Positions 1 through 64,000 of a DNA stretch of 64,000 nt are shown piece by piece; position 1 is the first letter of the stretch; each line of letters begins with the position of its first letter. This DNA comes from Polaribacter pectinis (GTDB taxonomy: Bacteria; Bacteroidota; Bacteroidia; Flavobacteriales; Flavobacteriaceae). The notes beneath the pieces were generated by a model, which saw only the letters and a program-made list of their open reading frames with translations, was not told the DNA's origin and did not search any database. The stretch lies in assembly GCF_014352875.1 (NCBI RefSeq), contig NZ_CP060695.1:279501-343500 (forward strand), written 5' to 3'. The translations under genes were made by a program, and so were the position numbers.

Positions 1-611
1 GAAATTTACAACCAATAAACTCTTTTGCTGTGGATGTTTCTGGATATTACCAATCTTTAGAGGAAAACTACGGAAACTTTAACGGACGTTACAGGTTAGG
101 TTTTAATATTGCTAATATTGGGCCAAAAGTATCTTACGTTCCAGGAACTGACCAAGACGATTTCATTCCAACAAACTTAAAATTAGGTGGTGGTTTCGAT
201 TTTATTTTAGACGATTATAACATCATTTCTACTAATATTGAATTCACAAAACTATTAGTTCCAAGTCCACAACCAGATGGTTCAGACCAAGATAAAGGTT
301 GGATTGAAGGAATTTTTAGTTCTTTTGGAGATGCTCCAGGAGGTTCTAGTGAAGAAATTAAAGAATTTACATATGCCTTAGGGGCAGAATACCTTTATAA
401 TAATGCTTTTGCTTTAAGAGCAGGTTATTTTCATGAAAGTGAAACAAAAGGAAATAGACAATTTTTTACTTTAGGTGGAGGGTTTAAAACCAATGCATTA
501 AATATTGATTTATCCTATTTAATCAATTCTTCAGATGTAAATAATCCCTTAGAAAACTCACTTCGTTTTTCTTTATCTTTTGATTTAGGAGAAGTTTTCG
601 AAGATTATTAA
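1..611 (+). CDS. porV: PorV, type IX secretion outer-membrane protein (3' part)
   Basis: C-terminal part of PorV (LptO), the outer-membrane beta-barrel that delivers type IX secretion substrates to the PorU sortase for anchoring to A-LPS. The frame is already open at base 3, so the gene begins before the window; a GTG at 30 is an internal valine, not a start. The visible ~200 residues consist of alternating amphipathic beta strands (RYRLGFNIANIGPKVSY, FALRAGYFHE) and end in LRFSLSFDLGEVFEDY, a typical barrel closing strand. A cytidine deaminase gene directly downstream is the usual Bacteroidetes arrangement. A strong terminator follows at 647. Family identity is recognised from memory, not searched. 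Confidence 0.82.
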   Translation, partial: NLQPINSFAVDVSGYYQSLEENYGNFNGRYRLGFNIANIGPKVSYVPGTDQDDFIPTNLKLGGGFDFILDDYNIISTNIEFTKLLVPSPQPDGSDQDKGWIEGIFSSFGDAPGGSSEEIKEFTYALGAEYLYNNAFALRAGYFHESETKGNRQFFTLGGGFKTNALNIDLSYLINSSDVNNPLENSLRFSLSFDLGEVFEDY

Positions 612-646
612 AAGTCGATAAAATTTAGTAAGTTTATAAAATATTT

Positions 647-676
647 AAAAGCAGTCATTAAAAGACTGCTTTTTTT
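647..676 (+). terminator. Rho-independent terminator after porV
   Basis: Perfect 10-bp stem AAAAGCAGTC / GACTGCTTTT with a 7-nt loop, followed by a T run. It separates porV from cdd. The T run also contains a TTG in frame with cdd, which argues against the longer cdd start. Confidence 0.9.
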
Positions 677-692
677 GACTAAAATAGTTTGT

Positions 693-1175
693 ATGAAAAA
701 AATAGAAGTTTCAGCATCAGCAGAAATTTATAAAGATGTTTCAGAACTTTCATCAGAAGATAAAATGCTGATGGAAAAAGCAATAGAAATAAGAAAAACG
801 GCATATGCACCTTACTCTAAATTTAATGTTGGTGCAGCATTGTTGTTAGAGAATAACGAAGTTGTTTTAGGAAACAACCAAGAAAGTGCAGCATATCCTT
901 CAGGAATGTGTGCAGAAAGAGTCGCTATTTGGAAAGCGGGTTCTAGTTTTCCAGGAATTAAAATTAAAAAACTAGCAATTTCTGCAAGTTCATCTATTAC
1001 AAAAGTAGACAAACCTGTTGGGCCTTGTGGAGCTTGTAGACAAACGTTATCAGAATACGAAATAAATCAGAAACAACCTTTCCCCGTAATTTTTATGGGA
1101 GAAGTTGGTGAAATAGTTAAAACAGAATCGTTACTTTCTTTGTTACCTTTTTCTTTTGATAGCTCATATCTATAA
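693..1175 (+). CDS. cdd: Cytidine deaminase
   Basis: Deaminates cytidine and deoxycytidine to uridine and deoxyuridine in pyrimidine salvage (cytosol). The zinc-site motifs are complete: CAE at residues 73-75 (zinc ligand and catalytic glutamate) and PCGAC at 111-115 (two zinc cysteines), with NVGAALL in the substrate strand. At 160 residues it is somewhat longer than the classical ~130-aa tetrameric form because of an N-terminal extension common in Bacteroidetes. I chose ATG 693; an upstream in-frame TTG at 675 lies inside the porV terminator. The stop codon overlaps the start of the globin gene by one base (TAATG), so the two are probably co-translated. Confidence 0.93.
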   Translation: MKKIEVSASAEIYKDVSELSSEDKMLMEKAIEIRKTAYAPYSKFNVGAALLLENNEVVLGNNQESAAYPSGMCAERVAIWKAGSSFPGIKIKKLAISASSSITKVDKPVGPCGACRQTLSEYEINQKQPFPVIFMGEVGEIVKTESLLSLLPFSFDSSYL

Positions 1176-1558
1176 TGAAACCAGATATTTCTTCACGTAA
1201 AGACATTAAATTTATCATAACAAAGTTTTACGATTTGTTATTGGTTGATGAAAAAATGATTCCATTTTTCGAAGACATTGTTTCACAAAATCATTTAGAA
1301 GAACATTTAGAAGTTATTTCAGATTTTTGGAATGATATTTTATTTGACACAGCAACCTACAAGAACAATACCATGCAAAAACATTTAGATAAAAATGCTT
1401 TTGTAAAGTTCCAAAAAGAACATTTCACCATTTGGACATCGTATTTATTTGAAACAATTGATGCTAATTTCGATGGTGAAATTTCCCACAATATGAAGAA
1501 TAGGGCAAGATCTATTGGGACAGTTATGCAATTAAAAATGGGACTTTACAAAGACTAA
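1175..1558 (+). CDS. Group III truncated hemoglobin
   Basis: A 127-residue 2-on-2 globin. The likely proximal heme histidine is H83 in EHFTIW, with the W four residues on that is typical of group III, and the FW pair at 51-52 falls in the distal region. Group III globins are often linked to microaerobic metabolism or peroxide and nitric oxide chemistry, but no single physiological role is established. Translationally coupled to cdd through a one-base overlap. No signal peptide, so cytosolic. The assignment to the globin fold is firm; the role is not. Confidence 0.85.
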   Translation: MKPDISSRKDIKFIITKFYDLLLVDEKMIPFFEDIVSQNHLEEHLEVISDFWNDILFDTATYKNNTMQKHLDKNAFVKFQKEHFTIWTSYLFETIDANFDGEISHNMKNRARSIGTVMQLKMGLYKD

Positions 1559-1652
1559 TTCTGTTTTTGTTTTTTTGAACTTCGTTTTTAAGTAAAACAG
1601 CATTCAACATTAAAGTCAAAAAACAGTACTTTTAAAAAAAGCAATATTTATA

Positions 1653-2717
1653 ATGATTTCATCAAAAATAACAGGTACTGGTACTTATATTCCATCAATT
1701 CAAAAAGAAAATGCTGCATTTGCTAATGAACATTTTTTAAATGAAGATGGTTCTACCTTCTCATCAGAGAATGAAATTATTATAGATAAGTTTAAAACCA
1801 TTACTGGTATAGAAGAAAGACGTTATTCAAAACCAGAATATACTACTTCAGACCTGGCATTTTTTGCTTCACAAAAAGCAATAGAAGATGCAAAAGTAAA
1901 TCCAGAAGAATTAGATTATATCATATTAGCTCACAATTTTGGAGACGTAAAACAAGGAGCTATCCAAAGTGACATTCTTCCAAGTTTAGCAACAAGGGTT
2001 AAATACAGATTAGGTATAGAAAACCCGAACTGTGTTGCTTACGATATTCTTTTTGGTTGCCCAGGTTGGGTAGAAGGAGTTATACAAGCACAAGCATTTA
2101 TAAAAGCAGGAATTGCAAAAAAATGTTTGGTAATAGGTGCAGAAACATTGTCTAGGGTTATTGATAAACATGATAGAGATTCTATGATTTTTAGTGATGG
2201 AGCAGGAGCTTGTATTGTAGAAGAAACAAACGATTCTGATTCTGGAATTTTAAGTCATGCAACACAAACTTTTTCAAAAGAAGAAGCTAATTATTTATAT
2301 TTCGGAAAATCATTTAATAACGAAGAAGATAAAAATGTACGTTATATAAAAATGTTAGGACGTAAGATTTATGAATTTGCTATTACTAAAGTTCCTGCTG
2401 CAATGAAAATTGCATTAGATAAAAGTGGAGTTGATATAGACGATGTTAAGAAGATTTTTATTCATCAAGCCAATGAAAAAATGGATGAAGCCATTATAAA
2501 AAGGTTTTATAGGTTGTATAAGAAGAAAACGCCAGAAGACATTATGCCTATGAGTATTCATAAATTAGGTAATAGTTCTGTGGCAACAGTACCAACATTA
2601 TTAGACTTGGTTTTAAAAGGAAAGATAGACAATCACCAAGTAAATAAAGGAGATGTAATTATTTTTGCCTCTGTTGGAGCAGGTATGAATATTAACGCTA
2701 TTGTATATAGATACTAA
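1653..2717 (+). CDS. 3-oxoacyl-ACP synthase III family (FabH-like) enzyme
   Basis: Thiolase-fold condensing enzyme of the KAS III group, which joins an acyl-CoA to malonyl-ACP or a related acceptor. The triad is intact: Cys136 in DILFGCPGWVEG, His271 in IFIHQAN and Asn307 in KLGNSSVATVP. Length (354 aa) is slightly above typical FabH (~320) because of an insertion near residues 30-50. It stands alone between cdd-globin and guaA, not in a fab operon, so it may be a specialised paralogue (branched-chain or secondary lipid) and not the housekeeping FabH. No clear -7 element was found upstream. Confidence 0.85.
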   Translation: MISSKITGTGTYIPSIQKENAAFANEHFLNEDGSTFSSENEIIIDKFKTITGIEERRYSKPEYTTSDLAFFASQKAIEDAKVNPEELDYIILAHNFGDVKQGAIQSDILPSLATRVKYRLGIENPNCVAYDILFGCPGWVEGVIQAQAFIKAGIAKKCLVIGAETLSRVIDKHDRDSMIFSDGAGACIVEETNDSDSGILSHATQTFSKEEANYLYFGKSFNNEEDKNVRYIKMLGRKIYEFAITKVPAAMKIALDKSGVDIDDVKKIFIHQANEKMDEAIIKRFYRLYKKKTPEDIMPMSIHKLGNSSVATVPTLLDLVLKGKIDNHQVNKGDVIIFASVGAGMNINAIVYRY

Positions 2718-2808
2718 ATTTTCACTACAAATTATTTCATATTTTCAACGAATTCTAATTAATCGTAAAAAATCCTAATTTTCAGTATTAAAATTTAATC
2801 TGAAATAG

Positions 2809-2816
2809 TATTTTTG
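2809..2816 (+). promoter_or_regulatory. -7 promoter element of guaA
   Basis: TATTTTTG is an exact match to the Bacteroidetes -7 consensus TANNTTTG and lies only 3 nt before the guaA ATG. Transcription would begin at or just inside the start codon, implying a leaderless or nearly leaderless mRNA. No TTTG -33 box is obvious. Confidence 0.5.
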
Positions 2817-2819
2817 CGC

Positions 2820-4355
2820 ATGCAACAAGACCACGTACTTATTTTAGATTTCGGTTCGCAATACACACAACTAATTGCGAGAAGAGTAAGAGAATTAAAC
2901 ATTTATTGTGAAATTCATCCTTATAACAAACCACCACAAAACTCATCAGATTTTAAAGCTGTAATTTTATCAGGAAGTCCAAATTCTGTTAGAGGAGAAA
3001 ATGTTTTACATCCAGATTTATCAGAAATTAAAGGGAAAAAACCTGTATTAGCAGTTTGTTATGGTGCACAGTATTTAGCACATTTTTCTGGCGGAAAAGT
3101 GGCACCTTCTAACACTAGAGAATATGGTAGAGCAAATTTATCATTTATAAAAAATAATGAAATTTTCTTTGAAAACATTTCTGAAGGAAGCCAAGTTTGG
3201 ATGAGTCATTCTGATACAATTAAAGAGCTGCCAACAAATGGCACACTTTTGGCAAGTACAAAAGATGTACAAAACGCAGCTTATAAAATTGATGGAGAAG
3301 ATACTTTTGCAATACAATTTCATCCAGAAGTATATCACTCTAAAGATGGAAAACAACTATTAGAAAACTTTTTAGTAAAGATTGCTAATGTTGCCCAAAC
3401 ATGGACTCCAGATTCTTTTGTTGAAGCTACTGTTGCATCAATAAAAGAAAAAGTAGGAAATGATAAAGTTGTTTTAGGACTTTCTGGAGGTGTAGATTCT
3501 ACAGTTGCAGCAGTTTTGTTAAACAAAGCAATTGGCGAAAACCTGTATTGTATTTTTGTTAATAACGGACTTTTAAGAAAAAATGAGTTCGAAAGTGTGT
3601 TAGCGCAATACGAAGGTATGGGTTTAAACGTTAAAGGTGTAGATGCATCCGATCGTTTTTTATCTGCTTTAGCAAATTTGTCTGATCCAGAGAAGAAAAG
3701 AAAAGCAATTGGTAACGCATTTATAGAGGTTTTTGATGATGAAGCACATCAAATAAAAGATGTAAAATGGTTAGCTCAAGGTACTATTTATCCAGATGTA
3801 ATTGAATCAGTTTCTGTAAACGGTGGTCCATCAGCAACTATTAAAAGTCATCATAATGTTGGAGGTTTACCAGATTTTATGAAATTGAAGATTGTAGAAC
3901 CTTTAAGAATGATTTTTAAAGACGAGGTTAGAAGAGTAGGAGCTTCAATGGGAATTGATCCAGAATTATTAGGACGTCATCCTTTTCCTGGTCCAGGTTT
4001 GGCCATCAGAATTCTGGGAGATGTTACACCAGAAAAAGTTCGTATTTTACAAGAAGTAGATGCTATCTTTATTAACGGATTAAGAGAAGATGGTTTGTAC
4101 GATAAAGTATGGCAAGCAGGTGCAATGTTACTTCCTGTAAACTCTGTTGGAGTAATGGGAGATGAAAGAACATATGAAAAAGTAGTAGCTTTAAGAGCAG
4201 TAGAAAGTACAGATGGAATGACGGCAGATTGGGTAAATTTACCTTATGAATTTTTGCAAAAAACGTCAAACAAAATTATAAATAATGTAAAAGGTGTAAA
4301 CAGAGTTGTTTATGATATTAGCTCTAAACCACCTGCAACTATAGAATGGGAATAA
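2820..4355 (+). CDS. guaA: GMP synthase (glutamine-hydrolysing)
   Basis: Converts XMP to GMP with ATP and glutamine, the last step of guanylate synthesis. N-terminal class I glutamine amidotransferase domain with nucleophile C80 (VCYGAQYL) and the His/Glu pair at 168 and 170 (QFHPEVYH). Then the ATP pyrophosphatase domain with P-loop SGGVDS at 222-227, and a dimerisation domain ending PPATIEWE, the usual GuaA C terminus. Full length at 511 aa. ATG 2820 is preferred to a TTG at 2814, which sits inside the -7 element and would add only two residues. Five bases separate the stop from the next gene's likely start, so the two form an operon. Confidence 0.97.
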
Positions 4356-4360
4356 AATAT

Positions 4361-5974
4361 ATGAAACATTTAAAGTTTTTTGTTTTTCTGTGTATCTTAA
4401 CGTTTACAGTTTCTTGTGGACAACAGAAAAAGTACGTAGAATATAAGGTTAAAGAAGGTGAAACAATGCGAAGCATTGCAAAAAATCTAGACATAAAAAC
4501 GAAAGATTTATTGCGTTTAAACCCAGATGTTAGTAGAAAACCAGATGCAAATACGGTTATTGTAGTTCCTAATAAAAAAATGACAAAAACCTCTAAAAAG
4601 GTTAAAGAAACAGAAACAATAACAATAACAGAAGAAACTACAGAAGAAAAAACAATTAATGAGGTAAAAGAAACTAAAGACAATCTTTTAGAAGAACTTA
4701 AGAAGAACTTTGTTGTTTATGAAGTTAAAAAAGGTGATACTTTTTACAGTTTAACTCGTTTCTATAATGTTACTCAAGAAAACTTAACATCTTTAAACCC
4801 TGAATTATCAGAAGGATTAAAAACTGGGCAAATTATAAAAATTAAGGCAATTGAAGACGGAGAAGATGTAGAGAACTCTATTTACGAAGATTTTATTGAA
4901 GATGATATTTCTTTAAAAGTTGCGTTATTATTACCTTTTAAAACTAGTGAATTTGATTCTATTTCTCATAAAAATATCTTTAGTAAAAGTACATTAGCAA
5001 ATATTGTTACAGATTTTTACTTAGGAGCAGAGGTTGCTGTAGATTCTATCAGAAAACAAGGTGTTAATGTAGTATTAAATGTTTTTGATACTGAAAAAAA
5101 TAGCACAAAAATAAGAGAAATTCTTGCAGAAAATGATCTAGATAAAAATGATGTAATTATTGGACCTTTATATTCCGAAGAAGCAGAAATAGTAGCAGGT
5201 AAAGTAAAAAAACCAGTAGTATTTCCTGTATATTCTAAACAACAATCTAAATTTTCATCATCAAAATTAATAAAAACAGCTCCAGAGAAAGAAATTTTTA
5301 GAGACGAATTAGTTGCTTACATAAAAGACAATTTTAATACAGGCAACCTTATTGTTGTTGGAGATGGAAACTCTAGTTCTAATATTGCTAGTAATGGTAT
5401 TATACAGTCTTTAGAAGCGCATGATTCTATTTCTAAAGTTCATTTATTAAAACCTAAAAATGGCTATATAGATAAAGAGCGTTTTTTAAAAATATTAAAG
5501 CCAAATGAAAAAAATTGGGTAATCTTAACAACCAATGACAATGTTATGGTAGCAGATGCTATTAATAGTCTAATAAGTTTACCAGATTCTACAAGTGTAA
5601 AAGTTTTTACTTATGATAAAGGAAAATCTTTTGACAGAATAGATAATTTGAAGTTGGCAAAAATTGGTTTTACGTATGTTAGTGATGAATATATAGATGA
5701 AGCATCTCATACAACACAATTATTTAACAAGCAGTATTTTAATAAGAACAAAGCTTTACCATCTTATTACGCAACCAAAGGTTTTGATATTACTTACGAT
5801 ATTTTAATAAGGTTGGCTTCTGGCGAAAATCTAAAAGCAACGTTTAAAGAAGGTGCTTCTTTTAGAGTAGAAAGTAAGTTCGATTATACCAGTAAACTTT
5901 TTGGAGTTTCAGAAAACAAAGGCTTATTTATAGTACAATATAATGATGATTTAAGTTTAACGAGGTTAAAGTAA
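4361..5974 (+). CDS. LysM lipoprotein with periplasmic-binding-protein-like domain
   Basis: Exported lipoprotein of 537 aa. The N terminus has a short basic stretch, a hydrophobic core and a lipobox (TFTVSC, C19). Two LysM peptidoglycan-binding repeats follow (VKEGETMRSIAKNL and VKKGDTFYSLTRFY), joined by a Thr/Glu/Lys-rich linker. The remaining ~350 residues (from about ISLKVALLLPFK) resemble a type 1 periplasmic binding fold, as in LpoA-like or leucine-binding proteins. Probably held at the inner face of the outer membrane and on the cell wall; a wall-synthesis regulatory role is inference. An in-frame ATG at 4346 would overlap guaA and put five residues before the signal peptide, so 4361 is chosen. 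Confidence 0.75.
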   Translation: MKHLKFFVFLCILTFTVSCGQQKKYVEYKVKEGETMRSIAKNLDIKTKDLLRLNPDVSRKPDANTVIVVPNKKMTKTSKKVKETETITITEETTEEKTINEVKETKDNLLEELKKNFVVYEVKKGDTFYSLTRFYNVTQENLTSLNPELSEGLKTGQIIKIKAIEDGEDVENSIYEDFIEDDISLKVALLLPFKTSEFDSISHKNIFSKSTLANIVTDFYLGAEVAVDSIRKQGVNVVLNVFDTEKNSTKIREILAENDLDKNDVIIGPLYSEEAEIVAGKVKKPVVFPVYSKQQSKFSSSKLIKTAPEKEIFRDELVAYIKDNFNTGNLIVVGDGNSSSNIASNGIIQSLEAHDSISKVHLLKPKNGYIDKERFLKILKPNEKNWVILTTNDNVMVADAINSLISLPDSTSVKVFTYDKGKSFDRIDNLKLAKIGFTYVSDEYIDEASHTTQLFNKQYFNKNKALPSYYATKGFDITYDILIRLASGENLKATFKEGASFRVESKFDYTSKLFGVSENKGLFIVQYNDDLSLTRLK

Positions 5975-6017
5975 TTTTATGATCCTCATTAAATAAAATT
6001 GATAAATATATAGAACT

Positions 6018-6047
6018 AAAAAATCCGCTTTTCAGCGGATTTTTTTT
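6018..6047. terminator. Bidirectional terminator between convergent genes
   Basis: 12-bp perfect stem AAAAAATCCGCT / AGCGGATTTTTT with a 4-nt loop, with an A run on the left and a T run on the right. It serves the LysM gene on the plus strand and the DUF2892-like gene on the minus strand. Confidence 0.9.
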
Positions 6048-6067
6048 ATATCAATACAAACGAGGAA

Positions 6068-6583
6068 TTAAATTTTCTTCATCTGATTTTTCATCATTGT
6101 CATTTGTTCTTTTAACATACCGTGTTTGTCTAACTTTTTAGCTTCTGCCATTAAGTTTGTAGCTTCACGTTTACGTCTTTTAGTCATTGCTATTCCTGCC
6201 AATTGCAGTTTTGCCATTGCCATATCATGATCCATTGCTAAACCTAACTTTACAGCTTTTCTTAAATATTTTTCAGCTTGAGTAATATTAGTTTGACTTA
6301 ATATAATACCGTGTAAATAATTATAATATCCTTGTTGTTTTACTATTAATGCAGCTTCAGGGTTTTTAATATAACCTAACCACTTTTTTGTTCCTTCAAA
6401 ATTTTGTTTACGTAACTGTAAAAAAGCTAATAAGATAAACTCATTTTTAAAGTATAATAAGATAAAAATTCCAGCTAATAATAAGATAGAAATTCCGTTC
6501 ATTATATTTCCTTGACTAAATTGATATACAGACCAAACTGTAATTAAACCTGCTATTATTAATTTTATATTTTTATGAAACAT
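6068..6583 (-). CDS. Membrane protein with two N-terminal TM helices and a TPR-like tail
   Basis: 171 residues. Two hydrophobic segments lie at about 8-25 and 30-48 (LIIAGLITVWSVYQF, ISILLLAGIFILLYF). An alpha-helical cytosolic part follows with a repeat that reads like a tetratricopeptide unit (YLHGIILSQTNITQAEKYLRKAVKLGL). The N-terminal part resembles DUF2892-type small membrane proteins of flavobacteria. Function unknown. It has its own promoter element at 6612 and a terminator, so it is a single-gene unit convergent with the LysM gene. Confidence 0.7.
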   Translation of the reverse strand: MFHKNIKLIIAGLITVWSVYQFSQGNIMNGISILLLAGIFILLYFKNEFILLAFLQLRKQNFEGTKKWLGYIKNPEAALIVKQQGYYNYLHGIILSQTNITQAEKYLRKAVKLGLAMDHDMAMAKLQLAGIAMTKRRKREATNLMAEAKKLDKHGMLKEQMTMMKNQMKKI

Positions 6584-6611
6584 TGTGTTTGTTATGATTT
6601 ATTTTGAGGTG

Positions 6612-6619
6612 CAAAAATA
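6612..6619 (-). promoter_or_regulatory. -7 promoter element
   Basis: TATTTTTG on the minus strand, an exact TANNTTTG match, 28 nt before the ATG at 6583. Confidence 0.5.
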
Positions 6620-6658
6620 CATTTTCTTATGAAAATATTTAGTGACTTGTCTTTAAAA

Positions 6659-9600
6659 TTATTTTTTGTAAAATTTTCGGTATTTAATGTAAGCGAAAGT
6701 TCCTAGTACAGCAACAAAACATATTGAATAATAAGCAGATGCAGGTGTAATAACTCTATCTCCACTTGCATAAGAATGTAAACCAGATAAATAGAAGTTA
6801 ACACCAAAAAATGTCATCATAATAGAAAAATATGCAATTATAGACCATAAATTAAATGTATACCTACCTCTTAAACCTGGTATTAAACGCATGTGTAAAA
6901 CAAATGCATATATCATAATAGAAATAAGTGCCCAAGTTTCTTTTGGATCCCATCCCCAATAACGTCCCCAACTTTCATTTGCCCACATTCCGCCAAGAAA
7001 GTTACCAATAGTCAACATTATTAAACCAACAGTAATTGCCATTTCATTAATAATGGTAATTTCTTTAATGTTTAAATCCATTTTCTTCTTATTCTTTTCA
7101 TTGGTAAAAGCCATTAAAAAGAGAGCGAAAACACCTAAAATCATTCCTAAAGAAACTGGTCCGTAACTAGCAACAATAATAGAGGTATGTACTAAAAGCC
7201 ACCAAGAATTTAAAACTGGTTGTAAGTTTGCTATTTCTGGATCTAACCAGTTTTGATGTGCAAACCCCAAGGTAATTGCCACTAAAAAAGCAGTTGCTGT
7301 AATTGTTAATGCAGATTTTCTTCCAATGAAAAGACCAAAAAACATTGTTGCCCAAGCCACAAAAATTATAGATTCATAAGCATTACTCCAAGGTGCATTT
7401 CCACTAATATACCAGCGTGAAATTAAACCAAGTGTGTGGAAAATAAATAAACCAACAACAATTGCAATTAAGACCTTAACAACAGTATTAATCCATTTTT
7501 TAGAAGTGAAAATTTGCCAAATCACAAAAACGATTAAAAACAAACTAACAAAGCCATAATATTTTGCAAGTCTTTGAAAAGGTAAAATTTTATTATAGCT
7601 AATTTCTAAATCTATTTTTCTTTCAGAAGGATATACATCTGCACCAAATTTTTTCTGAAACTTTTTAATTCCGTCTAAAATCTTATTAGCTTCAGTATAA
7701 TCGTTAGTCTTTTTTGCGTCTTGCAAAAATTGAATATAAACCGGTAAAGATTGCTTTACAAAAACAGAATCTGTTCCTTTAAAGTTAGCTTGGTCACCTT
7801 CTGGTCTAGATACCCATTTGTTATTATCGTCATTTGGTATTGGATAAATTTTTAAAATTCCACCTCCAATGGCACTGTATAACAAACCAATTCTTCTATC
7901 TATTTTTATAAGGTCTTTTTCAAATTTATTTTGAACCTTTTTCTTTTGAGCTTCTGCTACTTTTTCTCGAATTTTATATTCGCCACTACTTGGCACAATA
8001 AAATCAGACAGGCTAGCATATGCTGCGTCTTCATCTATTCCTATAAATTCTCTTATTTCTTTATTTTGTTTTTCTAAATAAATTACAGGAACTTCAAACC
8101 AAAGTCTTGGGTTTTCTATGATAGATAATAAAACCTGGCTAGGTTCCATACCTTTAAACTTTTCTGTTTTACTTACTTTTCTAACCAATTCAGAAGCAAA
8201 AGTATGAGCTGGCTTCATTCTACCATTATCTTGTATAACCAGTTTATTAAAGCTTTCTGCATGCTTTGCATCCACCATATTGGCTTGTAGAATAGAATCT
8301 ATTTGTTGGTTAGTAATTTTTTCTACTTGATGATTTGTATGTTGTGCAAATGTAAAAGTTGATAAGAATAGGGCTCCAACAAGAGACATTGTTAATTTCT
8401 TCTTTCTAATTTTCTTTAAACCGTTTTTCAAATCATCAAAACGTGTATTTTTAGCAAAAAGAATACAAATTAAACCTGTGTAAAGTAACGAATATCCTAA
8501 ATATGTAATAAAAGTTCCCCAAAAATCATGATTTACTGAAAGGTGTGTTTCTTCAGTTTCACCAGATAAGTCATAACTAGATTGAAAAAACTTATATCCT
8601 TTATGATCTAAAATATGATTCATGAAAATTCTATAATCAAACTTTTCTTCTCCGTCAATAACAGTAACTTCGCTTGCGTAAGAAGCTGCACTTTCTGAAC
8701 CAGGATATTTTTCTAACTGAAAATCATTCAACTTAATACTAAAAGGAGTTTGCATTGTCTTTGCTCCATACCATAGTCTAAAGTTTAAACCTCCAATTGC
8801 TATTTCTTCTGCATTATCACTGCTAAATTTACCTCCAGTAAGTTCAATTCTTTTAGTGTCGTTATTTGCAGTGATATCTAAAATAATTACGTCTAATTTT
8901 TTATCATCTTTTGGCCCACTAACTGTTTTCATAATTCCTTTTTCTGCTGGCCTAGGAACCACAAATTGTAAACCAGCAATATTGTGTAAGGTTAAATATT
9001 GAAAATTTTGTACGGAGTCTTTTGTTATTTTCCCTCTTTTTTGATCTGCCATTCTAAACCAATCGCCGTCAGATTTAGTGGTCATTTTAAGAATGTTATT
9101 TTCTGTTTTAAAGTTGATAGATGCATTTTCATCAGTGGCATTAAAACCCACTAAAATTCCATGTATATTTTGTAAAGTTCCTTTTTTAATCCAATGTTCG
9201 TGTCTTGTACCTTCTGAAGATTCAACAAAAAATAGATGTTCAACACCATTTTCATCCTCTATTAATTTCCTTTCTGCCCAAGGGATATAATCAACTAAAT
9301 TAACATTGTAATCTGTACCTTTAAATTCATCTGAGAAAGACCAATTATTTTTTCCCCAAGCAGATAACATAATTTCTTTATGCTTGGTTTTTTGAACTTT
9401 ACTATTGTCCACAATAACATTTACATAGGTAGTTTCAGATAAATATTCATTGGTAGTTTCTCCTTCATTAATTAACATAATACCTTCGTGCCCAATGTAT
9501 CTAGTAACAGCTGCCCCTATTAAAATGAATAAAAAAGCTCCGTGAAACATTAGAACAGCCCATTTTTCTTTTTTATACAATCGATATCTAAAAATGTTAC

Positions 9601-9787
9601 CAAAAAAGTTAAAGATAAAGAAAGCCATAATTGCTTCGAACCACCAAGCATTATAAACTAACGCTTTAGATGTTTGAGTTCCGTAATCATTTTCTATGAA
9701 AGTGGCAATACCCATTGCTGTTGCAAAAACTATAAATAAAACAGCTGTAAGACGTGTAGAGTAGAGGAAATTTAATATATTTTTCAT
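6659..9787 (-). CDS. ResB-CcsA fusion, cytochrome c maturation protein
   Basis: System II cytochrome c biogenesis in one polypeptide of about 1042 aa. The N-terminal half is ResB-like: an early pair of TM helices, a large periplasmic loop and a further TM helix near YLGYSLLYTGLICILF. The C-terminal half is CcsA, with a tryptophan-rich heme-handling motif (WGRYWGWDPKETWALI) and conserved histidines in TM helices. It would export heme and ligate it to apocytochrome CXXCH motifs in the periplasm. Two ATGs are possible (9829 and 9787). I prefer 9787: the exact -7 element at 9837 would make 9829 leaderless, and the residues from MKNILNFLYSTRLTAV are the usual start of flavobacterial homologues. 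The fusion is known in Bacteroidetes and epsilonproteobacteria. Confidence 0.9.
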   Translation of the reverse strand: MKNILNFLYSTRLTAVLFIVFATAMGIATFIENDYGTQTSKALVYNAWWFEAIMAFFIFNFFGNIFRYRLYKKEKWAVLMFHGAFLFILIGAAVTRYIGHEGIMLINEGETTNEYLSETTYVNVIVDNSKVQKTKHKEIMLSAWGKNNWSFSDEFKGTDYNVNLVDYIPWAERKLIEDENGVEHLFFVESSEGTRHEHWIKKGTLQNIHGILVGFNATDENASINFKTENNILKMTTKSDGDWFRMADQKRGKITKDSVQNFQYLTLHNIAGLQFVVPRPAEKGIMKTVSGPKDDKKLDVIILDITANNDTKRIELTGGKFSSDNAEEIAIGGLNFRLWYGAKTMQTPFSIKLNDFQLEKYPGSESAASYASEVTVIDGEEKFDYRIFMNHILDHKGYKFFQSSYDLSGETEETHLSVNHDFWGTFITYLGYSLLYTGLICILFAKNTRFDDLKNGLKKIRKKKLTMSLVGALFLSTFTFAQHTNHQVEKITNQQIDSILQANMVDAKHAESFNKLVIQDNGRMKPAHTFASELVRKVSKTEKFKGMEPSQVLLSIIENPRLWFEVPVIYLEKQNKEIREFIGIDEDAAYASLSDFIVPSSGEYKIREKVAEAQKKKVQNKFEKDLIKIDRRIGLLYSAIGGGILKIYPIPNDDNNKWVSRPEGDQANFKGTDSVFVKQSLPVYIQFLQDAKKTNDYTEANKILDGIKKFQKKFGADVYPSERKIDLEISYNKILPFQRLAKYYGFVSLFLIVFVIWQIFTSKKWINTVVKVLIAIVVGLFIFHTLGLISRWYISGNAPWSNAYESIIFVAWATMFFGLFIGRKSALTITATAFLVAITLGFAHQNWLDPEIANLQPVLNSWWLLVHTSIIVASYGPVSLGMILGVFALFLMAFTNEKNKKKMDLNIKEITIINEMAITVGLIMLTIGNFLGGMWANESWGRYWGWDPKETWALISIMIYAFVLHMRLIPGLRGRYTFNLWSIIAYFSIMMTFFGVNFYLSGLHSYASGDRVITPASAYYSICFVAVLGTFAYIKYRKFYKK

Positions 9788-9836
9788 CCTTTTTGAAATG
9801 CTTTTTATAAGAGTTACAAATTTAAGCATAAAAGCA

Positions 9837-9844
9837 CAAATTTA
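9837..9844 (-). promoter_or_regulatory. -7 promoter element of the ResB-CcsA gene
   Basis: TAAATTTG, an exact TANNTTTG match on the minus strand, 49 nt before the preferred ATG at 9787 and only 7 nt before the alternative ATG at 9829. It therefore bears on start choice. Confidence 0.45.
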
Positions 9845-9898
9845 CTTACTGATAGCAGTATATTTATGTGTTAAATAATTATAAAACAAAACGCATTT

Positions 9899-10459
9899 AT
9901 GCCAAAATATCATATCATACCAGATTCTATAAAAACTGAAGTAGAAACTGCGCTAAATTATTATCCACAGTTAAAAAACATTCATATAGAGTTCAAGTTT
10001 AAAAAAAATATTAAAAAGTCTACAATGCAAGCCAGACCAACTTTTGATAGTTTTTTTAAATCTAACAAGAACAGAAAATTTCTTATTCTAATTAGTGAGA
10101 AATTTAAAATTTCTGACAGAGAGTTTTCAACAAGAGATATTCCTACAGATATTTTTATTGGTTGGATTGGGCACGAATTAGGGCATATTATGGATTACCA
10201 AGATAGAAGTAAATTAAACCTAATTTGGTTTGGGTTAAAGTATTTGTTTTCGGATAATCATATAGTTGAAGCTGAAAGGGCTGCAGATAGTTTTGCAGTA
10301 AAGCATAAAATGGAGCATTATATTTTGAAAACGAAAAATTTTATTTTAGACCACGCAGATATTTCTGAAAATTATAAAAACCGAATAAAAAGATACTATT
10401 TATCTCCGGAAGAAATTATGGTTTTGGTAGAAGAAAGAAATAAGTTGATAAAAGAGTAA
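9899..10459 (+). CDS. Putative zinc metallopeptidase (HExxH)
   Basis: 186 residues without signal peptide or TM helix. The gluzincin motif GHELGHIMDY gives zinc ligands at both histidines and the catalytic Glu; a downstream VEAERAADSFAV supplies a plausible third ligand Glu, the M48-like ExxxD pattern. This arrangement resembles the small M48-type or SprT-like peptidases seen in flavobacteria. Substrate unknown. Divergent from the ResB-CcsA gene and convergent with the DNA-metabolism pair, which ends two bases away. Confidence 0.65.
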   Translation: MPKYHIIPDSIKTEVETALNYYPQLKNIHIEFKFKKNIKKSTMQARPTFDSFFKSNKNRKFLILISEKFKISDREFSTRDIPTDIFIGWIGHELGHIMDYQDRSKLNLIWFGLKYLFSDNHIVEAERAADSFAVKHKMEHYILKTKNFILDHADISENYKNRIKRYYLSPEEIMVLVEERNKLIKE

Positions 10460-10460
10460 T

Positions 10461-11231
10461 TTATGGCTGCTTCTCACTTAAATATTTCCAATAACGTTTT
10501 GGTACATGTCTAATATGCAACTTCATGTTTTTGCGTTCTGTAATATTGGTGCTTTTAAAATAGTTTTGCCATAATTTCTGAAATTCAAATTCTTCATCTG
10601 CAAAAAAGTTGGTATCGGTTTTTGAGAAATCAAAATTCTTTGGAAATTCCATTTGCATCATTTCTAATGTTTCTAAATCGTAGAATAAACCATAGTTTCT
10701 TTTAATATCATAAATAACCCATTTTTGGTCTGCATATCTGCTTTTAAAATGTTTTGAAATTAGTGGTAATACATTAAAATCAGGTTCAATATTTGCAAAA
10801 TAAATATTGTCTTTTGTTAGTTTAAACCTTACAAAAGCTTCCATTCTATGTTTTTCTCTACTTACGTTTTTTGCAATTTGAGAAGTATTTAAAACACTGG
10901 GTTGTGTAAAATCTGTATCAACTTTTTTTGTATTGTTAAATATATATTGAATGTAATTTAACAAGATATTTTCTACACCCAATTGTTCACTTAAAAAAGC
11001 ATAATATATTTTTGTGGAAGAAATAGTGGAAGCTTTTTGTTTTAAACCTTTCCAAACTCTGTCCGCTTTTTTTGTGTCTGTAGCAATAGTTTCATTTTCT
11101 GAAAACAATCCATTTTGAACAACAAATTCATTTTGAATAGTAACATCTGTTAATTTGTATTCGAAAATGTAAAAGACACAACTTAAAAAACCTTCAAAAG
11201 AGCCATCATAAATTAACGTTTTGCCTGTCAT
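10461..11231 (-). CDS. TIGR03915-family probable DNA metabolism protein
   Basis: 256 residues. The N terminus (TLIYDGSFEGFLSCVFYIFE) and the C-terminal block (IRHVPKRYWKYLSE) are hallmarks of the TIGR03915 family, which always accompanies the TIGR03916 radical SAM protein. That partner is immediately upstream with abutting ends. The family may contain a uracil-DNA-glycosylase-like domain, but the reaction is not established. Soluble and cytosolic. Second gene of a two-gene operon. Confidence 0.85.
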   Translation of the reverse strand: MTGKTLIYDGSFEGFLSCVFYIFEYKLTDVTIQNEFVVQNGLFSENETIATDTKKADRVWKGLKQKASTISSTKIYYAFLSEQLGVENILLNYIQYIFNNTKKVDTDFTQPSVLNTSQIAKNVSREKHRMEAFVRFKLTKDNIYFANIEPDFNVLPLISKHFKSRYADQKWVIYDIKRNYGLFYDLETLEMMQMEFPKNFDFSKTDTNFFADEEFEFQKLWQNYFKSTNITERKNMKLHIRHVPKRYWKYLSEKQP

Positions 11232-12494
11232 TTAAGAAAACAAATTTAATTGAGGACTTAATAATTTATCATATTTACTATTTGAATTCTTCAAAATAGT
11301 TGCTTTTAATTTTTCTGCGGTTAAATCTCTTCTTTCAAACAAATTACTATCGCAAACTAAAAAGTATTGCGCTCTGTTAAATGCGATGCCTATTTTCTTT
11401 AAATGATCCCAATTTAATCTTCTAAATCTTCTTGCCATTAAAATTTTGTTGACAGATTTCATACCAACTCCTGGTATTCTTGCCAACATTCTTTTATCGG
11501 CTTTATTTACATCTACAGGAAATTCGTGCAAGTTTCTTAATGCCCAACTCAATTTTGGGTCGATATCTAAATCTAAATTTTGATGATTTAAGTTTACAAT
11601 TTCATTGGTTTGAAAACCATAAAAACGCGTTAACCAATCAGATTGATACAATCTGTTTTCACGTAACATTGGCACTTCTGTTCCAATTTTTGGTAATCTG
11701 TCATCTAAACTAATAGGGACATAACCAGAATAATAAACTCTTTTTAAGTTGTAGCTTTTATAATAATGTTCCGCGGTTTTTAAAATCTGAAAATCATTTT
11801 CTCCACTTGCGCCAACAATCATTTGTGTGCTTTGTCCTGCTGGAGCATATTTTGGTGTACTTTTAATAATTTTCTTTTCAGATTTATATTGAATGATTTC
11901 ATTTTTTACTTTTTCCATTGGTTTAATAAAATCTTCAAAATTCTTGTCTGGAGCCAATAATTTTAATCCAGATTTAGTTGGAATTTCTATATTTACACTT
12001 AAACGATCTGCATACAAACCTGCTTCTCTCATTAATTCATCTGAAGCACCTGGAATGGATTTTAAATGAATGTATCCATTGAAATTTTCTTCCAGTCTTA
12101 ATTTTTTTGCTACAGCAACTAGACGTTCCATTGTATAATCTGCACTTTTAAAAATACCAGAACTTAAAAATAAGCCTTCAATATAATTTCTTCTGTAAAA
12201 ATTAATCGTTAAATCTACTACTTCTTGCACTTTAAAAGCAGCACGTTTTACATCGTTACTTTTTCTGGTAACACAATAGGCACAATCGAAAATACAATGA
12301 TTTGTCAATAATATTTTTAGCAAAGAAACGCATCTTCCATCTTCTGTATAAGAATGGCAAATTCCCATTCCTGTTGCGTCTCCTAAACCTTTGTTTGTGT
12401 TTGCTCTTTTGCTTCCGCTGGAAGAACAAGAAACGTCGTATTTAGCAGCGTCTGCAAGAATTTTAAGCTTTTCTAAAGTTCTGTCGAAAGACAT
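11232..12494 (-). CDS. Putative DNA modification/repair radical SAM protein (TIGR03916)
   Basis: 420 residues. Radical SAM cluster motif CIFDCAYC (CxxxCxxC), with an extra early Cys-rich stretch. A C-terminal helix-hairpin-helix (DKRMLARIPGVGMKSVNKIL) is typical of non-specific DNA binding. The combination suggests radical chemistry on DNA, in the manner of spore photoproduct lyase but in a non-sporulating organism. First gene of an operon with the TIGR03915 partner (no gap). The family is defined; its substrate is not. Confidence 0.88.
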   Translation of the reverse strand: MSFDRTLEKLKILADAAKYDVSCSSSGSKRANTNKGLGDATGMGICHSYTEDGRCVSLLKILLTNHCIFDCAYCVTRKSNDVKRAAFKVQEVVDLTINFYRRNYIEGLFLSSGIFKSADYTMERLVAVAKKLRLEENFNGYIHLKSIPGASDELMREAGLYADRLSVNIEIPTKSGLKLLAPDKNFEDFIKPMEKVKNEIIQYKSEKKIIKSTPKYAPAGQSTQMIVGASGENDFQILKTAEHYYKSYNLKRVYYSGYVPISLDDRLPKIGTEVPMLRENRLYQSDWLTRFYGFQTNEIVNLNHQNLDLDIDPKLSWALRNLHEFPVDVNKADKRMLARIPGVGMKSVNKILMARRFRRLNWDHLKKIGIAFNRAQYFLVCDSNLFERRDLTAEKLKATILKNSNSKYDKLLSPQLNLFS

Positions 12495-12606
12495 AAATTA
12501 TTGATATATTGAGTTTTATATTAGAGAATTTTTCCGAAGAAAAAGTAGTGTAAGTTACGAAATAATTAAAGTGATTTTAGACTGAAAAAGAACATTTAAC
12601 ATAATT

Positions 12607-12653
12607 AAAAAACAACTATTTTTAAATTTAAAATAGCTGCTTTTAAGAGTTTG
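12607..12653 (-). terminator. Possible terminator downstream of the GH3-like gene
   Basis: Imperfect 10-bp stem CAACTATTTT / AAAATAGCTG (one G-U wobble in minus-strand RNA) with A/T runs on both sides. It lies about 110 nt past the GH3-like stop and beyond the dispersed repeat. Confidence 0.4.
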
Positions 12654-12742
12654 AGTGAGCGCGTTAGGGATTGAAGCATTTGTTTGAGCTCTTTTTTCTT
12701 TTTCAGAAAAAAAGCGAGTGCGAAAAGCCCGTTAAAACGCCT
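12654..12742. repeat. Flavobacterial dispersed intergenic repeat (candidate)
   Basis: Intergenic block unlike the flanking AT-rich DNA. It runs from about GAGTGAGCGCGTTAGGGATT to AGCCCGTTAAAACGCC, with a central T-rich/A-rich hairpin (CTTTTTC / GAAAAAAA). The layout of flanking GCGTT...AACGC blocks, a GGGATTGAAGC segment and a hairpin is of a kind I associate with repeats scattered through Flavobacteriaceae genomes. Only one copy is visible here, so repetition elsewhere is inference. Confidence 0.5.
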
Positions 12743-12765
12743 AAATAAAAATATTTAAAATGAAA

Positions 12766-14286
12766 TTAATCATTTACGAATTTTTCCCATTCTGCGAATT
12801 TATCTTCTTTCATAACACGTTCCATTTTTACTTGTCCGCCTTTTTTCTTGTTGCTGTCATTCCAATCATGAAATTTTTCGACAGGAATTACTTGCACTTT
12901 TACACCTTTTAAAGCTTTACTTCTGGCAACTTTGTAGTTTTTATTAGCATCTTTTAAGAAATTGTCTAAAGTTTCTACAATTTTGGCATTATCTGCATCC
13001 ATTTCTGAACCTAAATACCAAGAGTGATAAAATTCGCCATCTTCGAAACGTTTGGCACAAATAGTATATTCTGTAATTTTTGTAGAAAATTCTTCCTCTA
13101 AATTTTTAATTGCATCGTCCATTTTGTTAACGGATAATTGCGAACCAACTGTATTTAAAAAGAATTTTGTACGTCCTGTAATTTTAATTTCAGCTCTTTC
13201 AATATCAGTAAAAGCAATGGTATCACCAATTAAATAACGCCAAGCACCAGAAACTGTGCTAATAATTAAAATATAATCTTTGTCTAATTCCACCTCATTT
13301 AAAGTGAATGAAGGCGCGTTTTGTTTTAGAGAACCATCTGCATTTATGTAATCTGGATTCATAGGAACAAACTCGAAATAAATTCCGTTTTCTGTATTTA
13401 ATTGCATGGAATTTGTTTCTGGTCTTACTTGCGTGGCAATATATCCTTCAGAAGCCAAATAAGTGTCTATAACAGTTACAGGTTTCCCTAAAAGCGCGTT
13501 GAAACTTTTTTCATACGGCCCAAAAGCTACGCCACCAGAAGTATAGACTTGTAAATTTGGCCAAATTTCATGAATGTTTTTTAAATTATGATGCTCAATA
13601 ACTTTCTGCATCATTAATTCTATCCAAGCAGGAATTCCGCTTAATGCACCAATATCCCAACTTTTAGCATTTTCTGCAATGTGTTGCACGCGTTCGTCCC
13701 AATCTTCAATTTTTGCAATTTCTTCTCCTGGCTTGTAGTATCCTTTAAACCAAAACGGAATATTACTTGCGCTAATTCCGCTAATTTCTCCTTCTAAATG
13801 GTCGTCTTTTTCTTGTAGATCTGTAGAGCTACCCAACATCATAATATCTTTTTCGAAGAAATCTGCTGGTAAATCGAAATTGTGTAATGATGTAACTTGT
13901 TTAATTCCAGAGCTTTTAATGGCTGAAATCATATCGTCTGTAACAGGAATTCTTTTGCTTGTTTTACCAGTAGTCCCTGAACTTAAGGCAAAATAAGACG
14001 GATTTCCTGGCCAAGTAACATCTTCTTCATTTTCATGAATTTTGTACCACCATTTTTCATTTAAAGAATTGTAATCGAAATAAGGAACTGCATCTGCAAA
14101 TGTTTTTTCTATATTTTCTGATGATAAAACTTCTTCAAATTTATAAGCTTCTCCAAATTGAGTATTCTTTGATTTTTCTAAAAGATTTTTTAGAACTTTT
14201 TGTTGTGCTTCTATATGATTTGTGTCAGATTTAAGTGTGTCTGTTAAATCTATAATCCCTTTTATTATGTTTCCTAAAATTGCCAT
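12766..14286 (-). CDS. GH3-like acyl-adenylate-forming enzyme
   Basis: 506 residues, full length for the bacterial GH3 group of the ANL superfamily. The ATP-binding loop SSGTTGKTSKRIP and the later adenylation-core motifs (YTSGGVAFGPYE, LASEGYIATQ) are present. Plant GH3 proteins conjugate amino acids to acyl acids such as auxin and jasmonate. The bacterial members are mostly uncharacterised, but acyl-adenylate formation is likely. No signal peptide. Single-gene unit. Confidence 0.85.
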   Translation of the reverse strand: MAILGNIIKGIIDLTDTLKSDTNHIEAQQKVLKNLLEKSKNTQFGEAYKFEEVLSSENIEKTFADAVPYFDYNSLNEKWWYKIHENEEDVTWPGNPSYFALSSGTTGKTSKRIPVTDDMISAIKSSGIKQVTSLHNFDLPADFFEKDIMMLGSSTDLQEKDDHLEGEISGISASNIPFWFKGYYKPGEEIAKIEDWDERVQHIAENAKSWDIGALSGIPAWIELMMQKVIEHHNLKNIHEIWPNLQVYTSGGVAFGPYEKSFNALLGKPVTVIDTYLASEGYIATQVRPETNSMQLNTENGIYFEFVPMNPDYINADGSLKQNAPSFTLNEVELDKDYILIISTVSGAWRYLIGDTIAFTDIERAEIKITGRTKFFLNTVGSQLSVNKMDDAIKNLEEEFSTKITEYTICAKRFEDGEFYHSWYLGSEMDADNAKIVETLDNFLKDANKNYKVARSKALKGVKVQVIPVEKFHDWNDSNKKKGGQVKMERVMKEDKFAEWEKFVND

Positions 14287-14473
14287 TGGTTGTAATTTTT
14301 TACAAAGATGAATTATTCTGCAAGTAAAATTGAACTCATTAGAAATAAAAATTAATTCAATTCGATTTTATTATTCGGGTTTGTAATTATATGAGTTAAC
14401 TTAACTATGGATTGTAATAAACTAAATCTGTAATATTTTGTTATTTTGAATTGAATAAGAAAACTAAACTATT

Positions 14474-14800
14474 ATGGAAAATGCAAAAAACGAGTTAGAA
14501 TTAATAAAAAAATATGAAGAAAAAGGATATACTGAAAGCTATAGAGTGATAGATTCTAAATTGATAGCCAACAATGAAAAGACAAAATACACACAAAAAG
14601 ATGTGAAAATTGTTGCGGAACACAGATTTGAAGGAATGAGCAATCCTTCTGATATGTCGATTTTATATGTAATAGAAACCATAGACACAAAAGGAACTTT
14701 AGTAGCAGCTTATGGCGCAACTGCAGATTTAGAAACGGCAGAATTTTTTAAGGAAATTCCTGAAGAAAATGTTTCTAAAGATGAGAATATTTTTATGTAA
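14474..14800 (+). CDS. Small conserved protein of unknown function
   Basis: 108 residues, acidic, soluble. The pattern EEKGYTESYRVID, then HRFEGMSNPSDMSILYVIET, then GTLVAAYGA, matches a small Bacteroidetes family often labelled phosphoribosylpyrophosphate synthetase by automatic pipelines, although it has no PRPP-synthase motifs. I would not transfer that name. Divergent from the GH3-like gene across a 187-bp intergenic region. Confidence 0.6.
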   Translation: MENAKNELELIKKYEEKGYTESYRVIDSKLIANNEKTKYTQKDVKIVAEHRFEGMSNPSDMSILYVIETIDTKGTLVAAYGATADLETAEFFKEIPEENVSKDENIFM

Positions 14801-14870
14801 ACCTTTCATAAATATTTGTTTATAATTTGATTTGTTTGACTTATAATCTAAAGTAACACAAACCAAATCA

Positions 14871-16613
14871 TTATATTATTAAGCGAACTCCTCCTAATTC
14901 TTCTACCTTAAATTGAAAATCGTTACCAGGAGAAGCCATAAACATAAAGTTAACAGGAATGTTCCATTTTTTTGATAACTTTTTTATCAAATTTGGACTA
15001 AAACTATCTTCTAATTCAATAAAATCAATTTTTATTTTAGGATATTCTCTATCTAAAACTTTTAAATCAGATTTTAAGCGAGAAGAGGCTTTTTTACCAT
15101 CCTCGAGTGTTGCTACAATCTTTAGTTTTTTCGTGTTTTCATTTTTTCTAATGTATAACATTACATTATTAAGGGTTTCAATGTTTTCATCTCTAGTGAA
15201 ATAGACAAATTCTTGCGAGTTTATCTTATCAATTTGTCTCAACACTTCATCATTGGTTTTTTTCAAAAAATTATCAAATGGTGATAAAACATATTTTATT
15301 ATTTGTAAAAAAACTTTAAGAATTAATGTTCTATTTAGCATAATTCCCACAACCAAAATTGATGGTATAAAATAATCAAAAAATACAAGTAAATAGGGCG
15401 GGTTTAAAATAATATTTCCAATAATTGCAACTACTATCGCTATAATTGCAATTATTAAAAGTGGCCAAGATGATTTCTCTGGTCTTGCTAATTTTTCTCG
15501 TTTTACTTTTAATAGAATATTTCCTATTCCAAATAAAACCATAACAGACAAAAAAGCAATAGTATAAACACCAGCCAAAGCACTTAACTCTCCATTTGTA
15601 ATTAATAAAATAGAAATACATAATAAAAAGAAACCGATAGAAATTCTATAAGAACTACCTCTTTTATTTTTCTTCAATAAAAAAGGAGGCAATACTCTAT
15701 CTAAAGACATTCTTTCAACTAATCCATTTACACCTATAAATGAGGTAAGAACTGCACCACTTAAAACAAGGGCAGCGTCTATTGATATTAAAACAGATAG
15801 CCAAGAACCTCCTGATAAATTTCCCATATAGGATAAAAGCGCTTCTTGATTTTGATTAATTTCTGGAATAGGTATTACTGATAAAGCTAAAAAAGCCATT
15901 AATGGATTAAAAACAGTGACAACTATCCACATATTTCGAAGTGTTTTGGGAAAAACTCCCTTTTTTTGTTCTTCGATAAAGTTTGCTGAACTTTCAAACC
16001 CACTTATACCTAACATTGCTGCTGAAAACCCAAAAAATAATGCTATTGAAACACTTCCTCCTTTTACAGGAAGATTAGAATTGGTTGTAAATACGTCAAA
16101 ACCATTGTTAAAGAGATAAATGCAAGTAAATAATGATAAAATAATTAGTGAAACTATGTGAAAAATAAAGATGAAAATTGCAACTTTAGAAGATTCTCCT
16201 ATTCCAATTATTGCTAATCCCATAAATAATGCAAGCAGGATTATTGTAGACAAAATAATTGGTAAATTATCGAATAAAATATGAGCATAATGCATTGCTT
16301 CGTTTGCAGAAATTACTGCTGTAGCCATATAAGAAAGTAAAGTTAATGTAGCTGCCAAAGACGCCATCGATTTACTTGTAGTGTTCAATAAAGCATTATA
16401 AGCTCCACCATTCATTGGTAATGCTCCAACTACTTCACCATATATTTTTCGAAATAAAAAAAGAACAGCTCCAACTATTAGAAGAGCTATCCAAGCATAT
16501 TGTCCAGAATATACAATAGCAAGTGCAGAAACATATAAGCAGGAAGAACTTATATCATTACCAGAAATAGCAGTTGCAGCAAGTTGGCTTAATTTTTTTT
16601 TATTTGCAGACAT
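14871..16613 (-). CDS. APC-family amino acid/polyamine permease with cytosolic C-terminal domain
   Basis: 580 residues. Twelve or so hydrophobic segments fill residues ~10-440, starting with the APC signature region (AATAISGNDISSSCLYVSA, MNGGAYNALL). Residues ~440-580 form a soluble domain (YFTRDENIETLNNVMLYIRK, ending VEELGGVRLII) that resembles a universal-stress-protein-like regulatory tail. Substrate cannot be assigned from sequence. Single gene, not tightly linked to the mutase genes. Confidence 0.8.
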   Translation of the reverse strand: MSANKKKLSQLAATAISGNDISSSCLYVSALAIVYSGQYAWIALLIVGAVLFLFRKIYGEVVGALPMNGGAYNALLNTTSKSMASLAATLTLLSYMATAVISANEAMHYAHILFDNLPIILSTIILLALFMGLAIIGIGESSKVAIFIFIFHIVSLIILSLFTCIYLFNNGFDVFTTNSNLPVKGGSVSIALFFGFSAAMLGISGFESSANFIEEQKKGVFPKTLRNMWIVVTVFNPLMAFLALSVIPIPEINQNQEALLSYMGNLSGGSWLSVLISIDAALVLSGAVLTSFIGVNGLVERMSLDRVLPPFLLKKNKRGSSYRISIGFFLLCISILLITNGELSALAGVYTIAFLSVMVLFGIGNILLKVKREKLARPEKSSWPLLIIAIIAIVVAIIGNIILNPPYLLVFFDYFIPSILVVGIMLNRTLILKVFLQIIKYVLSPFDNFLKKTNDEVLRQIDKINSQEFVYFTRDENIETLNNVMLYIRKNENTKKLKIVATLEDGKKASSRLKSDLKVLDREYPKIKIDFIELEDSFSPNLIKKLSKKWNIPVNFMFMASPGNDFQFKVEELGGVRLII

Positions 16614-16723
16614 AGTTTATTTTGAAACTTTTTTTAAAAATTGAACTAAAACTTAATGCTGATTGGTTTCATTTTAATAATTATTTTATATAAATTTTTT
16701 GTTAAGTTTAGAAACAAACCAAA

Positions 16724-18787
16724 CTATTCAACAATACTATCAATTAAAATAGTTAACATATCAATTGCAGCTTGGGCAATTTTTGTTCCTGGGCCAAAAA
16801 CACCTACAGCTCCAGCATCAAATAAAAATTGATAATCTTGTGCAGGTATAACGCCACCAACAATTACCATAATATCTTCTCGTCCGTATTTTTTTAATTC
16901 TGCAATAACTTGTGGTACTAATGTTTTGTGTCCAGCAGCAAGAGAAGAAATTCCTAAAATATGAACATCATTTTCTACAGCTTGTTTTGTTGCTTCAATG
17001 GGAGTTTGAAAAAGTGGACCAATGTCTACATCGAAACCTAAATCTGCATAACCAGTTGCCACAACTTTTGCACCTCTGTCATGACCATCTTGCCCTAATT
17101 TGGCAATCATAATTCTTGGGCGCCTTCCTTCTAATTCAGCAAATTTATCTGCTAAATCTTTTGCTTTTTTAAAGAGTTTATCTTCTTTTATTTCTTTACT
17201 ATACACGCCAGAAATTGTTTTATGTACTGCTTTGTGTCTACCGAAAGCTGCTTCTAAAGCATCTGATATTTCACCTAAAGTAGCTCTGTTTCTTGCTGCT
17301 TTTACAGCCAAATCTAATAAGTTTTCTTCTCCAGTTTTTGCAGCTTTTGTTAATGCTTCTAAAGATATATTTACTGCTGATGTATTTCTCTCTGCTTTTA
17401 ATTTATCTAATCTGTCTATTTGAGATTTTCGAACAGCTTCATTATCAACATCTAAAATATGTAAAGGATCTTCTTTTTCTAATTGATATTTATTTACACC
17501 AACAATTACATCTTGTCCGCTATCAATTTTTGCTTGTTTTTTTGCAGCAGCTTCCTCAATTCTCATTTTCGGAATTCCTTTTTCAATGGCTTTAGTCATG
17601 CCACCTAATTCTGCAACTTCCTCCATTAATTTCCAAGCTTTATTGGCTATTTTTTCTGTCAATTCTTCAACATAATAACTTCCAGCCCAGGGATCTACAG
17701 TTTTTGTGATGTGCGTTTCTTCTTGTAAATAAATTTGTGTATTTCTTGCAATTCTTGCTGAAAAATCTGTTGGCAAAGCAATTGCTTCATCTAATGCGTT
17801 TGTATGTAAACTTTGTGTTCCACCAAAAACAGCAGCCATTGCTTCAATTGTAGTTCTGGCAACATTATTAAACGGGTCTTGTTCTGTTAGAGACCAACCA
17901 CTTGTTTGGCAATGTGTTCTTAATGCTAAAGATTTTGGGTTTTTTGGGTTGAATTGTTTCACAATTTTTGCCCACAACATTCTTGCTGCTCTTAATTTTG
18001 CAATTTCAGTAAAATGATCCATTCCAATTGCCCAAAAAAATGATAATCTTGGTGCAAAAGAATCGATGTCCATTCCTGCGTCAATTCCTTTTTTAATATA
18101 CTCTAAACCATCTGCAAGTGTATATGCTAATTCAATTTCTGCTGTTGCACCAGCTTCTTGCATGTGATAACCAGAAATAGAAATAGAATTGAATTTTGGC
18201 ATTTTATTACTGGTATATTTAAAAATATCCGCAATAATTTTCATGGATGGAGCAGGAGGATAGATGTACGTATTTCGCACCATAAACTCTTTTAAAATAT
18301 CATTTTGTATAGTTCCAGAAAGTTGTTCTACAGAAACTCCTTGTTCTTCAGCAGCAACAATATAAAATGCTAAAATGGGTAAAACTGCACCATTCATTGT
18401 CATAGAAACGGACATTTTATCCAATGGAATTTGGTCGAATAAAACCTTCATGTCTTCCACAGAATCTATGGCAACACCAGCTTTACCAACATCTCCTTGC
18501 ACACGTTCATGATCTGAATCGTAACCTCTGTGTGTTGCTAAATCAAAAGCAACGGATAAGCCTTTTTGTCCTGCCTCTAAATTTCTCCTGTAAAAAGCAT
18601 TACTTTCTTCAGCTGTAGAAAAACCTGCATATTGTCTGATTGTCCAAGGTCTTCTAACATACATTGTAGAATATGGTCCACGTAAATTTGGAGCAATTCC
18701 TGCAATAAAATTCTCGTGTGAAAATTCTTGTTTTGAATTAGAATTACTTTCTATTAATTTTATATGTTGAACCTCTTTTCTACTCAT
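16724..18787 (-). CDS. scpA: Methylmalonyl-CoA mutase, large (catalytic) subunit
   Basis: Interconverts succinyl-CoA and (R)-methylmalonyl-CoA using adenosylcobalamin. The catalytic TIM-barrel occupies residues ~25-540 (start: [21 protein letters not shown]). The cobalamin domain carries the base-off motif D567-G-H569-D-R-G572, followed by the GIS and VGGVIPAQD blocks. At 687 aa it is slightly shorter than the usual ~710-730. The start overlaps the stop of a small membrane-protein gene by 8 bp, placing it last in the udk-divIC-mutA operon. Confidence 0.96.
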
Positions 18788-19115
18788 TTGTATCTTTAGT
18801 ATCTAACTTCATCAATTTGTATAATTTCGAACTAATTACTTTTATTTCTTTATCTTTTTTATTGATGGTAAGATGATTTCTATAAATAAAGAATAAGCAA
18901 AACAACCCTAAAATAATTATTCCTGTGATGAAAAAATCTACGCTGTTGCCAAAAAAGTTGTAAAACTTATCTTCTAAAAAATAAAATGATAGAAAGGTAA
19001 ATAAGATAAAACCAATAATATAAGTTGGTTGTTTCTTTTTTATGGCTTCTATATCATCTTTTAGTTGCCTTTGCTTATTTTGTTGTCTAACAATTTCCTG
19101 ACTTTTGCTATCCAT
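18780..19115 (-). CDS. Small two-TM protein inserted between the mutase subunit genes
   Basis: 111 residues: a charged helix ([22 protein letters not shown]), then two hydrophobic segments at about 32-48 and 62-80 ([33 protein letters not shown]), then a basic tail. No family recognised. It overlaps the large mutase subunit by 8 bp and follows the small subunit by 10 bp, so it is co-expressed with both. A membrane role in propionate metabolism is only a guess. Confidence 0.7.
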
Positions 19116-19125
19116 AATTTTTCTT

Positions 19126-20481
19126 TTAATTCTTTTCCAATTCTAACCTTTCTTTTTCTATTGTTTCAGAAAGACGATTTCTAATTATTGGGGGAATTAA
19201 TGTTTTTATATTTCGTTGTTTAACAAACGGATACAATTCTAAATGATCTTTCATTGTATCTTTTTTGTTTTGTTGTAAATTAGTTCCTACCAAAGAAATT
19301 TCTTTTTTATCAAGTTGATTTTCTTCTTTAATAGCACTTTCTTTAATTTTTTTCTGAATTATTCCGTCTTTTAATTGGCGTAAAAAACCACCACCTTTTT
19401 CTATATTTTTAAAAATTGTTAGAGCTTTTTCTGAAAGTTGTTCCGTTAATGATTCTATATAATAAGTACCATCTGCAAAATTTTGTGCATTCGTAAAACC
19501 GCTTTCTTCTTTTAATATTAACAATTGGTTTCTTGCAATTCGTTCTCCAAACTCATTCGATTTATGATAAATTGCATCGTAAGAAACTGTAGATACTGTA
19601 TTAGAACCGCCTAAAATAGCACTCATATATTCCGAAGAAGTTCTTAACATATTTACATTATAATCATACAATGTTTTATTACGAATACTTGGTTGAACAA
19701 ATAAATGAGCTTCCGAATCTACAATATTGTATTCCTTTAAAAGTGTTTTCCAAAGAATTCTAAAAGCTCTTAATTTTGCAATTTCAAAGAAATAGTTACT
19801 TCCTACAGAAAATTTAAAGTGAATTTTATTGGCAATTTCTCCACCAAAATGATTTAAATATTCATTTGCATGTGCCAGAGAATATGCTAATTGTTGTGTA
19901 ATATTTGCACCTGCATTTTGATACAGATCTCCAGAAATTGAAATACAATTATTAGTAGATTTTACAATCTCTTCTAACTTTTTATGATCTTCTTTTAAGT
20001 TGATATGCCAATTGCCAGTTTCGGCTAAATTACCAATAATATCATTTTGGAAATAGATATTGTTTGAGCTTATGAATTTTGCGATTTCTAGCTGAAATTC
20101 ATCATTCAAAAAAGAAAAACTAAAATAAATAAGTGTTTTATTGAATTTAATATTTTGAAAAACTGTTTTATAATCGAATTTAGAATTTGCTTTAAATTGA
20201 ATTGCTTTTGCGCCTCTTTTAAATGCATCTAGAGCTAAAGAATTTGCTATTTTTTCATCATCAATAAAAATAGTTTGGCAAACGACAAAATCTTTTTCTG
20301 GAGTACTTATTTCTTGATGAGTTCTATCTTCTGACGTGTAAAAAGGTTTTACAACTACATCTTCATTGGTTTTCCAAAGTAGCGTATCATTATAATCTGC
20401 TCCTTTTAAATCTACTTGAATTTTCTGTTTCCAAGCAGATGCAGAACTTTTTTCAAACTCATTAAATAGAAATTTACCCAT
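19126..20481 (-). CDS. mutA: Methylmalonyl-CoA mutase, small subunit
   Basis: 451 residues of the mutase TIM-barrel fold. Large-subunit-like blocks are present: QNAGANITQQLAYSLAHANE, AKLRAFRILWKTLLKEY, and ARNQLLILKEESGF. There is no DxHxxG cobalamin motif, and the protein stops where the degenerate B12 domain of longer small subunits would begin. It is expected to form the heterodimer with the large subunit and not to bind cofactor. Its start overlaps the stop of the DivIC-like gene by one base. Confidence 0.88.
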   Translation of the reverse strand: MGKFLFNEFEKSSASAWKQKIQVDLKGADYNDTLLWKTNEDVVVKPFYTSEDRTHQEISTPEKDFVVCQTIFIDDEKIANSLALDAFKRGAKAIQFKANSKFDYKTVFQNIKFNKTLIYFSFSFLNDEFQLEIAKFISSNNIYFQNDIIGNLAETGNWHINLKEDHKKLEEIVKSTNNCISISGDLYQNAGANITQQLAYSLAHANEYLNHFGGEIANKIHFKFSVGSNYFFEIAKLRAFRILWKTLLKEYNIVDSEAHLFVQPSIRNKTLYDYNVNMLRTSSEYMSAILGGSNTVSTVSYDAIYHKSNEFGERIARNQLLILKEESGFTNAQNFADGTYYIESLTEQLSEKALTIFKNIEKGGGFLRQLKDGIIQKKIKESAIKEENQLDKKEISLVGTNLQQNKKDTMKDHLELYPFVKQRNIKTLIPPIIRNRLSETIEKERLELEKN

Positions 20482-20798
20482 TATTTTTTTATGCTATCAA
20501 ATTCAATAATATAAATATCTTCGTTTTCTTTCTTCATTAAATACTTTTCTCTTGCAAAACGTTCTAATTGAAGAGAATCTTGCAATTTTTTTATGGTTGC
20601 TTTATCTTCTTTAATTTTCTTTTGATATGATGAAATTGCATGCTCTAAATCGTTAATTTCTGAATTAAATCTACGATGAACTAAATAGGAATTGTCATCC
20701 CAAAAAAACATCCAAATGATAAAAAAGGTTAAAATAATTACATACGTATTTGTAAATATTTTTACTACTTTATTGTTTTTAAATTGGTTAAAAGACAT
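20481..20798 (-). CDS. DivIC/FtsB-family septum formation initiator
   Basis: 105 residues with the FtsB/DivIC plan: short cytosolic N terminus, one TM helix (~18-34, TYVIILTFFIIWMFFW), then a periplasmic coiled coil (RFNSEINDLEHAISSYQKKI) ending in a LERFAREKYLMKK motif typical of the family. It would act in the divisome with FtsL and FtsQ. Sandwiched between udk and mutase genes with tight spacing. Confidence 0.85.
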   Translation of the reverse strand: MSFNQFKNNKVVKIFTNTYVIILTFFIIWMFFWDDNSYLVHRRFNSEINDLEHAISSYQKKIKEDKATIKKLQDSLQLERFAREKYLMKKENEDIYIIEFDSIKK

Positions 20799-20803
20799 AC
20801 CGT

Positions 20804-21409
20804 TTACAAACGTTCGTTTATTACAGTTCTAACAATATCTATGGCAACAGTATTAAACCTATCATTAGGTATAATTAAGTCTGCAAAGTTTTTTGTTGGT
20901 TCTATAAATTGTTGATGCATAGGTTTTAAGGTAGATTGATATCTGCTTAAAACTTCATCTAAATCTCTTCCTCTTTCAGAAATATCTCTTTTTAATCTTC
21001 TTATTAAACGCTCATCTGTTTCTGCATGTACAAAAATCTTAATGTCAAATAAATCTCTTAAATCTTTATTATTGAAAATTAAAATTCCTTCCACAATAAC
21101 CACCTTTCTTGGGTGTGTTTTTACAGTATCTTTTGTTCTGTTGTGAGTTACAAAAGAATACACTGGTTGGTTAACAGTTTTGCCAGATTTTAAGGCTTTT
21201 AAATGTTTAATAATTAATTCAAAATCTATTGCTCTTGGATGATCGAAATTAATTTTAGTTCTTTCTTCATAAGGCATATCATCTGTTGCATTGTAGTAAG
21301 AATCTTGAGAAATTACACAAACTTCATCCGTTGGTAATTGTTTAATTATTTGATTTACAACTGTGGTTTTTCCACTTCCAGTTCCACCAGCAATTCCAAT
21401 TATAAGCAT
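20804..21409 (-). CDS. udk: Uridine kinase
   Basis: Phosphorylates uridine and cytidine to UMP and CMP in pyrimidine salvage. 201 residues with P-loop GIAGGTGSGKTT at 5-16, a DSYY substrate motif and the lid region VHAETDERLIRRLKRD. Complete for the family. First gene of the operon continuing to DivIC and methylmalonyl-CoA mutase; five bases separate it from the DivIC-like gene. Confidence 0.95.
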   Translation of the reverse strand: MLIIGIAGGTGSGKTTVVNQIIKQLPTDEVCVISQDSYYNATDDMPYEERTKINFDHPRAIDFELIIKHLKALKSGKTVNQPVYSFVTHNRTKDTVKTHPRKVVIVEGILIFNNKDLRDLFDIKIFVHAETDERLIRRLKRDISERGRDLDEVLSRYQSTLKPMHQQFIEPTKNFADLIIPNDRFNTVAIDIVRTVINERL

Positions 21410-21446
21410 AAAAAACAGTATTTAATTTACTAAAATAGTAAAGATT

Positions 21447-22757
21447 TTATAATTTAAGATAATTATTAATTTTAATGTCTTTCGCTTTTAAATCGAACAT
21501 TAAATTATAGAGCCCGAAAAAAGTTCTATTCATGTAAATAAAATGCTTGGAACCTCTACTACCATTCATAGATCTTAATTCTGCACTTTTAGAATAACGT
21601 TCGCCAAATTCAGATATTTTATTAAAAAATACTTCGTCAGAAAAATCAAAAGTTTCTACGTGAAAAGGTTGTGTAAAAATAGATAGCATTTCATGAAACA
21701 TCGCTCTAAAAAATTCTAATTCTTCTTTACTATCATCTTTCAATAAAATTTCTAATTCGTACATTTTCTCATCAAATAATGTATCATTAGCAAGCGTTTC
21801 TTTGTTTGCTAAAACAAAATACGGGTTGTAAAAATCTAAAGGAATTGTTTTCATACAACCAAAATCTAAAGCGACTAATTTATCATCTTCAGAAATTAAA
21901 AAATTCCCTGGATGAGGATCTGCATGTACCTTTTTTAAATTATGAATTTGAAACATATAAAAATCCCACAAAGCTTGTCCAAGTAAATTTGCTTTTTCTT
22001 GATTTGTGTTGGTGTTTGTAAATTCTGATAAATGGATTCCTTGCATCCAATCCATTGTAATTATCTGTTTAGACGACAGTTCCTTGTAATAACTAGGGAA
22101 AGCTAAATTTGGGATATCTTTACAAGCGTCAACAATTTCTTGGCTTTGTTCTACTTCTAAAACGTAGTCTGTTTCTTCTAATAATTTATTTTGAACCTCT
22201 AAAAAATACTCATCAGACATTTTTCCTTTCATGTTAAACATTCTAATAACAAAAGGTTTTAGCAATGCTAAATCAGATTTTATACTGTCTGAAACTCCTG
22301 GATATTGAATTTTAACAGCTAATTTTTTACCATCCTTCTCTGCTTTATGAACTTGTCCAATACTTGCTGCATTGTATGCTTTTAAATCAAAAGAATCGTA
22401 AATGTCACTTGGGAATTTTCCAAAACTCTTTTTAAAAGTTTTAGAAACCAAGGCTTCAGAAAGTGGTGGAACAGAAAATTGCGCTAAAGAAAATTTTTCT
22501 ACGTATGCTCTTGGTAAAATACTTTTTTCCATGCTTAACATTTGCGCAACTTTAAGCGGACTTCCTTTTAAGTCTTTTAAGCTATCGTAAATATCTTCTG
22601 CATTCGATTTATTTAGTTTTTCTCTTGCTTCTTCTTCAGTTTCTGTAATTTTATTTCCGTAATATTTTAAATAATTTACACCAACTTTTGCGCCTGTTGT
22701 AACTAATTTAGAAGCTCTTTGTAATTTAGAAATAGGTATTTTGCTTGCTTTTTTCAT
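21447..22757 (-). CDS. UbiB/AarF/ABC1-family atypical kinase
   Basis: 436 residues of the UbiB (Coq8) protein-kinase-like fold. Signature AASIGQVHKA, the ion-pair lysine in LAVKIQYPG, the catalytic block KVHADPHPGNFL and the metal-binding LDFGCMK are all present. Bacterial and plastid members are tied to quinone and other isoprenoid lipid metabolism and to plastoglobule lipid droplets. Six bases downstream of the TetR gene, so the two form an operon. Position beside a storage-lipid locus makes a lipid-related role attractive, but that is inference. Confidence 0.85.
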   Translation of the reverse strand: MKKASKIPISKLQRASKLVTTGAKVGVNYLKYYGNKITETEEEAREKLNKSNAEDIYDSLKDLKGSPLKVAQMLSMEKSILPRAYVEKFSLAQFSVPPLSEALVSKTFKKSFGKFPSDIYDSFDLKAYNAASIGQVHKAEKDGKKLAVKIQYPGVSDSIKSDLALLKPFVIRMFNMKGKMSDEYFLEVQNKLLEETDYVLEVEQSQEIVDACKDIPNLAFPSYYKELSSKQIITMDWMQGIHLSEFTNTNTNQEKANLLGQALWDFYMFQIHNLKKVHADPHPGNFLISEDDKLVALDFGCMKTIPLDFYNPYFVLANKETLANDTLFDEKMYELEILLKDDSKEELEFFRAMFHEMLSIFTQPFHVETFDFSDEVFFNKISEFGERYSKSAELRSMNGSRGSKHFIYMNRTFFGLYNLMFDLKAKDIKINNYLKL

Positions 22758-22763
22758 AGTGTT

Positions 22764-23420
22764 TTATTCTTTTTGAAACTTTTCTTTGTAGATAAATTTC
22801 CCTAAATCTAAAGCGTTTTTTAGAAAATTATTTTCTAAAAGCTCAAAACTTGTATTGATAGATTTCTCAATTAAAATATCGGTTTTTTCAAAAGATTCAG
22901 AAGTGTCATCTAACCAAAATTTAATGGTTAAAAAAAGTTGAATCCAGGCAGATTCTCCAACAAACTTTCTCTGTGCTTTTTCTAGACCATCAATAGGTAA
23001 GATGCTTTCAGAAATCTCTAAATGATTAACAAATTGAATAAATTCCTTTTTTAAATCAGAAAATGTACTGAATGATTTTATCTTGTTTTTACAACCTTTT
23101 AAAACAATAACAATGTATTCTCTGTTTAAATTTAGGTTCTCAAAAAAAGTAAAGTATAAACTTAAAAGTTGATTTTTTTTATCGAAAGAAACAAATTCTT
23201 CACTTTCATTTAATACTTCTAAAGAATTATTAAAAAGTTCTTTAAAAACTGTTTTTTCAACTTTTTTTAAAGACTTAAAATGTTTGTGAAAAGAAGTTGT
23301 TTCAATCTTTACAGTTTCACAGAAATCTTCAACATCTAAAGGTTTGTTTTGATGTTCTACAACGAAATCCATGTACAAAGTAAGGATGTCTAATTTAGAA
23401 ACTTTTTTCTTTTTTGCCAT
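22764..23420 (-). CDS. TetR-like transcriptional regulator
   Basis: 218 residues. The N-terminal ~60 aa read as a TetR helix-turn-helix (ILTLYMDFVVEHQNKPLDVE, then TSFHKHFKSLKKVEKTVF); the rest is an all-helical ligand/dimer domain. Co-transcribed with the UbiB-like kinase from its own -7 element at 23425. Ligand unknown; an acyl-CoA or lipid effector would suit the neighbourhood. Confidence 0.75.
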   Translation of the reverse strand: MAKKKKVSKLDILTLYMDFVVEHQNKPLDVEDFCETVKIETTSFHKHFKSLKKVEKTVFKELFNNSLEVLNESEEFVSFDKKNQLLSLYFTFFENLNLNREYIVIVLKGCKNKIKSFSTFSDLKKEFIQFVNHLEISESILPIDGLEKAQRKFVGESAWIQLFLTIKFWLDDTSESFEKTDILIEKSINTSFELLENNFLKNALDLGKFIYKEKFQKE

Positions 23421-23424
23421 GTAA

Positions 23425-23432
23425 CAAAAATA
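23425..23432 (-). promoter_or_regulatory. -7 promoter element of the TetR-UbiB operon
   Basis: TATTTTTG, exact TANNTTTG on the minus strand, 4 nt before the TetR-like ATG, implying a very short or absent leader. Confidence 0.5.
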
Positions 23433-23476
23433 CGAAACGTTTTATGGTTAAAAGAATAAGAAATGATATAAAAACA

Positions 23477-23507
23477 AAAAACCAAGTTAAAATTTAACTT
23501 GGTTTTT
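23477..23507 (-). terminator. Terminator after the 93-aa phasin-like gene
   Basis: Perfect 14-bp stem AAAAACCAAGTTAA / TTAACTTGGTTTTT with a 3-nt loop. It closes the phasin-like operon on the minus strand before the TetR promoter. Confidence 0.88.
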
Positions 23508-23528
23508 ATCTAAATGTTAGGGAACTTT

Positions 23529-23810
23529 TTAAGCAAAAACTTTGCTTAACTTTTTCTTTCCATCTATTATTTGAGCTTTTACTGATTCTAACGTATCAAA
23601 AATTAAATTTTGTTGATTCGCCATTAACTTTACGCCACCTTTTAAAGCTTTGTCAGTTACTTTTTGCCAGTTTTCAGCAATTGTAATTGTTTCTAAAACT
23701 ACTTCTTCAGTTGTGTTTAAAGCATAATCATTTGCTTTTTTTGCAGAATTTTTTGCAGTATCAATTACGTTGTTTAATTTTTCGGTAACTTTTATATTTT
23801 TAGTTTTCAT
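23529..23810 (-). CDS. Phasin-like small helical protein (93 aa)
   Basis: 93 residues, entirely helical and amphipathic. It shares a ~50-residue module with its two neighbours: an NTTEE.V-like start, then ENWQKVTDKALKGG, then LMANQQNLIFDTLESVKAQ. The QQ-N-F-D-T-E-VK pattern resembles phasins, amphipathic coat proteins of PHA or lipid granules. Lies 27 bp after the 291-aa paralogue and is probably read from that gene's promoter. Granule binding is inferred from family style and from the lipid-synthesis operon upstream. Confidence 0.6.
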   Translation of the reverse strand: MKTKNIKVTEKLNNVIDTAKNSAKKANDYALNTTEEVVLETITIAENWQKVTDKALKGGVKLMANQQNLIFDTLESVKAQIIDGKKKLSKVFA

Positions 23811-23837
23811 TTGTATGAATTTTTAAAGTTGATAAAA

Positions 23838-24713
23838 TTATTTCTTCTCCCAGTTTTTAACTGCTTCCATATCTCCTTTTAAAGCCAATTTTGCTTGTGC
23901 TTTCCAACCAGATAAATCATAAATTTTTGCATTTATTCCTGCATCAGTCAACAATTGATTCATGTTTTTAAGCGTCATTTTTGCAATTTGATCATAAGCA
24001 GTTACACCTAAATCATTTAAAGAAGTTTCTAAAACAGGTCCAATTCCTTTAATTACTTTTAAATCGTCTTTTACATCCGTTTTTACAACCACTACTTTTT
24101 CTACTTCAACTTCTACTTTTTTAGTAACCGCTTTTTTCTTTGGAGCCGTTTTTTTAGTAGTAGTTTTTTTAGCTGGAGCTTTTTTAGATTTTGTACCTGT
24201 AGCTTTATTTACCTTTCCTTTTACGTCATCAATAACGTCTTCTGTATAATCTTCTATTTTTTCTTTAACATCTTCAATTGTATTTGTGATGTTCTTTTTT
24301 AATTTAGAAGACATTTTTTCTGCTTTCTTAACTAATTTATTGTTAGAAACTTCTTTTTCGATTTTGTCTTTCATTTCTTCAGCTTTTTCAACTAAAGGAT
24401 GTTCAGATACCATTTTCTTTGCATTTTCTAACATTTTTGGGTCGTAACCAACCAATGTTTTTAAACGCTCTGTTCCGTTTTCTAACTGACCTTTAATAGA
24501 TTCTGCAGTTTCTACAACCATATTAATTTGTTGCTTTGTTAATGGTTCTGCTTTCTTTACTAATTTAGCCGTTAATTTTTGCCATTTTTCTCCTGTCTTA
24601 ACAGTAGTTTCAATTGCGTTAAAAGAAGCATCAATTAAATCGTTATTTATTTTCTTTACGATTGCTTTTGCTTTTCCTAATTTGTTATCTTTTTTAGATT
24701 TTTTTGTTGCCAT
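23838..24713 (-). CDS. Phasin-like protein with basic linker and C-terminal HhH domain (291 aa)
   Basis: Three parts. Residues ~25-80 carry the phasin-like module (TGEKWQKLTAKLVKKAEPLT, then QQINMVVETAESIKGQ). Residues ~95-205 are Lys/Ala/Thr-rich coiled coil and linker (KKAPAKKTTTKKTAPKK), like histone-H1-type tails. Residues ~215-285 form a helix-hairpin-helix-type domain (DLKVIKGIGPVLETSLNDLG). The basic tail plus HhH could contact nucleic acid, as reported for some phasins that tether granules to the nucleoid. It has an exact -7 element and a heptad-repeat operator upstream. Confidence 0.6.
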   Translation of the reverse strand: MATKKSKKDNKLGKAKAIVKKINNDLIDASFNAIETTVKTGEKWQKLTAKLVKKAEPLTKQQINMVVETAESIKGQLENGTERLKTLVGYDPKMLENAKKMVSEHPLVEKAEEMKDKIEKEVSNNKLVKKAEKMSSKLKKNITNTIEDVKEKIEDYTEDVIDDVKGKVNKATGTKSKKAPAKKTTTKKTAPKKKAVTKKVEVEVEKVVVVKTDVKDDLKVIKGIGPVLETSLNDLGVTAYDQIAKMTLKNMNQLLTDAGINAKIYDLSGWKAQAKLALKGDMEAVKNWEKK

Positions 24714-24751
24714 AATATATGTTTTTGTGCGTTGTTTATTAATTTATACTG

Positions 24752-24759
24752 CAAATATA
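24752..24759 (-). promoter_or_regulatory. -7 promoter element of the 291-aa phasin-like gene
   Basis: TATATTTG, exact TANNTTTG on the minus strand, 9 nt downstream of the heptad-repeat operator at 24769. Confidence 0.65.
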
Positions 24760-24768
24760 ATTTCTGTT

Positions 24769-24786
24769 AGTTGCAGATGAGTTGCA
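24769..24786 (-). promoter_or_regulatory. Heptad direct-repeat operator, copy 1
   Basis: Minus strand reads TGCAACTCATCTGCAACT: two identical TGCAACT heptads with a 4-bp spacer (11-bp period). SARP regulators recognise heptad direct repeats with 11-bp periodicity just upstream of the -10 element. The distance to the -7 element is 9 nt, identical to copy 2 at 25095. A SARP-type gene lies next door at 25134. Confidence 0.75.
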
Positions 24787-24788
24787 TT

Positions 24789-25046
24789 TTAGTTTTTACT
24801 GAAAAAATCTACAGTTTTGTTTATTTTTTTCCAAACCAAACTTTTTACATTTTCAGCTTTATTGAAGAAATTTTCTTGTTGCTTTGCTGTAAAACTTAAA
24901 GTGCTTTTTAATTTCTTTGCTGTAAATTTTTGTAAATCTTCAGTTGTATTTATTGTTTTCAAAACAGCTTTTTCTGTAGATTCTAAAGCGAAATCATTTA
25001 ACTTTAATGTATTGTCTTTTATATTTATTGTTGAAATAGTTTTCAT
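24789..25046 (-). CDS. Phasin-like small helical protein (85 aa)
   Basis: 85 residues, amphipathic helices. Module shared with the two paralogues downstream: ESTEKAVLKTINTTEDLQKF, then FTAKQQENFFNKAENVKSLV. Ends two bases before copy 1 of the operator. It has its own promoter and copy 2 of the operator upstream, so it is an independently regulated single gene in the same regulon. Function inferred as a granule-coat-like protein. Confidence 0.58.
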   Translation of the reverse strand: MKTISTINIKDNTLKLNDFALESTEKAVLKTINTTEDLQKFTAKKLKSTLSFTAKQQENFFNKAENVKSLVWKKINKTVDFFSKN

Positions 25047-25077
25047 CTTTTTTTAGTTTTATTTACTAATTATGATG

Positions 25078-25085
25078 CAAACATA
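25078..25085 (-). promoter_or_regulatory. -7 promoter element of the 85-aa phasin-like gene
   Basis: TATGTTTG, exact TANNTTTG on the minus strand, 9 nt downstream of the operator at 25095. Confidence 0.65.
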
Positions 25086-25094
25086 AAAAATGGA

Positions 25095-25112
25095 AGTTGC
25101 AAATGAGTTGCA
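25095..25112 (-). promoter_or_regulatory. Heptad direct-repeat operator, copy 2
   Basis: Minus strand reads TGCAACTCATTTGCAACT: 17 of 18 positions match copy 1 at 24769, the difference lying in the spacer. Same 7-4-7 structure and same 9-nt distance to the -7 element. It lies directly after the SARP-type regulator gene. Confidence 0.75.
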
Positions 25113-25133
25113 GATTAAGTAAGAGGTTGTATT

Positions 25134-25937
25134 TTAGGTAATTGCTTCTATTTCTTGTAGTAGTTTTTTTGTTTCAGGAAGTGGAGAAATTCCATACTCT
25201 TCTTCTAAAATAACCTCACATTTCATATAGGTTTTTATTGCTTGAGGTCTGTTGCCTTTAACAATATAAGCCTTCATTTGTATTCTGTAAGCTTCTTCCC
25301 AAGCAGCATCAATTGCCAATGCATTTTGCGCCAAACGAATACTTTCTATAGGTTTTTCTTCCAATAAAATTTCTGCTAAAGTAATATAGGCTCCTAAAAT
25401 AAGTAACTGCGATCTTTCTCTTTCTTCGGAAGTCCAATCTTCGTAAATTCTGTTTGGTAAATAAGAACCTTTGTATAAATTTATAGCATTTTGATATGCT
25501 TTTTTAGCAACTTCATTATCAACTTCAAAAGCCTGATTTCCTAAAATGATATATTTTTCTAACGCTTCAACATCAATCCAAAGTTTTTCCAAATCAATTT
25601 GATAACTAACACCTTGCCTTGTAATGTAAATCGCTTCAGTTCTAGAAGGTCTGTTGGGTTCTAAAACCTTGTTAATTCCATGAAGTGCCACTTTAAAATC
25701 TCTGTCGTTCCAATCTTCCCAAAGATGATCCATTATTTTTTCTTTGTGAAGCGCGTTTCTTTTTCTGTATGAAATTAAATATTGTAAAAGCTGAATGGTT
25801 TTATCTCTTCCCCATTCTTTAGCATCTATTTTTTCTTGATTTCTCCACAAATTAAAACCACCTAAAGTTTGAATGCGAATTGTTGCATTCTCTTGAAAGA
25901 TTTCTAATTCTTGTAATTGTTGAAGTAAATCTGACAT
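25134..25937 (-). CDS. SARP-type transcriptional regulator (winged helix + BTAD)
   Basis: 267 residues, the size of classical single-domain-pair SARPs such as ActII-ORF4. Residues ~18-105 form an OmpR-like winged helix (IRIQTLGGFNLWRNQEKIDA, then FKVALHGINKVL). Residues ~115-265 form the bacterial transcriptional activator domain of TPR-like helices (EEAYRIQMKAYIVKGNRPQA, TYMKCEVILEEEYG). It ends the seven-gene lipid operon and immediately precedes two promoters with SARP-style heptad repeats, which are its most likely targets. SARPs are best known from actinomycetes; Bacteroidetes members are little studied. Confidence 0.85.
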   Translation of the reverse strand: MSDLLQQLQELEIFQENATIRIQTLGGFNLWRNQEKIDAKEWGRDKTIQLLQYLISYRKRNALHKEKIMDHLWEDWNDRDFKVALHGINKVLEPNRPSRTEAIYITRQGVSYQIDLEKLWIDVEALEKYIILGNQAFEVDNEVAKKAYQNAINLYKGSYLPNRIYEDWTSEERERSQLLILGAYITLAEILLEEKPIESIRLAQNALAIDAAWEEAYRIQMKAYIVKGNRPQAIKTYMKCEVILEEEYGISPLPETKKLLQEIEAIT

Positions 25938-25945
25938 ATAAATAA

Positions 25946-26461
25946 CTACTTCTTTTTGTTCAATTTGTCAATTTTCGAAGTCAATTTTTTCATTTCTGAT
26001 GACAAATCTTGAATCTGATTTTGAATTTTATTAAAGTCAGATCTTGATGCATTTCTCCATTCATTTATATGAACTTTCTCGCCAATTTCTTCACCAAAAG
26101 AACTTATTTTTCCTTGGATTTCATCTTGTAAATTCGTCAGCTGTTTTTTAGGGTCTTTTAAAGTGTCTTTAATAATTTGTGGACCTACATTTTTAATGGT
26201 TTTCCACATAGAAAGACTTTTATCTAAAATAGTTTCTTGCTTTTCTGAACTTTCATGTTTTGTAGCTTCTTCTGTTAATTCTGCCAATTTTTGTTGCATA
26301 AAAGAAAGTGCATCATTAAAATCCGTAAAACGTTGTTCTTCTCCATCTTGAATATGAGAGATTTTTCCACGCCATTGCACAGAAGATTCTCCTTTTTCTT
26401 CAAATATTTGCTGATTAAAACGCACCATAAAAGAGGCAGTTTGTTCTTGTTTTTTTGTCAT
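25946..26461 (-). CDS. Helical/coiled-coil protein of the lipid operon
   Basis: 171 residues. The N terminus is a ~45-aa segment resembling a beta-sheet mini-domain (SFMVRFNQQIFEEKGESSVQ, then WRGKISHIQDGEEQRF). Two long helices follow, and it ends in a heptad-patterned coiled coil (IQDLSSEMKKLTSKIDKLNK). A WRG(K/R)I...G(E)xxxF pattern with a coiled-coil end is also seen beside phasin-like genes elsewhere, from memory. I chose ATG 26461; the longer frame from 26503 would overlap gpsA. Spacing of 10 bp from gpsA and 8 bp to the SARP gene places it in the operon. Possibly another granule-associated protein. Confidence 0.6.
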   Translation of the reverse strand: MTKKQEQTASFMVRFNQQIFEEKGESSVQWRGKISHIQDGEEQRFTDFNDALSFMQQKLAELTEEATKHESSEKQETILDKSLSMWKTIKNVGPQIIKDTLKDPKKQLTNLQDEIQGKISSFGEEIGEKVHINEWRNASRSDFNKIQNQIQDLSSEMKKLTSKIDKLNKKK

Positions 26462-26471
26462 AGTCTCAATT

Positions 26472-27473
26472 TTATCCTGGCTCTTTTTCAGAGCCAACTT
26501 CATATCTTAATAACCCTTTAAAAGCATCATTTACGGTATTTCCTTCGTACAAAACTTTATAAATTTCTTGAGAAATAGGCATATCAACATTATAATCTTT
26601 TGCTAATTCTACCACAACTTTTGCAGTTTTTACACCTTCTGCAACTTCATTCATTTCGTTAATAATTTGCCCTAAACTTTTTCCTCTTCCTAATTGAAAA
26701 CCAACATGATGATTTCTACTTTTAGCACTCGAACAAGTTGCCACTAAATCTCCCATTCCTGCTAAACCTGCAAATGTTCTTTGTTTTCCACCCATTGCAA
26801 TTCCCAACCTTGTCAATTCCGACAAACCTCTGGTAATAATTGCGGCTCTTGTGTTGTCCCCTGCATTTGCGCCATCTCCCATTCCTGTTGCAATGGCAAT
26901 AATGTTTTTTAAAGCGCCACCTAATTCACAACCAATAACATCTGTATTTGTATACACACGAAAAAGACCAGAACTAAAAACGCTTTGTAATCTGGTTGCA
27001 ATAGACTTGTCAACCATTGCAATAACAGCAGCAGCAGCGTTTCCAAAATGAATTTCTTTTGCCAAATTTGGACCCGTTAAAACTCCTGCAGGATGTCCAG
27101 GCATTATTTCGTTAACAATTTCTGTCATTCGCATTTTTGTGCTAATCTCTAAACCTTTTGCCAAGTTTATAATAGGAACCCAAGGTCGAATATGAGGTTT
27201 TGCTTCTTCTAAAACTTTTCTAAAACTTTGTGCAGGAACGCCCATAACAATAACATCTGCTTCTTCTACAGTTTCTTTTATGGATGATGATGCTCTTAAG
27301 GAAGATGTTAGTTTAGCATTTGGCAAATATTTCTCATTTGTATGATGCTCATTAATCTCGTTAACTGTTTCTTGGTTTCTTGCCCAAAGAATTGTTTCCG
27401 CATTTTTTGCAGTTAAAGAAGCAACAGTTGTTCCCCAAGATCCACCACCTAATAATCCTACTTTTAGTTTCAT
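26472..27473 (-). CDS. gpsA: Glycerol-3-phosphate dehydrogenase (NAD(P)+)
   Basis: Reduces dihydroxyacetone phosphate to sn-glycerol 3-phosphate, the backbone for glycerolipids. 333 residues. Rossmann motif GLLGGGSWGTTVA, the second nucleotide-binding block GVLTGPNLAKEI, and the substrate-site region GCELGGALKNIIAIATGMGD with its catalytic lysine. Located 19 bp after the GPAT-HAD-LPAAT gene, i.e. the acceptor-supplying enzyme sits beside the acyltransferases that use it. Confidence 0.95.
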   Translation of the reverse strand: MKLKVGLLGGGSWGTTVASLTAKNAETILWARNQETVNEINEHHTNEKYLPNAKLTSSLRASSSIKETVEEADVIVMGVPAQSFRKVLEEAKPHIRPWVPIINLAKGLEISTKMRMTEIVNEIMPGHPAGVLTGPNLAKEIHFGNAAAAVIAMVDKSIATRLQSVFSSGLFRVYTNTDVIGCELGGALKNIIAIATGMGDGANAGDNTRAAIITRGLSELTRLGIAMGGKQRTFAGLAGMGDLVATCSSAKSRNHHVGFQLGRGKSLGQIINEMNEVAEGVKTAKVVVELAKDYNVDMPISQEIYKVLYEGNTVNDAFKGLLRYEVGSEKEPG

Positions 27474-27492
27474 AAAATGTACTTTTAGTTGA

Positions 27493-30400
27493 TTAATTTT
27501 CTAATTCTTTCTGAAATAAATTACGAACATCTTCCACGTACGTATCTATATTTTTTGGTTTCCATTCAGAAGTATCTACAGGATCTAAAACAACCACTTC
27601 TATATGCGTTGGTTTAAAGATTTTACTTCCTTTTGGCATTGCCATATATGCGTTTTTAATTACAATTGGTATAATTGGAACTCCACCTTTCATTGCTAAA
27701 TGAAACGCACCTTTTTTAAATTTCCCTAAAGTTTTAGTTCCACTTCTGGTGCCTTCTGGCGCAATTACTATAGAAATTCCGTCTTTTAAAGCTTGTACTG
27801 CAGGTTTCATGGCTGCAATTGCTTTTGTTTTATCAGATCTATCAATAAAAATAGCACCCATAGCTTTAAAAATTGGTCCCATTGGTGTGTATTCTAATTC
27901 CTTTTTCGCAACTCCAGCAATGTCTTTTCGTAATAATTTCATCAAAATGAAAAAATCCGCAGAACTTTGGTGGTTGAAACAAAAAACTGCGGGTCTAAAA
28001 TCTTCTAAATTATGTTTTCCTTTTACTGCAATATCTAATCCAGCCAATTTTGTTCCTAAATCGCCAATACTTGCAAAAGTTGCATTTGCACCTTCTTGTC
28101 TCGACATTTTTAAAGTTCCTGTAACTAATCCTTTAAATGCTGATGGATAAATACTTGCGCCTGCCAAAGCAGTTCTTACGCCATTAATAATTGGTTTCTT
28201 TTTGGTTTCTTTAAAACGAAGAATAGGCCAATTACTTTCGAAAGCAACTTGAGATAATCTACTGTCAGGATTTGTCGCAACCGGATTTCCAACAATTTCC
28301 ATTAATGGGAAATCATCTATACTGTCTGTGTAAAAGAAACTTTTAGATAAATCGATATTATTTGATTTTGCAAACTTTCTTCCAGCTTTCGCTTTTCCTT
28401 CTGCCCAACACATTTCACTAATAGAACCTGTAAATTTTCCTTTTCGTATTTCCATCTCTGTACAGTAAATATCAGTAATTCCTAATTCGTTGGCAATTGG
28501 AGTTACTTGATAACGTGTTGCTGCAGAAATAATAACAACTTGATGTCCTTTTTCTAAATGTGAAGCAATTAATGCTCTCGATTCTGGATAAATTGTATTT
28601 GCTAAATGATTTGCATACACTTCTTCACCTAAATCGTAAAAATCTTTTTCTTTGATTCCTTTTACACCAGATGCAGAAATTTTTGTTAGAATTTCAAAAT
28701 CTCTATTTCCTGCTGCATAAATTAAAATTGTTGCAAATTGAGAAAGCAATTCTTTGGCGGTAGATTTTCCACTAAATAATCTCGATTGCATAAATTTCTT
28801 TGCTGAAAAATCATTGATTAACGTTCTGTCTAAATCGAAAAAAGCAGCAATATGTGGCCCTTCTTCTTGTTTTTCGATTTGTTTAGAAACACTATTTAAT
28901 TCTGAACCAGGAACAATTTCTGTTGCTGTTTCATTGTTTTGTTGAATGCTTTTTTTGTTGATGACAACTTCTAATCTACGAAGATAATTTAGACGTTCTG
29001 TTAAATTGTCTAACAATTCCATCCAAATATCTAATTCTTTAAAATCTATTTTTTTATCAATAGGAGTTAGTTTGCTGTTTTTTGCCAAACGTAAAGCGCT
29101 TACCAAAAATGGTTTAGAAACACTATCTAATCTGCTAATTCGAGATTGCCAATGCAATTCTTTTCCTTTAAAAAGACATAGTTCTATAAAATCAGCATCG
29201 TTAAAATCATCTTCTAAATCCCAAGTATGTAAGGTGTGACAAACTACTTTATTTGCTTCCAAATAAATTTGAAGAATTGCTTTTGAAACAAATAATTCTT
29301 GTTTCGATAATAATTTATCAATATCTCCTTCTGGATTGCTAATAATTGCTCTCCAATTTTTGTCAAATAATTCTAATTCAGCTTCAATTTCACTACTGAA
29401 TTGTGGTTTGTTGGTATAGAAAAATTCAAACTTAAATAAATTTCGAAGGCGCATTATTTCTGTCCAAAAAGATAAAATTCTATCCGTTTTTTCATCTTTA
29501 ATTTTTACCAAAGCCATTTCTATAAAAGCTCTGTGATACAAATGAGCAGAAGCCATATTTGCATAATAAGTAGCCGTTAAAAACTCATTTTGAGTTAAAC
29601 TATATTGTGTTTTATAACCTGCTTTGTTTTTCTGAACAATTCCAGCACTTTTTAATAAATTTAATGCTTTTTGCACAGTTACTGCAATACTATTTCCTCT
29701 GTCTATTAGAACATCTTCTTTTCGTTGTTCTATGTAATTCATCAACTTTAAAACACTAAACTCTAATTCTTTTTTTGTGAGTGCAAAACTGCTTAAAAGT
29801 ACGTTACAAACTAAAGAAACGGTTGTTACTGGAGTTATCATATTTGCTTTATGAATCAATTCAAAAGCAAATCTTGGCAACGTATTTTTGTCTGAATAAC
29901 TGTCTTCTTCAATATCTGGAATAATGGCATTTTGATGCGCACTTGCATCTACAGGATCGCCAAAACGAATGGCTGCTTTCCCAAATTCATTTCCTAATTT
30001 TTTAAAATATTTAAAAAAAGCAGCAACGTTTTCAGACTTTTTTTCTTTGCCTTTTCCTTCTTCCATCATTTCTTTTACATCCGGAATTAAATCATACACA
30101 ATAGAAACTGGTATGTATTTAATGTCTTTGGTGCTTTGCTTTTCACCTTCCATAATGTATTTTAAAATCCCCATTTGAGGATAGACAATTTTACCTGTTC
30201 TGGAACGCGTTCCTTCAATATTCCAAGTAAGATGATCGCCATTTTCAATTAAAGAAGCAATGTAATGTCTTAAGGCAGCTTTATAAATGATGTCGTCTTT
30301 AAAACTTCTTCTTATAAAAATTAATCCAGAGTTTTTTCCCAATTGTTTAAATCCTGGAAACGCTAAATTTATACCGCCAAAAGAAAACGGAATTGGCATT

Positions 30401-30738
30401 CCATAACGTGCTAAAGTGCTTACTAAAACAACAGTATCTAAATAGGTTTTATGGGTTAAAATAAATGCAACAGAGTTTTGTCGCATAATTTTCATTAATT
30501 TTTTTATTTCACTTGGATCAATATCTATTTTGTCATTATAAGCTTTTGAAAGCAAATATTGAAAACCTCTTACAGAAACTGTATTTGCAATTGGATGTTG
30601 TTGAGAATATAATTCCTCAATACAATTTGCAGCCGTTTTTTGAACTTCAGAAAGGTCTAATTTTAATTCTTTTGCAATTTCTTTAAGACTATTTTTAAAT
30701 TCAGCATGCTGAATAATGTTTTGCATTGTGTGTTCCAT
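27493..30738 (-). CDS. Three-part glycerolipid enzyme: GPAT-like + HAD-IB phosphatase + LPAAT-like
   Basis: About 1081 residues. The N-terminal part has a PlsB-type acyltransferase core (HKTYLD near 97, IEGTRSRTGKI near 175) and a long helical extension. Near residue 650 a HAD-IB phosphatase starts (FFDLDRTLIN, DxDxT nucleophile motif; later IISAATRY and FYTDSIDDFPLME). From ~880 a PlsC-type acyltransferase follows (FNHQSSADFF near 915, APEGTRSGT near 988). The parts could add two acyl chains to glycerol 3-phosphate. HAD-IB/acyltransferase fusions are known, and the phosphatase might remove phosphate from phosphatidate, but that is inference. ATG 30738 is preferred; a TTG two codons upstream overlaps the previous stop. 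Confidence 0.85.
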   Translation of the reverse strand: MEHTMQNIIQHAEFKNSLKEIAKELKLDLSEVQKTAANCIEELYSQQHPIANTVSVRGFQYLLSKAYNDKIDIDPSEIKKLMKIMRQNSVAFILTHKTYLDTVVLVSTLARYGMPIPFSFGGINLAFPGFKQLGKNSGLIFIRRSFKDDIIYKAALRHYIASLIENGDHLTWNIEGTRSRTGKIVYPQMGILKYIMEGEKQSTKDIKYIPVSIVYDLIPDVKEMMEEGKGKEKKSENVAAFFKYFKKLGNEFGKAAIRFGDPVDASAHQNAIIPDIEEDSYSDKNTLPRFAFELIHKANMITPVTTVSLVCNVLLSSFALTKKELEFSVLKLMNYIEQRKEDVLIDRGNSIAVTVQKALNLLKSAGIVQKNKAGYKTQYSLTQNEFLTATYYANMASAHLYHRAFIEMALVKIKDEKTDRILSFWTEIMRLRNLFKFEFFYTNKPQFSSEIEAELELFDKNWRAIISNPEGDIDKLLSKQELFVSKAILQIYLEANKVVCHTLHTWDLEDDFNDADFIELCLFKGKELHWQSRISRLDSVSKPFLVSALRLAKNSKLTPIDKKIDFKELDIWMELLDNLTERLNYLRRLEVVINKKSIQQNNETATEIVPGSELNSVSKQIEKQEEGPHIAAFFDLDRTLINDFSAKKFMQSRLFSGKSTAKELLSQFATILIYAAGNRDFEILTKISASGVKGIKEKDFYDLGEEVYANHLANTIYPESRALIASHLEKGHQVVIISAATRYQVTPIANELGITDIYCTEMEIRKGKFTGSISEMCWAEGKAKAGRKFAKSNNIDLSKSFFYTDSIDDFPLMEIVGNPVATNPDSRLSQVAFESNWPILRFKETKKKPIINGVRTALAGASIYPSAFKGLVTGTLKMSRQEGANATFASIGDLGTKLAGLDIAVKGKHNLEDFRPAVFCFNHQSSADFFILMKLLRKDIAGVAKKELEYTPMGPIFKAMGAIFIDRSDKTKAIAAMKPAVQALKDGISIVIAPEGTRSGTKTLGKFKKGAFHLAMKGGVPIIPIVIKNAYMAMPKGSKIFKPTHIEVVVLDPVDTSEWKPKNIDTYVEDVRNLFQKELEN

Positions 30739-30740
30739 AA

Positions 30741-31901
30741 TCAATTAAAAAATAGATTTGTGAATTTAGAAACGCCTTTTTGTTCCCAAAACTTTGGAAA
30801 AAATAAACTTTCAACTTTGGTAATAATTCCTTTAGGTTCTTTACCAGTAATGTTTTTGTTTAGGGAATTTGCTACAGTTAATAAAACGGATGCATTTGCG
30901 CCCATTCCACAATGACTTCCAAAAACTTCAATGTTTTTGATGTCACTTCTCAACGTTTCTGCCTCCATACAATGTTTCCAAGGTAAAAGTCCGTCTGTTT
31001 TTGTGTAAATACACGTTACAGGAACATTTGGTATTTCCTCCAATTCGTGTATAAATTTATCATTTCTGGCTCTTAAAGTTTTTCCTCTTAAAAATTCTAA
31101 CATTCTTACCAAAGGTGTTTTCATGTTTTTAACTCCCCAAACTGGCGAGCCAATAGTAATTAATTGTTCTACTTTATCTGGATATCTATTGGCGATTATT
31201 TTTGCGAAAATTCCACCACCAGACCAACCTACAAGACTTACTTTTTCTTGATGTTTCTCGAAAATTTCATCTAATTTTTCGATCAATTTTGGTAAATATT
31301 TAGAGTTGATCATATTTACACCCAATTCCCATTTATAGGTTTTAAAACCAACAGATTTTAAATAATTACGTACAAAAGTTGTAGAAACATCATTACCTAA
31401 ATATGGAGGCATTAATAAAACAGGTTTGTTTTTGCTGGCTTTGTGCTTTGGAATAAAAGGATAAATACCAAACATGGTAACCCATTCAATAGCAGATCTT
31501 GTTTCTAATAAGGCATTGAATAGAGGAGGAGCATCAATTTTTGTGTTGATGGTATCAATCTGATTTTTAAACGTCAATAAAATTCTTGCAGAAATAGTAT
31601 CTGTTCCTTTTTTTGTCGCTTTTATTTTATCAATTCTTTCTAAAACAATAATTAAAGTGACATAATCTCTATCAGGCCCAAAATCTTCACAGACTGAAAT
31701 ACAGTTTTTTAATAATGTGTCCACATCTTTTCTGATTAATTTTTTACTGTCAATTAGACCAACAATCATTTTTTCAAAAGGATGCAATTCAAACTTTTGA
31801 ATAACTACTTCTTTGGCTTTTTTTAATGTCATTCCTTTAGACATTGCAACTTTTAAAGCCAATTTGGTAAATGATGTATAGAGTGTTTTGTTGTTTTCCA
31901 T
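30741..31901 (-). CDS. Alpha/beta hydrolase (lipase/PhaC-like fold)
   Basis: 386 residues. After a ~130-aa helical N-terminal part comes an alpha/beta-hydrolase core: nucleophile elbow GWSGGG (Ser), likely acid in YTKTDGLLPW and base in GSHCGMGAN. The long N-terminal region and the MPPYLGND segment resemble PHA synthase/depolymerase-related hydrolases, but the elbow has Ser, not the Cys of PhaC, so hydrolysis is more likely than polymerisation. Cytosolic, no signal. Ten bases from the monoacylglycerol-lipase-like gene and two bases from the acyltransferase fusion. Confidence 0.75.
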   Translation of the reverse strand: MENNKTLYTSFTKLALKVAMSKGMTLKKAKEVVIQKFELHPFEKMIVGLIDSKKLIRKDVDTLLKNCISVCEDFGPDRDYVTLIIVLERIDKIKATKKGTDTISARILLTFKNQIDTINTKIDAPPLFNALLETRSAIEWVTMFGIYPFIPKHKASKNKPVLLMPPYLGNDVSTTFVRNYLKSVGFKTYKWELGVNMINSKYLPKLIEKLDEIFEKHQEKVSLVGWSGGGIFAKIIANRYPDKVEQLITIGSPVWGVKNMKTPLVRMLEFLRGKTLRARNDKFIHELEEIPNVPVTCIYTKTDGLLPWKHCMEAETLRSDIKNIEVFGSHCGMGANASVLLTVANSLNKNITGKEPKGIITKVESLFFPKFWEQKGVSKFTNLFFN

Positions 31902-31911
31902 GTTTTGAGTT

Positions 31912-32844
31912 TTAGACTTTCGTCCTTTTTTCTAACCAATTAATTACATCTTGCTGAACTTCTTCTTTGTTCACTTCATTCAACATCTCATGTCTTCCTC
32001 CTTTATATAATTTTAAAGTTAGGTCTTTAATTCCTGCTTTTTTATAATTTTCTGCAACTCTTTTTACACCTTCACCCATTTCTCCTACAGGATCTTTATC
32101 ACCCGAAAAAATAAAAATGGGCAATTTTTTTGGTGTTTTCTTGAAAGTTGATTTCTCGTTTATTTTTTTACTTCCTTTTAAAATATCTAAAAAGACACTC
32201 AAAGAAAAATCTTCTATTCTGTAAGGGTCTGCTTCAAATAAATCCACTTCATTTTCATCGCTACTAATCCAATCTACTTTTGTTCTGTTAGGTTTAAATT
32301 TCTTATTGAATTCAGAAAAAAACACCGATTTTAATAGTTGATTGCTTCTTTCTCTTCCTTTAAATTTGCTGATAACTTTTGCGCTGTACAAACCAAAAGT
32401 TCCCAAACCTTTCATAAAACTGGCAGTTCCAGAAAGAATTAAAGCTTCTAAATCGTCACCATATTTTGTTACATAATCTCTACTTAACAAAGAACCCATG
32501 CTATGACCAAAAAGAATTATTTTTTTATTCGGATGTTCGTTTTTGATGATTTCTGTTAATTGACGCATGTCATTTATGGCGTCATCAAAATAATTATCAC
32601 CATCATAAAAACCTAAGTCGTTTTTATTTTCGGCAGATTTTCCATGAACTCTGTGGTCATTTGCATATACTTCATATCCTTTTTCTTGTAAAAGTTTTGC
32701 AATAGAATGATAACGACCTGCATGTTCGCCAACTCCATGAGAAATTTGAACAATACCTTTTAAAGGCATTTTTTTTACTTCCCATTTATAGTAAAAAATA
32801 GTTTCCTCGTCTTTAGTTTTATATGTATCTGTAATAAACACCAT
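31912..32844 (-). CDS. Monoacylglycerol-lipase-like alpha/beta hydrolase
   Basis: 310 residues, serine aminopeptidase/lysophospholipase S33 type. Oxyanion-hole block QISHGVGEHAGRY, nucleophile elbow GHSMGS, acid in FSGDKDPVG and base in GGRHEMLNE, all in the order and spacing of bacterial monoacylglycerol lipases. It would release fatty acid and glycerol from partial glycerides, i.e. mobilise stored lipid. Its start abuts the WS/DGAT stop. Confidence 0.87.
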   Translation of the reverse strand: MVFITDTYKTKDEETIFYYKWEVKKMPLKGIVQISHGVGEHAGRYHSIAKLLQEKGYEVYANDHRVHGKSAENKNDLGFYDGDNYFDDAINDMRQLTEIIKNEHPNKKIILFGHSMGSLLSRDYVTKYGDDLEALILSGTASFMKGLGTFGLYSAKVISKFKGRERSNQLLKSVFFSEFNKKFKPNRTKVDWISSDENEVDLFEADPYRIEDFSLSVFLDILKGSKKINEKSTFKKTPKKLPIFIFSGDKDPVGEMGEGVKRVAENYKKAGIKDLTLKLYKGGRHEMLNEVNKEEVQQDVINWLEKRTKV

Positions 32845-34680
32845 TTATGCTTTCTCTAAAAAAGTTGACATTAATTTTAAGATTAAATCTGTGTCTTTTT
32901 TTGTTCCTGTGAATTTTATTCTTTCCTGAATTAAAAGTTCTTCCAATAATAATTTCCCTTTAAAAACATCGTATAAAATAGTATCATCAATTGTGATGAC
33001 AGTATTTACTTTTGCGGTTTTTTTCTTACTTAAAGAAGGTTCTTTTTTAGAGAAATCTAATGTCCAATATGCAATGGTTTCATTTTGATGAACCTCAAAA
33101 CTATAGACAGCTTTTAGTTTTTTATCTAAAGATTTGCTTTCTTTTAAGAATTTTCTAAAGGAATTAAAGAAAGAAATACTTTTAAATTTAATGACTTTAG
33201 AAACTGTTTTTTCTTCTTTCTTTTTTAGAATAATTTCTTCTAATTCATTTGCAGAATCTCTAATATATCTTGAGAATTTATCAGCATCTGGCATTGTTTT
33301 CGCATCCGAAGTTGTAGTAATTGTTACTTGTCCATTATAACTAAAAGCAGCAATAATTAACCCAAAACCATCTAAAACAGGCGTTAATCCAAAAATACCA
33401 ACAATTTTATGACCTTTTAAATAGAGCAAACCTTTTGGTCCAGGAACATTTGTAATTGTAACATTAAAAGGTGGTCTGTGAAATTCTTTAATATTGTATT
33501 TACTATACAAACCAGCAGCTAAATTTGCCAATCCAAAAGGAACAGCATCTGCCATTTTTGCCAAAGATTTTGCTCCAACAGCTTTGTGTCTTGTTTTTCC
33601 TAAATTTGTTTGTTCTTGTATATATTCTAATCTTTCAATTGGGTCTTTTATATGCGTTGCAATTCTAACCAACATGTTAGAAATTTGATTGTTCATTTTT
33701 TGTTTTTCGCCTTTTACACGAATAGAAATAGGAACATTTGCAACTAAAGGTTGTACAGGTAATTGCTCTCTTTCTTCTAAATATTTACGAATTCCACCAG
33801 CACAAATTGCCAAAATAATATCGTTAATACTTACGTCCATTATTTTACGAAGCGTGTTTATTCTTTCGAAAGATAAAATAGCAGTTCCCCAAGTTCTCTT
33901 TGGTGAAACTGAACCATTAAAAATGGTTTTAGGAACAGGATATGCACTTTTTTGAAATGTTCTTTTGTTTTTAAGTTGCGCATTTATTTTTCCTTTCATC
34001 ATAGAAACAGCAGTTTCGCTAACTAATTTCGGGATTTTTAAAGGGTTTTTAAGAAAACTATAGGTGCTTTTTAAAAGCAAACTCAATTCATCTGGCAAAG
34101 GTTCTGGGTCAAATGGTTTTGGTTTTGCAGGTTTTTTATCTTCTGCTTTTTCATCTTTATCAAACAGCAATCCCATAATACCAACACCAGAACTACCATC
34201 TACCATTACATGATGTACTTTGGTAACAATTCCTACAGAACCTTTAGGTATTTGGTTAATTTCATCTAAACCTTCAATAAAATAAACGGACCATAAAGGT
34301 CTTTTTAAATCTAAAGAACTGCTAAAAATATTCGATGTTAAATCTCTTAAGGTTTTCCAGTTTGCTGGATCTGGCAATTTTAATCGGTTCAAATGCAAAT
34401 CAATATCAAAATTTGGGTCATCTGCCCAATAAGGATAATCTAATTTTAATGGCACATTTACCAATCTTTTTCTAAATTTCGGAATTAAATGTAATTTAGA
34501 AGCGACCATTTCTCTAAAATCATCAAACTTTAAAGAACCTTCCACAATTGTTAATGTTGCAATGTGCATAGGACTTGAAGGTGAATCTGCATATAAAAAA
34601 GTTGCATCTTGTCCAGAAATTTGCTCTGCTGAAGTTTCAATTGCGTCTTGTAGAAGCTCTGTTATTACTTTTTTTGCCAT
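32845..34680 (-). CDS. Wax ester synthase / diacylglycerol acyltransferase (WS/DGAT)
   Basis: 611 residues. The active-site motif HHVMVDG (HHxxxDG) and the family C-terminal block PFNVTITNVPGPKGLLYLKG are both present, along with VANVPISIRVKG. These enzymes transfer acyl-CoA to fatty alcohols or diacylglycerol, making wax esters or triacylglycerol on the membrane surface. About 100 extra residues follow the canonical C terminus (from about VSKVIKFKSISFFNSFRKFL), resembling a small SCP2-like or helical tail. First gene of the lipid operon. Confidence 0.92.
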   Translation of the reverse strand: MAKKVITELLQDAIETSAEQISGQDATFLYADSPSSPMHIATLTIVEGSLKFDDFREMVASKLHLIPKFRKRLVNVPLKLDYPYWADDPNFDIDLHLNRLKLPDPANWKTLRDLTSNIFSSSLDLKRPLWSVYFIEGLDEINQIPKGSVGIVTKVHHVMVDGSSGVGIMGLLFDKDEKAEDKKPAKPKPFDPEPLPDELSLLLKSTYSFLKNPLKIPKLVSETAVSMMKGKINAQLKNKRTFQKSAYPVPKTIFNGSVSPKRTWGTAILSFERINTLRKIMDVSINDIILAICAGGIRKYLEEREQLPVQPLVANVPISIRVKGEKQKMNNQISNMLVRIATHIKDPIERLEYIQEQTNLGKTRHKAVGAKSLAKMADAVPFGLANLAAGLYSKYNIKEFHRPPFNVTITNVPGPKGLLYLKGHKIVGIFGLTPVLDGFGLIIAAFSYNGQVTITTTSDAKTMPDADKFSRYIRDSANELEEIILKKKEEKTVSKVIKFKSISFFNSFRKFLKESKSLDKKLKAVYSFEVHQNETIAYWTLDFSKKEPSLSKKKTAKVNTVITIDDTILYDVFKGKLLLEELLIQERIKFTGTKKDTDLILKLMSTFLEKA

Positions 34681-34906
34681 TTATCAAAATAATTAAGTTG
34701 ACTTTTTAGTCTAAAATTGATCAAAAAATTGTTGCAAGAATACCACGCAACTCTGCAAGATAAAGAAAATTAGTTAGATTTTTAAGGCAAAAAATGAATT
34801 AACAAAAGAGCTTCTAATATGAATAGTTTAGTGTAGGTTGATGTCTATGTTTTTGATTTTCAAACGTATACTCTAATAAGGTTAAATTGCTACCTTTTAA
34901 AACGAA

Positions 34907-34938
34907 AAAAAGTCTCAAAAATTAATTTGAGACTTTTT
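34907..34938. terminator. Terminator downstream of tRNA-Thr
   Basis: Perfect 13-bp stem AAAAAGTCTCAAA / TTTGAGACTTTTT with a 6-nt loop, 9 nt past the tRNA 3' end on the minus strand and usable in both directions. Confidence 0.9.
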
Positions 34939-34947
34939 AATAAAAAG

Positions 34948-35021
34948 AGCCGATGGAGGGACTCGAACCCACGACCTGCTGATTACAAATCAGCTGCTCT
35001 AGCCAGCTGAGCTACATCGGC
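34948..35021 (-). tRNA. tRNA-Thr (anticodon TGT)
   Basis: 74-nt cloverleaf on the minus strand. Acceptor stem GCCGATG / CATCGGC with discriminator T; D arm AGCTCAGCTGGCTAGAGC; anticodon stem CTGAT / ATCAG around loop TTTGTAA (anticodon TGT, Thr); T arm GTGGGTTCGAGTCC. CCA is not encoded. Upstream TTAATTTGCGC is close to the -7 consensus. Confidence 0.96.
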
Positions 35022-35094
35022 TTTTTGTTTTTACGAGCGCAAATTAAATACAAAAAATGAAATTGACCTAAAGAAAAATGTTTTTTTTTAGCAT

Positions 35095-35124
35095 AAAAAA
35101 AACTTCAAAATAAATTGAAGTTTT
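35095..35124 (-). terminator. Terminator after the NTF2-like gene
   Basis: Stem AAAACTTCAA / TTGAAGTTTT, followed by a T run of eight on the minus strand, 20 nt past the stop at 35144. It closes the long light-cluster operon. Confidence 0.82.
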
Positions 35125-35143
35125 CTAACAAGAATAATAAATT

Positions 35144-35506
35144 TTACATGGTGTAAAAGAATTGCTCATTCGCAATCTTTCCATTCTGTACTTCAAAAAC
35201 GCAAACTTCGTCCATTTGTTGTCTTCCTCTACTTTTAAATGTAACATCGAAACTCATTTTGCTTGTAAAATGATTGTCTGCAACAACTGGTTCAGAAATT
35301 TTACTGCTGTGAAATTCTACAACATCTTCTAACCATTGTTTACTTTTTTCGAATACATTTTGTTTTCCAGAAACAACTTCTCCATGAGGAACACCAGGCA
35401 TTTCTCTACTAACTACATTGTCTGCATATAACTCTGTAATACATTCTAAATTTTTTCCTTCTTGGCACATATGGCGCCATTTATTGGCAACTTCTAAAGT
35501 ATTCAT
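35144..35506 (-). CDS. NTF2-like / SnoaL-like protein
   Basis: 120 residues with the cone-shaped NTF2 fold pattern: N-terminal helix (NTLEVANKWRHMCQEGKNLE), a FVxR-like strand, then a curved sheet ending CVFEVQNGKIANEQFFYTM. Family members bind or isomerise small hydrophobic molecules; no catalytic residue can be named here. Thirty-six bases after the photolyase gene, so probably the last gene of the photolyase operon. Confidence 0.75.
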   Translation of the reverse strand: MNTLEVANKWRHMCQEGKNLECITELYADNVVSREMPGVPHGEVVSGKQNVFEKSKQWLEDVVEFHSSKISEPVVADNHFTSKMSFDVTFKSRGRQQMDEVCVFEVQNGKIANEQFFYTM

Positions 35507-35542
35507 ATATTTTATTTTTGGTTGACAATAAAGTTAGGGAAA

Positions 35543-36847
35543 TTAATTTAAAGCTTCTTTATAAACTTTTAAACAACGCTCTCTTGCCTCTTTATGATCT
35601 ACGATTTCTTTAGCATACGTTAATTCTTGAAATTCTGGAACCCACTTTTTAATATATTTTAAATCTTTATCGAACTTTTTGATTTGAGTTGTTGGATTAA
35701 AAATTCTAAAATATGGCGAAGCATCTACACCAGAACCTGCAACCCATTGCCAATTACCAACGTTACTTGCCATTTCGTAATCGTGTAATTTTTCTGCAAA
35801 ATAAGCTTCTCCCCATCTCCAATCGATTAATAAATGTTTGCATAAAAAACTACCCACTAACATTCTTACTCTATTGTGCATAAAACCAGTTTCATTTAAC
35901 TCACGCATTCCTGCATCTACTAAAGGATAACCAGTTTGACCTTCGCACCATTTTTTAAACTCTTTTTCGTTATTTCTCCACTCAATTCTGTCGTATTTTG
36001 ATTTGAAGGCTTCTTTATGAGTTTGTGGAAAATGCCATAAAATCTGCATAAAAAATTCTCGCCAAATTAATTCCTGCCAGAAAATCTCGTTTTTTTCTGC
36101 AGTGGCTTTTTTTATCATTTTTCGAATGCTAACCGTTCCAAATCGTAAATGCGGGCCTAATTTTGAAGTAGCATCTTTTGCTGGAAAATTTCTAGTTTCT
36201 TCGTATTCTTGAATTAAAGTAGGCGTAACATCGTACTCTTTAATTTCTTGTTTCGATTTAGTAAAACCTAAATCAGACAATGAGAGATTTGGTAAACGTG
36301 TATTTTTTACCAAATTTTTTAGGAAGGAATTAGTGTAGTAGATATCTAAATTATGTGTTTTAAATTTTTCTTTCCACACTTTCATGAAAGGCGTATAAAC
36401 CACATAAGGAGTACCATCTTTTTTTACAACTTCGTCTTTTTCGAAAATTACTTGGTCTTTAAAAGTCTTAAAATTGATGTTACTATCAGCTAATAGTTTC
36501 TCTATTTCTTCATCTCTTTCTTTTGCATACGGCTCATAATCTCTATTTGTAAAAACGGTATCAATTTTATATTCTTTTATTAAATTTTGATAAATATTCT
36601 TTGGAGTTCCATGAAAAATAGCCAAACTACTGTCGTTTTCATCTTGTAAGGTTTTTCTCATTTTTTGCAATTCATCAAAAATAAAGTTGACTCTTGCATC
36701 GTCTTTTGGTAGTTTGTCTAAAATATTTTCATCAAAAATAAAAATAGGTAGAACAGGATTCTCACTTTTTAAAGCGTTGTAAAAACCTATATTGTCATCT
36801 AATCTTAAATCACGTCTAAACCAAAAAATATTTATTTTGTCTTTCAT
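35543..36847 (-). CDS. phrB: Deoxyribodipyrimidine photolyase (class I CPD-type)
   Basis: 434 residues. N-terminal Rossmann antenna domain (FWFRRDLRLDDN) and C-terminal FAD domain with the hallmark block ASNVGNWQWVAGSGVDA, ending in FNPTTQ. Repairs cyclobutane pyrimidine dimers with blue light using reduced FAD; the antenna is normally methenyltetrahydrofolate or a deazaflavin. The Trp chain residue in NWQW is retained. ATG 36847 begins one base after the SRPBCC stop; the longer reading from 36865 would overlap it. Part of the operon running from 41115. Confidence 0.93.
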   Translation of the reverse strand: MKDKINIFWFRRDLRLDDNIGFYNALKSENPVLPIFIFDENILDKLPKDDARVNFIFDELQKMRKTLQDENDSSLAIFHGTPKNIYQNLIKEYKIDTVFTNRDYEPYAKERDEEIEKLLADSNINFKTFKDQVIFEKDEVVKKDGTPYVVYTPFMKVWKEKFKTHNLDIYYTNSFLKNLVKNTRLPNLSLSDLGFTKSKQEIKEYDVTPTLIQEYEETRNFPAKDATSKLGPHLRFGTVSIRKMIKKATAEKNEIFWQELIWREFFMQILWHFPQTHKEAFKSKYDRIEWRNNEKEFKKWCEGQTGYPLVDAGMRELNETGFMHNRVRMLVGSFLCKHLLIDWRWGEAYFAEKLHDYEMASNVGNWQWVAGSGVDASPYFRIFNPTTQIKKFDKDLKYIKKWVPEFQELTYAKEIVDHKEARERCLKVYKEALN

Positions 36848-36848
36848 T

Positions 36849-37313
36849 TTACTTGTATTCTCCAAAAAGTTCTGTCAATTTTTTCTGTCTATATTCAAAT
36901 ATTTCTTCCAATTTTGGTTTCACTAAAAAAGGATGTACCATTTGCCCTAAAATTCCCATAGGAACTTTGTAATCTATAATATCTTCCATTTCTACACCAT
37001 CCTCAATTTCTTTGATAAAATGTTTGTGATGCCATAAAGCATAAGGTCCAAAACGTTGTTCGTCTACAAAATATTCGTTGTCTTTTACGTGCGTAATTTC
37101 TGTGACCCATTTTGTTTTTATCCCTAAAATCGGAGTAACAATATATTGAATTATTTGTCCAGGATACATAGGTCTGTCTGCTCCTGAAAGGATATCAAAA
37201 CTCATATAATCTGGAGTAATTGTTTTTAAATTCTTCGGATTCGATAAGAATTCCCAACCTTTTTCTAATGAAATTGGTAGATTTTGTTTTCTGTGAAACG
37301 TGTATATTTTCAT
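36849..37313 (-). CDS. SRPBCC-family ligand-binding protein
   Basis: 154 residues with the START/Bet v1-like (SRPBCC) plan: FHRKQNLPISLEKGWEFLSN, then a curved sheet, then a long C-terminal helix (VKPKLEEIFEYRQKKLTELF). This group is frequently linked to photolyase and SDR genes in light-stress clusters. Hydrophobic ligand unknown. One base separates it from tspO and one from phrB. Confidence 0.8.
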   Translation of the reverse strand: MKIYTFHRKQNLPISLEKGWEFLSNPKNLKTITPDYMSFDILSGADRPMYPGQIIQYIVTPILGIKTKWVTEITHVKDNEYFVDEQRFGPYALWHHKHFIKEIEDGVEMEDIIDYKVPMGILGQMVHPFLVKPKLEEIFEYRQKKLTELFGEYK

Positions 37314-37314
37314 C

Positions 37315-37776
37315 TTAATTATGAATTAAAATATATAGATTTAAGGAAGTTGCAATGCACAGCCAAATCTTATATGGAAGTAATAAATATTTGTAATATT
37401 TTACTTTATTACTCAAATTGAAGAAGTAATAAAATAGGAGGGAAGTCAATAATGTAATGGTTATCAACCCAAATAAAACCAAATTTTGGTTGAAGAAAAT
37501 ATAATTCCAACTTACATTCAATATAAATTGAAGTAGAAAAAATAATTTCATTTTCTTGGAATTTTCTTCAGAAAACAATTTTCCTAAATAAATGGAAAAG
37601 CAAATCATAATTAATGTCCAAGCAACACCAAAAACCCAACCTGGAGGTGTCCAAGGAGCTTTATTTAAATTGATGTACCAATCTGTCATTGGTCCATTTT
37701 CCATGAGCCAATTTCCAATTGCCAAACCACCAAAATTGATGATTAAAAATAATATGGTAAACTTTAATTGTTTCAT
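37315..37776 (-). CDS. tspO: TspO/MBR (tryptophan-rich sensory protein)
   Basis: 153 residues, five TM helices, with the family WYxxLxKPxWxPP region seen as WYINLNKAPWTPPGW and the helix-3 block WTLIMICFSIYLGKLF. TspO binds tetrapyrroles and is implicated in light- and oxygen-dependent responses and porphyrin handling. Two bases after the Lacal_2735 gene. Confidence 0.93.
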   Translation of the reverse strand: MKQLKFTILFLIINFGGLAIGNWLMENGPMTDWYINLNKAPWTPPGWVFGVAWTLIMICFSIYLGKLFSEENSKKMKLFFLLQFILNVSWNYIFFNQNLVLFGLITITLLTSLLFYYFFNLSNKVKYYKYLLLPYKIWLCIATSLNLYILIHN

Positions 37777-37778
37777 CT

Positions 37779-37952
37779 TTAAGAATTTGCTTTCAACTTT
37801 TCTATTTCTTTCAACAAATTATCTGCTTCTAAATATTTCTGATCACTATCACTTCTATTGATAGATTGAAGCTTAAAACCTTCTTCCATCAATTTTTTAT
37901 ATTTTTCTTGTAATTTTTCTACTTCCGATTTCTTTTTGAAAAGTCCGAACAT
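37779..37952 (-). CDS. Lacal_2735-family small protein (57 aa)
   Basis: A 57-residue protein starting MFGLFKKKSEVEKLQEKYKK and ending LLKEIEKLKANS: a short MFG(L)FKKK head and one long amphipathic helix. This matches the Lacal_2735 family of flavobacteria by memory. The start codon overlaps the glutathione-peroxidase stop by one base (TAATG), and the stop is two bases before tspO. Function unknown; fixed position within the light cluster suggests stress adaptation. Confidence 0.8.
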   Translation of the reverse strand: MFGLFKKKSEVEKLQEKYKKLMEEGFKLQSINRSDSDQKYLEADNLLKEIEKLKANS

Positions 37953-38425
37953 TATTTTAAGTGTTTAGTAATTTTAGAACTCAATGGTTTTGTAATTGAA
38001 AAATAATAATCGATTAATTTTCCTTCAGGAGAAACCAAATATTTTTGAAAATTCCACTTAACAGTAGAACTTTTTTTGCTATTAAATTCTCTATTTGTTA
38101 GCCAAGTATATAAAGGATGTTGGTTAATTCCTTTCACATCTACTTTTTCTGTAATTAGAAACGAAACTCCATAATTTACCTCACAAAACTCTTGAATTTC
38201 AGAAGCATTTCCAGGTTCTTGTTTTCCAAATTGATTGCAAGGAACTCCAATAACCACCAAGTTTTCTTTGTATTGACTACTCAATTCTTCCATTTCTTTA
38301 TATTGTGAAGTAAAGCCACATTTCGAAGCGACATTTACAAACAAGATAAATTTGTTTTTGTATTCAGATAAGTCAATAGCTTTATTTTGTAAACTATTAA
38401 TTTTAATATCGTAGATATTGGTCAT
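37952..38425 (-). CDS. Glutathione-peroxidase-family thiol peroxidase
   Basis: 157 residues, thioredoxin fold. Peroxidatic Cys in NVASKCGFTSQY replaces selenocysteine; the Gln (GVPCNQFGKQEP) and Trp/Asn (WNFQKYLV) of the catalytic tetrad are present. The extra Cys in PCNQF fits a thioredoxin-dependent mechanism. Reduces hydrogen and lipid peroxides in the cytosol. Between the SDR gene and Lacal_2735 gene with almost no spacing. Confidence 0.92.
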   Translation of the reverse strand: MTNIYDIKINSLQNKAIDLSEYKNKFILFVNVASKCGFTSQYKEMEELSSQYKENLVVIGVPCNQFGKQEPGNASEIQEFCEVNYGVSFLITEKVDVKGINQHPLYTWLTNREFNSKKSSTVKWNFQKYLVSPEGKLIDYYFSITKPLSSKITKHLK

Positions 38426-38428
38426 ATT

Positions 38429-39112
38429 TTAAATTTTGAAACTAACAATTCCGCAATCTAATTCGAAAATTTGTCCGGAAATAGATGTTGCTTTGTCAGA
38501 AATTAAGAAAGTTGCTAAATCTGCAACTTCAGTAGGTTGTAAGTATTTTTTAAGAGGATGACGTTCTGTGATATTTTCTATCATACGTTCATTTCTTAAA
38601 AGTTTTGAAGCCAGTTCAGTATCTGTAACTGTGGGTGCAATTGCATTTACACGAATCGTGGGTGCTAATTCTGCGCCTAAAGATTTTGTTAAACCTTCCA
38701 CAGCAGATTTTGCTGCAGCCACACTTGCGTGAAAAGGCATACCTAATTTGGCGGCAACTGTGCTAAATAATAAAATATTTGGGTTGTTTCCTTTTTTTAG
38801 TGAAGGTAAATAATGTTGAATCGCTTTTACAGCACCAACAACGTTAATTTCGAAATCGTTTCTAAAATCTTCTAACTTTAATCTCGAAATTGGTTTTAAG
38901 TTAATGCTTCCAGGACAGTATATTAAAGCGTTTATTTCTTCAATTTCTGGTAAAGCATCTTCTAAAATATTGCAGTTATAATGAGTAAGATTAGTGTGAG
39001 GCTGCAAAGGAGCAGATCTGCTTATGTTTATAATTGAGTTTTCTTCAACTAAAGCAGTTACAATTGCATTTCCAATTCCTTTGCTTCCTCCAATAACTAA
39101 TATTTTTCTCAT
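38429..39112 (-). CDS. Short-chain dehydrogenase/reductase
   Basis: 227 residues, classical SDR. Cofactor motif GGSKGIG at 7-13, NAG-equivalent replaced by YCPGSIN, catalytic Ser in LLFSTVA. The usual YxxxK is altered: the aligned segment reads FHASVAAAKSAVEG, with His-Ala in the Tyr area, so catalysis may be modified. Substrate unknown. Three bases from the glutathione-peroxidase-like gene. Confidence 0.82.
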   Translation of the reverse strand: MRKILVIGGSKGIGNAIVTALVEENSIINISRSAPLQPHTNLTHYNCNILEDALPEIEEINALIYCPGSINLKPISRLKLEDFRNDFEINVVGAVKAIQHYLPSLKKGNNPNILLFSTVAAKLGMPFHASVAAAKSAVEGLTKSLGAELAPTIRVNAIAPTVTDTELASKLLRNERMIENITERHPLKKYLQPTEVADLATFLISDKATSISGQIFELDCGIVSFKI

Positions 39113-39119
39113 AGTGCTT

Positions 39120-39335
39120 TTAAGGTCTTCCTTTCAAGCGCTTTTCAATTTTTTGTTTTACAACTGTTAAGCGCTTCATCAAATCCATTAATTCTGGATC
39201 TTTTTCTTTTTTATATTCTTCGTTAAGCTCTAATACTAAAGCTTTTACTTCTCTTGATGCTAAAATTCTATCACTTGTAGTTTTAAATGAGAATTTTCTT
39301 GTCTCAAATTCTACTGCCTTTTCTTTTAATGTCAT
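39120..39335 (-). CDS. Small helical protein, paralogue B (71 aa)
   Basis: 71 residues, charged and all-helical: FETRKFSFKTTSDRILASRE then LMDLMKRLTVVKQKIEKRLK. About 60 % identical by eye to the neighbouring 75-aa protein, so the pair arose by tandem duplication. No family recognised and no membrane segment. Located between the paralogue and the SDR gene. Confidence 0.72.
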   Translation of the reverse strand: MTLKEKAVEFETRKFSFKTTSDRILASREVKALVLELNEEYKKEKDPELMDLMKRLTVVKQKIEKRLKGRP

Positions 39336-39413
39336 TATCTTGTATATTCGATTTTTTATCTAATTTTCGAATATAATTATAATTGTTAGAAAAGCAAGCA
39401 AAAAGTGAATTTA

Positions 39414-39641
39414 TTATGCAGTTAAAGGTTTTCCCTTTAAACGTTTCTCAATTCTTTGCTTGATTACAGTTAGACGTTTCATGATATCCATAATCTTTTC
39501 GTCTTTATTTTCTTTGTAAATTTCGTTTAAACTCAAGACCAAATCTTTTGCTTCTCTTGCGGCCATAATACGATCGCTTGTTGTTGGGAATCTCATTTTT
39601 CTTGTCTCAAATTCCAGTGCTTTTTTTATTAATAAATTCAT
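39414..39641 (-). CDS. Small helical protein, paralogue A (75 aa)
   Basis: 75 residues: FETRKMRFPTTSDRIMAARE then IMDIMKRLTVIKQRIEKRLK. The conserved core is FETRK-F-TTSDRI-A-RE-K-LVL-LNE-YKE plus MKRLTV-KQ-IEKRLKG, shared with the next gene. Two bases after folE, hence co-transcribed with it. Function unknown. Confidence 0.72.
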   Translation of the reverse strand: MNLLIKKALEFETRKMRFPTTSDRIMAAREAKDLVLSLNEIYKENKDEKIMDIMKRLTVIKQRIEKRLKGKPLTA

Positions 39642-39643
39642 AA

Positions 39644-40336
39644 TTAGTAATTTAAAGTGTTTTGTAATTCTGCTATTTTTTCTTGATTTTGGAATTTTCC
39701 TCCAAAATAAGAGGTGACAGTAGAAGAAGTATCATCTTTAATTCCTCTTGAAGAAACACATAAATGTTTTGCATCAATTATTACTGCAACATCTTCTGTG
39801 TTTAAAATTCCTTTTAATTCTTCCGCAATTTGGTTTGTTAATCTTTCTTGAACTTGCGGTCTTTTTGCATAATATTGTACGATTCTGTTCAATTTAGAAA
39901 GTCCGATTACTTTTCCTGATGAAATATAGGCAACATGTGCTTTTCCAATAATTGGCACAAAATGATGCTCGCAATTAGAATAGAAAGTAATATTTTTTTC
40001 CACCAACATTTGGTTGTATTGATATTTGTTATCAAACAAAGCAACTTTTGGTTTATTTGCCGGGTTTAATCCGCTGAATATTTCATCAATATACATTTTG
40101 GCAACTCTTTTTGGAGTACCTTGTAAAGAATCATCAGTTAAATCCAATCCCATTACATCCATTATTTCTGAAAATAAATGCGCTATTTTTTCTTTTTTCT
40201 TTTCATCAGAAATTTCAAATGCATTCGCTTTCATTGGAGTTTGTAAACCCGTAAATAAGTGGTCGTCTCCAACTTCTTCGAATGAAAAGCCGTTTAATTT
40301 TTCTGAAATTTCTTTTGGTATTATTTCTGTAATCAT
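39644..40336 (-). CDS. folE: GTP cyclohydrolase I
   Basis: Converts GTP to 7,8-dihydroneopterin triphosphate, the entry to folate and pterins. 230 residues; zinc and catalytic block NCEHHFVPIIGKAHVAYI, then GLSKLNRIV and RPQVQERLTNQIAE, and a late Cys-bearing KHLCVSSRG. Its place amid four photolyase/cryptochrome genes fits supply of the folate antenna chromophore; this link is inference but recurs in other bacteria. Confidence 0.96.
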   Translation of the reverse strand: MITEIIPKEISEKLNGFSFEEVGDDHLFTGLQTPMKANAFEISDEKKKEKIAHLFSEIMDVMGLDLTDDSLQGTPKRVAKMYIDEIFSGLNPANKPKVALFDNKYQYNQMLVEKNITFYSNCEHHFVPIIGKAHVAYISSGKVIGLSKLNRIVQYYAKRPQVQERLTNQIAEELKGILNTEDVAVIIDAKHLCVSSRGIKDDTSSTVTSYFGGKFQNQEKIAELQNTLNY

Positions 40337-40396
40337 AATTTGTCTTTTTAATGTGCTGTCTTTAAGTACTCTAAACTTAAAAGCAAAGCACGGTTT

Positions 40397-40669
40397 TTAT
40401 CTTTTTGCTATAGAGTTGTTTGATATTGATTTTTGCCTCGAACACTTAAATCTTCCTTTTTCGAAAGTTCTTAATTTCTCGTGTTTCGTTTTCCTTCCTT
40501 GAACTCTTTCTCGCCACATTTTAAAGCTTTTCGGCTTCATTTCTCTTCGCATTAAATCGATAACTTCTTGTTCTTTTAATCCGAATTGAAAATTAATTGC
40601 TTCGAAAGTTGTTCTGTCTTCCCAAGCCATCTCTATTATTCTATCAATTGCTATACCATCTAAAACCAT
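40397..40669 (-). CDS. TIGR03643/DUF2805-family protein
   Basis: 90 residues, basic. IDRIIEMAWEDRTTFEAINFQ followed by FGLKEQEVIDLMRREMKP and FKMWRERVQGRKTKHEK is the TIGR03643 signature; the first part resembles an HTH. Commonly found beside photolyase genes. Function unknown. ATG 40669 is chosen over an upstream TTG at 40675. It follows the unknown 144-aa protein by 11 bp. Confidence 0.87.
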   Translation of the reverse strand: MVLDGIAIDRIIEMAWEDRTTFEAINFQFGLKEQEVIDLMRREMKPKSFKMWRERVQGRKTKHEKLRTFEKGRFKCSRQKSISNNSIAKR

Positions 40670-40680
40670 ACTCAATCAAT

Positions 40681-41115
40681 TTAATTTATAGCGTCATAAA
40701 ACTCGTAATTCTTGTCGTTTTCAATTTTTAAGTCCACCAATTTGTCAATAAATTTTTTATTTTCTTTTAGTAATTTATTACTTGTAAATCTTACAAAGTT
40801 TCCTTGTGCGTGTATGCTAAAACCATCTGTTTTATACATATAAAGTTGATAAAAAGGAATTGCCCAACTGAAGTTTTTGAGTCCTTTATTAATATGAACT
40901 AAAATTCCTTTTTTTCTGATTTCGATATTTGCATAGTTAATATCAGAAACGACATTCATTATATTTCTGAAATTAGGGCTTACATCAGAAACCATCATTC
41001 TTTTAGAACCTACACCTTTCTTTTTTATAGCTTCAAAAAAAGTGTAAGCAGATCCTACTAAATCATTTATAGTAGCTTCTTCATCTTTATTTTTATGTGT
41101 TGTATTAAAAATCAC
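40681..41115 (-). CDS. Unknown protein, first gene of the second light-cluster operon
   Basis: About 144 residues; no family recognised. N-terminal half helical (TINDLVGSAYTFFEAIKKKG), then a likely beta-rich part (ANIEIRKKGILVHINKG, SWAIPFYQLYMYKTDGFSIH) and a helical end. The apparent TTG start at 41121 lies inside the exact -7 element TATCTTTG and cannot be translated if that element is used; GTG 41115 is the first usable in-frame codon, giving a leaderless or nearly leaderless mRNA. A position directly behind the palindromic operator makes it a candidate regulator or sensor component. Confidence 0.6.
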   Translation of the reverse strand: MIFNTTHKNKDEEATINDLVGSAYTFFEAIKKKGVGSKRMMVSDVSPNFRNIMNVVSDINYANIEIRKKGILVHINKGLKNFSWAIPFYQLYMYKTDGFSIHAQGNFVRFTSNKLLKENKKFIDKLVDLKIENDKNYEFYDAIN

Positions 41116-41118
41116 ACT

Positions 41119-41126
41119 CAAAGATA
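41119..41126 (-). promoter_or_regulatory. -7 promoter element of the 41115-35144 operon
   Basis: TATCTTTG, exact TANNTTTG on the minus strand, identical to the element of the other light operon at 47709. No TTTG -33 box; the palindrome at 41138 occupies the upstream region, consistent with an activator-dependent promoter. Confidence 0.65.
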
Positions 41127-41137
41127 CATAAAATATA

Positions 41138-41175
41138 TTTTTGTTTAACTATTATTTGTTATTGATAAACAAAAA
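41138..41175 (-). promoter_or_regulatory. Palindromic operator, copy B (10-bp arms, 18-bp spacer)
   Basis: Arms TTTTTGTTTA (41138-41147) and TAAACAAAAA (41166-41175) are perfect inverted repeats separated by 18 bp. Copy A at 47718 has the same arms except for the outermost base pair and the same 18-bp spacer length with unrelated spacer sequence. The gap to the -7 element is 11 nt here and 1 nt in copy A, a difference of one helical turn. Confidence 0.72.
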
Positions 41176-41236
41176 TTAAGAAAGTATTAACAATCAGTGT
41201 AATAAGGAAGTAATAAAAATTCTGTTTTAATAGAAA

Positions 41237-42715
41237 CTACAGCATTTTATCTCTGGTTGTAATGGTATGTTTTTTAAAAATTCTACTGCTTTCTGCAACA
41301 ACATCTGGGTCGTCTTTCATTTTCCAGAGAATTTCTGTTGCTTTTTTACGAGTTAATTTAATGTCTACAATCGTTTTAGGATAATCTGTTCCTAAATGGA
41401 AATTATTAAATTGCTCATCTAAAGAAGTCATTAAATAAGGTTCATGAATAAATGCTGTGGGTAAATTTGCTAGTTCTGGAACCCATTTTTTTATAAAAGT
41501 TGCATCTTCATCATGCTCTTTGCTGTTCTTAATGGGGTTATAAATGCGAAGCGTGTCTAAACCAGTATCGCCAGAACTCATCTGTAATTGAGGAAAGTGA
41601 ATGCCAGGTTCGAAATCTAAAAACATTTGTGATAAATGTTTGCTTGCATCTTGCCAAGGTTGCCACAAAATATGAGTGAAAAATGAAACCAATAATGCTC
41701 GCATTCTAAAGTTTAAATAACCGGTTTCATTTAAACAACGCATACTTGCATCGACTAGAGGGAAACCAGTTTGCCCATTTCTCCAAGCTTCTTGGTACTT
41801 TTCTGAAATGCTTTTCTTCAATTTTTGAAAACCTTTATTCAAACTTGCATTTTCCATGGTATGTTCCATTTCAAATTTTTGAATAAAATGAGCCTGCCAT
41901 CTTAAACGTGAAGTAAAAGCATCTAAATGTCTTTTATTATTGTCATTCTTCGCTTCATTTGCTTGCTGAAAAATTTGTTTGATAGAAACATTTCCCCAAG
42001 AAATATAAGGCGATAATCGACTACAACTTTCTCTTGCCAAAGCTGGTTTCGAAATATTGTACATATATTGTTTATGCCTTGTTTCAAAGAAGGTTTTTGC
42101 GTATTTCCAGGCTGTTTTTGTGCCTCCTTTTTGAAATATTTTTGAAGTAGGAGTTTCTAAATCAACAATAGTAAACCCTTTTTTTAAGTCGTTAATTTCT
42201 TCAGAAGAAACAAGTTTTTCCGTTTTTAAATTGATTTTAATCTGATTGGAATTCATATATTCTTCCCAGTGTTCAAACCAATCTTCTCTATTTAATAAGC
42301 CTCTTAAAATGGCATTATTTTTATTTTCTATCCAATTAATTGAATTATTTCTACAAAAACGAGCAAAATCTTTATCTCGATTATAGGTTAGTAATAAGCC
42401 AGTTTCTTGATGCGAAAAAACAGTGTTTATTTTATAACTATTTAAAAGCTGATTAAAAGTCGTTGTAACTTCGGAAGAGACGCATAAAATTTCTGAGTTA
42501 AAAGCTTTTAAATCTTCGTTCAAATCGACTAAAGATTGTTTTATAAAGTTCCAATGACGTTCGCTATAATGCAAATCATTTTGAAGCGATTTTTCAAAAA
42601 CATACAAAAACAACACTCTTTTTTTTGATGCCAAAGCATTGTAAATCGCCTCATTATCTTGGATTCTTAAATCGCGTTTAAACCAAACAACATTTATTTC
42701 TTCTCTGTTACTCAT
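41237..42715 (-). CDS. Photolyase/cryptochrome-family protein with divergent FAD region
   Basis: 492 residues. Starts as a photolyase (VVWFKRDLRIQDNEAIYNAL) and has the FAD-domain block NGQTGFPLVDASMRCLNETG. Where canonical photolyases read xNxGNWQW, it reads EPGIHFPQLQMSSGDTGLDT, lacking the Asn that contacts flavin N5 and the Trp of the electron-transfer chain at that position. Belongs to a bacterial subgroup whose function is poorly defined. Last gene of the first light operon; overlaps the next gene upstream by 8 bp. Confidence 0.85.
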   Translation of the reverse strand: MSNREEINVVWFKRDLRIQDNEAIYNALASKKRVLFLYVFEKSLQNDLHYSERHWNFIKQSLVDLNEDLKAFNSEILCVSSEVTTTFNQLLNSYKINTVFSHQETGLLLTYNRDKDFARFCRNNSINWIENKNNAILRGLLNREDWFEHWEEYMNSNQIKINLKTEKLVSSEEINDLKKGFTIVDLETPTSKIFQKGGTKTAWKYAKTFFETRHKQYMYNISKPALARESCSRLSPYISWGNVSIKQIFQQANEAKNDNNKRHLDAFTSRLRWQAHFIQKFEMEHTMENASLNKGFQKLKKSISEKYQEAWRNGQTGFPLVDASMRCLNETGYLNFRMRALLVSFFTHILWQPWQDASKHLSQMFLDFEPGIHFPQLQMSSGDTGLDTLRIYNPIKNSKEHDEDATFIKKWVPELANLPTAFIHEPYLMTSLDEQFNNFHLGTDYPKTIVDIKLTRKKATEILWKMKDDPDVVAESSRIFKKHTITTRDKML

Positions 42716-44192
42716 GGTCTAATTGATTTAAAAATAATTTAGCATTTTCGAAATGTTCTTCTTTTTTATCTTGATTCATTTTGTCGAAAGTTCTAATTAG
42801 CATTCCCAATCTTGGGTTGCTTAAAAAGAAATCTCTGTGTTTGTCCATAAAAGTCCAGAACAAACCATCCCAAGTTTTTTGCCAATCGCCTTTTTTGTAA
42901 TTGCTCATTTTCATGATGTAATTACTGCTACTTATGTAGGGTTTTGTGCTCATTAAACCACCATCTGCAAACAAACTCATTCCATAAACATTGGGCACCA
43001 TTACCCAATCGTAAGCATCAATAAAAAGTTCCATAAACCATTGGTAAACTTCATCTGGGTCAAACTCACACAAGACCATAAAATTTCCTAAAATCATTAA
43101 GCGCTCTATGTGATGTGTGTAAGCGGTTTTATTTACTTTTTTAATTACATCATCTATGGGTTGAATGCCAGTTGTACCATCATAAAAAGATTTTGGAATT
43201 TTCCTGTTGAATTTCCAAAAGTTTTTGTTGCGTTCTTCAGTTCCTTTTACTTCGTAAACACCTCTTATAAATTCTCGCCAACCTAAAATTTGACGTACAA
43301 ATCCTTCTGTTGAATTTATGGGTACCTCATTTTTATTCGCAAATGCTATAGCTTGGTCAATAACATATTTTGGGTGTAATAAACCCACATTTATTAAAGG
43401 TGATAATAAACTGTGATTCAAAAAATGTTCTTCTCTAACAATAGCATCTTCATAAGTGCCAAATTCGTGAAAACGGACTTCAAAAAATTGTTGTAACCAC
43501 TCTTGGGCAGATTTAAAATCGATAGGATATACTAAAAAATCGTTTAGTTTTCCGTAGTTTTTAGAGAAGTTTTCATTTACATATTTTGTAGCTTCTTTAT
43601 GATATTTATTTTGCGCAGGAAACTGAATTATTGGAGGTGTTTTTGTCTTTGGATATTTCTTTCTGTTTTCATCATCAAAAGTTAACTTACCTCCAACATG
43701 GTTTTTTCCATCCATTAAAATATCTCTATTTTTTCTTTCACTTTTATAAAATGAAGTCTGGAAAAATTTCTTTTTTGTAGGTTTAAAAAAAATGGATAAC
43801 TCTTCTTTTGTATTGATAAACAAAGGATTATTATACCAAATTAATTCTAAATTCTTTTTTGATTGTTGAATGTGTTTTTCTAACCAATTGTCTGTTGGAT
43901 CGATAATATGGATTTCAGTAACACCGTCTTTTGCTAATTTTGGGAGTAATTTTCGAACATCGCTCAACTCATTTTTAGCCTCAATATAATTTACTTTTTT
44001 TCCTTTTTCGGTTAAAAAATCAGCATAAGATTTCATACTTGCTCTGTGAAAAGCAATTTTTTGTTGATGAAATTTATACAGATTGAAAAACAAATATTCT
44101 TCAACTATAATAATATCATCCACTTTATCTAATACTTCAGAAGTTTTAAAAAGTTGATGCGGAAATATAATATGTACAGATTTCTTACTCAT
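42708..44192 (-). CDS. FeS-BCP/(6-4)-photolyase-like protein lacking cluster cysteines
   Basis: 494 residues related to the prokaryotic (6-4) photolyase group (PhrB/CryB): N-terminal HIIFPHQLF, conserved TAYTHHIERLMILGNFM with the His/Tyr pair, then FIDAYDWVMVPNVYGMSLFADG and PYISSSNYIMKMS. That group normally holds a [4Fe-4S] cluster through four cysteines, three of them just after MSxY. Here the segment reads MSNYKKGDWQKTWDGLFW and the whole protein has one cysteine, so the canonical cluster cannot form. Start overlaps neither neighbour on the left; abuts the Cry-DASH stop. Confidence 0.85.
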   Translation of the reverse strand: MSKKSVHIIFPHQLFKTSEVLDKVDDIIIVEEYLFFNLYKFHQQKIAFHRASMKSYADFLTEKGKKVNYIEAKNELSDVRKLLPKLAKDGVTEIHIIDPTDNWLEKHIQQSKKNLELIWYNNPLFINTKEELSIFFKPTKKKFFQTSFYKSERKNRDILMDGKNHVGGKLTFDDENRKKYPKTKTPPIIQFPAQNKYHKEATKYVNENFSKNYGKLNDFLVYPIDFKSAQEWLQQFFEVRFHEFGTYEDAIVREEHFLNHSLLSPLINVGLLHPKYVIDQAIAFANKNEVPINSTEGFVRQILGWREFIRGVYEVKGTEERNKNFWKFNRKIPKSFYDGTTGIQPIDDVIKKVNKTAYTHHIERLMILGNFMVLCEFDPDEVYQWFMELFIDAYDWVMVPNVYGMSLFADGGLMSTKPYISSSNYIMKMSNYKKGDWQKTWDGLFWTFMDKHRDFFLSNPRLGMLIRTFDKMNQDKKEEHFENAKLFLNQLDHE

Positions 44193-45503
44193 TTAAAATA
44201 ATGTTTTTTCTAACCATAATTTTCTAAATTTATGATTCGTATCATAACGTTCTGCTTGCAATTTTGTGTTGAATTTTCGGTCTCTTGGATCATTTCCAAC
44301 GCCAGCAACATACATCCAATTACCATAATTACTGTGTACATCGTAATCTAACAACATCGATTCGAAATAAGAAGCTCCAATTCGCCAATCTTGCAATAAC
44401 TCTTTGGCAAAATAAGAGGCAACATTTTGTCTTCCTCTGTTGCTCATCCAACCAGTTTCTTTTAATTCTATCATATTGGCGTTAACAAAATCATCTTTTG
44501 TTTCTCCATGTATCCATTTTTGAATAATTTCTGAATCGGAGTTCCAATGATATTCTTTTTCTAAAATTCCGCCTATTTTAAAGATTTTGGAATCGTATTT
44601 TAAGGAAATGTATTTAAAATAATCTCTCCAAATTAATTCAAAAATCACCCAATATGTAGATTGATTTGCGCCAAATTCAGCTTCAAATTCTTTAATTTTC
44701 CAATAAATAGTTTTTGCAGAAATACTGCCATTTGCCAACCAAGCAGAAAATTTTGTACTATAATCAGTCCCAATCAAACCATTTCTAGTTTTCTTATAAA
44801 AAGCAACTTTTTTAGTTTCAAAAAAGTAGTTATATAATCTTTCTAAAGCTGAGTTTTCTCCACCAGAAAAAGGAAAAGCCGATTTTTTATTTTCTTCGAA
44901 ATCATCAAAACCTAAATCTCTTAAACTTACAATTTCTGTACTGTTTTCAACTAAATTATCATCAGGAAGTTTAGAAATAGAGCTTATTTCTTGTATTTCA
45001 ACTGTCTTTTCTATCTTCTTTCTAAATTGCGTAAATACATTTGGGGTGTTAGAAAAATCATTAGAAACAGTTTCAGGATGATATAAAAATTGGTCGTAAT
45101 CTTCCACAAAAGGAATGTTATCAGAAAGCGTATTTTTAACCAAGTCATTGGTATCAATTTCCTCTTTTGTCCATTCTTTTTGAGTGTAAATTGTATCAAT
45201 AGAAAACTCATCACAAATTGTATGAATTTTGTCTTCTGGAGCATTAAAATAGGTGAGGAGTGTAATGTTTAAATCCGAAAGGTTTTTTTGTAAATCTTCA
45301 ATCGTTTCAATTAAAAATTTTGCTCTAAATTTTGCTGTTTTTTGGAAACCAAATTCATCAACTTTATAATATTTAGGATCAAAAAAATAAACAGCAATTA
45401 CTTTTTTATGATTTTCTGTAGCTTCTTTTAAAGAGCTATTATCATTTACTCGTAAGTTATTACGAAACCAAACTAAACCTGTTTTTTCTTGTTTCTCCTG
45501 CAT
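44193..45503 (-). CDS. Cryptochrome DASH
   Basis: 436 residues. [16 protein letters not shown] at the start, then the FAD block [22 protein letters not shown] and [20 protein letters not shown] followed by [11 protein letters not shown], the DASH-type pattern. Binds FAD and usually MTHF; repairs dimers in single-stranded DNA and may signal. Its 5' end overlaps the DUF2256 gene by 31 bp, and it abuts the FeS-BCP-like gene. Confidence 0.93.
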
Positions 45504-45613
45504 TTTTCGCTACAATATTTTACGTCTTCCCAATTCTTTTCCCATTTTTTTCGCCAAGTGAATGGTTTTTCACAGACCAAACATATTTTTTCAGGAAGAT
45601 GCTTTTTTTTCAA
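45473..45613 (-). CDS. DUF2256 small zinc-ribbon-like protein (46 aa)
   Basis: 46 residues reading [20 protein letters not shown], then [20 protein letters not shown]: CxxC...CxxxC and the W-rich core of DUF2256. Probable TTG start at 45613, 2 bp after the SDR stop; an ATT one codon upstream is the only other in-frame choice before a stop. The 3' end overlaps the Cry-DASH start by 31 bp. DUF2256 genes typically sit beside cryptochromes. Function unknown; likely zinc binding. Confidence 0.85.
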
Positions 45614-45615
45614 AA

Positions 45616-47037
45616 TTACTTGTTAATGTTATTTATCATTCCGTTGAAAACGAACCAATGAAAAGGCATCACAGCATACCAATACAATCTTCCAGCCAAT
45701 CCATGAGGTCTAAAAGTAGCAGTTTGGTATAAAATACCATCTTCAATTTTAAACTCTAACCAAGCTTCACCAGGTAAAACCATTTCTGCATAGAGTAGGA
45801 GTTTCCCTTTTTCTTTATCTGCAAAAATAACTCGCCAAAAATCTAAAGCATCTCCAGCATTTAATTGTGTTGGGTGTCTTCTTCCTCTTCGCAAACCTGC
45901 TCCACCAAAAATCTGATCTACAAAACCACGTATTTTCCACAAGAAAGTTCCATAATACCAACCAGTTTCTCCTCCAATTGCCCAAATTCTGTTTAATGTT
46001 CTTTCTTTGTCTTTTACTTTACGTTTCTTAAAATCTTTAAAGCAACCATATTCAGGAACATTTATAAACTCATGAACATAGTTTTTTAATTTTCCACTGC
46101 TTACATAAGAATCTTTCCAGCTGGAAACAATACTATTTTGTTCAATTTTTTTGAAAGCTAATTTTACAGCTTCTTTGTATGACATAGGATTTACATCCAA
46201 AATCTTATTAATGTCACTTTTATTTCCAATAACTTCTACACCCATTGAGTTTACTAAAGTACTCGCCAGTTTATAAGAAGTTGACGTAACAAAATATAAC
46301 CAGTAGGAAGATAATTTGGGTGTCATTATAGGAACTGTAATAATGGTTCTTTTTAATTTCCTAACTTTAGCGAATTGCAATAACATTTCTTTATACGTGA
46401 GTATTTCTGGGCCAAAAATATCGTAAGAAGTGTTGTATAATTCTTTTCTGTCCAAAGCATTGTGTAAAAATGATAAAACATCTCTAATTGCTAAAGGTTG
46501 TGTTTTTGTATTTAGCCATTTTGGGGCAATCATTGCTGGTAATTTCTCTACCAAATCTCTAATAATTTCAAAAGATGAGCTTCCTGAACCCACGATTATT
46601 CCTGCTTTAAAAGTGGTTAATGCGTATTTTTCTGAAGCTAAAGCGTTTTCAACATTTTTTCTTGATAATAAATGTTTAGACAGTTTTGTGTCGTTTGTAA
46701 TTCCACTTAAATAAATGGCTTGTTTTAAGGTTGTTGTTTCTGCAAATTTTTTGAAGTTAAAAGCGCATTTTTCTTCCAAAGCATGAAATTCTTTTGCAGA
46801 ATTAGACATAGAATGAATTAAATAATAAGCAATATCAATATCTTTAGGAATGTTATCTAAACTATCTGCATTTAAAAAATCTGCTTCAACAAGAATTACA
46901 TTTTCTTTTTCTTTAAAGTAATTTTCTGCTCTTTTAAAATCTCTAACAGGACAAACTACAGTATGACCGTCATTTAATAATAACGGAATTAATCGTTTTC
47001 CAATATAGCCAGTTGCTCCTGTAACGAGAATTTTCAT
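45616..47037 (-). CDS. SDR-type NAD(P)-binding protein with DUF2867 domain
   Basis: 473 residues. Extended-SDR N-terminal half with [14 protein letters not shown] and [16 protein letters not shown]. The C-terminal ~170 residues ([33 protein letters not shown]) form the DUF2867 domain, related to SRPBCC. Such proteins accompany photolyase genes in many bacteria; substrate unknown. Five bases after the flavin reductase gene. Confidence 0.87.
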
Positions 47038-47042
47038 AGAGT

Positions 47043-47666
47043 TTATTGTTGTTTTTTTGGTCTTTGGTAAGACAATTGTTTTTTGAATTTAGGAATCGCA
47101 TATGTATCTAAACCATTTATGGTTGCTACATTTCCTTTTGATAAATTTATGAGTCCGTCTTTTTCTAAAAGTTTGTCATTAATATATAATTCTTCAATTT
47201 GGGCAACCACTAACATTACATCGTTAGAAGGTACGTAAATTTCTTCAACAAATTTCATACTCATTTGAACTGGGCTATTTTTTACGAAAGGCGCCTTAAA
47301 ACTCCCTTTGTATTCTTCTTCCAAATTTGTCATATCAAATTCAGATATTTCTTCGGGATATTTTGCTGAAGTATGATGAGCATCTTCTATAATATCTTCA
47401 AAAATATGATTGATGGTAAAAACGCCAGTATCTTTTATATTCTTATGAGTATTTCTTGGAACTGTTGTTGGTCTTAAAATAAAGCCCAAAGTTGGTGGGT
47501 TTGAGCCTAAATGTGTTACAGAGCTAAAAACAGCAACATTCGGTTTTCCTTTTGTAGAAACAGAACCTAAAAGATTTGCAGATTTAAAGCCAGAGCAACT
47601 ATTTATTAAATTTATTTTATAGATTTTGCCTAATTCATCTATGTCTTTTCTGTTAAAAAATGCCAT
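47043..47666 (-). CDS. Flavin reductase-like (FMN-binding split barrel) protein
   Basis: 207 residues. Split-barrel flavin-reductase pattern: SVSTKGKPNVAVFSSVTHLG, then LGFILRPTTVPRNTHKNI, GVFTINH. Would bind FMN and could reduce flavin with NAD(P)H. First gene of the light operon that holds three flavin-dependent photolyase-family proteins, so flavin reduction is a sensible role, though not shown. Controlled by palindrome copy A. Confidence 0.87.
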   Translation of the reverse strand: MAFFNRKDIDELGKIYKINLINSCSGFKSANLLGSVSTKGKPNVAVFSSVTHLGSNPPTLGFILRPTTVPRNTHKNIKDTGVFTINHIFEDIIEDAHHTSAKYPEEISEFDMTNLEEEYKGSFKAPFVKNSPVQMSMKFVEEIYVPSNDVMLVVAQIEELYINDKLLEKDGLINLSKGNVATINGLDTYAIPKFKKQLSYQRPKKQQ

Positions 47667-47708
47667 TAGTAATATTTAATTTTTTTAATTGTAAAGTATT
47701 CTCAAAAG

Positions 47709-47716
47709 CAAAGATA
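47709..47716 (-). promoter_or_regulatory. -7 promoter element of the 47666-41237 operon
   Basis: TATCTTTG, exact TANNTTTG on the minus strand, 1 nt downstream of palindrome copy A. No -33 TTTG is visible. Confidence 0.65.
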
Positions 47717-47717
47717 C

Positions 47718-47755
47718 ATTTTGTTTATTTTTTTTGCTTTAAAGTTAAACAAAAT
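47718..47755 (-). promoter_or_regulatory. Palindromic operator, copy A (10-bp arms, 18-bp spacer)
   Basis: Arms ATTTTGTTTA (47718-47727) and TAAACAAAAT (47746-47755), perfect inverted repeats with an 18-bp spacer. It lies in the intergenic region shared with the divergent FGE-like gene and could affect both. Same architecture as copy B at 41138. Confidence 0.72.
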
Positions 47756-47838
47756 AACATTCAAGATTAGTTAAAGTTTTCTAAATAAAAAGGTCAAAAA
47801 AATATAATTTACGAACTCTTTGTTTTTAAAAGCAATTG

Positions 47839-47846
47839 TATCTTTG
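47839..47846 (+). promoter_or_regulatory. -7 promoter element of the FGE-like gene
   Basis: TATCTTTG, exact TANNTTTG on the plus strand, with TTTG at 47819-47822 as a -33 box (16-nt gap) and a 30-nt leader to the ATG. Confidence 0.65.
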
Positions 47847-47876
47847 TATTAAAATTATTTTTTAATATTTATAGTT

Positions 47877-48968
47877 ATGTACTCTAAATCAAATTACTCA
47901 ATACTTCTTTTTTTATCAGCTTTTATACTAATAATTGGTTGTAAAAAAGAGAAGGCTTCAAAAGGTGAAGTTGCAGTTGAAAAATCAGTAGATATTTCAG
48001 AAATTGAAACCCCAGAAGGCATGGTTTGGGTAGCTTCTAAAACTTTTTTAATGGGGGCGAAAGAAGGTGATAAATATGCAATGATGAGAGAAAAACCAGC
48101 TCATAAAGTTCATGTAGATGGTTTTTTTATTGATGTGAATGAAGTTACAAATCAAGAATTCAGAAAATTTGTAGAAGCAACAAATTATATTACAACAGCA
48201 GAAAAACCAATTGATTGGGACGAAATTAAAAAAGATTTACCAGCAGAAACTCAAAAACCAGCTGATTCTATTTTACAACCAGGAAGTTTAATTTTCAATA
48301 AAAAAGCACAAGGTGTGGTTTCTATGAATAACTATCAGCAATGGTGGACTTGGAAGATTGGTGCAAATTGGAAACAGCCAGAAGGCCCTGGAAGTTCTAT
48401 TGAAGGCAAAGATAATTATCCTGTGGTTCATGTAAGTTATTTCGATGCTTTGGAATATTGTAAATGGGCAAACAGAAGATTGCCAACAGAAGCAGAATGG
48501 GAAGCTGCAGCGCAAGGTAATAACTCTGACGATATTTTTGTTTGGGGAAATAATTTTGATGATTTAGATGCAAATGCAAATACTTGGCAAGGTCAATTTC
48601 CTATAAAAAATGAATCTAAAGATGGTTTCGAATATATTTCACCTATAAAATCTTATCCAGCGAATAGTATTGGAATTTATGATATGGCTGGTAATGTTTG
48701 GGAAATGACAACAGATTTATTTAATGTAAATTATTATCAATCTCTAAACCCAAATGAAGTTTTAAATAACCCTAAAGGAGCAGATAAATCTTATACACCT
48801 TCAAATCCATATCAGTTAGAAAGAGTTATGAAGGGTGGGTCTTTTTTATGCCATGCATCTTATTGTGCTAGTTTTAGAATTTCTGCAAAAATGGGAATGG
48901 AACCAAGTTCTAGTTCAGATCATATTGGTTTTAGAACAGTGGCAACTCCAGAAATATTAGCTAAATAA
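47877..48968 (+). CDS. Lipoprotein of the formylglycine-generating enzyme (SUMF1/FGE-sulfatase) family
   Basis: 363 residues. Lipobox at the end of a hydrophobic segment (SAFILIIGC, C22). FGE-type fold: GMVWVASKTFLMGAKEG, VDGFFIDVNEVTNQEF, RLPTEAEWEAAA, YDMAGNVWEMTTD, KGGSFLCHASYCASFRIS, SSDHIGFRTV. The cysteine-containing SFLCHASYC block retains Cys residues where aerobic FGE has its catalytic pair. It could convert Cys to formylglycine in exported sulfatases; other family members have different roles. Single-gene unit. Confidence 0.87.
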   Translation: MYSKSNYSILLFLSAFILIIGCKKEKASKGEVAVEKSVDISEIETPEGMVWVASKTFLMGAKEGDKYAMMREKPAHKVHVDGFFIDVNEVTNQEFRKFVEATNYITTAEKPIDWDEIKKDLPAETQKPADSILQPGSLIFNKKAQGVVSMNNYQQWWTWKIGANWKQPEGPGSSIEGKDNYPVVHVSYFDALEYCKWANRRLPTEAEWEAAAQGNNSDDIFVWGNNFDDLDANANTWQGQFPIKNESKDGFEYISPIKSYPANSIGIYDMAGNVWEMTTDLFNVNYYQSLNPNEVLNNPKGADKSYTPSNPYQLERVMKGGSFLCHASYCASFRISAKMGMEPSSSSDHIGFRTVATPEILAK

Positions 48969-48989
48969 AATAGATTATTTTTTATGAAT

Positions 48990-49028
48990 AACAAAAAACC
49001 TTAATAAGTACTATCAAGGTTTTTTGTT
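48990..49028. terminator. Bidirectional terminator
   Basis: Perfect 13-bp stem AACAAAAAACCTT / AAGGTTTTTTGTT with a 13-nt loop between the convergent FGE-like and HMA genes. Confidence 0.85.
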
Positions 49029-49050
49029 GGGTTAAAGTTTTAATTTATTC

Positions 49051-49452
49051 TTATTCAATATTCATTTCCATATTATGATCATATTTACAACAACCAGGCA
49101 AACCATCATAAGCATTTAAATCTCCTTTTGCTTTTTCTGTATCGTAACCAGAGGCAGCAATTGCTTTATGAATATCCATTTCACTTGTTTTGCTCTCGTC
49201 GAAAGAAACATCAATTTTCTTTTTATCTACATCCCAAGCTGCAGTTGCAACACCTTCAACATTTTTTGCTGCTTTTTCAATAGTACTTTTACACATACCA
49301 CAATTTCCTCTTACACCAAAAGAAATATCTGTTGTTGCCATTTCTTTAGAAACTTCAGTTTTATTAGTATTTGTCTCTTTTTTACCTTCATTTTTACAGC
49401 TTGTAAATACTGTTGCTGTAATAATTACTAAACTTAAAATTACTTTTTTCAT
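49051..49452 (-). CDS. Exported heavy-metal-associated (HMA) domain protein
   Basis: 133 residues. Lipoprotein-type signal (VIITATVFTSC, C19), then one HMA domain with a GNCGMCKSTIEKAAKNVEGV metal loop (CxxC) and a second Cys pair near the C terminus (LPGCCKYDHN). Probably a periplasmic copper or silver chaperone feeding the efflux system encoded upstream. Last gene of the operon, 32 bp after the CusB-like gene. Confidence 0.85.
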   Translation of the reverse strand: MKKVILSLVIITATVFTSCKNEGKKETNTNKTEVSKEMATTDISFGVRGNCGMCKSTIEKAAKNVEGVATAAWDVDKKKIDVSFDESKTSEMDIHKAIAASGYDTEKAKGDLNAYDGLPGCCKYDHNMEMNIE

Positions 49453-49484
49453 TTGTTTAAAATTTAATTATTAATTGATTTTTA

Positions 49485-51251
49485 TTATTCTACTACTTGT
49501 TTTACTTCTCCACAGGTTAACATTTTTTCTCCATAATAAGGGTTGATTACTTTTTCCTCTTTACTTAACCAATAGGCACCTTTATTGCTATTTGCCATTG
49601 GACAAAATTCTACATATACTTTTTCATTGATTCCGAATATTTGAACAGCACTAATTAAGTTTAACGAAAGGTTTTTAAAATGATTTCTTTGTTCATCTAT
49701 TTTTGATGTTTTAGAAATTGAATTGGCAACTTCTTTTATTTCTTTTTCTAAAGACATCCATTTTTTATGAGTTTCATTTTCTTTTAGCAATTTCATATCT
49801 ACTTTAGATATGTTTTCTAACATTTTTTTTGATGCTGATATTACTTTTTTTGTATCATCTTCAACCAAAGCATCTTTTAAAATTATGTATTCATTAAAAA
49901 CTTTTTTTAATTGATTTTGAAAATCTTTAGATACTTTTATTCTTTCATTTTTGTTGAAATTGTTTGTTGTTGATGAAGTGTTTTCTTCCATTTCAGGATG
50001 ATTTTCGTGACCAGTAATAACTTTTCCACCTTTTTTATTCATCATGGATTTTTTGCCTTGTAATTGAGCAGCTGCATCCACAGTAAAAGTTCCGTTTGTT
50101 ACAATTTCATCACCATTTTTTAAGCCTTCTAAAACTTCGTAAAATTCACCAACTCTATTACCCAATGTAACTTCTTGCATTTCAAAAACAGTTTCATTCG
50201 TATTTGTTTTTATATAGACTAAAGAACGTTTTCCTGTCCATAAAACTGCAGATGATGGAACTGTTACGATCTCTTCATCATTAGAATTGATTCCTTTAAT
50301 TTTTCCTTCGACAAACATTCCTGGCTTCAATTCATTATCTCGATTATTAAGCACAACTCTTAATTTTACAGTTCTTGTTTTTGTATCTAAAACTGGGTCT
50401 ATAAAGTCTACTTTTGCCTTTATTTCTTTATTGTTATTCGTGGTTATAGAAATTTCTTGCCCTTTTTTGAACAGATGAATTTGATTCTCATACACATCAA
50501 AATTTGCCCAAACAACAGAAAGATTCGAAACTTTAAACAATGCTTCTCCTAAAGCAACATGATCTCCTTCTGCTACCATTTTTTCGGTAATTGTTCCTGT
50601 TTGTGAAGCATAAATTGGAAAATTCTGAATTGGTTTTCCTGAGTTTTCTATCAAATTGATTTGTGCATCTGTCAGTTTTTTAATTTTTAGCTTTTTACGA
50701 ACCGCTTTATATAATTCTGGTTGCGATTCTTTTATAGAAGATGCAGTAATTAGTTCTTGTTGCGATGCAAATAATTCTGGCGAATAAATCCTTGCTACTA
50801 ATTGCCCATTTCTAATCTTTTCGCCAGTTGAAGCAACGAACAAACGCTCTATTCTTCCAGCATAATGCGTAACTTGAACTGTATTTAAGTTCTCGTTTTC
50901 TGCAATTTTTCCAGATAATTTAATTGCATTTTTTTCAATTTTACCTTTGCCAACAATAGAAGTTTGAATATTGGCCAAAGCCATCGCATTTTCTGTCAGC
51001 TTAAATTGGTTTGCCATTAAACCTTCAGAATTATTTTCTGCAGGAATTAAATCCATTCCACAAATAGGACAATCTCCAGGCTCTGTTTTCATAATCTGTG
51101 GATGCATAGAACAGGTCCACATTTCATTTTTTTCGGATGTTTCAGAATGATTATGAGTTGTTTTATCAGAAGAGTTTCCGAAGAAAAAATAGCCTAACAA
51201 CAACCCAAAAGCAAGTATTCCTAAATAAATTATTACATTTTTATTTTTCAT
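49485..51251 (-). CDS. cusB: CusB-type periplasmic adaptor of a Cu/Ag RND efflux pump
   Basis: 588 residues. N-terminal membrane anchor (VIIYLGILAFGLLLGYFFF), a heavy-metal-binding domain (TCSMHPQIMKTEPGDCPICG), then HlyD-type adaptor domains (VTHYAGRIERLF, GTITEKMVAEGDHVALGEAL, VLNNRDNELKPGMFVEGKI). The last ~150 residues form a DUF3347-like helical domain ending EFCPMANSNKGAYWL. Links CusA to the TolC channel. Overlaps the DUF305 gene by 11 bp. Confidence 0.93.
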   Translation of the reverse strand: MKNKNVIIYLGILAFGLLLGYFFFGNSSDKTTHNHSETSEKNEMWTCSMHPQIMKTEPGDCPICGMDLIPAENNSEGLMANQFKLTENAMALANIQTSIVGKGKIEKNAIKLSGKIAENENLNTVQVTHYAGRIERLFVASTGEKIRNGQLVARIYSPELFASQQELITASSIKESQPELYKAVRKKLKIKKLTDAQINLIENSGKPIQNFPIYASQTGTITEKMVAEGDHVALGEALFKVSNLSVVWANFDVYENQIHLFKKGQEISITTNNNKEIKAKVDFIDPVLDTKTRTVKLRVVLNNRDNELKPGMFVEGKIKGINSNDEEIVTVPSSAVLWTGKRSLVYIKTNTNETVFEMQEVTLGNRVGEFYEVLEGLKNGDEIVTNGTFTVDAAAQLQGKKSMMNKKGGKVITGHENHPEMEENTSSTTNNFNKNERIKVSKDFQNQLKKVFNEYIILKDALVEDDTKKVISASKKMLENISKVDMKLLKENETHKKWMSLEKEIKEVANSISKTSKIDEQRNHFKNLSLNLISAVQIFGINEKVYVEFCPMANSNKGAYWLSKEEKVINPYYGEKMLTCGEVKQVVE

Positions 51252-51735
51252 TTTCTAATCGTTTTATCATCGCTTTCATTTCTTCAATTTCTTTTTTCTG
51301 TGCTTTAATAATATCGTTTGCTAATTTTTTTACTTCGGAATCTTTAATGTCTGCACGTTCACTCGTTAATATTGCAATTGAATGATGAGGAATCATTGCT
51401 TTCATCCAAAGAACATCATCAACTGTAGATTTTTGTTCACGCACCAAACCTAAAGCACCTAAAAAAAGTACAATACTTCCAAAGACAATAGCAATATTCT
51501 TCTTTTTATTTTGATACATATTGCGCATAAAAAACCACATAATTAAAGCCATAGTAGATATCCCTAAACAAGACATATAAAAACGAGTTAAGCTAAAATA
51601 AACGTGGTCAAATTCATATGTATTTAAGTACATTGTGATGTACATTGCTACAAAAGAGCAACCTAACATTAAAAAGAATTTTGTATAATTACTCATTCCG
51701 TTTTCTTTGTTTGTATGTTGATTTGAATTTTTCAT
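51241..51735 (-). CDS. DUF305 membrane protein
   Basis: 164 residues. Three predicted TM helices (FFLMLGCSFVAMYITMYL, MSCLGISTMALIMWFFM, IAIVFGSIVLFLGALGL), then a DUF305 segment WMKAMIPHHSIAILTSERAD with the conserved Met/His pair, and a charged helix. DUF305 proteins often sit with copper-resistance genes and may bind Cu through His/Met. Overlaps cusB by 11 bp, 12 bp after the HMA/MauE-like gene. Confidence 0.85.
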   Translation of the reverse strand: MKNSNQHTNKENGMSNYTKFFLMLGCSFVAMYITMYLNTYEFDHVYFSLTRFYMSCLGISTMALIMWFFMRNMYQNKKKNIAIVFGSIVLFLGALGLVREQKSTVDDVLWMKAMIPHHSIAILTSERADIKDSEVKKLANDIIKAQKKEIEEMKAMIKRLENEK

Positions 51736-51747
51736 ATTTTTTGATTT

Positions 51748-52470
51748 TTAAAAGATTAACATTAAAACTGCCATAACAATCATAATTGCATTTTCTATAA
51801 AAGTGGCTTCTGTCATTGGTAATTTTAAAGCAGTACCAAGACATGCACATCTTATTGCTTTTTTATCTAAAAGTGTTTTTGTAACGCCAACTGTTGTAAC
51901 TCCTAAAATAATAAGTGTAATTATTAAGGCTATGTTTATTTCAAAACGAAGCAAAAACATCAATCCTAAAGCAGTTTCTATAAATGGATAAATTTTTCCA
52001 TAAACAGGAATTCTCTTCGCCAAAGGATCGTACATTCTAAAAGAATCTGGAAATCCTTTTAAATCTAACATTTTAAAAAAGCTAAAGACAATGTAGAATA
52101 AACCCATAAAATCGAGCATAAATGCACTCCAATTCCAGTTTTTATAATTCATTAAGATACCAGCTGTTGTAATGTAAAAAATGATTAAAAACAATGGTTT
52201 TAATTGCTGAAATTTCGATTCTTCCATTCCATCAAAAGCAACATCTGGTATTTCTTTCTTTTCTTGTTTCTTTTCTGAAAGTGTATATTTTTCAGGTAAA
52301 GCATCTTTTAAAACTTTCGTTTCTATATGTTTTTCCATAGTAATTTCTGCTTCTTCTTTCTCGAGATTTACAGAAACATTGGTAACACTTTCTATTTCGC
52401 CTAAATATTTTTCTACGGAAGCTTTACAGTTTCCACAAGTCATTCCTGTAATTTTATATGTGTGTTTCAT
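51748..52470 (-). CDS. HMA domain fused to a MauE/DoxX-like membrane domain
   Basis: 240 residues. Residues 1-70 form an HMA domain (GMTCGNCKASVEKYLGEIES; metal-binding CxxC). Residues ~95-240 hold four TM helices with a Cys pair region IRCACLGTALKLPM, as in MauE/MerT-like transport or redox proteins. It may hand metal or electrons across the inner membrane. Fixed member of flavobacterial Cus operons. Two bases after the TolC gene. Confidence 0.83.
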   Translation of the reverse strand: MKHTYKITGMTCGNCKASVEKYLGEIESVTNVSVNLEKEEAEITMEKHIETKVLKDALPEKYTLSEKKQEKKEIPDVAFDGMEESKFQQLKPLFLIIFYITTAGILMNYKNWNWSAFMLDFMGLFYIVFSFFKMLDLKGFPDSFRMYDPLAKRIPVYGKIYPFIETALGLMFLLRFEINIALIITLIILGVTTVGVTKTLLDKKAIRCACLGTALKLPMTEATFIENAIMIVMAVLMLIF

Positions 52471-52472
52471 TT

Positions 52473-53708
52473 CTATTGAATTAAATAATTAATAATTGTA
52501 GTTTGTAAATAGTAGTTTTTTATCGATTTAATTTGATTCATTTCAAACTTCAACTGCAATTCTTGAATGTCTAAAACGTCATTAAAATCGATGGTTCCTG
52601 TCTCGTAACTTTTTATTAAAATTTCTTCAGCATTCTTCGCTTGCTTTAGATTTTTAGTTTGCGTTCTATAACTTATTCTTGAAGAAATCCGGTTATTTAT
52701 TGCTTGGTCTAAAATCGTTTCTAATCTGTTTTTACGTTCTTGTTTTTGCGCTAAAATCTCTTGTTGTTGCAATTGATTTTGTTTGGTTTTCGATTTGTAA
52801 CTATTATTGAAAATAGGAATAGAAATAGAAACCATTGGCATTAAAATATCTTTACCATTGTCAGTAAAACTCATATTAGGTCGTTCTGCAACATTTACAT
52901 AATCGAAACCGAAACCAATCATAGGATTATTTTCTTTCTGATTCAGTAATTCTGATTTTTCTACAGATTGATAAATCTTATCGTACTTCAACAGTTCTGG
53001 ATGCACTGCTAAATTTTCTACATTTATTTCGAAATTTTCTGAAGGAATATTCAACTTATTTATAACATTTACTGAAATTGCTTTGTCACGATTTAAGAGC
53101 TTATTAAACGTAGTTTGTTCAGCTAAAAATTGTTGATTTAAAACCGCTAATAATTCTGCCATTTCATTCTGTCTCATTTGCAATCGTAAAACATCTACTG
53201 CAGATGCTTTACCAACTTCAACAGATGTTAACGCTAATTTTTCATAAGTTTTAAGTAGTTTTATATTCTGCTCTAAAACTTTTTGTTTCGCTTTATTCTC
53301 ATATAAATTATAATAAGATTTTGAAACAGAGGTGATTATTTTTCGTTTTGCAATTACAATATCTTCATATTTAGCATCTGCCATAGAAGAAATATAATTT
53401 TCTCTCGAAGTAATTGTACCAAACCAAGGCAACATTTGTTTTATTGAAATCTTAAAACGTTGTGCTCCAGTTCTGGTTTCTGGTTCACTCACAAAATATC
53501 CTGCACCAAATTCCGTATTCGGAATTGTATTTACCTCGTTCACTTTTTCGGAAGCAATATTATATTGCAATTCGAATTTTTGAATTGTAGGATTGTTTTC
53601 CGTTGCTTGCTCTATATAGCTTTGCAAATCTTGACTTTGAAAATTAAGAACAAAGAAAAGAGAACAAAGAGTAAAGATTACCTGAAATTTTATATCTAAA
53701 TTTTTCAT
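52473..53708 (-). CDS. TolC-family outer-membrane channel (CusC-like)
   Basis: About 411 residues. Signal peptide (VIFTLCSLFFVLNFQSQ) and the long alpha-helical pattern of outer-membrane efflux proteins in two repeats, including KASAVDVLRLQMRQNEMAEL and GTIDFNDVLDIQELQLKFE. Partner of CusA and CusB. The longer reading from 53720 would overlap cusA; ATG 53708 begins 2 bases after its stop and is preferred. Confidence 0.88.
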   Translation of the reverse strand: MKNLDIKFQVIFTLCSLFFVLNFQSQDLQSYIEQATENNPTIQKFELQYNIASEKVNEVNTIPNTEFGAGYFVSEPETRTGAQRFKISIKQMLPWFGTITSRENYISSMADAKYEDIVIAKRKIITSVSKSYYNLYENKAKQKVLEQNIKLLKTYEKLALTSVEVGKASAVDVLRLQMRQNEMAELLAVLNQQFLAEQTTFNKLLNRDKAISVNVINKLNIPSENFEINVENLAVHPELLKYDKIYQSVEKSELLNQKENNPMIGFGFDYVNVAERPNMSFTDNGKDILMPMVSISIPIFNNSYKSKTKQNQLQQQEILAQKQERKNRLETILDQAINNRISSRISYRTQTKNLKQAKNAEEILIKSYETGTIDFNDVLDIQELQLKFEMNQIKSIKNYYLQTTIINYLIQ

Positions 53709-53709
53709 A

Positions 53710-56700
53710 TTAATTAACAATTTGTCTTGGTTCTTGTCTCTTTTTTCTATGCTCTTTTTTCTCTATTCTTTTCAATTTCAACTCTTCTCTCCAACTATAT
53801 AAAACTGGCACAATAAAATAGGAAGTAATGTCAATAACCATTCCTCCAAAAATTGGAATTGCCATTGGAATCATAATATCGCTTCCTTTTCCTGTGGAAG
53901 TTAAAACTGGTAAAAGCGCCAAAATGGTAGTAACTGTTGTCATTAAACAAGGACGAATCCTTTTTTCTCCAGCTTGTAAAGCGTAAAATCTAATACTCTT
54001 CTTGTTAGCAGGTTTTTCACGATTGAAAGTTTGGGTTAAATACGTTGCCATTACAACTCCATCGTCTGTTGCAATTCCAAATAATGCAATAAAACCAACC
54101 CAAACTGCCACACTTAAATTAATGGTTTTCATATTGAATAAATCCCTCATGTTTTCTCCAAAAAAGCTAAAATTGAAAAACCAATCTTGTCCATACAACC
54201 AAATCATAATAAATCCACCTGCAAAAGCCACTGTAATTCCTGTAAAAACCATCAGCGAAGTAGAAACCGATTTAAACTGAAAATATAAAATCAAGAAAAT
54301 AATTGCTAAAGCTAATGGAACAACCACAGACAACGTTTTTTCTGCTCGCAATTGGTTTTCATAGGTTCCTGTAAATTTATAACTGATGCCTTTTGGGACA
54401 GTCAATTCGCCAGCATCTATTTTTTGTTGAAATAATTCCTGTGCATTTTCAACGACATCAACTTCCGCAAAACCGTCTAACTTATCAAACAATACATAGC
54501 CCACTAAAAAAGTATCTTCACTTTTAATTACTTGTGGACCTTGCTCATATCTAATCGTTGCTAATTCACCTAAAGGAACAGGATTTCCTTTTTCAACAGG
54601 AATATAAATGTCTTTTATCGATTCAGGATTGTTACGTAATTCTCTTGGGTAACGCACTCTAATTCCATAACGTTCTCTTCCTTCCACAGTTTGCGTTAAT
54701 TGCATTCCACCAACTGCAACTTTTAAAACACTTTGTACATCTTCAATAGAAATTCCATAACGAGCTATTTTTTCTCTATCAATATCAATTAATAGATAAG
54801 GTTTTCCAACGATTCTATCAGCAAAAACAGCTTCTACTTTTACACCTTCTGCTTGTTTTAAAAGGCTTTCTAATTGTAAACCAAAAGCTTCAATTTGTTT
54901 TAAATCTTGTCCTTTAACTTTAATTCCCATTGGTGCACGCATTCCTGTTTGTAGCATTACCAACCTTGTTTCAATTGGTTGTAATTTTGGAGCAGAAGTA
55001 ACGCCTGGTAATTTGGTAACTTTTACAATTTCATTCCAAATATCATCTGGAGAATTAATTTCTGGTCGCCAGTTTCTATAGAATTCGCCATCATTATCTT
55101 CGATAAGTTGTTTGTGTTCAAGTTTTGTAAAATTTGCATTTTCTGAAATATTCGGATTTTGAATAAATTGTCCGTTTTTCAATTCAAAAGCACCTTCATT
55201 ATTTATTTTATAACGCTGTCTTTTTCCTTCTGAATTACGCATATATTCAGATTTATACTGAATCATATTTTCATACATAGATAAAGGTGCAGGGTCTAAA
55301 GCAGATTCTGTTCTTCCAGCTTTACCAACCACAGTTTCAACTTCTGGGATTGTTGCAACTGCCATATCTAATTGTTGTAAAACGCGTTTGTTTTCTTCGA
55401 CACCAGAATGTGGCAATGAAGTTGGCATTAATAAGAATGAACCTTCATTTAAAGATGGCATAAATTCTTTTCCTGTATTGTTTAAAATCCAACCTCCAGA
55501 AATAAGAACAGCAGTAGGAATCATTAAAAACAAGATTTTATTCGCTAAAGCCCATTTTAAAATTTGGGAATAATAGTTTCTAAAAACAGAGAATATTCCT
55601 AAAATTCCAAAGCAAATTATAGCCACAAAAATCAAATTGATAAAAATACTTCTGTTAAAACCTAATGGACGCCAATATTCTGCTAATAAAAATATAATAG
55701 CAGTACAAGAAATAATGATATTTATAAGATTGCTATTTTTCTGATTCAGCTTTCCTATAACAAGTAATAATCCATTAATTCCGAAAGCAATTAAAATACT
55801 TCCTAACCAAAATCCGCTAATTATAATTACAATTCCAGCAACTATTAAAGCAATGTTTATAAGATATTTAAATGAATTTTTTAAGGATGTTTTTCTGAAT
55901 AAATAAGCTGCAAAAGGAGGAATTAAAAACAAAGCAATTACCAAAGATGCAGATAATGCCATTGTTTTGGTAAAAGCCAAAGGTCTAAATAATTTTCCCT
56001 CTGCACCAATCATTGTAAATACTGGAATAAAACTGATAATCGTCGTTAAAACGGCTGTTAAAATTGCACCAGAAACTTCTGCTGTTGCATTGTAAACTAT
56101 CTCATCTGTGGTAAATTTTGTTCCATCTTCACGAGCTTGTAGTTTTTCATCATCTAAATGACGAATCATATTTTCGGCGAGAATTACGCCAACATCAACC
56201 ATGGTTCCAATGGCAATTGCAATTCCTGAAAGTGCGACAATATTTGCATCTACATTAAATAGTTTCATCGCAACAAAAACCATTAATACTGCAACTGGTA
56301 ATAAACCAGAGATTAAAATGGAAGCTCGAAGATTAAAAACCATTACAATAATTACTAAAATGGTAATGAGAATTTCTAATGTTAACGCTTCATTTAAGGT
56401 GTCTAATGTTTCGTGAATTAGTTCTGTTCTATCATAAAAAGGAACAATTGTTAATTGAGATATTCTTCCATCTGCTAAAACTTTCGTTGGTAAACCTCCT
56501 TTTAATTCTTCAATTTGAGTTTTTACATTCGTAATTACTTCCATAGGATTTGCGCCATATCTTGCAACTACAACTCCACCAACAACTTCTGCACCTTCTT
56601 TATCTAACAAGCCTCTTCTTGTTGCTGGGCCTAAAGTAACTTTACCAATATCTTTTATTTTGATGGCTGTAAAATCTTCGGAAGTAACCACAGCGTTTTC

Positions 56701-57483
56701 AATATCTTCAATCGATTTTATATAGCCTAAACCACGAACTAAATATTCAGCTTGATTGATTTCTAAAGTCTGTGCTCCAATATCTTGATTGCTACTTTTA
56801 ACCGCTTTTACAACTTGATTTAGACCAATTTTGTATTGTCGCATTAATTCTGGATTCACATCTACTTGATATTCTTGAACATAGCCACCAATTGAAGCAA
56901 CTTCAGAAACGCCACTTGCTGATGATAATCCGTATTTTACATAGTAATCTTGAATACTTCGTAATTCTTGTAAATCCCAACCACCAGTAACATTTCCCTT
57001 TTCATCACGACCTTCAAGCGTGTACCAAAAAATTTGCCCCAAACCTGTTGCATCTGGCCCTAAAGCAGGGTTTACACCTTCTGGTAATAAATTGCTTGGT
57101 AGTGAATTTAGTTTTTCTAAAATTCGACTTCTGCTCCAATAAAACTCAATATCTTCTTCAAAAATGATGTAAATACTAGAAAAACCAAACATAGATGAAC
57201 TTCTGATTGTTTTTACTCCAGGAATTCCCAATAACGAAGTTGTTAAAGGATAGGTAATTTGGTCTTCGATATCTTGTGGTGAGCGACCATCCCATTTTGT
57301 AAATACAATTTGCTGATTTTCACCAATATCTGGAATCGCATCTACAGCAACAGGATTGCTTGGTAAAAATGGAATATTCCAATTAAAAGGAGCATTTACA
57401 GTTCCCCAACCCACAAAAAGTAAGAGTAATAAAACTGAGACGAGTTTATTTTCTATTAGAAATTTGATGCTTTTATTTAGCAT
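53710..57483 (-). CDS. cusA: CusA/CzcA-type heavy-metal RND efflux pump
   Basis: 1257 residues, inner-membrane proton/metal antiporter of the HME-RND class. Motifs: TKWDGRSPQDIEDQITYPLT at the N terminus, VEVVGGVVVARYG-like periplasmic strand, TM4 block IAIAIGTMVDVGVILAENMI (the D/E-bearing charged TM4 used in proton transfer), MRAPMGIKVKGQ, and ATDDGVVMATYL. Substrate is likely Cu(I)/Ag(I), given HMA, DUF305 and DUF3347 partners. First gene of the operon after the HYC_CC_PP gene. Confidence 0.95.
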   Translation of the reverse strand: MLNKSIKFLIENKLVSVLLLLLFVGWGTVNAPFNWNIPFLPSNPVAVDAIPDIGENQQIVFTKWDGRSPQDIEDQITYPLTTSLLGIPGVKTIRSSSMFGFSSIYIIFEEDIEFYWSRSRILEKLNSLPSNLLPEGVNPALGPDATGLGQIFWYTLEGRDEKGNVTGGWDLQELRSIQDYYVKYGLSSASGVSEVASIGGYVQEYQVDVNPELMRQYKIGLNQVVKAVKSSNQDIGAQTLEINQAEYLVRGLGYIKSIEDIENAVVTSEDFTAIKIKDIGKVTLGPATRRGLLDKEGAEVVGGVVVARYGANPMEVITNVKTQIEELKGGLPTKVLADGRISQLTIVPFYDRTELIHETLDTLNEALTLEILITILVIIVMVFNLRASILISGLLPVAVLMVFVAMKLFNVDANIVALSGIAIAIGTMVDVGVILAENMIRHLDDEKLQAREDGTKFTTDEIVYNATAEVSGAILTAVLTTIISFIPVFTMIGAEGKLFRPLAFTKTMALSASLVIALFLIPPFAAYLFRKTSLKNSFKYLINIALIVAGIVIIISGFWLGSILIAFGINGLLLVIGKLNQKNSNLINIIISCTAIIFLLAEYWRPLGFNRSIFINLIFVAIICFGILGIFSVFRNYYSQILKWALANKILFLMIPTAVLISGGWILNNTGKEFMPSLNEGSFLLMPTSLPHSGVEENKRVLQQLDMAVATIPEVETVVGKAGRTESALDPAPLSMYENMIQYKSEYMRNSEGKRQRYKINNEGAFELKNGQFIQNPNISENANFTKLEHKQLIEDNDGEFYRNWRPEINSPDDIWNEIVKVTKLPGVTSAPKLQPIETRLVMLQTGMRAPMGIKVKGQDLKQIEAFGLQLESLLKQAEGVKVEAVFADRIVGKPYLLIDIDREKIARYGISIEDVQSVLKVAVGGMQLTQTVEGRERYGIRVRYPRELRNNPESIKDIYIPVEKGNPVPLGELATIRYEQGPQVIKSEDTFLVGYVLFDKLDGFAEVDVVENAQELFQQKIDAGELTVPKGISYKFTGTYENQLRAEKTLSVVVPLALAIIFLILYFQFKSVSTSLMVFTGITVAFAGGFIMIWLYGQDWFFNFSFFGENMRDLFNMKTINLSVAVWVGFIALFGIATDDGVVMATYLTQTFNREKPANKKSIRFYALQAGEKRIRPCLMTTVTTILALLPVLTSTGKGSDIMIPMAIPIFGGMVIDITSYFIVPVLYSWREELKLKRIEKKEHRKKRQEPRQIVN

Positions 57484-57542
57484 TAGTTTTGATAATTAAA
57501 CAGTTAGACATTGGTGTTAGAAAAACACCGAATTCAACAAAT

Positions 57543-57571
57543 TATCCTTATAACATTGCAGTTATAGGATA
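57543..57571. other. Hairpin upstream of cusA
   Basis: TATCCTTATAAC / GTTATAGGATA with a 6-nt loop and one bulged T, between the HYC_CC_PP gene and cusA. No T run on the minus strand, so it is not a clear terminator; it could be an attenuator or mRNA-stabilising stem. Confidence 0.4.
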
Positions 57572-57592
57572 TTACAGTCTATTGTTTAAAAA

Positions 57593-58015
57593 TCAAATTA
57601 AATAAGTCTCGTCAACTTTGTATAGTTCTTTTATGACGAGTGGTGGTTTGTATGCTGAATAATTAGAAACATTGTTATCTAAACCTTCGAAAAGATTTAT
57701 GTAAGTATAGATAAATGAAGCAATAAACAATTCTTGGTTAAAAGTAATGTTATCAACTTGTAGTTGTACTTCATCTTGTCCATCAACTAACAATTGTTCA
57801 TCAGTACAACAATCTTTTTTAACGACAGAACAATCAGAAATAGCTACAGAAGTATCTTTCTGACTTTCCATTCTACAAGTGGATGCTTGGCTAAAAACAG
57901 AAGTATCTACAAGAGTATCCCCACAAAAATGTTTTGTGATAGCAAATGAAGTTGTAGAAAATAAAACTACAAACGACATTAAAACAGCTAATATTTTATG
58001 AGAAAATTTTGTCAT
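57593..58015 (-). CDS. HYC_CC_PP-family small exported protein
   Basis: 140 residues. Signal-like N terminus (ILAVLMSFVVLFSTTSFA). The three defining motifs are present: HFCGD early, KKDCCTDE centrally, and AYKPPLV near the end. The family is tied to heavy-metal (copper) efflux loci in Bacteroidetes, and the Cys/His content fits metal binding. Own -7 element at 58024. Confidence 0.87.
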   Translation of the reverse strand: MTKFSHKILAVLMSFVVLFSTTSFAITKHFCGDTLVDTSVFSQASTCRMESQKDTSVAISDCSVVKKDCCTDEQLLVDGQDEVQLQVDNITFNQELFIASFIYTYINLFEGLDNNVSNYSAYKPPLVIKELYKVDETYLI

Positions 58016-58023
58016 TCTAAATA

Positions 58024-58031
58024 CAAAGGTA
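58024..58031 (-). promoter_or_regulatory. -7 promoter element of the HYC_CC_PP gene
   Basis: TACCTTTG, exact TANNTTTG on the minus strand, 8 nt before the ATG. Confidence 0.55.
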
Positions 58032-58162
58032 CAAAATAGTTATAATATGGATTAAAAGTTATGTTAAAACAGTCAATCTTGACTTTTAAGATTTTATTAT
58101 GTTTTTCTAAATCATATTAAAATGTGTGAACTTAAAACAATGAATATAATTATTCCACAAAA

Positions 58163-58187
58163 AAACCAGTAACAAAGTTACTGGTTT
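58163..58187 (-). terminator. Terminator of the ancestral tRNA-Pro
   Basis: Perfect 11-bp stem AAACCAGTAAC / GTTACTGGTTT with a 3-nt loop and a T run on the minus strand, 3 nt past the tRNA-Pro 3' remnant. A terminator directly behind the tRNA end supports reading the remnant as a former tRNA gene. Confidence 0.82.
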
Positions 58188-58190
58188 TAG

Positions 58191-58205
58191 TCGGGGTGGC
58201 AGGAT
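58191..58205 (-). repeat. tRNA-Pro 3'-end remnant, probable island att site
   Basis: Minus strand reads ATCCTGCCACCCCGA: the T-stem 3' half, the full acceptor 3' strand CACCCCG and discriminator A of a bacterial tRNA-Pro. DNA to the right does not continue as a tRNA. Tyrosine-recombinase elements that insert at tRNA 3' ends leave such a partial copy at one end and an intact tRNA at the other. The intact copy would lie beyond 64000. Confidence 0.68.
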
Positions 58206-58379
58206 GATAACTCAACCGCCACTATGCAGTAAAATCAATACTTTAGGAAAAAGACTAAAACAGTGTGAACCGAATTGTTGACCTATTAGTTAAATTGAAA
58301 TAGTATATTTTGATAGAACGTCTTTAACAAATTTACGAATTTAACTTCATTAAAACCAGATAAATAGCATCAAATATTA
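58206..58379. other. Gap at the island's left end
   Basis: Together with the terminator and remnant it makes up the gene-free stretch 58016-58382. Nothing further recognised: AT-rich, no ORF of note, no tRNA and no clear promoter. The first ~15 nt may contain recombinase arm sites but no repeats were found by eye. Confidence 0.4.
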
Positions 58380-58382
58380 TGG

Positions 58383-58583
58383 TTAATCTATTAAGTATTG
58401 ATTAATAATTTCTTCTTCAATACCACTATAAATAGCAAAATCCTTTACTGTTATAAATTGATGAGGTTCTTTGTCTAAATATTCTTTTATGATGTTAATA
58501 AGCTTGCGACAATAACGCTCACTTCGTCCTGTGATGCGTTGAATGTCCTTTGGGTATATACAAGCTCTTTTTGTAATCATCAT
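58383..58583 (-). CDS. Small HTH-like protein of the island
   Basis: 66 residues: CIYPKDIQRITGRSERYCRK, LINIIKEYLDKEPHQFITVK, DFAIYSGIEEEIINQYL. The two helical parts, with Tyr/Arg-rich turn GRSERY, look like a short helix-turn-helix DNA-binding protein. No precise family named. Two adjacent ATGs at 58583 and 58580. Isolated, near the att remnant, divergent from the cassette. It could be an excisionase-like or regulatory protein. Confidence 0.55.
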   Translation of the reverse strand: MMITKRACIYPKDIQRITGRSERYCRKLINIIKEYLDKEPHQFITVKDFAIYSGIEEEIINQYLID

Positions 58584-58739
58584 ACTTTATCTATGCTTTA
58601 ACCATACTTAAAACCAGTAGTGTCATTTTAGGAGTAATTAGGTTTAATCGGTAAGAATGGTTTTAATCGGTTTCTCTTTTTCTTTAGTAAGTCATAAAGT
58701 TACGTGATTTGAAAGATTAATCATAAAAAATGTAAAATT

Positions 58740-59495
58740 ATGGCAAAACAAACAGGAATTATTAAACTAAAAGGAACTATCGGAGGTATTTCTTTTTATA
58801 AAACAAGTGATGGACACCTTGCACGTGAAAAAGGAGGTGTGGATAAAAGCAGAATTCAGAATGATCCTGCCTTTCAAAGAACTCGTGAAAATGGTTCTGA
58901 ATTTGGAAGAGCTGGTAAAGGTGGTAAAGTATTGCGAAATGCAATTCGTGTGCTTTTGCAAAATGCAAAGGACAAAAGAGTTGTCTCTCGTTTGACAAAA
59001 TCTTTAGTGGCTATCACAAAGACAGATACGACTAATGAAAGAGGTTTAAGAACGTTGCAAGATGGAAATTTAAGCCTTTTAGAGGGTTTTGAATTCAATT
59101 TGAATGGAAAGTTAGGAGCAACTTTATTTGCTGCATTTACAAAAACATTTGACAGAGTTTCTGGAGATGCAACTTTAGATTTGGCTGCATTTTCACCAAC
59201 TGTTAGAATTGCTGCACCTGCAGGAACTACCCATTTTAAAGTAGTAATGGGGGCTTCTGAATTAGATTTTGTAAATGAAACTTCAACATTTGAAAATGAT
59301 GAAACAGCAATTTTGCCTTATACTGCTGCAAATACTGCTGCAATTGCATTATCTGCAACAATTACTGCTAATTCTACATTACCAGTAGTACAGGTTTTAG
59401 GTGTAGAGTTTTATCAAGAAGTAAATGGAGAAATGTATGCCCTTAAAAATGGTGCTTACAATGCTTTATCTGTTGTTACAATTGATACTCCATAA
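58740..59495 (+). CDS. Unknown protein, first gene of a four-gene cassette (MAKQ-GIIKL family)
   Basis: 251 residues. Very conserved-looking N terminus MAKQTGIIKLKGTIGGISFY, then HLAREKGGVDKSRIQNDPAF and a basic Gly/Lys-rich segment with RRxN-type charges. The C-terminal part is Ala/Thr-rich and probably beta (DLAAFSPTVRIAAPAGTTHF). I recall such proteins widely in flavobacterial genomes without function. It reads like a structural or surface-deposited protein: no signal peptide, no membrane segment. Three bases from the next gene. Confidence 0.65.
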   Translation: MAKQTGIIKLKGTIGGISFYKTSDGHLAREKGGVDKSRIQNDPAFQRTRENGSEFGRAGKGGKVLRNAIRVLLQNAKDKRVVSRLTKSLVAITKTDTTNERGLRTLQDGNLSLLEGFEFNLNGKLGATLFAAFTKTFDRVSGDATLDLAAFSPTVRIAAPAGTTHFKVVMGASELDFVNETSTFENDETAILPYTAANTAAIALSATITANSTLPVVQVLGVEFYQEVNGEMYALKNGAYNALSVVTIDTP

Positions 59496-59497
59496 TA

Positions 59498-59920
59498 ATG
59501 GAGTTAGTGCTTCAAAGAGCTTATTTTAAAGAGGGTACTAACGGTACTCTCTTTTCTTCTGATAATTTTCTTTGTCATACCATTGAGTTACCCTGGTTAA
59601 ATAATAAGAGAAATGTTTCTTGTATTCCTGAAGGAGCCTATGAAGTTGTTCCTAGATTTTCGAAACGATTTCAACATCATTTGATTTTGAAAAATGTCAA
59701 AGGGAGAAGCTATATTTTATTTCATCCAGCAAATAATGCCTTAAAAGATTTACAAGGCTGTATTGCTCCTGTAACTTACTTAAATGGTATTGGTAGAGGT
59801 GTATATTCCAAGGATGCACTACAGAAACTATTATCATTAGTTTATCAAGCTAAAGACCGAAAAGAAAAAATAATATTAAAAATTAAATCACAGAATTATG
59901 AAAATTATAGAACGTTATAA
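59498..59920 (+). CDS. DUF5675-family protein
   Basis: 140 residues. LQRAYFKEGTNGTLFSSDNF, then CHTIELPW, CIPEGAYEVV and ILFHPANNALKDLQGCIAPV: the DUF5675 plan, with conserved His and Cys in FHPAN and GCIAP that resemble an L,D-transpeptidase-like HxxxxxxxxxxGC arrangement. A cell-wall-related role in phage-type lysis is plausible, not proven. Its 3' end overlaps the next gene by 23 bp. Confidence 0.75.
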   Translation: MELVLQRAYFKEGTNGTLFSSDNFLCHTIELPWLNNKRNVSCIPEGAYEVVPRFSKRFQHHLILKNVKGRSYILFHPANNALKDLQGCIAPVTYLNGIGRGVYSKDALQKLLSLVYQAKDRKEKIILKIKSQNYENYRTL

Positions 59921-60116
59921 AAAACCAACTCCGAAATTTTTTAGAGTATTAAGAAATATAGGTATTGCATTAGCTACTGCAGGAGGTGCTATTATTGCAG
60001 CTCCTGTTAGTATACCTGCTGCAATAATTACTGTGGCAACCTATATGACTGTTGCAGGAACTGTAGCTACAGCAGTTAGTCAAGCTGTTGTTTCTGACGA
60101 AAAAAAGGATGAATAA
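59898..60116 (+). CDS. Small hydrophobic protein (holin-sized, 72 aa)
   Basis: 72 residues: a basic N terminus (MKIIERYKKPTPKFFRVLRN), an Ala/Gly-rich hydrophobic block (IGIALATAGGAIIAAPVSIP, then AAIITVATYMTVAGTVATAV) likely to form two TM helices, and a charged tail EKKDE. The size and shape fit holins or small pore proteins. No family named. Overlaps DUF5675 by 23 bp; three bases to the next gene. Confidence 0.6.
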   Translation: MKIIERYKKPTPKFFRVLRNIGIALATAGGAIIAAPVSIPAAIITVATYMTVAGTVATAVSQAVVSDEKKDE

Positions 60117-60119
60117 AAT

Positions 60120-60308
60120 ATGTTTCAGAACGATATTCAAATAAAGTCAGGTGTTGTTGGGGGAACATTACTTTCTACAGTTTTTACTATTAGTTTAGAC
60201 GATATCCTTTTTACTGTTGTTATGGCTGTTATTGGAGCAATTGTTAGTTTTTCTGTTTCTACATTATTAAAGTGGTTGTTTTTTAGAAAGCGAAAAAAGA
60301 ATACCTAG
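60120..60308 (+). CDS. Small membrane protein (62 aa)
   Basis: 62 residues with two TM helices (GVVGGTLLSTVFTI, FTVVMAVIGAIVSFSVSTLL) and a strongly basic C-terminal tail (FFRKRKKNT), again holin-like. Last gene of the cassette; its TAG lies inside the stem of the terminator. Confidence 0.6.
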   Translation: MFQNDIQIKSGVVGGTLLSTVFTISLDDILFTVVMAVIGAIVSFSVSTLLKWLFFRKRKKNT

Positions 60309-60341
60309 TTTTAGTACTGGGTATTCTTTTTTTTTTTTTTT
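60299..60341 (+). terminator. Terminator of the four-gene cassette
   Basis: Eleven-pair stem GAATACCTAGT / ACTGGGTATTC (one T-G wobble), 6-nt loop, then 15 consecutive T. Very strong; overlaps the last stop codon. Confidence 0.93.
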
Positions 60342-60347
60342 CATTGA

Positions 60348-60719
60348 CTAGGTAGTAAGAATTTCGTTTTCAAAGAGAATTATTCTAGTTTTTAAATGTC
60401 TTTGTTTAGCAAGTTGAATTATGTTTTTTGTTCCTTTACTTTTTCCATCCCAAAAAGCAATTAATACGTCTGCATATATTGCCATTTGATTATTTCTTTT
60501 TGGACCAGCAGCTTTTCCGTATTTTATCCAATCAGCCGGAAATTTTATGATTTTGATTTTTTTTTCGGATGCGTATTTCTCTCCTAATTTGTCTGCACCT
60601 TTGTAATGAGCTCCAGATACAATCTCGATATTTTTATAATCCTGGAGAAATTTATCACATTCTTGTTTTAATTTTTGATAGTTGTTGAAGTTTCTGCTCC
60701 CAGCTATAATTATTTTCAT
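60348..60719 (-). CDS. DUF2493 (YspA/SLOG-like) nucleotide-binding protein
   Basis: 123 residues: IIAGSRNFNNY, then IVSGAHYKGADKLGEKYA, FPADWIKYGKAAGPKRNNQM and DVLIAFWDGKSKGTKNIIQL, the DUF2493 series. SLOG-related domains bind nucleotides or nucleotide-like signals and occur in prophages, plasmids and defence loci. Downstream partner of the DUF6943-like gene by an 11-bp gap. Confidence 0.85.
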   Translation of the reverse strand: MKIIIAGSRNFNNYQKLKQECDKFLQDYKNIEIVSGAHYKGADKLGEKYASEKKIKIIKFPADWIKYGKAAGPKRNNQMAIYADVLIAFWDGKSKGTKNIIQLAKQRHLKTRIILFENEILTT

Positions 60720-60730
60720 AGTTTAATTTG

Positions 60731-61135
60731 TTAAGATCTTAATAAGGCTATTTTTAGTTTTGAAATAGTTGACAATTGTTGTTGTAAGTTTTCTTCAAAA
60801 GCAGTTATTTTTTTGAGTTTTTCAACTTTCAATTGCCATTGTTGTTCTTCATAGTTTAGCAGTGCAGTATTAATTACTTTTTTTACGTCTGAAATACCAA
60901 TAAATGGAATGACAGAACCTTTTAAATAATACCCAAAGTATTGACCAACTTTTAAGGATAAACACAGGTAATACAAAGACTCTCTATTTGCTCTAGAAGT
61001 TGTGGAAATTACAAAGCAGTTTGGACAAGGTTTGTCTAATGGTTTTCCAGAATTTAATCCTTTATTCAAAATAAAAAAATGTGGGTTTGAGTAAGTTCGT
61101 CCAATTTTGTGGGTTTTGATTTCAAAAATTTGCAT
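60731..61135 (-). CDS. DUF6943-like protein
   Basis: 134 residues: FEIKTHKIGRTYSNPHFFIL, then NKGLNSGKPLDKPCPNCFVI, SLKVGQYFGYYLKGSVIPFI, and a helical C terminus. The GLNSGKP...CPNCFV pattern is one I associate with the DUF6943 family on Bacteroidetes mobile elements. Single-domain, cytosolic, function unknown. First gene of the pair with DUF2493. Confidence 0.62.
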   Translation of the reverse strand: MQIFEIKTHKIGRTYSNPHFFILNKGLNSGKPLDKPCPNCFVISTTSRANRESLYYLCLSLKVGQYFGYYLKGSVIPFIGISDVKKVINTALLNYEEQQWQLKVEKLKKITAFEENLQQQLSTISKLKIALLRS

Positions 61136-61326
61136 AAGTATCCATTTTTAGGTTTAGATTCTTTTGCTATTTTTTTTGCCCATAAAATTTTGGAAAGGAA
61201 AACAACAAAAAGAAAGCTGTTTCTAAATGGAGAGGATAGACTATCAAGGTTTTTGAAAAAAATACTACCAAATACTGAATGTTGAATTTTAAGTATTAAG
61301 TTGTTTTTGGTGGAGATTTTTTTCAA

Positions 61327-62313
61327 AACCCGAAGGGCTTGACCTTTATAGGCTAAAAGCGGAGGCTTTTAAATGACAAATTTTATACAATTACATTATT
61401 TCTTGAATGAAACAGATGCTGAAAGTATTGCAACATTAAGGGAGCCATTTGTTTTGCTGTCTTTTTTTTGTTTTTCTTTTTATCCTTTATTATATCTAAA
61501 ATGATAGATTTTATCTGGATTTTTTTTGTGATTACTTAACGAAATGAAACAAACAAAGACTTGAGATAAGGAATACTTGGACTTAGCGATGGTTTTGTGC
61601 AGTTGAATGAGGTAAGGAATTATAAAAAATTAAAAGACCTAGTGCGTGGGCAGAAGCGAGAATAAGTGTATTGTTTTTTATTTGTTTTGTTCCAATTTCC
61701 TTGATTGGTTTTGTTAAAAGTGAATGCTTTATATTTTTTTTTGCAAGACTTAATGTTGAGATTTTATACGTAATTTTAATAAAACACTATTTGCATTTGC
61801 TTTTAGTGAAACCAATATTAACTTCATTTTATAGCAAATAAAAAACAATAATCTTATTGGTTTTTTTTGATTTTATGGGTGCTTTATAATTGTAATATAA
61901 ACTGAAATTATAATAGTTTTAGTAATGTTAATTTAAAATTACAAATAAGCACTTATAAAAACAATGCAACAATTACGGAATATTGTTAAAATAACTAAAT
62001 TTTATTATTAATAAAGGATTTGCGAGATGGAAGAGCGGCTATTTTACATAATGGCGTTATAGACCAGAAAGTGAATGAATGTGTATATAACTGCGCATTA
62101 TGTAAAGATAGCTTTGGGGAGTTTTGTGTTTTATGAAATAATAAAAGCGTGTTGCTTTTTAGAGTTGTGCAATGAGTTTGCGAATGGAACAAGCTCTAAA
62201 ATGCAACTTCCTATAGAGTTTTAAAACGCTAAACTTGCGTTGGCGAGCGGAACAAACCAAAAGACAGAGGTTTTTTGCTTTTGCAACAAACTGGATTTTG
62301 GTTTGTGGGGAAT
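61327..62313. other. Non-coding, hairpin-rich gap in the island
   Basis: About 1 kb without a convincing gene. It begins with two small hairpins (CCCGAAGGG and AAAAGCGGAGGCTTTT). A doubtful 43-codon ORF at 61373-61504 follows, then T-rich and mixed DNA, an imperfect palindrome at 62038-62112, and a 10-bp inverted repeat CAAACCAAAA / TTTTGGTTTG at 62253-62305. It might be decayed mobile-element DNA or hold a structured RNA; no family could be assigned. Confidence 0.4.
62038..62112. repeat. 75-bp imperfect palindrome
   Basis: GCTATTTTACATAATGGCG on the left pairs with CGCATTATGTAAAGATAGC on the right (one indel and one mismatch), with inner GTTATA / TATAAC pairing. Could be a recombination or transfer-origin structure, or a dispersed repeat. 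Not a terminator: no adjacent T run. Confidence 0.55.
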
Positions 62314-63351
62314 TTAACTATTATCAAGTAATTTATGGTGCAGTTTTATATTTTCTATTTCATAAACTTTTGTATTAATACATTCCAATTTATCAGGATT
62401 GAAAATTGCTAAATTATAACCTTCAGCAAATAATGAACTCTGATATTCTACACCATCAAAACCTAATGATTTAATATATTCACAGATATATTGTGTAGGA
62501 ATATAATCCAATGTTTTATCCTTTTTTCTTATTGGAAGAGACAATTCTTTTTGTAAAGTATAAATAAAAGGTAAATATTCTATGTAACTCTTTATATCCT
62601 CTCTTTCAGACCAATAAATAGGGTCTGTTTCAATATTTCTAAAACTAATAACTTTTAATTCTTTCATTACTGCAAACTCACCAATTGTAACATAATCAAA
62701 GATGGTACTTCTTGTTTCGTATAAAGCAGTTTCTAAAGAGTTTGCTATATATAAATATGATATTCCTTTAGGATTTGCTCTACCAGCTGTAGCTAATTCT
62801 GGTTTAGGTGGATTACCCATATTATTTTTATCAAAACCTATTTTATCAGAAATTCTTGACCTGTAAAAAGTTTCATCTATATTAATATCTCTAATTAAAC
62901 TACTTTGTATAATCGATTTAAAAATTTCAAAATTTAAAGAATTACTCGCAAAATAACGGTTTGCAAATTTAATTTCTTTTTTAAAATCATTCCAAATATT
63001 GTGAACCTTTGTTACTTCTTGAAGAATAATATTTGATGATACTTGATTTTCAAATAGATGATTAAAATCTTCGATTTCATCTATAAAAATAGATTTAAAA
63101 AGAAACTTATTATCAACAACTAAATCCGTTGTAAGGTTAAAGTTTTTTTTAATACAGGCAGAAATATCAAGTTTAGATTTTGTGTCAACTTCGTATAGAG
63201 AAAATATATTTCTAAAATAATCCGCTAATTCTTTTGCTAAATAAATTGAAACATTATCGGATTTACAGAAGTTACATTTACCTTTTTCATTATAAGAATC
63301 TATAATACTTTTTAGGTATATACTATTGAAACAATTTATACAACAATTCAT
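62314..63351 (-). CDS. RES-domain protein (NAD+ phosphorylase-like) with N-terminal zinc-ribbon/HEPN-associated region
   Basis: 345 residues. The start has a possible zinc ribbon (CCINCF...CNFCKSDN). A helical ~130-aa middle part resembles the HEPN-associated N-terminal domain found with RES toxins. The RES domain runs from ~165: FYRSRIS (R), PPKPELATAGRANPKGISYL, YIANSLETALYETRS (E), and GFDGVEYQSSLFAEGYNLA (S). RES toxins degrade NAD+ with phosphate. Two bases after the sce7725 gene, so the two are an operon. No adjacent Xre-type antitoxin is visible. Confidence 0.78.
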   Translation of the reverse strand: MNCCINCFNSIYLKSIIDSYNEKGKCNFCKSDNVSIYLAKELADYFRNIFSLYEVDTKSKLDISACIKKNFNLTTDLVVDNKFLFKSIFIDEIEDFNHLFENQVSSNIILQEVTKVHNIWNDFKKEIKFANRYFASNSLNFEIFKSIIQSSLIRDINIDETFYRSRISDKIGFDKNNMGNPPKPELATAGRANPKGISYLYIANSLETALYETRSTIFDYVTIGEFAVMKELKVISFRNIETDPIYWSEREDIKSYIEYLPFIYTLQKELSLPIRKKDKTLDYIPTQYICEYIKSLGFDGVEYQSSLFAEGYNLAIFNPDKLECINTKVYEIENIKLHHKLLDNS

Positions 63352-63353
63352 AA

Positions 63354-64000
63354 TTAAATCTTATCTACAATTAATTCGATATGATGCATTATAGATAATT
63401 TTTTTAGTGTACCTAAACCAGGAAAGTGTCCTCGATTATGAAGGTCTTTATAAACTTCAACAGCTTGGGTATTTATATCGTTGCTAATACACCAATTAAC
63501 AAGTTTTTCAAGCGCTTCTGCAAATTTACCACCTATATCAGATACATCACCATTTGAATCTGAAACAAAATGTTTTACCATTATTTTGCCTGATGCATTA
63601 ATATAAGATAAATGCATTGCCACAGCTCTTGGTAAAAAACCTGAATCTGAATAATTATCGCCAACTGTTAAAAAATCAGAAAAACCAAAAAAGCCTTCGT
63701 CTTTATAAAAACTGTATTCTTCTGAAAAAGGACTTTCACCAACTTCAAGATAATCTGCATTTCTTGGCATATCCTTAAAATAATCATCTAACGAAATTCT
63801 ACTTTCTTCAGAAAATAATCTATAATAACGCCTGCTTGTATTACTAAAGTAAATTATATTGTAAGTAACATTTATATTATTTTGAATTTCTGCGATACTA
63901 ACTTCAGATATTTCAGAATTATGAATTAATGTGACACCCTGATAGTTTAAGTCTAAATTATTTATACCTTCAATTAAAGCTGGAATTTGCTCTTCTATTT
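63354..64000 (-). CDS. sce7725-family protein (beta-family), 5' end outside window
   Basis: C-terminal ~215 residues of a protein that continues past 64000. The frame is open from the window edge (IPALIEGINNLDLNYQGVTL), and an ATG at 63770 is internal methionine, not a start. Conserved blocks: DDYFKDMPRNADYLEVGESP, FGFSDFLTVGDNYSDSGFLP, RAVAMHLSYI, HFVSDSNGDVSDIGGKFAEA and HNRGHFPGLGTLKKLSIMHH. This matches sce7725-type proteins related to phage beta proteins (PF14350-like) by memory. They occur in pairs with sce7726 and in defence-like islands. Confidence 0.8.
   Translation of the reverse strand, partial: IEEQIPALIEGINNLDLNYQGVTLIHNSEISEVSIAEIQNNINVTYNIIYFSNTSRRYYRLFSEESRISLDDYFKDMPRNADYLEVGESPFSEEYSFYKDEGFFGFSDFLTVGDNYSDSGFLPRAVAMHLSYINASGKIMVKHFVSDSNGDVSDIGGKFAEALEKLVNWCISNDINTQAVEVYKDLHNRGHFPGLGTLKKLSIMHHIELIVDKI

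Follow-up and report, generated by a model that had tools for sequence, protein, structure and literature searches.

Which factor reads the two long-spaced palindromes that stand in front of two photolyase-bearing operons of Polaribacter pectinis, and to what signal does it respond? Flavobacteria are common in sunlit water, and the question of how light controls their pigments and DNA repair is not settled. The window, i.e. the whole 64,000-nucleotide stretch of DNA that was analysed, contains two perfect 10-18-10 palindromes (A and B in Table 1), each positioned just upstream of a TATCTTTG box, as the sequence-only reading of this DNA had claimed. Judging from sequence comparisons, we estimate a probability of roughly 0.8 that the palindrome is an operator bound by a CarH/LitR-type MerR regulator encoded before crtI. 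The two palindromes of the window are probably part of a family-wide set answering to a B12-based light sensor.

Table 1. The two palindromes, their promoter boxes and the genes of the two operons (positions in the window)
Feature	Position	Strand	Remark
Palindrome A, TTTTTGTTTA-N18-TAAACAAAAA	41138..41175	none	Putative CarH-type operator for the orf146-DUF2805-folE operon
-7 promoter box TATCTTTG of the orf146 operon	41119..41126	(-)	Begins 13 nt past the 8-base arm
orf146	40681..41121	(-)	First gene of the operon; without Pfam match
DUF2805 / TIGR03643 protein	40397..40675	(-)	
GTP cyclohydrolase I (FolE)	39644..40336	(-)	
Small protein 1 of a paralogous pair	39414..39641	(-)	Likeness judged by eye
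Small protein 2 of a paralogous pair	39120..39335	(-)	
Short-chain dehydrogenase	38429..39112	(-)	
Glutathione peroxidase family	37952..38425	(-)	
TspO/MBR family	37315..37776	(-)	
Protein without Pfam match	36849..37313	(-)	Taken by us to be SRPBCC
DNA photolyase	35543..36865	(-)	
Palindrome B, ATTTTGTTTA-N18-TAAACAAAAT	47718..47755	none	Putative CarH-type operator for the flavin reductase-photolyase operon
-7 promoter box TATCTTTG of the flavin reductase-photolyase operon	47709..47716	(-)	Begins 3 nt past the 8-base arm
Flavin reductase domain protein	47043..47666	(-)	
NmrA-like/DUF2867 protein	45616..47037	(-)	
DUF2256 small protein	45473..45613	(-)	
DASH cryptochrome	44193..45503	(-)	
Photolyase-related protein (DPRP)	42708..44192	(-)	
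DNA photolyase/cryptochrome family	41237..42715	(-)	

Since the sequence is AT-rich, one could ask if the palindromes are a product of chance or a general promoter feature. Imperfect matches behave in just this way: with up to 3 mismatches the window has 10 matches compared to a shuffle mean of 8.57, no excess, and genome-wide the count at up to 2 mismatches is 34 both for the pattern and for the reversed control. Of the 27 sites in the own genome that carry 2 mismatches, 21 fall inside ORFs, which is background-like. Because of the equal counts of 34, only exact and near-exact sites are meaningful without other evidence. The exact pattern TTTGTTTA-N18-TAAACAAA occurs in the window only as palindromes A and B, and these are the only two exact sites in the whole 3.47-Mb genome, compared to none for the reversed pattern.

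Comparison with relatives makes chance a negligible explanation of the exact sites. In 120 family genomes the exact arms were found 113 times at a spacing of 18, while the 20 other spacings from 8 to 28 shared 77 matches (about 3.9 each, compared to 4.0 per spacing for the reversed control); spacing 18 is thus 29 times more common than the mean of the others. The exact pattern is present in 168 of the 299 family genomes and its reverse in 12; within the genus the numbers are 60/78 and 2/78. Of the fetched sites, 62/65 lie within 260 nt of an ORF start. The spacing, reversed-pattern and position tests thus rule out chance for exact sites, and for loose matches it remains a plausible explanation.

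The site positions are also conserved. A site with up to 3 mismatches was found at all 30 best-matching orf146 loci of the genus (own genome counted in), and such a site heads the flavin reductase-photolyase operon in 28 of 31 genus genomes, including those in which TetR-ABC1 genes come first. The sequence-only reading had named absence of the sites from orthologous operons, or random abundance in the genome, as grounds for doubt; the sites are conserved in the former and exact copies are rare in the latter. For 58 sites from relatives of both window operons the consensus was TTTTGTTTAAC-N14-GTTAAACA, with a weakly conserved spacer (the sites having been chosen by their arms). As for the genes themselves, homology in many relatives begins at residue 3 of orf146, so translation may in fact begin at the GTG in position 41115. 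We also observed that genes similar to small protein 1 stand behind sites at loci L042, L046 and L102, that a homolog of the short-chain dehydrogenase in L018 has its own palindrome, and that in L019 a homolog of the protein at 36849..37313 begins 26 nt behind one.

Control by LitR/CarH had been set aside as unlikely in the sequence-only reading. This judgment found no support: a CarH-like gene exists outside the window, at 653.3 kb of the genome. It immediately precedes crtI, and the palindrome recurs with one mismatch between the two genes. Moreover, the TAAACA arm agrees with T-nn-ACA, the core of the CarH repeat nAnnTnnACAn given in the available text of PMC8156234. The protein has an N-terminal MerR helix-turn-helix (MerR_1, PF13411, E 3.2e-16) and a B12-binding_2 domain (PF02607, E 1e-8), with no PF02310 match reported by Pfam. 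Its best PDB sequence matches are the Thermus CarH chains. A C-terminal B12-binding fold, made of a helical bundle and a Rossmann fold, is predicted: in a structural model with pLDDT 88 the top match was CarH bound to AdoCbl and DNA, and the TM-score to the TtCarH cobalamin domain reached 0.80 over the target. Against the NCBIfam CarH equivalog model the protein scored 67.8 bits, compared to a cut-off of 400, and it is a CarH-like regulator for which we do not claim membership in that equivalog.

The AdoCbl photoreceptor signature, as stated in the available text of PMC11796333, consists of GxxW, EH, GxxH and GxxxP. We found GxxW, EH, the lower-ligand histidine of GxxH and GxxxP invariant in 98/98 orthologs, while the glycine of GxxH was Asn in 88 of the 98 and Gly in 1. 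The Thermus light-state ligand His132 is replaced by Gln144, a position at least 95% invariant among orthologs. According to the accessible part of PMC10442372, Thermus CarH H132A is mostly tetrameric in light (an earlier report cited there saw disassembly); given this and the Gln replacement, the light switch may differ or fail. A title in the reference list of PMC9758184 names a semi-conserved histidine in LitR, which may not be the His132 residue. His132 is not treated here as defining for CarH/LitR membership.

Across the family, 245 of 299 genomes have a CarH-like gene. The exact site was present in 163 of these 245 genomes and in only 5/54 of those without the gene (p 2.5e-15, in a test that, like the other co-occurrence tests here, treats related genomes as independent). 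For the better genomes only, the figures, obtained by subtraction from tallies, were 147/221 and 3/28. Sites were found in 158/218 genomes with a close CarH compared to 5/27 with a divergent one, split at E 1e-60, a cut picked after the search results were known. The exact site is absent from 82 of the 245 CarH-bearing genomes. Genomes G224, G249 and G271 have the site and no CarH. The sequences show directly that the sites exist, how they are conserved and distributed, that there is a regulator gene, and that it co-occurs with the sites.

A competing candidate for the binder is a TetR_C_23 protein that heads the operon in many relatives, the palindrome then being its own operator. The site stands directly before TetR-ABC1 in 17/20 fetched genus regions and in all 8 loci from other genera, and TetR presence tracks sites over all 299 genomes (129/197 with TetR, 39/102 without, p 9e-6) as well as among CarH-less genomes (3/10 compared to 2/44, p 0.04). 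Among CarH-bearing genomes, however, TetR made no difference (126/187 with, 37/58 without, p 0.63), while among TetR-less genomes CarH still mattered strongly (sites in 37/58 with CarH, 2/44 without, p 1.5e-10). Furthermore, the only TetR match in the own genome (22764-23420) is 46% identical and lacks a site, yet both window palindromes are perfect. Because the overall correlation in the 299 genomes vanishes once CarH is accounted for, we reject TetR as the main explanation and regard it as very improbable.

With a CarH-type binder, transcription could be controlled in either direction. By analogy with CarH, the regulator with AdoCbl bound would occupy the operator in darkness and obstruct RNA polymerase at -7/-33. 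Light would break the cobalt-carbon bond and release the regulator from DNA. Such release would turn on carotenoid synthesis, photolyases and cryptochromes, folate synthesis and accessory photoprotection genes together. Direct binding, B12 loading, the response to light and the sign of repression are what we infer from the comparisons above. The palindrome at crtI and at carH lies across the -7 box or behind it, which fits repression, as in known family members, and weakens activation. Repression in the dark with release in light is most likely the mode of action; for the whole chain of a CarH-type binder, B12, light and dark repression taken together, the odds are a little better than even.

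The sequence-only reading had proposed one dedicated light/UV regulator activating both operons; the single regulator (probably) and the light/UV theme stand, while activation is the less likely mode. An activator that touches RNA polymerase while always bound to the same side of the helix has some appeal. The 10-base arm is 11 nt from TATCTTTG at palindrome A and 1 nt at palindrome B, in accord with the spacings claimed earlier, and the accompanying remark on a helical turn was borne out at 30 orf146 loci within the genus (own genome counted in): the box starts 12-13 nt (20 loci) or 2-4 nt (10 loci) past the arm, never in between. A simple roadblock would not need such regular spacing. Across promoter classes the main box offsets were -38, -17, +3 and +13, about 10 or 21 nt apart; still, the box is at +5 for 8/63 sites and at +8 for one own-genome site, and the related genomes are not independent. 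A -33 TTG is missing from both window promoters, as had been noted, and was seen in 0/11 flavin reductase and 2/30 orf146 promoters. However, only 18 of 96 box-bearing reference promoters have one (an earlier reference set, from the window alone, held 4 promoters), so its absence is not diagnostic and is ruled out as proof of activation. Given also that the CarH/CarA proteins in the available text of PMC8156234 are repressors, activation of both window operons by the CarH-like binder, in light or as the apo form and possibly alongside repression of crtI and carH, is rather unlikely.

A further possibility is that the CarH-like binder answers not to AdoCbl photolysis but, for example, to redox state, to a different chromophore or to a photoreceptor that acts as its partner. 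The Gln in place of the light-state histidine points this way, as do class II LitR proteins, in which the B12 domain is only partly retained and among which one acts as effector to a LOV protein (available part of PMC9758184), and Myxococcus CarA, which represses without B12 (available part of PMC8156234). The invariance of the AdoCbl contacts other than the glycine of GxxH, the predicted B12 fold and the presence of a cobalamin adenosyltransferase gene (PF01923) argue against it, and we consider another signal doubtful.

If the CarH-like regulator binds the palindrome, its predicted targets extend beyond the window. Sites were also found upstream of crtI, carH and photolyase operons, and further predicted targets are TonB-receptor-like genes and an ABC1 kinase. 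At carH a site with up to 2 mismatches was just downstream in 52/98 loci, and one with up to 3 mismatches was either just downstream or up to 250 nt upstream in 97/98, a conservation that is partly coding because the right arm overlaps coding sequence. TerC as a target of the site at L011 was ruled out by its strand. A search for proteorhodopsin as a target had no match in the own genome and none in the control genomes. Rfam searches of six loci gave 4 matches, all below the gathering level.

Unexpectedly, many FAS1 (fasciclin) genes, with the domain assigned by Pfam, are likewise preceded by sites. AstaP was among the PDB sequence matches for two FAS1 examples, and not the closest. No FAS1 gene was found in the own genome by a search that was positive in 4/14 control genomes. 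It is a tentative idea that in Flavobacteriaceae a divergent B12 photoreceptor, with no light-state histidine and one long-spaced inverted operator, governs a family-wide regulon with small RNAs in which FAS1 lipoproteins could be light-induced carotenoid carriers or surface shields.

Since the operator is defined, a sensor has been nominated and the regulon is predicted, the proposal can be tested directly. If true, it would explain joint induction of pigments and DNA repair by sunlight, make the light response dependent on vitamin B12 and add FAS1, an unexpected family, to the photoprotection set. For light-induced carotenoids in Chryseobacterium, the available text of PMC7064467 reports that no car/lit genes were found and suggests a new regulator. 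Among the matches listed from the open literature, none described a 10-18-10 operator earlier.

The closest comparison is with CarH of Thermus thermophilus and Bacillus megaterium, an AdoCbl photoreceptor repressor with a MerR helix-turn-helix and a B12-binding fold, the latter predicted here. Shared features are W-x9-EH, the lower-ligand histidine, a gene beside a crt gene and the T-nn-ACA half-site core. The CarH operator, however, has 3-4 direct 11-bp repeats nAnnTnnACAn (available text of PMC8156234), while here there is a single inverted repeat with a spacing of 18. Other differences are Gln at the position of His132, promoters of the TAnnTTTG type and predicted targets that include FAS1 proteins, TonB-receptor-like genes and ABC1 kinase.

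In Myxococcus xanthus, as described in the same available text, the CarA/CarH operator covers part of the -35 region, where polymerase can be blocked, as proposed here, and CarA binds as two dimers. The Myxococcus operator measures about 55 bp and likely has direct repeats, unlike the inverted repeat here. MliR of Bizionia argentinensis, a MerR-type protein of marine Bacteroidetes described in the available part of PMC9478572 as having no effector domain, is in that respect nearer to the short second MerR of the genome (109 aa, L016) than to the CarH-like protein. The class II LitR proteins PplR and PmlR of Pseudomonas putida and P. mendocina have one of two B12-binding domains, with a LOV partner for one of them, whereas the B12 contacts here are invariant. 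Still, their light-inducible genes for the PhrB photolyase, FolE and the cryptochrome-like CryB form a set similar to ours, and the pmlR1 region holds a short-chain dehydrogenase, as does the operon behind palindrome A (available part of PMC9758184 for the Pseudomonas data).

The two palindromes in front of the orf146-DUF2805-folE operon and the flavin reductase-photolyase operon were present exactly as the sequence-only reading had claimed, and the comparisons of sequences described here indicate that the palindrome is a real, conserved operator, probably of a CarH-like regulator. Upon re-reading of the window sequence, no other exact matches (both arms without mismatch, spacer of 18) were observed in it, and the number of looser matches was at the chance level. 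The whole-genome scan proposed in that reading found the exact pattern twice in the single contig of 3,471,153 bases, both times in the window, along with five sites with one mismatch and 27 with two. The reversed arm pattern, searched as background, likewise matched at 34 places with at most two mismatches; therefore, loose matches by themselves weigh nothing. Inspection of all 34 sites placed 21 of the 27 two-mismatch sites within ORFs, and five of the seven sites with at most one mismatch were intergenic.

Coordinates of the sites and of the related features
Feature	Location	Remark
Palindrome of the orf146 operon	window 41138-41175	intergenic, exact
Palindrome of the flavin reductase operon	window 47718-47755	intergenic, exact
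Site in the crtI promoter		intergenic, at most one mismatch
Site at the start of a TonB-receptor-like gene		intergenic, at most one mismatch
Site upstream of a 51-aa ORF		intergenic, at most one mismatch
TetR_C_23-ABC1 gene pair	window 21447-23420	no palindrome
Possible GTG start of orf146	window 41113-41121	few bases after the -7 box
crtI ATG, many genera	locus L005, 1500-1545	few bases after the -7 box
Small protein, 71 aa	window 39120-39335	no Pfam match; similar, by eye, to the next
Small protein, 75 aa	window 39414-39641	no Pfam match
Locus L011, site before a terminator	G000:C1:550723-550756	two mismatches

A domain search detected two MerR_1 proteins in the genome of P. pectinis, one of 109 aa with the MerR domain alone and one of 298 aa with MerR_1 and B12-binding_2 domains. 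The gene of the latter immediately precedes crtI (best NCBIfam match CrtID), and TATGTTTA-N18-TAAACAAA is located between the two genes. The exclusion of LitR/CarH control in the sequence-only reading thus fails; the gene was invisible to it because it lies outside the window. Named relatives of the 298-aa protein belonged to Polaribacter in seven of eight records, at 69-77% identity, and the eighth to Flavobacteriaceae. Its best PDB sequence matches were Thermus CarH chains (E ~1e-11). In a Foldseek search with an AlphaFold model (mean pLDDT 88, 45 orthologs as input), each of the top 12 matches was a full-length CarH structure, and the form bound to AdoCbl and DNA ranked first. The AdoCbl photoreceptor signature, as given in an excerpt of PMC11796333, comprises GxxW, EH, GxxH and GxxxP. 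Over 98 orthologs, the lower-ligand His and all fixed positions of GxxW (G, W), EH (E, H) and GxxxP (G, P) were invariant, and these residues are AdoCbl contacts in CarH. Departures from CarH are the replacement of the light-state His132 by Gln and, in 88 of the 98 orthologs, Asn for the G of GxxH. A cobalamin adenosyltransferase gene (PF01923) was also found in the genome.

Exact sites occurred in 168 of 299 family genomes, compared to 12 for the reversed pattern, and in 60 of 78 genomes of the genus, compared to 2. The CarH-like gene was found in 245 of the 299 (of the 54 without it, 20 were listed and 34 obtained by subtraction). Sites were present in 163 of the 245 genomes with the gene and in 5 of the 54 without (p 2.5e-15, a value that ignores the kinship of the genomes). 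When the set was restricted to a completeness of at least 90% and low contamination, sites were present in 147 of 221 genomes with the gene and 3 of 28 without it (p 1.3e-8, kinship ignored), derived by subtraction from tallies with the three exceptions assumed to pass the contamination filter. Of the five exceptional genomes (G079, G116, G224, G249 and G271), the first two were inspected. G079, 81% complete, has one site before a FAS1-looking gene and another before a gene resembling, by eye, the Porph_ging protein of locus L025; its carH may therefore simply have escaped assembly. In G116, the single site is inside an ORF. Sites were rarer in genomes with divergent CarH only (5 of 27, compared to 158 of 218 others with the gene; kinship ignored), where divergent means E above 1e-60, a cut-off set after the list was viewed.

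The palindrome could instead belong to the TetR_C_23 gene (domain tested in locus L255) that leads the flavin reductase operon in many relatives. Over all 299 genomes, sites did accompany this gene (129 of 197 with it, 39 of 102 without), and a weak link persisted among CarH-less genomes (3 of 10 compared to 2 of 44; p 0.04). Among CarH-bearing genomes, however, TetR made no difference (126 of 187 compared to 37 of 58; p 0.63), whereas among TetR-less genomes the effect of CarH was large (37 of 58 compared to 2 of 44; p 1.5e-10).

Positions of the sites were compared in 98 carH loci (8 named, 30 from the family search for the gene and 60 from further searches), a sample skewed to close relatives because all were among the best matches. 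The carH-crtI gap held a site with at most two mismatches in 52 loci, and in 49 of these 52 crtI promoters the palindrome contains the -7 box. In 91 of the 98 loci, the 250 nt preceding carH contain a site with no more than three mismatches; in 81 of the 91 its distance to the start is 26 nt, which makes the right arm run into the first codons. L052 alone lacked both kinds of site. The orf146 gene occurs in 53 of the 78 genus genomes, and conservation of its upstream site was confirmed in every one of the 30 best loci of the genus, that of P. pectinis among them; 10 of these sites are exact, and 7, 12 and 1 have one, two and three mismatches, respectively. For flavin reductase, a site stands directly ahead of the gene in 11 of 30. 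In the other 19 and in one more genome, for which the upstream region was fetched, TetR-like and ABC1 genes lead the operon. A site with up to three mismatches stands ahead of this pair in 17 of 20 (two have none; one contig ends too early), as well as in the 8 of 8 best TetR-ABC1 loci of other genera. The pair is missing at that position in P. pectinis, yet the operon has its site. Because so little sequence separates the -7 box from the possible GTG start of orf146 and from the crtI ATG of many genera, transcripts of both genes may have no leader or almost none.

Other predicted targets came from the surroundings of 65 exact sites, spread over 59 fetched loci (30 from family and 29 from genus searches), a non-random sample not selected by gene. 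Behind them we found 26 FAS1 (fasciclin) genes, the commonest named neighbour (L018-L047, L086-L114), 8 crtI, 7 photolyase-cluster genes, 21 other ORFs and, in 3 cases, none. Pfam identified FAS1 in 20 of 48 previously unassigned site neighbours. Seven neighbours were tRNA thiouridylase-type genes, presumably mnmA, and five of these form a divergent pair with FAS1. The order carH, two sites, FAS1, crtI was seen in four genus loci (L092, L094, L096, L110), where both sites are exact and 92 bases apart. A FAS1 search of the P. pectinis genome gave no match. According to parts of PMC10147662, AstaP-type algal FAS1 proteins bind carotenoids and a cyanobacterial homolog did not; a carotenoid role for the site-linked proteins is therefore only a guess.

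TonB-receptor-like genes begin at or just behind a site in L006 (own genome), L087, L088, L103, L105 and L109, which suggests an outer-membrane protein in the regulon. The gene in P. pectinis has CarbopepD_reg_2 and Plug domains; Pfam assigned CarbopepD and Plug in L006 and L088 and, by tally, in four of the set, and L087 was judged by eye. Small genes similar, by eye, to those of the 71- and 75-aa window proteins stand behind sites in L042, L046 and L102. In L011 and in L021 and L022 (two species of one other genus, sites exact), a strong terminator stands about 100 nt beyond a site with a -7 box, and no ORF of at least 60 aa was called there; these loci may thus encode small RNAs belonging to the regulon. 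Of the two loci compared with Rfam, L011 gave no match and L022 only matches below the gathering level.

The carH and crtI sites lie over or downstream of the -7 box, as repression would have it; those of the window operons lie over the -33 region, and this arrangement would likewise be compatible with repression. Relative to the arm, the -7 box preferably starts at -38, -17, +2 to +4 and +12 to +13, positions about 10 or 21 bases apart; exceptions are a start at +5, seen in 8 of 63 other sites, and one at +8, seen in L011. Such phasing exceeds the need of a simple roadblock and leaves room for contact with the polymerase.

Light-induced photoprotection as a theme is not new, since in Pseudomonas light-inducible photolyase, folE and cryptochrome-like genes are under LitR, as an excerpt of PMC9758184 describes. 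In Nonlabens, a MerR gene heads the crt cluster (PMC11855829), and a Chryseobacterium with light-induced carotenoids reportedly has no car or lit genes (PMC7064467). Among the matches listed in the open literature, with subscription papers mostly outside the scope, we recognised no description of this palindrome operator or regulon in Bacteroidota. The CarH half-site is nAnnTnnACAn, arranged in direct repeats, according to a part of PMC8156234. The arm core TAAACA agrees with the TnnACA core of that half-site, whereas the arms here form a single inverted pair whose spacer shows little conservation.
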